Part shown: in pieces, positions 1 to 21,248 of the stretch
Layout of the letters: each line of letters begins with the position of its first letter
Position numbering within the stretch: the first letter of the stretch is position 1
IMG/VR virus record: IMGVR_UViG_3300035158_000039
Location: 1 to 21,248 of that record
Source: a virus
DNA length: 21,248 nt
Reading direction: 5' to 3' (one strand)
Notes under the pieces: model-generated
Databases searched by the model: none
Seen by the model: only the letters and a program-made list of their open reading frames with translations
Told to the model about the DNA's origin: nothing
Made by a program: the position numbers and the translations under genes

Positions 1-2882
1 AACTCCTCACACCCACTAAAAGGTGAATCTGGGTCAGGAATTGCTCGTGGAGATTTTACCATATATGGGGCCCATACATAACAATAATATCCACAACCTG
101 CCTTCAAAGCTTCAATCTCAGCCTTTTTTGCCTGGTAAAATGCCCATGCAGAAGAAGCAGCACCAAAGGTATGACAGAAGGATGACATCAAAGACATACA
201 AGGTTGACCGCCCTTCAAACACCAGCAGGGTCCACCTATGCAGCCACCAAGAATCTTGCCTGAAGTTACTCCTGCCTTGTGTGGCATGACATACCAAACA
301 ATTACTTCGTAAATACACCCATCACCGTACTGCGGTTGTCCACAAGCAGTACGCTTCTTCTTCTTGTCAGAGTCACCCCCTGATTGTCCAGCCGCCGGTA
401 CATCTCCATTCATGGTTTGCTCAGTTTGTTGACGACTGGTTTTCTGAGCTAGTTTCAAAGCCTTAAATTCAGGTGCCTCTTCTTCAACATCCTCAAAATC
501 TGAGATTTCACAGAAGACGGTTAGCGGACCATCATCCAGATCAGATGGAAAACGATCACCACTTGTAAGAACAACGAAGTTCTCATCTTGTGTCGTATCG
601 CCTCCAGACAATATATGATCTTCTGGGGGCGTGACATTGAAGTCATAGCCAGGATCAGCCCATTCTGTTTCCTCATCCAAAGGCCAACGTCTGTACGCAG
701 CTTGCTCCGCAGGCCAGGCCCAGAAATAGGGCTCGGAATCCCCAGCACGAATTGGAGTCCATGCCTCAAAGTGCATGGTATTGTTAGCGTTATCAAACTG
801 TGCTTTTGTGATGACACATTTCACAGGTGTTGAAGAAAACTGTGGCAAATCCAACGTAATGCAATCAAACAAATCAAGATTAAGATGCTTGATCGGAGTA
901 TCAAACTCCACTATCTTCCAAGTGTGTGAACGTCGAATGAGCCAGAAGGTTGCTGACTTTAGGATCGTATCATAGGTATTCTGCGTATAGTAATCGTAGC
1001 TTTCTTCTTGGACACCATACTTGGGAACGTTGTGCTTGAGAATAATCTTTCGTACAACCTCATCATCATCCTCTATACCAGCTTCTCCATTTTGCCATGT
1101 GACAGAATGCTTTGTCACCAAATCTTCAGTAGGTGTGTAACTGACCTGAAACGTACCTACAAGAATATCACTGGCTTCTAATGTGCGAACAGAAGTGGGT
1201 TCTTTTGAGAGATACTTGATGAAGATAACATCATTTCTCACATAAACTGCACACCGAGTTTGATAGGCAATGTCCTGAATCAAATCAAGAATATTCATGC
1301 GTTCTTTAACCCAAAAATTTGTTGGGTAATTTGTCATATTGGCTCGAACAAGATCAAATGAATCTGTGTCGATTGTGAGATTGGTATACTTATTGACCAA
1401 CCATTCAATGATGTCAACCGGGTTTGGACCAATATCAGAAGTCAACGAGATATAAAGTTCATCATCCCAGTCTGAATCATACAAGCTGAGTTTCTTGTTC
1501 AAACCAATTTCAGTAACCGTATAACCATCATAGTCTGTCTCGTAGACTGTATAATAGTCAGACGGAACTTCAAGTAGTAGCTTTCTACCAGTTGGTTGTG
1601 ACTTGTATGCAGCTACGTGATTGATTGTTGCCGGAAGTAAGCTTACGATGTAAAGAATTTCAGCCTCATCTTCCAGGTATACATCGGTTCCTGGTGGAAT
1701 CCAGAAGAAGCTTGATGTTGGCATAGCATCATAGACAGCTTGAGATTCAGTCGGGCCACCTTCATACGCTTGCCTAAAGACTGGATCAGCGTCACAATCT
1801 TCTGGACACGTACATTCATTTATATCGAAATACCAAGCTGTACCTGTATCCGTTTCTTTCCAACAACCTGTCCAATAGGTTTCAACCAATCCAATAGAGC
1901 GATCGGCAACAGGCGCACATGCTACGTGTTCTGTTGTGTCGTATTCTGGGTGCTTTCGTTCTAAAACTCGAAACTGTGGCCCACTAAAGAAGCCAGTAAA
2001 TAATCCACCACCAATATTTAGAGTGATAGTTTCTTCTTGGGGAAACTCTTCACCACCACGAATGTTTAGGTACAAGTGCTCATAGGATTGTTGCTGTTCT
2101 AGCAAGTATTCCAAATTGCACATTTCCTCAAAACGGTATGTTACACACTCTAAGTCGGGTCCATAAGTATGTTCAGTTTGTTGTTCATACCCACCTTGTC
2201 CATCTGGTTGTAGCGTAGTCCTCTGCCCTGTAGATACGCTTGGACACTGAATATAGCATACTTGACAAATTCTGTCTGGCAACGTGAAGTCATGGATACC
2301 TTCACCATGCGTAATGATACCACGAAGCGGAGCCCGAACTTGAACAGCTTGCATGTTGCAAACTTCTCCAAAGACAAGGGGCCAAACTTTGCCAAAAGCT
2401 TCTTCCGGGATGCTTGCAAAATCACCTTCCTCCATTGAGAAGGCAACTTCAGTATCTTCCTGACGTGTTAATACATCAAATGAGAGTGTACGTTCCCCTT
2501 CATTCCAAATAACAGGACTGCTAATTTCACCTTTGAAGAGGAGAAATTTATGATTGACAGTAAGACCTTGAAAACCCTGATATACCCACACTGGACGCTT
2601 ATGAATGTCATAGGAATCCAAAAGAGTCTTCAGTTTACCGTCAATATCATCTAAGGTAATATTGATTTGTTGCGAATCGCTAGCACCGTCCACTTGGATT
2701 GCCATGTCAAAATTGCCTACCTGAATGATCCTTGGGTAAGGATAATCCAAGCCTGACAATTTCTGATCGGAGTACATGACGCGCGGCCCATCTTCAACCC
2801 ACTGTACTTCAATAATGAGCAGTGGTTCTGCGCCATGCTGTTGTTGCAAATTATCAATGATGCCTGAAGGAACGTCACGCAT
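1..2882 (-). CDS. Tail hub / tip protein, cysteine-rich, truncated by the window edge
   Basis: I translated this by hand from the ATG at 2882: 960 codons with no stop, running off base 1, so the C-terminus is missing. Its ATG overlaps the stop of the upstream gene (TAATG). Its position after the tape measure and small distal tail proteins fits the tail tip. Residues about 1-130 look like a beta-rich distal-tail domain (ITLDDIDGKLKTLLDSYD near 75-92). A KVWPLVFGEV motif lies at 165-174, typical of hub proteins of siphophages. Residues about 485-565 (DIIEWLVNKY, then ERMNILDLIQDIAYQ) resemble the Tal/gp27-like hub core. Cysteines are unusually many: 206, 209, 213; 322, 340, 357, 359, 363; and ten between 847 and 958. 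A Lys-rich linker (KKKKR, about 840-844) precedes the last cluster. The family assignment rests on context and motif memory; the open frame itself is certain. Confidence 0.8.
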   Translation of the reverse strand, partial: MRDVPSGIIDNLQQQHGAEPLLIIEVQWVEDGPRVMYSDQKLSGLDYPYPRIIQVGNFDMAIQVDGASDSQQINITLDDIDGKLKTLLDSYDIHKRPVWVYQGFQGLTVNHKFLLFKGEISSPVIWNEGERTLSFDVLTRQEDTEVAFSMEEGDFASIPEEAFGKVWPLVFGEVCNMQAVQVRAPLRGIITHGEGIHDFTLPDRICQVCYIQCPSVSTGQRTTLQPDGQGGYEQQTEHTYGPDLECVTYRFEEMCNLEYLLEQQQSYEHLYLNIRGGEEFPQEETITLNIGGGLFTGFFSGPQFRVLERKHPEYDTTEHVACAPVADRSIGLVETYWTGCWKETDTGTAWYFDINECTCPEDCDADPVFRQAYEGGPTESQAVYDAMPTSSFFWIPPGTDVYLEDEAEILYIVSLLPATINHVAAYKSQPTGRKLLLEVPSDYYTVYETDYDGYTVTEIGLNKKLSLYDSDWDDELYISLTSDIGPNPVDIIEWLVNKYTNLTIDTDSFDLVRANMTNYPTNFWVKERMNILDLIQDIAYQTRCAVYVRNDVIFIKYLSKEPTSVRTLEASDILVGTFQVSYTPTEDLVTKHSVTWQNGEAGIEDDDEVVRKIILKHNVPKYGVQEESYDYYTQNTYDTILKSATFWLIRRSHTWKIVEFDTPIKHLNLDLFDCITLDLPQFSSTPVKCVITKAQFDNANNTMHFEAWTPIRAGDSEPYFWAWPAEQAAYRRWPLDEETEWADPGYDFNVTPPEDHILSGGDTTQDENFVVLTSGDRFPSDLDDGPLTVFCEISDFEDVEEEAPEFKALKLAQKTSRQQTEQTMNGDVPAAGQSGGDSDKKKKRTACGQPQYGDGCIYEVIVWYVMPHKAGVTSGKILGGCIGGPCWCLKGGQPCMSLMSSFCHTFGAASSAWAFYQAKKAEIEALKAGCGYYCYVWAPYMVKSPRAIPDPDSPFSGCEE

Positions 2883-3265
2883 TACTCAGCCTCCTCAAAT
2901 TCCAGAGTAATGTCCATTGTCTCCCCTCCGGGAAAATCAACAGCACGTCCACTGCCAGCGTGCTCAAATGGATTATTGATTAGATACCCAATCCATACGT
3001 CATCATTGTGGTCAGTTACTTGAATCTGCACTCGGTAGTAGGCATTTATGAAAGCTCGTAACTCAAGAGCCTTGTGGCGTGCAATCGTGAAATCCCACTG
3101 CAATCGTTTCCTTCCATCCTTGGTATGCACGTAAGTATATGCTGTTCCATCCATTGCTCGTAACACTTGAAGTGTGGAAGCAATCCCTGATGAATCACCC
3201 CAATTAGGACTAGGGAGAATGACAGTTGACTGCATTGCTGGATAGGGGGCACGTAACATAAGCAT
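2882..3265 (-). CDS. Small distal tail protein (127 aa), putative
   Basis: This is a complete 127-codon gene. Its ATG at 3265 overlaps the preceding TAA (TAATG), and its own TAA overlaps the ATG of the hub gene, so the three genes are probably translationally coupled. The protein is beta-rich with no signal peptide or membrane segment. The central part has KRLQWDFTIARHKALELRAF followed by a Trp-Ile-Gly-Tyr strand, and it ends with MDITLEFEEAE. The same order (basic strand, helix with AL/EE..F, D..W.G strand, closing ITxEFE strand) appears in residues about 345-438 of the neighbouring 506-residue protein, so the two probably share a domain. Position between tape measure and hub suggests a distal tail (Dit-like or tail-tip adaptor) role. 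That role is inference. Confidence 0.75.
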   Translation of the reverse strand: MLMLRAPYPAMQSTVILPSPNWGDSSGIASTLQVLRAMDGTAYTYVHTKDGRKRLQWDFTIARHKALELRAFINAYYRVQIQVTDHNDDVWIGYLINNPFEHAGSGRAVDFPGGETMDITLEFEEAE

Positions 3266-4785
3266 TATGGTGACTCCACTGTTTCTACAACTTCATCTGT
3301 CATTACAAGTGTGTCCGACAGACTTCGTGGAAATTCAACCCAACGTTGCGTCCAAGCTGTCCATTCAATTGTATCCGTGAGTGAACGTGATTTGTGGAAG
3401 TAGTGAGAAAAACTGTCTGTTATTGTCATGGCATTCCCAGACGGCATTTCCTCAACCATCAATCCTTCAAATTCAAACGTAATGGTGAATCCATGCTTAC
3501 CATCCTGTACAGCACGTTCATTAGGTGTAGTGATGATACCCACCCATTGGCGGCCTTCCCAATCAATGATTCCGATTTCTTGACCAATATGGTCTACCAT
3601 GAATTGTTGTGTTTCTTCAACCTCTACTTTTGTCAACCCAGAGAAACTAAGTACAAGCGTATTGATCTTAGGCCATGTTGGATCAGCAAAGATAGAAAGC
3701 TTTCCACCACGAGTTTCACGATTGATTCGCGTGAAGGATTGTCGCTCTCTGTTATCCAAGTTAGGTGCTCGAAGTTCTACAATATCGGTAGACTCGCCTA
3801 AAGCTGGATACAGTAACAGAAATCGTTCACCTTCTGAAAGTCCTTGAGCAAAGGGAACATCGCTATCAGGCGGTGTAGGGCTATCGGTTACATCACTCTC
3901 TCCAATGAAAGGTGTGTATGCTTTGTCATCGCAAGGATCAGGTAGATAATATGTGAGTGAATGTCCGATACCAAGAGTATCAATGACAGCACGAGACCAA
4001 TCCCCACTTAAATCGACTGTGTGTTCCAAGTTCAACCATTGAGCCGGGATACCTTTCGTCTTGCCCCAGTCAAGACTTTGAACCAAGCTCATGCTAGTTG
4101 TAGGAGTTTCACTACGCCACATATCCTGAGTCAAGGACATAGTTGATGAAGCAGTAGCCTCATAAACACGCCCAGTCCAGTCTGAAAATATGATGGTATC
4201 TTCCAATTTCTCAAAGTAATCTTCGTATGGAAAACCATCATATAAGTGCATCCTTGTCCACATAGTTTTGTATCGTGGACCAATTTCATTTACACTATCA
4301 CTCATTACCATATCACTAATGAGTATAAAGAAAAGCCCAAGCTCAAAATCAAACCCATCAGTCATAGCAAGAGTTTCGTGTAATGATGTATGCTCACCTT
4401 CATTGACAGGGTAGGAAAGGATTTCGGAAAGATTAAGATTGTCAGTAAGGCTCTTTGTTTGAACCCGAGAAGCAATATCTTCCAAATCTAAATCTTGTAA
4501 TAGTGACTCACTAAACTGAGCGGGAACACGTTGAGTAAGCGTCATGGTATCTTCTAGGCGTTCATGTCGCTCCCACAAACGAAGCTCATCAGTGATGCCA
4601 AGATTTTGGGTCAAGGTTTTCTCGTGAATAACGAAAGCCAGCGCAAGCACTTCAATGTACTGCCGTGTGACACGAAGCTTACCTTCACCTGAGCCAAGAA
4701 CTTCAGCCATCTGGCGCGTGACGCGCAGTTTACCTTCTCCTGCTCCCAGGACTTCACCAAACTGTCTCGTTACCCTCAGTGCCAT
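3265..4785 (-). CDS. Repeat-rich distal tail protein (506 aa)
   Basis: The ATG at 4785 follows the last paralogue's stop (TAACATG) with an AAGGTAGG ribosome site upstream. The N-terminus (residues 3-50) has three 17-residue repeats of the form LRVTRQxxEVLGxGEGK; the third is cut short. Residues about 55-310 and the last 70 residues contain degenerate units of the type SLTDTLxLTD, for example KSLTDNLNLSEIL, TSLHETLAMTDGF, EKLEDTIIFSD and RSLSDTLVMTDEV; I count about fourteen. Between them, residues about 345-438 form a compact domain (DWEGRQWVGIITTPNE, ending FTITFEFEG) that resembles the downstream 127-residue protein. This suggests a virion protein with a tail-docking domain flanked by extended beta-type repeats, possibly a fibre or host-contact protein. 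I recognise the RVTRQ repeat as recurring in phage proteins but know no function for it. Confidence 0.75.
   Translation of the reverse strand: MALRVTRQFGEVLGAGEGKLRVTRQMAEVLGSGEGKLRVTRQYIEVLALAFVIHEKTLTQNLGITDELRLWERHERLEDTMTLTQRVPAQFSESLLQDLDLEDIASRVQTKSLTDNLNLSEILSYPVNEGEHTSLHETLAMTDGFDFELGLFFILISDMVMSDSVNEIGPRYKTMWTRMHLYDGFPYEDYFEKLEDTIIFSDWTGRVYEATASSTMSLTQDMWRSETPTTSMSLVQSLDWGKTKGIPAQWLNLEHTVDLSGDWSRAVIDTLGIGHSLTYYLPDPCDDKAYTPFIGESDVTDSPTPPDSDVPFAQGLSEGERFLLLYPALGESTDIVELRAPNLDNRERQSFTRINRETRGGKLSIFADPTWPKINTLVLSFSGLTKVEVEETQQFMVDHIGQEIGIIDWEGRQWVGIITTPNERAVQDGKHGFTITFEFEGLMVEEMPSGNAMTITDSFSHYFHKSRSLTDTIEWTAWTQRWVEFPRSLSDTLVMTDEVVETVESP
4636..4779 (-). repeat. Three 51-nt coding repeats (RVTRQ units)
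   Basis: Three head-to-tail units lie inside the 506-residue gene at 4779-4729, 4728-4678 and 4677-4636 (the last shortened to 14 codons). Each encodes LRVTRQ, two variable residues, EVL and, in the first two units, G(A/S)GEGK. The units use different synonymous codons for the same residues (for example for Arg, Val and Thr), so the protein repeat is conserved while the DNA has diverged. Confidence 0.85.
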
Positions 4786-4786
4786 G

Positions 4787-5827
4787 TTATCCTACCTTTA
4801 CGCCAAACGCTGCGTTGTTGATCCCGCTCTCCGTCCAAAGAGCGCTGGTATCAGGGTCAAGTTCCGCAATACGACGAAGTGTAAGCCAATCACCGCTGCC
4901 CGCCGCCTGTGGTGAATCATCATATTCAGTACCACCAGACTTGATAACGGTGATTAGTGTGAAATCGGTTGCGTCAGTTTCCTTGCAATCAGTGTTGATT
5001 TGGAGCCCCTGAATCTGCCCAAATGTTGGAACACTGCCATAGTTCCAAATGTCACGATCTCCACTATCATCATCTTCAATGTAGCTGGAGTCATCATCAA
5101 CTTCTTCTTCATCAACAGCTTCATAATGAGCACCAACAGGCACCACTGTCTCCCAATCCGCTGTTACATCTCCACCACCGGGGAAGATTGCTGATACTCG
5201 TTGATTGCCGAGGAAGTCATTATTCTGGGCTCCAGTGCTATCACAAATGTAGAGATCATCCCAGTAAGGAACAGAATAATTGGAAGGATTGAGTCTAACA
5301 ACATCATGATAGTCACCACTTAGACTACCATCTTTTGTATCCACTCCTGTTGCACTGGCGACTGTAATACCGTCTACTTTGACTTCGTATTCACCATTGG
5401 TATCATGGCATTTTACCTTGAACTCAACGTGATGCCACATGTCAACACCAATGTTGGCACCAACAGTTGTATCAATGACTGTACCGTCACGCATGACATA
5501 GATTTCGGACCCATTATCAACAACCTGTAAGTGCATACCACGGAATGAGCCTTGATAGAAGTCAACAATTGGTATCCCTCTAGTATTGGTACGTTTAACT
5601 GCAACACCAACGATCAAAGTATCATCAGTTGTCAATCCTGGAGTTGCAAGCCTACAAGTGCTATGAGCAAATGAAATAGCACGACCACTAAATCGACCAT
5701 CACGAACCCTCATCCTGGATTCAGAATTGACGTTTGGATACTTACGTCCACAGATACCTGTGGGTGCAGGAGCAGCACCAACAGTGGTTCCATAACCTTC
5801 AAAGCCATCAATCCAGAGAAGTGCCAT
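4787..5827 (-). CDS. Lectin-like tail protein, paralogue 5 of 5 (346 aa)
   Basis: This is the last copy in the tandem array. It begins MALLWIDGFEGY and ends GVKVG. Residues about 1-205 look like a concanavalin A/LamG-type jelly roll: the TTDDTLIVG strand, a W.HVEFKVKC strand pair, an EVKVDG strand, then the array signature DDLYICDSTG followed by NNDFLG. The C-terminal part has the acidic motif VDDDSSYIEDDD, an IKSGGTEYDD strand and the closing W..SGINNAAFGVKVG. Two cysteines shared by all copies (in FKVKCHD and YICDSTG) are present. The ATG overlaps the previous stop (TAATG), with AAGGTGG inside the previous gene's last codons. The likely role is glycan or surface binding on the tail; this is inferred from fold resemblance and position. 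Confidence 0.75.
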   Translation of the reverse strand: MALLWIDGFEGYGTTVGAAPAPTGICGRKYPNVNSESRMRVRDGRFSGRAISFAHSTCRLATPGLTTDDTLIVGVAVKRTNTRGIPIVDFYQGSFRGMHLQVVDNGSEIYVMRDGTVIDTTVGANIGVDMWHHVEFKVKCHDTNGEYEVKVDGITVASATGVDTKDGSLSGDYHDVVRLNPSNYSVPYWDDLYICDSTGAQNNDFLGNQRVSAIFPGGGDVTADWETVVPVGAHYEAVDEEEVDDDSSYIEDDDSGDRDIWNYGSVPTFGQIQGLQINTDCKETDATDFTLITVIKSGGTEYDDSPQAAGSGDWLTLRRIAELDPDTSALWTESGINNAAFGVKVG

Positions 5828-6882
5828 TAGTCCACCTTTACACCAAATTGAGCCGAATTGATTCCTGTCTTAGTCCAATCTATTCCTGTGTCGGGATCAG
5901 ATTCCAGAAGATCATATCGGTTGACAAATGACGATGAACCAACAAGTTGACTTGCTTGATCGTATTCAGTCCCACCTGATCGAACAATCTGAATAATGTC
6001 AAATGTTGTTGCATCTGTTTCGCGGCAAAGAGTATGTAGCATGAGACCATCAATTGATACAAGAGAATCAGTGATGTCGCCATATTCAAAGATGTCTTTA
6101 TCACCAGCATCATCATCCTCAATGTATGATGTGTCATCATCTGGTTCTTGTTCAGCAACGGCATCAGCATGATCGGAACCACCAACCATTGTTTCCCATT
6201 CAATAGTATGTTCAGCACTGGGGAAAATTGGAACAGCTTTAACGATACCTAAGAAATCGTTATTCTTTGATCCAGTACCATCACAAACATAGAAGTCATC
6301 AAATACAGGACCATGACTCACACTATGCAAGCCTACGGCCGCATGATAATTGGAACTTCCTTCCTGTGTATCAATACCAGTATCACTGGCAATAGTTTCA
6401 CCATTCAATCGTAGCTCGTAAGTTCCGGCTGTATTGTCACAGTAGACTTTGAACTCAAGTTGAAACCATTGATTGATACATGGTAGTAATGGATTATCAA
6501 TTGTTTCAAGAATGTTTGCCCCACGACGAATTTGAAACTTTGTACCTGCTCCAGGATCAGGGTTAATTCGTACATTCATTCCAAGACTACCATCACCATC
6601 ATAAAATCCGAATAGAGTCTGCGAGCCTGTGGAAGTTCGTACAAAGTAAATTGAAGCTCCAATAATCAATGTTCGATCCGTTGTTAAAGGTGGTGTTTTG
6701 ATGTAAGGATCACCATCATGGAATAGTCGAAGAGCGTAGTTACCGAAACGTCCCGGCTTAAGAAAATAGCGAGTTCCACCACCACCTGCATGAGTATATC
6801 CACGTATTTCAAGGGCCGTGCGCATATCAACGCCATAGCTTGATTCATAACCTTCAAAACCATCTACCCAGATAAGTGCCAT
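5827..6882 (-). CDS. Lectin-like tail protein, paralogue 4 of 5 (351 aa)
   Basis: The start is taken at MALIWVDGFEGY (ATG 6882) because all copies begin this way and this ATG overlaps the previous stop with AAGGTGG just upstream; the frame stays open 17 codons further but would overlap the previous gene. The jelly-roll features are present (TTDRTLIIG, LEFKVYCDNTAG, YELRLNGETI, FDDFYVCDGTGSKNNDFLG). The C-terminal 106 residues (from EPDDDTSY) match those of the upstream copy at about 77 positions in my hand alignment, while the first 230 residues match far less. This makes copies 3 and 4 the closest pair. It probably forms part of the distal tail or a receptor-binding surface; no catalytic motif is visible. 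Confidence 0.75.
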   Translation of the reverse strand: MALIWVDGFEGYESSYGVDMRTALEIRGYTHAGGGGTRYFLKPGRFGNYALRLFHDGDPYIKTPPLTTDRTLIIGASIYFVRTSTGSQTLFGFYDGDGSLGMNVRINPDPGAGTKFQIRRGANILETIDNPLLPCINQWFQLEFKVYCDNTAGTYELRLNGETIASDTGIDTQEGSSNYHAAVGLHSVSHGPVFDDFYVCDGTGSKNNDFLGIVKAVPIFPSAEHTIEWETMVGGSDHADAVAEQEPDDDTSYIEDDDAGDKDIFEYGDITDSLVSIDGLMLHTLCRETDATTFDIIQIVRSGGTEYDQASQLVGSSSFVNRYDLLESDPDTGIDWTKTGINSAQFGVKVD

Positions 6883-7946
6883 TAGTCCACCTTCACACCA
6901 AATTGGGCTGCGTCGATTCCAGTTTTTGTCCAATCTAATCCTGTATCAGGATCAGATTCAACAACATCATACTTGTGAACATACGATGAAGAGCCTACTT
7001 GTTGGCTAGGTTGATCGTATTCTGCCCCACCTGAACGAACAATTTGAATGAGATCATAGTATTGAGCATCTGTTTCTCGACAGAGTGTATTTACCATCAC
7101 TCCAGCAACTCGACCCAAATTCTCTGTGATATTGATATAGTCAAAGATGTCCTTATCACCAATATCATCATCCTCAACATAGGATGTATCATCATCAGGT
7201 TCTTGCTCATCTACAGCATAGGAATGGGTTCCAGCTCCAACAACTGTATCCCATTCAGTTGTATGGTCAGTATCAGGCCATGTTGGTACAACTCGCATGA
7301 CTCCAAGGAAGTCATTATTCTTCGCACCAGAACCATCACAAACATAGATGTCATCAACCCTTTGCACACAGTAATTTGTATTCCATCGAACAGATTGATG
7401 GTAGTTAGTAAGGCTTGCCTGCGTATCTACGCCACTAGCGCTCCCAATTGTATTTCCATTAAGTCGTACTTCCCATGAACCACTTGTATCATCACAATAA
7501 ACTTTGAACTCAATGTAGAACCATTCATCAATTGGAAGTTCAATGCTTGTAATTGTCTCAAGAACTACATTACCACGCCAAACTTCAATGTAGTATCCAG
7601 TATCATCAACGCGAAGGTGCATCCCTTCTAGGAAATCACCATCATATAATGAGACAATACGACCATTTCCGGCTCCATTTCGTACATCCCAGTAAAGAGC
7701 ACAACCTGTGATTAAGGTTCGATCTGTTGTTAGTGATTTGGTTTCAAACCAAACATCAGTTCCAGGATAAAACTCTACCGCATACCCACCAAATCGTCCC
7801 TCAATTGTCTGCATATGACCATTGATTAGGCTACTTGTTCGTAAGTAGCGACGACGAATGTTCTTTTCTAGGTCTTGATTATTCCACCAACCTGGTAAAT
7901 AGCCAGATTGTAAACCTTCAAAACCTTCAACCCAGAGTAGTGCCAT
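6882..7946 (-). CDS. Lectin-like tail protein, paralogue 3 of 5 (354 aa)
   Basis: It begins MALLWVEGFEGL and ends GVKVD. It carries a longer N-terminal variable segment than its neighbours (GYLPGWWNNQDLEKN region, residues about 15-30). Conserved landmarks: TTDRTLITG, DEWFYIEFKVYCDDTSG, WEVRLNGNTI, VDDIYVCDGSGAKNNDFLG, the acidic EPDDDTSYVEDDD, IVRSGGAEYDQ and DPDTGLDWTKTGIDAAQ. The ATG at 7946 shares a base with the upstream TAA, and the SD (AAGGTGG) lies in the upstream copy's last codons, so expression is coupled to that copy. The ConA-like fold is my reading from strand pattern and motif resemblance. Confidence 0.75.
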   Translation of the reverse strand: MALLWVEGFEGLQSGYLPGWWNNQDLEKNIRRRYLRTSSLINGHMQTIEGRFGGYAVEFYPGTDVWFETKSLTTDRTLITGCALYWDVRNGAGNGRIVSLYDGDFLEGMHLRVDDTGYYIEVWRGNVVLETITSIELPIDEWFYIEFKVYCDDTSGSWEVRLNGNTIGSASGVDTQASLTNYHQSVRWNTNYCVQRVDDIYVCDGSGAKNNDFLGVMRVVPTWPDTDHTTEWDTVVGAGTHSYAVDEQEPDDDTSYVEDDDIGDKDIFDYINITENLGRVAGVMVNTLCRETDAQYYDLIQIVRSGGAEYDQPSQQVGSSSYVHKYDVVESDPDTGLDWTKTGIDAAQFGVKVD

Positions 7947-9001
7947 TATCCCACCTTCACCCCAGCTTGAAGATTATCTACGTCGTCACGTATCCATGCG
8001 ACACCTGTAACAGGATTGAGTGGCATCAATCGTGTAAAAGCAAGATAGTTACTATTCCCAACATACTGGCCGGCATCTTCACTTTCTGTTATGTAGTCAT
8101 GCTTAATGACTGTCTTCAATGTTCTTTCAGTAGTTCCAGTAACCCTTGCTTCACTATGAACTTGAAGTCCCTTAATCTCATTCATTGTAGGTGGACTATC
8201 ATAATGGTAAAGATCAAGGTCGTCCGTTGTAACACTTTCCACGTATTCGGTATCATCCTGCACCAATTCATCAACGGCAGCATAATGATCTGGACCAGGA
8301 GTTACATCCCAATCTGATGAATCGCCTGCTGACGATGGTATAAGTGGTTGTACCATGTGTCCTGGTCCAAGGAAATCATTACATGGTGCTCCACCTGTTG
8401 AATCACAGACCCAGAAATCATCGAAGCGTGGTGATTGTTCCCAGATGTGCGTGATACTTTGGAAACGAACGGCCGCATAATAATCGTGACTTGGATCGTC
8501 TTGAGTATTGATACCTGTCAACGTGAGTTCAGTTGTATTGTCCACTCGAAGTTCAACTGTACCACTTGTACCATCACAGTAAACTTTGAGTTGAATAAAC
8601 TTCCACTCATCTAAAGGAAGCACTCCTGCCGCTGTTGTTCCTAAAACAGTCCAACCACGAAGAACACTGAAGGAACCATCACTATTGAGTTGTAGTTGTA
8701 ATCCTACATAATAGTTGTTAATTGTTCTAAGAGACATGAAGATTCCATTCCTTGACTCGTCCTGGTACATTGAAAATCCAACAATCAATGTTTTATCAGT
8801 TGTCAAGTATGGAGTTTGAAACCAATGTGAGGCATCCCAAAGAATGGAAATTGAGTAACCTTCAAATCTGCCTGGTCTTGCTGCAATGTTAAGATTACCG
8901 TTTCCAGCTAGCTGGTAACGGCATAGCATGATTTGTCGTGGATCGACATAGCCAGAGTCGTCCCCATAGCGGTCGAATCCATCAAACCAAAGTAGAGCCA
9001 T
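7946..9001 (-). CDS. Lectin-like tail protein, paralogue 2 of 5 (351 aa)
   Basis: It begins MALLWFDGFDRYGDD and ends QAGVKVG. It is the most divergent copy in the C-terminal half: the acidic motif is VQDDTEYVESVTTDD, and the SGG(T/A)xYD strand of other copies is replaced by KHDYITES. The lectin-like half is intact (TTDKTLIVGFSMY, FIQLKVYCDGTSG, VELRVDN, FDDFWVCDSTGG, then NDFLG with an extra Cys, APCNDFLG). The ATG at 9001 overlaps the previous TAA, with AAGGTGG supplied by the upstream gene's last codons. It is probably another virion adhesin-like subunit; its partner and ligand are unknown. Confidence 0.75.
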   Translation of the reverse strand: MALLWFDGFDRYGDDSGYVDPRQIMLCRYQLAGNGNLNIAARPGRFEGYSISILWDASHWFQTPYLTTDKTLIVGFSMYQDESRNGIFMSLRTINNYYVGLQLQLNSDGSFSVLRGWTVLGTTAAGVLPLDEWKFIQLKVYCDGTSGTVELRVDNTTELTLTGINTQDDPSHDYYAAVRFQSITHIWEQSPRFDDFWVCDSTGGAPCNDFLGPGHMVQPLIPSSAGDSSDWDVTPGPDHYAAVDELVQDDTEYVESVTTDDLDLYHYDSPPTMNEIKGLQVHSEARVTGTTERTLKTVIKHDYITESEDAGQYVGNSNYLAFTRLMPLNPVTGVAWIRDDVDNLQAGVKVG

Positions 9002-10026
9002 TAGCCCACCTTTACACCCATTTCAAGACCATTGACACCACTCACAGCCCAATCTGTACCCGTATCAGGATCATCAGCCATTAGGCGTAAATTGGTTAGA
9101 TACTCAGTGCTGCCAATAGTATCAGCAGCACTATCATACTTTGTTCCGCCAGATTTGACGACTGTTTTCAAATCATACGATGTAACATCTGTGACTCGAA
9201 CTTCAGTACAAAGACAAACAGCCTCAACTATGTCAAGGTCTGAAATGTCACTATATTCATAGATGTCTTCATTGTCTGTCACAGTATCTTCAACGTATTC
9301 ACTATCATCATCAGGATCAACTTCATCAACCAAGGTATAGTGATCTACCGCAGCACTGGGCGTCCAATCAATGTCGGCTGTGTCAGCATTAGGCCAGATA
9401 GGACTAATTCTCTGTTGACCAAGGAAGTCATTGTGCTTTGAACCTGTGCTATCACAGATGTAGTAATCATCAATGTGTGGTGTATAGCTTGCACTATATT
9501 GATAACCACGGATGAAAACTTGATCGTGATATGGTTGATTCTGTTGTGTATCAATCCCTGAATCTGATAGGATGGTTTCTCCATTGATGCGAAGTTCATA
9601 GGAACCATTTGTATTGTCACAAACAACCTTGAATTCAACATACACCCATTTATTTGAGCGTATCAAAATCTCAGTTGATTCTGCTATGATAGAACCGCCA
9701 CGATAGACACGAACTACTCCTGAATCATCAACTCCAATACCCATCCCCTGTGTACCTTCACTTAGCATCCAGAAGAAATGACAGTTATTGGGTATACCCC
9801 AAAATCTCAAAGCAAATCCAACAATCAGTGTATCATCTGTTGTAAGTACAGGAGTTTGAATCCAAGAACTTGTGTAGTGTGGAACCAGGGAGTAACCACC
9901 AAAGCGACCTGATTCAAGTCTTATTCGACTTGAACCAACAGCATAACGACGTGCTACAACACCCTGGCAATCTACATTCCAGGCATCGTCATAACCTTCA
10001 AAGCCGTCCATCCAAAGAAGTGCCAT
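9001..10026 (-). CDS. Lectin-like tail protein, paralogue 1 of 5 (341 aa)
   Basis: This is the first copy transcribed. The frame is open up to 10080, but the start is taken at 10026 (MALLWMDGFEGY), matching all other copies. Upstream sequence would run into a terminator hairpin. An AAGGTAGC site precedes tandem ATGs at 10029 and 10026. Residues about 1-205: TTDDTLIVGFAL at 62-73, EFKVVCDNTNG at 131-141, YELRINGETI at 143-152, DDYYICDSTG at 186-195 and NDFLG at 199-203. C-terminal part: DPDDDSEYVED at 237-247, VKSGGTKYD at 290-298, GVKVG at the end. This copy has extra cysteines (CLC at 271-273). It is likely a tail-associated glycan-binding protein, by fold resemblance only. Confidence 0.75.
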   Translation of the reverse strand: MALLWMDGFEGYDDAWNVDCQGVVARRYAVGSSRIRLESGRFGGYSLVPHYTSSWIQTPVLTTDDTLIVGFALRFWGIPNNCHFFWMLSEGTQGMGIGVDDSGVVRVYRGGSIIAESTEILIRSNKWVYVEFKVVCDNTNGSYELRINGETILSDSGIDTQQNQPYHDQVFIRGYQYSASYTPHIDDYYICDSTGSKHNDFLGQQRISPIWPNADTADIDWTPSAAVDHYTLVDEVDPDDDSEYVEDTVTDNEDIYEYSDISDLDIVEAVCLCTEVRVTDVTSYDLKTVVKSGGTKYDSAADTIGSTEYLTNLRLMADDPDTGTDWAVSGVNGLEMGVKVG

Positions 10027-10046
10027 CATAGCTACCTTTGAAGAAA

Positions 10047-10078
10047 GCCCCGGCGCGGGAATCCTCCCACGCCGAGGC
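10047..10078 (-). terminator. Terminator-like hairpin after the 160-aa protein gene
   Basis: A 14-bp stem with a 4-base loop starts 17 bases after the stop of the upstream gene. The arms 10047-10060 and 10065-10078 pair fully only in minus-strand RNA, where the two non-Watson-Crick positions become G-U pairs (they would be C/A mismatches on the other strand). The stem is followed by TTTCTTC, a U tract broken by C. Only 20 bases separate it from the first paralogue, so it is probably leaky. Confidence 0.75.
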
Positions 10079-10094
10079 ACACCGAGGGAGAGAC

Positions 10095-10577
10095 TTAGCC
10101 GCTGACCGTGTAAGTGATCTTCAGCGTGTCACCATTCTGAACCGAAACAGGCGAACTGAACAGAGCCGTAGACCACAGAATACCAGTCGTGCCGGTTTCT
10201 TGATCTGTGACAAAGATACCCCGTAGAGTTGCCGTACCAGTGATATTGAAGTCAGCCGTGGTTCCGTTCGAGATTGAACGACCAGCGGCCGAGCCAACAA
10301 CCCACTGCTTTCGATTTCCACTATAATCAGTGTTTTCTGACCAACCAGCGTGCGAAGCGAGTGTGTCACTCGGGTCCACACCAGAATAACCAGAATTGTC
10401 AATCAGGCCAATGTACCAAAGAGCGTGCTGTGTGTCATTTCCAAAATGCACATCAAGCAAGTCATTCATGCCCTGATCCGTAATGCCATTAGGTACGCGG
10501 TAGACACCAATGAGCTTCCCAGCTTTATTCCGGTGCTCAATGAAGTAGTAACCGCGCAGAGGAAGTCGAGTTCTCAT
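10095..10577 (-). CDS. Fibre- or lectin-like virion protein (160 aa)
   Basis: The start is ATG 10577 with GGAG eight bases upstream (10586-10589); a TTG start at 10616 would include a structured leader and is disfavoured. The protein begins MRTRLPLRGYYF and is beta-rich throughout. Motifs such as NGITDQGMNDLLDVHF, WYIGLIDNSGY, DTLASHAGW, GIFVTDQETG and the closing GDTLKITYTVSG match a family I recognise as frequent in phage tail and virion modules, often labelled tail fibre or structural protein. No catalytic residues or membrane segment are evident. It sits alone between a structured leader and a strong hairpin, as the capsid and tube genes sit before theirs, suggesting high expression. Its exact place on the particle is unknown. 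Confidence 0.75.
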   Translation of the reverse strand: MRTRLPLRGYYFIEHRNKAGKLIGVYRVPNGITDQGMNDLLDVHFGNDTQHALWYIGLIDNSGYSGVDPSDTLASHAGWSENTDYSGNRKQWVVGSAAGRSISNGTTADFNITGTATLRGIFVTDQETGTTGILWSTALFSSPVSVQNGDTLKITYTVSG

Positions 10578-10598
10578 GTCTCTTTCTCCATTTGCTTC

Positions 10599-10679
10599 GC
10601 GGGCTTTGCCTTGCAAACACCAGTGTTGGGTATCATAACGGAAAGCCCGCTGGGTTCCGTGCAGCCCTTACTACACTGG
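10599..10679 (-). promoter_or_regulatory. Structured leader with interleaved inverted repeats
   Basis: In minus-strand order the elements are CCAGTGT (10679-10673), GCGGGCTTT (10650-10642), ACACTGG (10626-10620) and AAAGCCCGC (10607-10599). The first pairs with the third (7 bp) and the second with the fourth (9 bp), giving a 1-2-1'-2' order, which is pseudoknot topology. The last arm ends 10 bases before the GGAG ribosome site of the 160-residue protein gene. Function is inferred: translation control, mRNA protection, or an attenuator after the tape measure gene. Confidence 0.5.
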
Positions 10680-10689
10680 CACTTTTCAC

Positions 10690-13600
10690 TTAGTAAATTC
10701 TTGCTGTCTTCCTTTTGAGTTCTCGTCGTAAACCAGACGCAATCTCTCGAATTGTCTGGCTTGAATTGTCGCCTCCCTGCACTGTCACGTTGATGTCGCC
10801 GATATTTGTCACCGCACCACCTTGGTCACGGTAGATCGGCTGCTGCCCCGCGTTGATTGCTTGCAACTGCGGGAAGAAGTTACGTGCTGCACGGGCGTTC
10901 ACTACGAACTCGCCAGGCGTCAGCCAAGCTGGGATACGATCCGTCCCTCGGCCACCATCCTGGAAATAACGCCCTCCGTGAGCCGCTCCTACGCCCCCTC
11001 CTGCACATGCTGCCGCAGCCCGGGCACAAGCTTGGGCAGCGGCTATCGCCGCCTTAGCGGCATTCTGCATGGCCTGAGCAGCATTTCCAGCCGCCGTAAC
11101 AGCGCTTCCTATTGACGTTGTAACATTGTCCCAGGCAATCTTCAAGTTGTCAGTGGACGTTTTTGCATTGTTTAGCGACGTGATAAGGTTTCCAACTGCC
11201 ACATTGGCGATGTTCACCTGTTCAGTAACCGGCGCGAAAGCATTACCAATACCGATGGCAGCTTTCTCGGCTGTGACAAGCGTATCGCGCAATTGCACCG
11301 CTGCCTGCGAAGGTACACTCATCGCTTCAGCTAGGACTTTCGTAGAGGTTACAATTGCATTGTATTTCTCATTGACTGTGCCAAGCTCAGATGAAAGCCT
11401 ACGTGCAGCTTCAAGCTGTTGTTGTAACTCTTCCAGTGAGATTTCTCGTGGGGCTGCTGGCTCAGCAGGCGCGCCCGGTTCTCCTGGTGCAGCCGCACCT
11501 TCCCTAGCAGCCGCGATCAAATCTTTCTGTGCTTGAGTTGCACCTTGAAGCTCTACCTTGAGTTGTCGTGCTTGTTCAGTCTCAGTAGAAAGGGATTGTG
11601 TTGCTGTTGTTGCAACACCTGGAAGTGCTACTTGAGCATTCTTTGCATCTTCTAATGCTTGCTTTGTTTCACCAGCTTCCGTTGTCATTCCCTCCTGAGC
11701 AGCTTTAGCTTGTTCAGCACCTTCCTTTGCACCATCCAAAGCCTCAATTGCTTCCTTGTAAGGTTCTTCTAACTTCATCTTTTCTTGAAGATCATCAGAA
11801 GCTTTGATGGCAGCATTTCCAGCCTTGAGGATTCTTTCGTAGGCTGCAACACCTTGATTACCCATATTACGGGATAGCTCACCATTTTCTTGAAGTTCAA
11901 CACCGTATTCCTTAATGGCATTGATAGCATCTCTCTGAGCTTCTGTCAACGGCTTTTGCTGAGCTACTGCTTCTCGAATAGCAACAGCAGCATCAAACAA
12001 TTTCTTCCGTAAAATATCAGCTTTAGAGGCATTAACCTCCATGATACTGCCAGCCTTTGAAGTATCTCCAGCCGCTCTTTCATAGGCATTAGAGATAACT
12101 TCACCACCTTTAGACAAGTTATCCCTAAACTTATCCCACCAATTGAACCATTCATCATCTTGCAGTTTCTTTGTAGCTGCAATGACTTCTTTAAAAGCCG
12201 CTTCATTATCTTGCTGGATAGACTCAGTAAGGTCTTCATACTTAGTCTTGATACCTTCAAGAACCTCCTCCATCTGAGCGCCCATCTTACCTGGGTCTTT
12301 CAGAGGATCAATCTCTCCAAACCTTTTGACGAACTCCTCAATGATATGCTCATTGACAATTTCAAGTTTAACCGGAGCCGTGAATGTTCGAGCTTGAAGC
12401 TTTCCTTGGAACTCGTTGATAACTTGATCCCAATTGATTTTAGCATCCTTCAAAGCATCAAGAACACCTTGCTTCAATTGACCCATTGCGTCCCCGATAC
12501 CAAGCTTTTCATACATGCTGAAGTCAAAGGCAGCATCAAGCTTCTGCTCGATTTCGGGCATCATTGCGACTACCCGCTCGAAATCTTCACGCATTTGCTT
12601 TGGACCTTTCAACTCACCCTTCTCGAATGGGGCCAGCAATTCTTTTGCCTTCTTTAGAAGCTGCTCTAGGGCTTTACCCTCAGCCTCAAGCTGTTGAAGA
12701 CGTTCTTTATGCGCTTTAGATTGATGCTTTTTACGTTCAATCTGGAATGAGATTTCTCCTCTGATTCGATCACCACGAACCTTGTCAAGTTCATTCTCAG
12801 CACGCCTCAAATCTCCGTAATTTCCAAGCTCTTCAGCATGAGACACAGCATCTTGTGCTCGTTTCTCTGCCAAGTGTGACAATTCACGGGCCGCTCGTGC
12901 TGCTTCTTCATTAGCACCAGCATCAGCATAAGCTTTTCGAGCTTCAGCAGCCGTTCGTTGAGCCCGTTCAATCTCAGCCCACAACTGCTGCCGTGCGCTC
13001 ATGTGTCGCTTTTCACGCTCAAATGCGGTATCAGCAATTGATTGTTGAGTTGAAGCTACTTCCTCCATCGACTCTTTGATGGCACTATCAGCTTCAAGGA
13101 TCGTATCCTTGAGTGCTTTGATTGCATCCTGTCGTCTTTGTAGCAAGTTATCAAGGGTTGACTCAAGAGTCTTTCCTACAGCCTTACTTGAAGCTTCCAG
13201 AATATCGAAGTCTCTTCGATATTGTTTCGAGGCTTCTGAGAAGAACTCACCAGTAAGTTTACGACGTTCTTCAAATTCCTTGCGAGTAGCAGCAATACGC
13301 TTTTGGGTTTGAAGTTCGTGCATCCTTGTTAGCTGTTCTTCATTTCGACTTGCTACTTGCTCCAATTCAGAAACAGTATCAAGAGAAGCGCTAATCCATT
13401 CACCAATTTTGATTGCTGCCATCGCTGCTCCAATGGCAAGAATAATTGGAGCAATGGTAAGCAAAGCAGCACCCAAAGCCGCAGCGGCCCCAGCGGCACT
13501 TGATAGAGCACCTGTCAAACCGATGGCGGCAAGCTTCATACCAGCAAGACCTGCGATTGTTCCTACTGCAATCGCCTTGAGAAGGTCCATGTTGCGAAGT

Positions 13601-15108
13601 ACAGCATCCAATGCCTTGACCATTGGTGTTGTAATTTCGAGCAACTTCTGCCCGACTTCAATCATGGTATTGCCAAGGTTGTTCCATGCTTCTACCGCTT
13701 GCCGACCTACTGAACTTCGCATCTCTTCAAGAGCTTTTCCAGTAGCACCAGCGCTATTTTCCATAGCCTCCAAAGCTTCAGTTAGCGCATTGGCTTCATT
13801 AGAAGTCAGGTTTAAGGCACCAACCATAGCTCGAACACGACCGAGCAAATCAGCAAATTCCTTGTCATTACCGGCAGTGGCGTCCTTCATCTTCAATAGG
13901 ACACCTTGCAAACCACCAAAACGTCGAATGGCTTCTGGACCTGTTTCTACACCCCATTCCTCATAGAGTTCTTGTAGCTTTTGAGTAGGTCGCAAAAGCT
14001 TCTGAGAAACCTGGGTCAGTTGAGTGATGGCGGTATGGGCTGGAACACCCTTTTGAGTCATGGCAGCAAGTGCAGCCGCCATTTCCTCATAACGAATTCC
14101 AAGAGCCGCTGTCAACGGTGACACACGACCGAGAACATCACCAAACTCACTTAGACGCAAACGACCAAGCTCAATCGTCTTGAACAATACGTCAGATACA
14201 TGCGCTGTCTCAGCTACATTGAGATTGTAGCTATTCATTACAGATGATATAGCATTTACTGATTCTCGTAGTTCAGAATTAGTAGCAATAGACAATCTGG
14301 CCGCTTCATTTGTAAACCTTAGTGCATCACCAGCTTCAACAACTTGGTTTGACAAAGTTTGGTATACACCTTCAGCAATTTCCTGTCCAGTTAATCCAAG
14401 ACTCCGACTTAACTCTAAGACAGAAGCATTCATCTGATCCATCGAGCCAAGCTGCCCACCAGAAATTGTGAACGCTTCAGCGACAGCTACAGAGAACTCT
14501 GCTGCTGCTGTTTGAGCATCTTTGAAAGCACTAACAATTGCGCTAATAGCGCGCACAATTAGTTGTGCCTGAACAACTCGAAGAACAGTCTTCCAGGAAA
14601 TTGTGATTGTTTTAGCGGCATTTTGTCCCGCCTGACCAGCATTATTTAACGCGCCCGCCGCCTGTCCGGCTGCCGCAGCAGTTTGTGCCGAACCTTGTTG
14701 TACGGCTCCCGCTGCCTGTCCGGCTGCCTGTCCTGCACCCTGCATTGATTGAGCAGCTTGATTGAAAGAACCAGTAACCGCTGTTCCAACTTGTTGGGCA
14801 GCAGCTTGTGACCGCGTAGCAAGACCACCCATTGAAGCAGCAGCCGTCTGTGCTGAAGTTTGTAGCTGCTGTGTTGGTGCTCCAGCCGTTGCTAGACCTT
14901 GAACAGCCGCTCTTGCATTATTAGCTTCCAATGCAAGTTGTCTCAATGCTTTGATCGCTGGCGTAGCATTACCAGGAAACTTGCGCAGAGCGCCAGATAC
15001 GCTTTGTAAGGATTGCTTGAAATTGTTAAGCTCTCCTCGCAAGCGACCCAATTCTTGGATAGCCTTTGACGCATCAAAGCCTAGTCGCTGTGTAATTTCT
15101 TCCGGCAT
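10690..15108 (-). CDS. Tape measure protein (1472 aa)
   Basis: This is the longest gene and sets tail length. At the usual 1.5 angstrom per residue it would correspond to a tail of roughly 220 nm. Layout: an N-terminal helical part; an Ala/Gln/Gly-rich stretch (about 100-170); a TP901-type tape measure core (about 195-390, AAEFSVAVAEAF to TQKLQELYEEWGV); a hydrophobic Ala/Gly/Ile-rich segment (about 507-570), probably membrane-active; long charged coiled coils (about 575-1240); and a C-terminal motif GGRGTDRIPAWLTPGEFVVN (about 1378-1398) typical of tape measure proteins. The ATG shares a base with the upstream stop (TAATG). It is assembled with the chaperone encoded two genes upstream. No lysozyme or peptidase motif was noticed. 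Confidence 0.95.
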   Translation of the reverse strand: MPEEITQRLGFDASKAIQELGRLRGELNNFKQSLQSVSGALRKFPGNATPAIKALRQLALEANNARAAVQGLATAGAPTQQLQTSAQTAAASMGGLATRSQAAAQQVGTAVTGSFNQAAQSMQGAGQAAGQAAGAVQQGSAQTAAAAGQAAGALNNAGQAGQNAAKTITISWKTVLRVVQAQLIVRAISAIVSAFKDAQTAAAEFSVAVAEAFTISGGQLGSMDQMNASVLELSRSLGLTGQEIAEGVYQTLSNQVVEAGDALRFTNEAARLSIATNSELRESVNAISSVMNSYNLNVAETAHVSDVLFKTIELGRLRLSEFGDVLGRVSPLTAALGIRYEEMAAALAAMTQKGVPAHTAITQLTQVSQKLLRPTQKLQELYEEWGVETGPEAIRRFGGLQGVLLKMKDATAGNDKEFADLLGRVRAMVGALNLTSNEANALTEALEAMENSAGATGKALEEMRSSVGRQAVEAWNNLGNTMIEVGQKLLEITTPMVKALDAVLRNMDLLKAIAVGTIAGLAGMKLAAIGLTGALSSAAGAAAALGAALLTIAPIILAIGAAMAAIKIGEWISASLDTVSELEQVASRNEEQLTRMHELQTQKRIAATRKEFEERRKLTGEFFSEASKQYRRDFDILEASSKAVGKTLESTLDNLLQRRQDAIKALKDTILEADSAIKESMEEVASTQQSIADTAFEREKRHMSARQQLWAEIERAQRTAAEARKAYADAGANEEAARAARELSHLAEKRAQDAVSHAEELGNYGDLRRAENELDKVRGDRIRGEISFQIERKKHQSKAHKERLQQLEAEGKALEQLLKKAKELLAPFEKGELKGPKQMREDFERVVAMMPEIEQKLDAAFDFSMYEKLGIGDAMGQLKQGVLDALKDAKINWDQVINEFQGKLQARTFTAPVKLEIVNEHIIEEFVKRFGEIDPLKDPGKMGAQMEEVLEGIKTKYEDLTESIQQDNEAAFKEVIAATKKLQDDEWFNWWDKFRDNLSKGGEVISNAYERAAGDTSKAGSIMEVNASKADILRKKLFDAAVAIREAVAQQKPLTEAQRDAINAIKEYGVELQENGELSRNMGNQGVAAYERILKAGNAAIKASDDLQEKMKLEEPYKEAIEALDGAKEGAEQAKAAQEGMTTEAGETKQALEDAKNAQVALPGVATTATQSLSTETEQARQLKVELQGATQAQKDLIAAAREGAAAPGEPGAPAEPAAPREISLEELQQQLEAARRLSSELGTVNEKYNAIVTSTKVLAEAMSVPSQAAVQLRDTLVTAEKAAIGIGNAFAPVTEQVNIANVAVGNLITSLNNAKTSTDNLKIAWDNVTTSIGSAVTAAGNAAQAMQNAAKAAIAAAQACARAAAACAGGGVGAAHGGRYFQDGGRGTDRIPAWLTPGEFVVNARAARNFFPQLQAINAGQQPIYRDQGGAVTNIGDINVTVQGGDNSSQTIREIASGLRRELKRKTARIY

Positions 15109-15623
15109 TAGGCCACCTTAACCCTTTTGAGATACTGATATGGGTCAGGGAGTACCGTAAAGCGTGTGAAATTCTCAAACGCTTTCTGGCCCTTCTCCTG
15201 GAAGTGGTAAGGCGTTGGATTGCGCAATCCTTTACGCGAGAATACATTTGGGGCTTGTCCATATACAACACGATTGTATTCGTTGTAGGCAAGATACCGA
15301 AGGGAACTGCTATACACGAAATGCCATCGTGAAGCTCCAAGGTCAAGTTCCAAACCACTGCCACTACCTGTAGAAAGACCCAGTGCAGTACGATCCTTAC
15401 GACTCAATTGAGGACCGTAAGGAATAACCATCCCGAGTTCGTTGGCAAGTTTTTGGAACGTGGCCCTGGACGCCTTGGACCACGTAGGTATGACTGCAAG
15501 AACTGTTGCTTGAAGCCATTCACGTCCCGCTTGTTTCAGCCAATCCTCCATGTAATCACTTAGATGCCGTTTATAACCGGCTACATCTAAATCGAGGGCT
15601 GTAAAATTGGGAATGAATCTCAT
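15108..15623 (-). CDS. Putative minor tail / gp10-like protein (171 aa)
   Basis: This complete gene has its ATG at 15623 within an ATGA overlap with the frameshifted chaperone's stop, and its TAA overlaps the tape measure ATG. The protein is mixed alpha/beta: an amphipathic N-terminal helix (LSDYMEDWLKQAGREWLQAT), a segment with VIPTWSKASRATFQKLANEL, then aromatic-rich sequence (SSSLRYLAYNEYNRVVYGQ) and a basic end (YQYLKRVKVA). The helix, IPTWSGAAR-like turn and tyrosine-rich part resemble HK97 gp10-type tail-completion proteins, but I am not certain. The location between chaperone and tape measure is unusual for that family. Confidence 0.7.
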   Translation of the reverse strand: MRFIPNFTALDLDVAGYKRHLSDYMEDWLKQAGREWLQATVLAVIPTWSKASRATFQKLANELGMVIPYGPQLSRKDRTALGLSTGSGSGLELDLGASRWHFVYSSSLRYLAYNEYNRVVYGQAPNVFSRKGLRNPTPYHFQEKGQKAFENFTRFTVLPDPYQYLKRVKVA

Positions 15624-16329
15624 CGTCGTCGTCTCCTGCCTCTCTTCCGTGATGGAGTTTGAGGAGCTTTCTTTCCAGCACCCATGAGAGCTTTCTTCTC
15701 TTCAAGCTCTTCATGTTGCCGTGTTTGATCGTAAGCAAGCATCAATGCCTGTGTCCATGTGTCACAATCGTCCCAAGATTCCCTTACTCTTGGGGGTCTG
15801 ATTCCGACTCGTTCACAGGCTCGCCAGACTGCGTATTCTCCGGTTCTGTTGGGAGGCCAGAGGATTCGTTTGATTCCTCCGCCTTCCCAAGTAGAAAAAG
15901 CTCACGAGCTTCCTTCAACTTACGTTCATCCAGCGCATTTGCCTGCATTACGCAGACGACAACACGGTTGACTTCTACATCAGAGAAGCCAGCCTCACGC
16001 AACTCTTGATCCCAGTTCTTCCAAGTCTTTGGATTGTCAGGTACGACGGTTTCCCATTCTATCTCACTTGGCTCCAATGACCGAAGAACCATGTAAGCAA
16101 AACGTTGCTCATTGTAGTTAGCAACCTTTTGCCGGTATGTCTCGTCTTTTAGCTGAGGAACCCAACCATCTTTTGTGAGCTTCCCAGGTGGCTTCGGCTC
16201 TGGAACGAGTTTTTCAAACTCGCTCATATCTGTTACAGCCTGAGCCTTAATCACAACGTCGCCAGCCAATCGAGGAAGGACAAGAACTTCTTCATTTGGG
16301 CCTTTGACTTCTACACCACCAATTCTCAT
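15620..16329 (-). CDS. Frameshifted tail assembly chaperone (G-T type fusion, about 236 aa)
   Basis: Downstream of the 181-codon chaperone, the -1 frame is open for 58 codons to a TGA at 15620-15622. It has no start codon of its own near its beginning. The shift site is CCCCCAA (15796-15790), read CCC-CAA in frame 0 and CCC-CCA after slipping. The extension reads PPRVRESWDDCDTWTQALML, then a Gln/Glu-rich helix, and ends in a basic tail (RKRGRRRRR). The TGA overlaps the next ATG (ATGA), which supports this frame being translated. This matches the lambda G/GT arrangement, in which the longer product binds the tape measure protein. CCCCCAA is not a perfect XXXYYYZ site, so slippage may occur mainly in the P site on CCC. 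Confidence 0.8.
15784..16329 (-). CDS. Tail assembly chaperone, short form (181 aa)
   Basis: ATG at 16329 with GGGAG eight bases upstream; stop TAA at 15784-15786, two codons after the slip site. The protein is MRIGGVEV... with helical segments containing ETYRQKVANYNEQRFAYM and a Trp-rich WETVVPDNPKTWKNW motif. It ends in an acidic, Ser/Glu/Pro-rich tail (about 150-181) that acts as a linker in the fusion. It is encoded between the tail tube and tape measure genes, the standard position for the G-like chaperone that keeps the tape measure soluble during tail assembly; it is not expected in the finished particle. The assignment rests on position plus the frameshift architecture. Confidence 0.8.
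   Translation of the reverse strand: MRIGGVEVKGPNEEVLVLPRLAGDVVIKAQAVTDMSEFEKLVPEPKPPGKLTKDGWVPQLKDETYRQKVANYNEQRFAYMVLRSLEPSEIEWETVVPDNPKTWKNWDQELREAGFSDVEVNRVVVCVMQANALDERKLKEARELFLLGKAEESNESSGLPTEPENTQSGEPVNESESDPQE
15790..15796 (-). promoter_or_regulatory. Programmed -1 frameshift site (CCCCCAA)
   Basis: The frame-0 codons around the site are GAC CCC CAA GAG TAA. Slipping back one base on CCC reads CCC again and enters the 58-codon open frame. An inverted repeat (CCCAAGA at 15794-15788 pairing with TCTTGGG at 15778-15772) overlaps the site and holds the frame-0 stop in its loop. Confidence 0.7.
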
Positions 16330-16360
16330 GTTTGTTCTCCCTCTTACAAGGTGAAAGAAA

Positions 16361-16385
16361 GTGGGGCGGGGCTAACCCGCCCCAC
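16361..16385 (-). terminator. Terminator-like hairpin after the tail tube gene
   Basis: A perfect 10-bp GC-rich stem (16361-16370 with 16376-16385) and a 5-base loop lie about 20 bases after the tail tube stop. In minus-strand RNA it is followed by TTTCTTTC, an interrupted U tract. The chaperone gene starts about 30 bases later with its own ribosome site, so partial read-through is expected. Confidence 0.8.
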
Positions 16386-16404
16386 TATACAGGTTCAACT
16401 TTGA

Positions 16405-17163
16405 TTATGACGGACAATCATCCGCATAATCGCCACGTGTCACCGTCGCATCGCTCGCATTGCATCGACCGCCGACAGAAATCGTGGCTTCGCCAAGGTC
16501 ATACTCCAGGCTTTCATAACGGAAGTCAGGAAAGACGATTCGCTCATCGTCATCACCACCACACGGTACACAGTGAAGAACTTCAAGGTCCACTGCATAC
16601 GGTTCACACAAGTCATCAGAACTAGAAACCCATTCATCTGCCCCACCGATACCCTTGACAGCATCGACAGGAGTGATGGCTTCACCAGTCCCACTTGTGA
16701 CGTGCTCGTACACAAATTCAAGCGAAACCTCAAGAGGTTGCTCATCGCCTTCCTTCACAGTATCAAGGTCGCCACGGTCAAGCAGGTACTCATATTCCTT
16801 GGCTTCTGTCCAAGTCAGATTACCTTCACCAATGGTGACATCAATTTGCTGCGGTAGGAAAGTGATTACATCGTTTTGCGCCGGAGTTTCAGCACCCCAT
16901 GCTGGCGTAAATTCGATATTGCTTGTCGGACTTGTGTCCGCAGGTGTACGCGCAGTTACCGTGTAAGTCGTGGTGTTGTTAGCGGTGTTGACAGTAAACC
17001 GAGCCCCAACCGGCACCAATTCGGTATCAGTTGTATTAAGGTTGACGGTATTGATGTCAGCATCCGTATCCGTTGCACCAGGAGTAGCTTCGGCAATGAC
17101 TGCGCTGCCGCTGAGACCATCCTTAATGCGAATGGTCGCATCGCGGAGTTCAATTCGTGCCAT
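16405..17163 (-). CDS. Major tail tube protein (252 aa)
   Basis: ATG 17163 is preceded by AGGAG seven bases upstream, which overlaps the TAG stop of the upstream gene. The protein begins MARIELRDATIRIKDG and is almost entirely beta strand with Thr/Asn-rich loops, as expected for a tube-forming subunit. Residues about 40-80 look like an inserted Ig-like or hairpin region (NTANNTTTYTVTARTP). Residues about 105-160 contain the core strands (IDVTIGEGNLTWTEAKEYEY, then EVSLEFVYEHV). The C-terminal part has four cysteines (LCEP, LHCVPC, GRCN), which could be disulfides or a metal site. Position before the frameshifted chaperone and a strong hairpin supports this call. A high copy number per virion would be expected. 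Confidence 0.85.
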   Translation of the reverse strand: MARIELRDATIRIKDGLSGSAVIAEATPGATDTDADINTVNLNTTDTELVPVGARFTVNTANNTTTYTVTARTPADTSPTSNIEFTPAWGAETPAQNDVITFLPQQIDVTIGEGNLTWTEAKEYEYLLDRGDLDTVKEGDEQPLEVSLEFVYEHVTSGTGEAITPVDAVKGIGGADEWVSSSDDLCEPYAVDLEVLHCVPCGGDDDERIVFPDFRYESLEYDLGEATISVGGRCNASDATVTRGDYADDCPS

Positions 17164-17173
17164 TGTTTAACTC

Positions 17174-17659
17174 CTACATCGAAAGGTACATTTCAAATCG
17201 ACCATCCACAACGGCCTGCCGGATTCGGTCTTCGCGGCTTACTTGACCAAAGTGGATCAGACGCGCTGGTTCGCTAAAACCCTTCCGCTGGGTTAAACAA
17301 CCAACTAGGGAACCATCATCGTCAGGTCCAGTCCCAAATCGAAAGATTGGGATTGGGTCCGTCATAGCAGTGAGGAACACACCACCCCAACGATTGATGT
17401 CGTAAGCATCTTCTGTGGACATTTTCATGTAGTCCGTCAGCATGATGTTTATGTCAATGTGAACACGCCAGTAGTCGTGACTCAATTCACGAACGTATGG
17501 ACCACTAACCCTCAACTCTGCGTGTTCCTGACGCATTGTATCAGGTTCTCGTTCATCTACACCTTCTACAAAGAACGTAAGACTGATTGTATCAGCCACA
17601 TCCTTAAAGTAAACGGCAATAGATGCCATCGTCCAGCGGGCCAAATTTGCATCCAACAT
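17174..17659 (-). CDS. Putative tail terminator / tail completion protein (161 aa)
   Basis: The ATG at 17659 shares a base with the previous stop (TAATG); the gene ends with TAG 10 bases before the tail tube ATG. The protein starts MLDANLARWTMASIAVYF. It has alternating beta strands and loops (DTISLTFFVEGV, AELRVSGPYVRE, YWRVHIDINIML) and a C-terminal basic segment (SREDRIRQAVVDGRFEMYL). No membrane segment is seen. Its place just before the tail tube gene is that of the terminator protein which caps the tube and joins the head. Homology could not be confirmed here. Confidence 0.65.
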   Translation of the reverse strand: MLDANLARWTMASIAVYFKDVADTISLTFFVEGVDEREPDTMRQEHAELRVSGPYVRELSHDYWRVHIDINIMLTDYMKMSTEDAYDINRWGGVFLTAMTDPIPIFRFGTGPDDDGSLVGCLTQRKGFSEPARLIHFGQVSREDRIRQAVVDGRFEMYLSM

Positions 17660-18162
17660 TATGTTTGCTCTACTTCATGTTCTACGTCAAGCCAGTTCTC
17701 AGCCTTCATGTGGAAGATTTGTTCTGGCCTTACACCTTTGACTTCTTTACCAATGATTACCCAAGCAGTGTGTTGCTCGAACTCACTGATACTCTTAATG
17801 TCATAACGACGGCCATCGTAGACCAACCAATCGTCATCTGTGACTTCGTAATCATTAGGTAAATCTCGGGTGTCGATGATAAACGTCCGTGTTCCAGCAT
17901 CATACGACCCACCGTAGACAAACGCTTTGTTTGCCGAAATATGCGAGATTGTTTGAACTGTTTCCCGCTTGATTTGAACTGGTAAAACAATGCACTTCTG
18001 CACAGTAATCATTGTGCGATCATACGTCTTTTCACCAGTTTCATAATCGGTATCTGTCGAGTTAAGCTTGTATACGTTCACACGACCACCATATTGCCTT
18101 TTCAGGCTATACAATGTACGTCGGATGAAACGATTCATGCTTCGATTAACGCCGTTCGACAT
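17659..18162 (-). CDS. Putative head closure / head-tail joining protein (167 aa)
   Basis: The start chosen is ATG 18162 (MSNGVNRSMNRFIRR), with AAGGGG seven bases upstream; the frame is open 12 codons further but without a good site. The gene overlaps the previous one by 17 bases. The basic N-terminal helix (MNRFIRRTLYSLKRQYGG) is followed by beta strands. The stretch DDDWLVYDGRRYDIKSISEF and then HTAWVIIGKEV resembles head-closure and stopper proteins, which have a W.(V/I)..G..Y.I..I pattern. It lies between the coat and tail genes, consistent with the connector. The assignment is moderate and based on pattern and position. Confidence 0.65.
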   Translation of the reverse strand: MSNGVNRSMNRFIRRTLYSLKRQYGGRVNVYKLNSTDTDYETGEKTYDRTMITVQKCIVLPVQIKRETVQTISHISANKAFVYGGSYDAGTRTFIIDTRDLPNDYEVTDDDWLVYDGRRYDIKSISEFEQHTAWVIIGKEVKGVRPEQIFHMKAENWLDVEHEVEQT

Positions 18163-18466
18163 CTTTAACCCCTTGCGGCGCTTCGTTTGCCTCAACAAAC
18201 GGACAACGGCTACAAAGTCGTTCCATTACTCGTGCAACCCAACTTAGGCACTCCGCATTTTGTGCCAAAGCTGTAGTTGAACGTTCAACGAGATTCACCA
18301 ATGTATCCCGTTGGTAATCCTCCAGTTTTTCAACCCTCTTAGTAAGCGCGTCTTCACGTTTCCAATCGCGCCAAATGAAAAACAGCACGATACCAACGAG
18401 AGGACCAAAGTTGGCAATCAACTCCGTCCACATGTCGGCTCCAAATGCTGCAAAGATCGGTTCCAT
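18146..18466 (-). CDS. Small membrane-anchored protein, BhlA/holin-like layout (106 aa)
   Basis: The start is ATG 18466 (MEPIFAAFGADMW) with TGGAG six bases upstream; a TTG four codons earlier overlaps this site and is disfavoured. A short amphipathic N-terminus leads into one membrane segment (FGPLVGIVLFFIW, about 20-32). This is followed directly by a basic/acidic stretch (RDWKREDALTKRVEKLEDYQ) and a coiled coil, the layout of BhlA/UviB holin-like proteins. Three cysteines (about 72, 85, 88; the latter two as CSRC) near the end are unusual. It lies between the coat gene and the head-closure gene, not in a lysis module, so it may be a holin-like protein or a membrane factor used in assembly. 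Function is uncertain. Confidence 0.65.
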   Translation of the reverse strand: MEPIFAAFGADMWTELIANFGPLVGIVLFFIWRDWKREDALTKRVEKLEDYQRDTLVNLVERSTTALAQNAECLSWVARVMERLCSRCPFVEANEAPQGVKDVERR

Positions 18467-18490
18467 GATGCGCTCCAAGGGTGAGAAAGA

Positions 18491-18516
18491 ACCGGGCGGA
18501 CGGTTGCCCGCCCGGT
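18491..18516 (-). terminator. Terminator-like hairpin after the capsid gene
   Basis: A perfect 9-bp stem (18491-18499 with 18508-18516) and 8-base loop lie about 15 bases after the capsid stop. In minus-strand RNA the stem is followed by TCTTTCTC. It separates the high-copy coat gene from low-copy downstream genes and resembles the hairpins at 16361-16385 and 10047-10078. Confidence 0.75.
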
Positions 18517-18530
18517 GTTACGAACAGGGT

Positions 18531-19946
18531 TTAGCCGAGCAGCACGCAACCCAGGTTTTCGTCGAGCAGCGCGACACCACAAAGCAGGTCGAGCGTCACG
18601 ATTGTACCTTGAGCCGTGATGTTGTACTGCATCGACACACGCATGGTCACATCGTTGTAGGCACCAACGCTTGACCGTACACCAAGAGCGGTATTCGGCA
18701 GAGCCAGCGGCCGAGAAACGAGTGCCAGCGCATTTCGATGGAACGCGAAGTTCAACGAACCAGACGGACCTGGGAACGCATCCTGGCCCGAAGAGAGGTT
18801 CGCTTCCAGTGGGCGGTCAAGCAGGACATCGACATCGTTTCCATCAGTCTCAGCAGCGATGATGGTATAGGTATGACGACTTGTGCCAAGGCCAAACGAT
18901 ACGACTTGACCAACTTGTGGAACCGCAAAAGCACCACCACCACCACCTTGCGCAGTCAAGGTGATAGACTTCGAGTACCCCGCAGAGTAAGCTGCGCCTG
19001 TCTCACAAGCCTTGTAGACCGTGACCACTGCATTGGCCGCAACGCCCTCTTCCAGGCCCTCGACCAATACGATCTCATTCGTGTCCGTACTGTCATCCGT
19101 TGCAGACGAAATCACATGAGGCTTGCCTTCGCCTTCAATGACCACGTACTCGCCGTCGATGGCTAAGTAAGACGGCACGACGCAGTTAATGGTCGTTTCG
19201 TTGACGGGTTCCGACTCTTTCGTCTCACCGTCAACATAGTCCGTGCTGGCCTTCAGAACGTAAGGCACGTTCTGATCCATGTAGGTATCGAAGCCCAGCA
19301 CCTTTCCAAGGCTGGCGTCTCGAAGAGCCGTTCCATCATCACCACGCTTTTCAGCACTGATGAAGAGTTCCGTCTTCAAAAGCTCAGTCTCGGATTGAGG
19401 CGACAAAACAAGGTTACGCCCGTTGGGGTATGCCTTGTTTACGTTCATCTTTTCCCGCGTTTCCAGCAGGTAGTTCTTCGCGTTGTTTTCGTCCATTTCC
19501 ATCAGACGACCAACACGATTAGCGAGATACTGATGAACTTGACCACATAGAATGCGGTCAACCGAGCTTGCCATTTCCTGAGCAGCCGGTTGTAGGTACA
19601 GTTCCACCAGGTCTTGGAAAGACTCACTGGCTTCACCGTCCTTAATGGTGAAGGTTACGTAGACGTGCTGGTCCAGAGGTACCTGCACGTTTGTCGCAAC
19701 CGCGTCTTGAGCCACAACGTCGTCCGCGTCTGTCTTTCGAGCAGCCGTGAACTGGCTTGGCCGACGAGTGTTTACTACGTCGCCGAAATTGGCGACCTCA
19801 TTGCTGAAATCCCGGTGGACCAGTCGGGCCATGACCATATTCTCTTCGAGAATCGCAAGACCCTCTTGTGCCCAAAGCTCAGGAATCAGCGCATCATTGT
19901 TATTGGCATAGCAAGCCAACGACGGATTACTGTAGAGCAGATTCAT
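18531..19946 (-). CDS. Major capsid protein, P22 coat family (471 aa)
   Basis: The start is ATG 19946 (MNLLYSNPSLACYANN) with AGGAG seven bases upstream; a GTG nine codons earlier is in frame but overlaps this site. The N-terminal part (ELWAQEGLAILEENMVMARL, then FGDVVNTRRPSQF) and the C-terminal FHRNALALVSRPLALP match the P22-type coat protein (HK97 fold). Residues about 265-365 probably form an insertion domain (YVVIEGEGKPHVISSATDD to a Gly-rich AQGGGGGAFAVP and TYTIIAAE), consistent with a length above P22's 430. It assembles over the scaffold encoded just upstream and will be the most abundant virion protein. No maturation protease is visible in the window. Confidence 0.95.
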   Translation of the reverse strand: MNLLYSNPSLACYANNNDALIPELWAQEGLAILEENMVMARLVHRDFSNEVANFGDVVNTRRPSQFTAARKTDADDVVAQDAVATNVQVPLDQHVYVTFTIKDGEASESFQDLVELYLQPAAQEMASSVDRILCGQVHQYLANRVGRLMEMDENNAKNYLLETREKMNVNKAYPNGRNLVLSPQSETELLKTELFISAEKRGDDGTALRDASLGKVLGFDTYMDQNVPYVLKASTDYVDGETKESEPVNETTINCVVPSYLAIDGEYVVIEGEGKPHVISSATDDSTDTNEIVLVEGLEEGVAANAVVTVYKACETGAAYSAGYSKSITLTAQGGGGGAFAVPQVGQVVSFGLGTSRHTYTIIAAETDGNDVDVLLDRPLEANLSSGQDAFPGPSGSLNFAFHRNALALVSRPLALPNTALGVRSSVGAYNDVTMRVSMQYNITAQGTIVTLDLLCGVALLDENLGCVLLG

Positions 19947-19976
19947 TGCGCTACTCCTATTGTTTAGGTTCACTTA

Positions 19977-20019
19977 GCCCTTTTCATTAGGGCGAGGAAA
20001 AACTATTTTCGTCGCCCTA
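19977..20019 (-). promoter_or_regulatory. Two mutually exclusive hairpins before the capsid gene
   Basis: In the 103-base gap between scaffold and coat genes, TAGGGCGA (19988-19995) and TCGCCCTA (20012-20019) form a perfect 8-bp inverted repeat. GCCCT (19977-19981) and AGGGC (19989-19993) form a second stem that reuses the same bases. Both cannot form at once. They lie just upstream of the capsid ribosome site (19954-19958). A role as attenuator, processing site or translation switch is inferred. I did not find a convincing promoter here. Confidence 0.45.
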
Positions 20020-20049
20020 CATTGGGCAACATTAGTCAGGCCCCTTTCT

Positions 20050-20994
20050 TTAATTGGGCCGTCGCTTTAGTCCCAAGGCTTCAGGGTTTTCCCTGCGGAG
20101 CTTCCGATACTGCTCAGGAGAGAGCTTTGTCGGATCAATGCGACCACCATCACCCGACTGTACGCCGCCGGTTGCGGAACCCGAGCCAACACCGCTGACA
20201 ACATTTGCCTTGAAGAGATTACCGAACATCTCAGGCAATTCTTTCATACGCTGCACAGCTTCTTCCGGGGTTCTCAACGTGACCACTTGTTCCCCGGTTT
20301 TCTCATCAATATCGGGGAAGTCGATCAAAGGTGTAAAATCGCCAAGCGGTTTGCCAGCTTCATCCGTCTTTTCCTGCATCTTTGTCATTGGACGAAGTAG
20401 TCCAACGATCTGACCAGGACTAAACGCTTCAGCAGCTACCGCAGCATCTTGGAGAGATCGGTCAATGACCGAATTCTTGTACAAACCCTCCCATCTTGTT
20501 GCTGCTGTCTTGTATGTATCAAGTTCAGTCTCGAAGCGTTCACGCTCTTGCTTCCGTTCGTATTCTGCTTGTTGTTCCTTTGTTCGGAACGATTTCTGCA
20601 AATCAGCAAGCTCAGCCTCCAGCTTTGCTCTCTGTTCCTTTTGTAGATTTTTGTCGGCTAGAATTTCCTTATAACTAGCTTCCAACTTTGTGTACTTTTC
20701 CTGGTGTTTCCGACGATCATCAGCCAAGAAGCGATTCAAGTCATCCTGTGAGAAATTCTTCTCACGAATACGTTGGGCTTCTTCAGCAGCTTCACGAGCA
20801 GCAGCAGCCTTTCGTTCCGCTTCTTCTTGAGCCCGTTGAGCCTCTTCCTGAGCCGTCTTTACGCGGGTATCGTGGTCATTACCACCATCACCGTCGCCAT
20901 CGCCATCGCCATCACCACCATCACCGTCACCATCGCCTTCGTAGCAGGCAAACGTTGGTAGGGACCAGTAAAGTTTGTACAAGTCGTCTTTCAT
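20050..20994 (-). CDS. Capsid scaffolding protein (314 aa)
   Basis: ATG 20994 has AGGAG upstream. After a short N-terminus, residues about 20-40 are a Gly-Asp repeat (GDGDGDGG type). A long charged coiled coil follows (about 45-170, rich in Ala, Glu, Gln, Arg and Lys). It contains FSQDDLNRFLADDRRKHQEK (about 80-100), a motif I recognise from phage scaffold proteins. A Gly/Ser-rich linker (VSGVGSGSATGGVQSGDGG) precedes a basic C-terminal helix (LSPEQYRKLRRENPEALGLK), which probably binds the coat protein as in P22. It sits directly before the coat gene. It is expected to be present in procapsids and lost at packaging; no protease domain is fused to it. Confidence 0.9.
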   Translation of the reverse strand: MKDDLYKLYWSLPTFACYEGDGDGDGGDGDGDGDGDGGNDHDTRVKTAQEEAQRAQEEAERKAAAAREAAEEAQRIREKNFSQDDLNRFLADDRRKHQEKYTKLEASYKEILADKNLQKEQRAKLEAELADLQKSFRTKEQQAEYERKQERERFETELDTYKTAATRWEGLYKNSVIDRSLQDAAVAAEAFSPGQIVGLLRPMTKMQEKTDEAGKPLGDFTPLIDFPDIDEKTGEQVVTLRTPEEAVQRMKELPEMFGNLFKANVVSGVGSGSATGGVQSGDGGRIDPTKLSPEQYRKLRRENPEALGLKRRPN

Positions 20995-21014
20995 TGCAAC
21001 TCTCCTAACGAATG

Positions 21015-21248
21015 TTAGTCTACCCTACTAAGTTTAACTGCCTTAGTATCTCGCAGGAATGGTCGTAGGTATCTCCATGCTGCGGCACTTGGAATCCCAT
21101 TCATCAAGTGTTCAATTTGCGTGTGATTCCGATTGTAAGTTGTTCGTACTGAGGCAATCCCCTGGCTGACCACACCCAGGTTTTCAAGTTCAAGGTCAGG
21201 ATCAACTCCATCTAAAAGGGCGTGTGAAATTTCCCAACATGCAATCTT
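21015..21248 (-). CDS. Putative head-tail connector / DnaT-like protein, C-terminal part only
   Basis: The frame is open from the right edge to TAA at 21015-21017 (77 codons visible; the N-terminus lies outside). The visible part begins KIACWEISHALLDGVDPDLE. It continues with SQGIASVRTTYNR and ends with GIPSAAWRYLRPFLRD and a short basic tail. The pattern of an alpha helix ending in LLDG.DPD, then (S/V)..VRTTY, then IPS..AWR.LRPFLRD resembles phage proteins annotated as DnaT-like or head-tail adaptor. It ends about 20 bases before the scaffold start, so it is probably in the same transcript. The function is tentative. Confidence 0.6.
   Translation of the reverse strand, partial: KIACWEISHALLDGVDPDLELENLGVVSQGIASVRTTYNRNHTQIEHLMNGIPSAAAWRYLRPFLRDTKAVKLSRVD

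Follow-up and report, generated by a model that had tools for sequence, protein, structure and literature searches.

Five tandem paralogues of a putative lectin-like tail protein with dual-coding junctions in a tailed phage and variable copy number among its relatives

Five paralogous genes, placed head to tail in the tail region of a phage, may encode a set of separate binders, the subunits of one structure or proteins of another kind, and the question is which of these the locus considered here represents and how its number of copies is set. Both a modular receptor repertoire and a hetero-oligomeric tail structure had been proposed in a preliminary description of the locus, which is located in a DNA stretch of 21,248 nucleotides, hereafter the window. 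The analysis presented here suggests that the array probably encodes five specialised paralogous tail-tip adhesins of two domains each, with coupled translation and a number changed by recombination.

Organization of the Array and Its Neighbourhood

The window comes from an uncultivated tailed phage and is a fragment of 21 kb, in which the main genes are located on the minus strand in the following order: scaffold, major capsid, connector/neck genes, tail-tube candidate, tape measure, g173, c1–c5, g506, g127 and g960. The array c1–c5 (4787–10026, minus strand) is represented by five homologous ORFs, head to tail, between the tape measure gene and g173 on one side and a tail-fibre-J-like gene on the other, i.e., in a tail location, as characteristic of PHROG 2448. 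The following genes were annotated:

10690–15108, minus strand: tape measure protein (phrog_991, E 3.4e-40)
10095–10616, minus strand: g173, upstream of the array, weak match to podophage fibre protein gp80
9001–10026, minus strand: c1, first array gene, 341 aa, predicted ConA-like N-domain and beta-rich C-domain (phrog_2448, E 1.5e-37)
7946–9001, minus strand: c2, second array gene, 351 aa, the most divergent copy (phrog_2448, E 4.3e-34; AlphaFold model)
6882–7946, minus strand: c3, third array gene, 354 aa, sister of c4 in the tree (phrog_2448, E 7.2e-38)
5827–6882, minus strand: c4, fourth array gene, 351 aa (phrog_2448, E 4.7e-38; AlphaFold model)
4787–5827, minus strand: c5, fifth array gene, 346 aa, in the tree nearest to the single-/triple-copy type of L004, L018 and L033 (phrog_2448, E 2.5e-29)
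3265–4785, minus strand: g506, downstream of the array, N-terminal RVTRQ..EVLG repeats, start served by the ribosome site at the c5 end (TAACATG)
2882–3265, minus strand: g127, conserved flank gene of the tail region
3–2882, minus strand: g960, running off the window, flank marker, weak match to the central tail fibre J family (phrog_31, E 9.5e-6)

Pairwise amino acid identity of the five proteins is 35–53%, all pairs are alignable end to end, and c4 matches the other four copies with E values of 1e-58 to 1e-117. The spacerless row of five paralogues, as first described, was borne out by the ORFs, the one-nucleotide overlaps between them and this whole-length homology. All five proteins match nearly the whole profile of PHROG 2448 (“unknown function”) with E values of 2.5e-29 to 4.7e-38. 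No significant match was obtained for the array proteins in Pfam, and a sequence search of PDB gave nothing above background; no match was found at the DNA level among known phages, and protein comparison of the capsid and g960 revealed no close phage match.

The N-terminus of g506 contains one to three copies of a repeat of about 18 residues, LRVTRQ..EVLG.GEGK, present in the window, L002, L003, L014, L018, L034, L024 and other relatives. The idea that the number of these repeats tracks the number of array genes was dropped, as L034 has one array gene and three repeats.

Gene Junctions

All four internal junctions have the form GTR-AAG-GTG-GGN/GAC-TAATG, in which stop and start codons share one nucleotide and the ribosome site AAGGTGG is located within the Lys-Val-Gly/Asp codons. 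It had been claimed that these conserved last codons encode the C-terminal VKV(G/D) and, at the same time, the ribosome site of the next gene; this holds at every internal junction and agrees with codon usage. Among 32 overlapping junctions of the window and its relatives, 30 contain a Lys/Glu codon at this place and one more contains the Arg codon AGG. The Lys/Glu codon ends in G in 30/30 non-redundant family members having such a codon, as against 621 of 1367 Lys/Glu codons in the gene bodies (p = 8e-11). Lys, Glu and Arg replace one another at the junction codon, while the DNA letters AGG persist. The codons that form the ribosome site are genuinely constrained in both roles. In L039, the genes are separated by spacers and have their own GAGGTG-like sites, and three internal gene ends are off the motif (AAA CTG, CTT TTG and AAG TTG).

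The end of c5, GTA AAG GTA GGA TAACATG, is of the same type and precedes the unrelated gene g506. Accordingly, the built-in ribosome site is not limited to junctions between copies, and dual coding is a general device of translational coupling in this operon. As the ribosome site of each next gene is located in the last codons of the preceding one and the stop codon overlaps the start codon by one base, c1–c5 would be expressed from one message with tightly coupled translation, presumably in equal stoichiometry.

The junctions are among the best-conserved DNA of the array and form four 110-nt patches, 62–85% identical to the reference and spaced by about 1055 nt:

8964–9073, minus strand: junction patch c1/c2 (repeat D1, about 110 nt), with the c1 end containing AAGGTGG, TAATG and the c2 start
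7909–8018, minus strand: junction patch c2/c3, repeated patch
6845–6954, minus strand: junction patch c3/c4, repeated patch, 85% identical to the c4/c5 patch
5790–5899, minus strand: junction patch c4/c5, repeated patch

Predicted Fold and Divergence of Domains

AlphaFold models of c4 and c2 (mean pLDDT 90.4 and 91.7) have identical strand order and consist of an N-terminal concanavalin-A-like jelly roll, followed by a beta-rich C-domain. Among the PDB matches of the N-domain, Foldseek identified the calreticulin lectin domain, CBM66, legume lectins, GH131 and alginate lyase, with modest TM-scores of about 0.5–0.6, normalised to the target; full-length matches in the viral library BFVD were phage proteins of unknown function. 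The lectin-like character proposed earlier is thus supported by the models and the ConA-like PDB matches, and unrelated folds were not seen in the two proteins modelled. By its predicted jelly-roll beta sandwich, the N-domain belongs to the ConA-like lectin/glucanase fold. The jelly roll is also common as a non-lectin scaffold.

Comparison of the window with L002 showed 64–90% identity of the array proteins and 89–98% identity of the flanking g173, g506, g127 and g960. Identity of the N-domain and the C-domain, respectively, was 65 and 94% in c5, 67 and 86% in c4, 79 and 90% in c1 and 58 and 73% in c3; the exception is c2, with 92% in the N-domain versus 86% in the C-domain. In every computable domain comparison with L002 and L003, dN/dS did not exceed about 0.36; the divergence is accordingly attributed to relaxed constraint or to exchange, and no positive selection is demonstrated. 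The dN/dS value of g173 against L002 conflicts with the 96% amino acid identity of this protein and was disregarded as a calculation error. In the comparison with L002, c5 alone showed a significant difference in synonymous rate between N- and C-domains (p 0.008), and this difference was not relied upon. The N-domain is probably the part contacting glycans or the cell surface, and the adhesins are probably glycan-binding, with the sugar presumably bound by the jelly roll; the more conserved C-domain is probably the part responsible for assembly, which would dock the protein on the tail.

Two residues of the jelly-roll domain, Cys 148 and Cys 200 of c4, are nearly conserved, both being present in 39/61 family members; they may form a disulfide. 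Between near relatives, the tape measure protein is much less conserved than its neighbours (35% identity with L003 over 990 aa, compared with 94% for the tube gene over the part present).

Copy Number in Relatives

The flanks common to the relatives are the tube gene, g181, g171, the tape measure gene and g173 upstream, and g506, g127 and g960 downstream. Between these same flanks, one copy was found in L004 and L033, two in L005, L014 and L042, three in L018, and five in L001, L002 and L003, and the counts of array genes in whole contigs agree with those at the locus. The earlier suggestion that the array can expand or shrink is therefore in line with the series of 1, 2, 3 and 5 copies. L004 and L018 are near neighbours in g960, with a branch distance of about 0.12, yet have one and three copies, respectively. 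The 99% identical contig L001 contains the same five genes in the same order. Among more distant phages, the number of copies ranges from one to six, with four in tandem in L041. The five tandem copies of L039 are located at 4157–9394 of a 94-kb contig (G020), with a sixth elsewhere in it.

Sister copies within one contig were found in the tree for L026, L028, L039, L043 and L044; thus, tandem expansion took place more than once, and the array of the window would likewise have arisen through tandem duplication. Two two-gene blocks of the family, about 2 kb apart, are located at 7024–13401 of L026 and resemble a duplicated block, the first gene grouping with the third and the second with the fourth. 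A hybrid gene expected from unequal crossover was sought by comparing the single copy of L004 with the three copies of L018; the comparison gave a patchy mosaic with no clean breakpoint.

Phylogeny and Exchange of Array Genes

In the tree of the array family, built from 64 sequences, genes c1–c5 of the window, L002 and L003 form position-specific clades with 100% support, and their order is the same in all three phages. Genes c1 and c2 represent an old pair, also present in two-copy phages, and c1 falls into a clade with the position-1 genes of seven other phages. Genes c3 and c4 are sisters confined to the five-copy phages, and c5 belongs to the single-/triple-copy type. Trees of the N-domain and the C-domain, built separately, recover the same position types, and no swaps of these domains between positions were detected among c1–c5. 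The five old types, the fixed order and the concordance of the domain trees indicate that the copies are specialised and not freely interchangeable.

In the g960 tree, L014 falls outside a clade that unites the window with L002 and L003 (support 98/97). This topology is rejected by the c1 data (AU p 1.1e-8); conflict with the flank tree is borderline and not significant for c2 (AU p 0.051) and not significant for c3 (AU p 0.31). On the evidence of these trees, the first gene, c1, is an exchanged gene, transferred between phage lineages into the same position. In the original proposal the genes were self-contained cassettes; the repeated DNA patches at the junctions and the exchange of c1 agree with this, while interchangeability of the copies is not supported. 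Recombination breakpoints had been expected at the VKV(G/D)-TAATG junctions; they were looked for, and none was mapped exactly to such a junction, so that recombination at the junctions can only be inferred.

Interpretation of the Array

Each copy may bind a different glycan, the array then broadening the host range and the junction repeats allowing binders to be gained and lost. The copy-number variation, the exchange of c1 between lineages, the faster divergence of N-domains and the repeated DNA at the junctions are consistent with such a repertoire, but there is no free exchange between positions and no positive selection was seen, which leaves it a plausible reading with a somewhat less than even chance. 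Its cassette variant, with the junction patches (C-terminus, ribosome site and start) serving as recombination points and whole adhesin genes gained, lost or replaced with translation intact, would give a modular repertoire differing in size between near relatives; this variant is possible but doubtful. The types could instead be fixed by contacts within one tail-tip assembly, the five proteins being its obligate and non-equivalent subunits. The constant order of the five types in the three phages with five copies and the lack of position swapping agree with such a hetero-oligomer, as does the tight translational coupling, which suggests matched amounts of the products. However, one, two or three copies suffice in relatives that share the flanking tail genes; hence an architecture of this type does not generally require five, and the obligate hetero-oligomer is rather unlikely.

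Enzymes degrading surface polysaccharide are improbable as products of the array: the ConA-like fold is common to alginate lyases and glucanases, and polysaccharide lyases and glycoside hydrolases are among the PDB matches, but the best matches are a mixture of lectins and carbohydrate-binding modules, and no Pfam enzyme family was matched. The repeated sequence at the junctions might also point to a diversity-generating or phase-variable cassette system actively rearranging the copies. Such a system is very hard to reconcile with the data, as the array contains no inverted repeats and no near-identical template/variable pair, its direct repeats are diverged homologous patches, and the 99% identical L001 keeps the same five genes in the same order; the scanned proteins of the window, itself a contig fragment, included no identified reverse transcriptase. 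The reading preferred here is that of specialised tail-tip adhesins. Recombination between phages would add, remove and replace members of the array at a single constant site in the tail module, and the position types c1–c5 would nevertheless remain distinct.

For an unannotated, widespread phage family, this provides a concrete and testable role, that of a lectin-like adhesin of the tail tip. The relatives represent a natural series of copy numbers at one locus, which makes it testable whether adhesin copy number sets host range, and the dual-coding junction illustrates a way in which genes may be gained and lost by a phage without disruption of translation.

Comparison with Known Phages

The Caulobacter phage phiCbK has a single full-length homologue, gp103, beside the tail genes, as against five in the window; gp103 was absent from the eight virion proteins detected (PMC3556154), which counts against a virion location. 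The preceding gp102 weakly resembles the RVTRQ protein g506 (E 0.003). ConA-like lectins, CBM66 and the calreticulin lectin domain share the predicted jelly roll of the N-domain without sequence similarity above background.

In Achromobacter phage AchV4 (Casjensviridae), AchV4_0025 and AchV4_0026 are tandem homologues of the array genes, and AchV4_0027 is a relative of the C-domain. LC-MS/MS of virions revealed 22 peptides of AchV4_0025 and 14 of AchV4_0026 (PMC7996906). These homologues support the earlier assignment of the array products to the tail, and the proteins of the window phage would likewise be present in its virion. AchV4 differs from the window in having two proven virion copies, short spacers and a distant sequence.

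The family was found at 457 places in 163 phage records, with three places in most records listed. The three phrog_2448 genes that follow the tail module in chi-like phages were interpreted as carbohydrate-binding and possibly receptor-recognising (PMC9409062). The initial statement that phages usually carry one or two such genes does not fit these data: records of Casjensviridae usually contain three, and SPN19 and JS26 have four or five family relatives in a row, partial ones counted. In some public records of this family (e.g., KR296689.1 and MN840486.1; UniProt A0A0N7CFK4), the names “short transient receptor potential channel” and “histone-lysine N-methyltransferase” occur, which look like annotation errors.

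Similar to the window, Casjensviridae (SPN19 gp40–42, JS26 gp50–54, Chi and SeF2) contain tandem PHROG 2448 paralogues downstream of tail genes, and adjacent paralogues on the same strand, five in the window, are shared with SPN19, JS26 and AchV4. However, identity to the window is only about 25%, and in Casjensviridae most of the genes follow a short spacer and have a separate ribosome site, whereas those of the window overlap by one nucleotide. The array of Casjensviridae follows a long tail protein, in a context of tail assembly chaperones and a J-like protein before the array, while that of the window is located just after g173, with other flanks and order. Copy number is nearly constant at three in Casjensviridae and varies among the relatives of the window. 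Three-gene tail arrays are thus already known from Salmonella chi-like phages, and the array of the window is an expanding and shrinking version of them.
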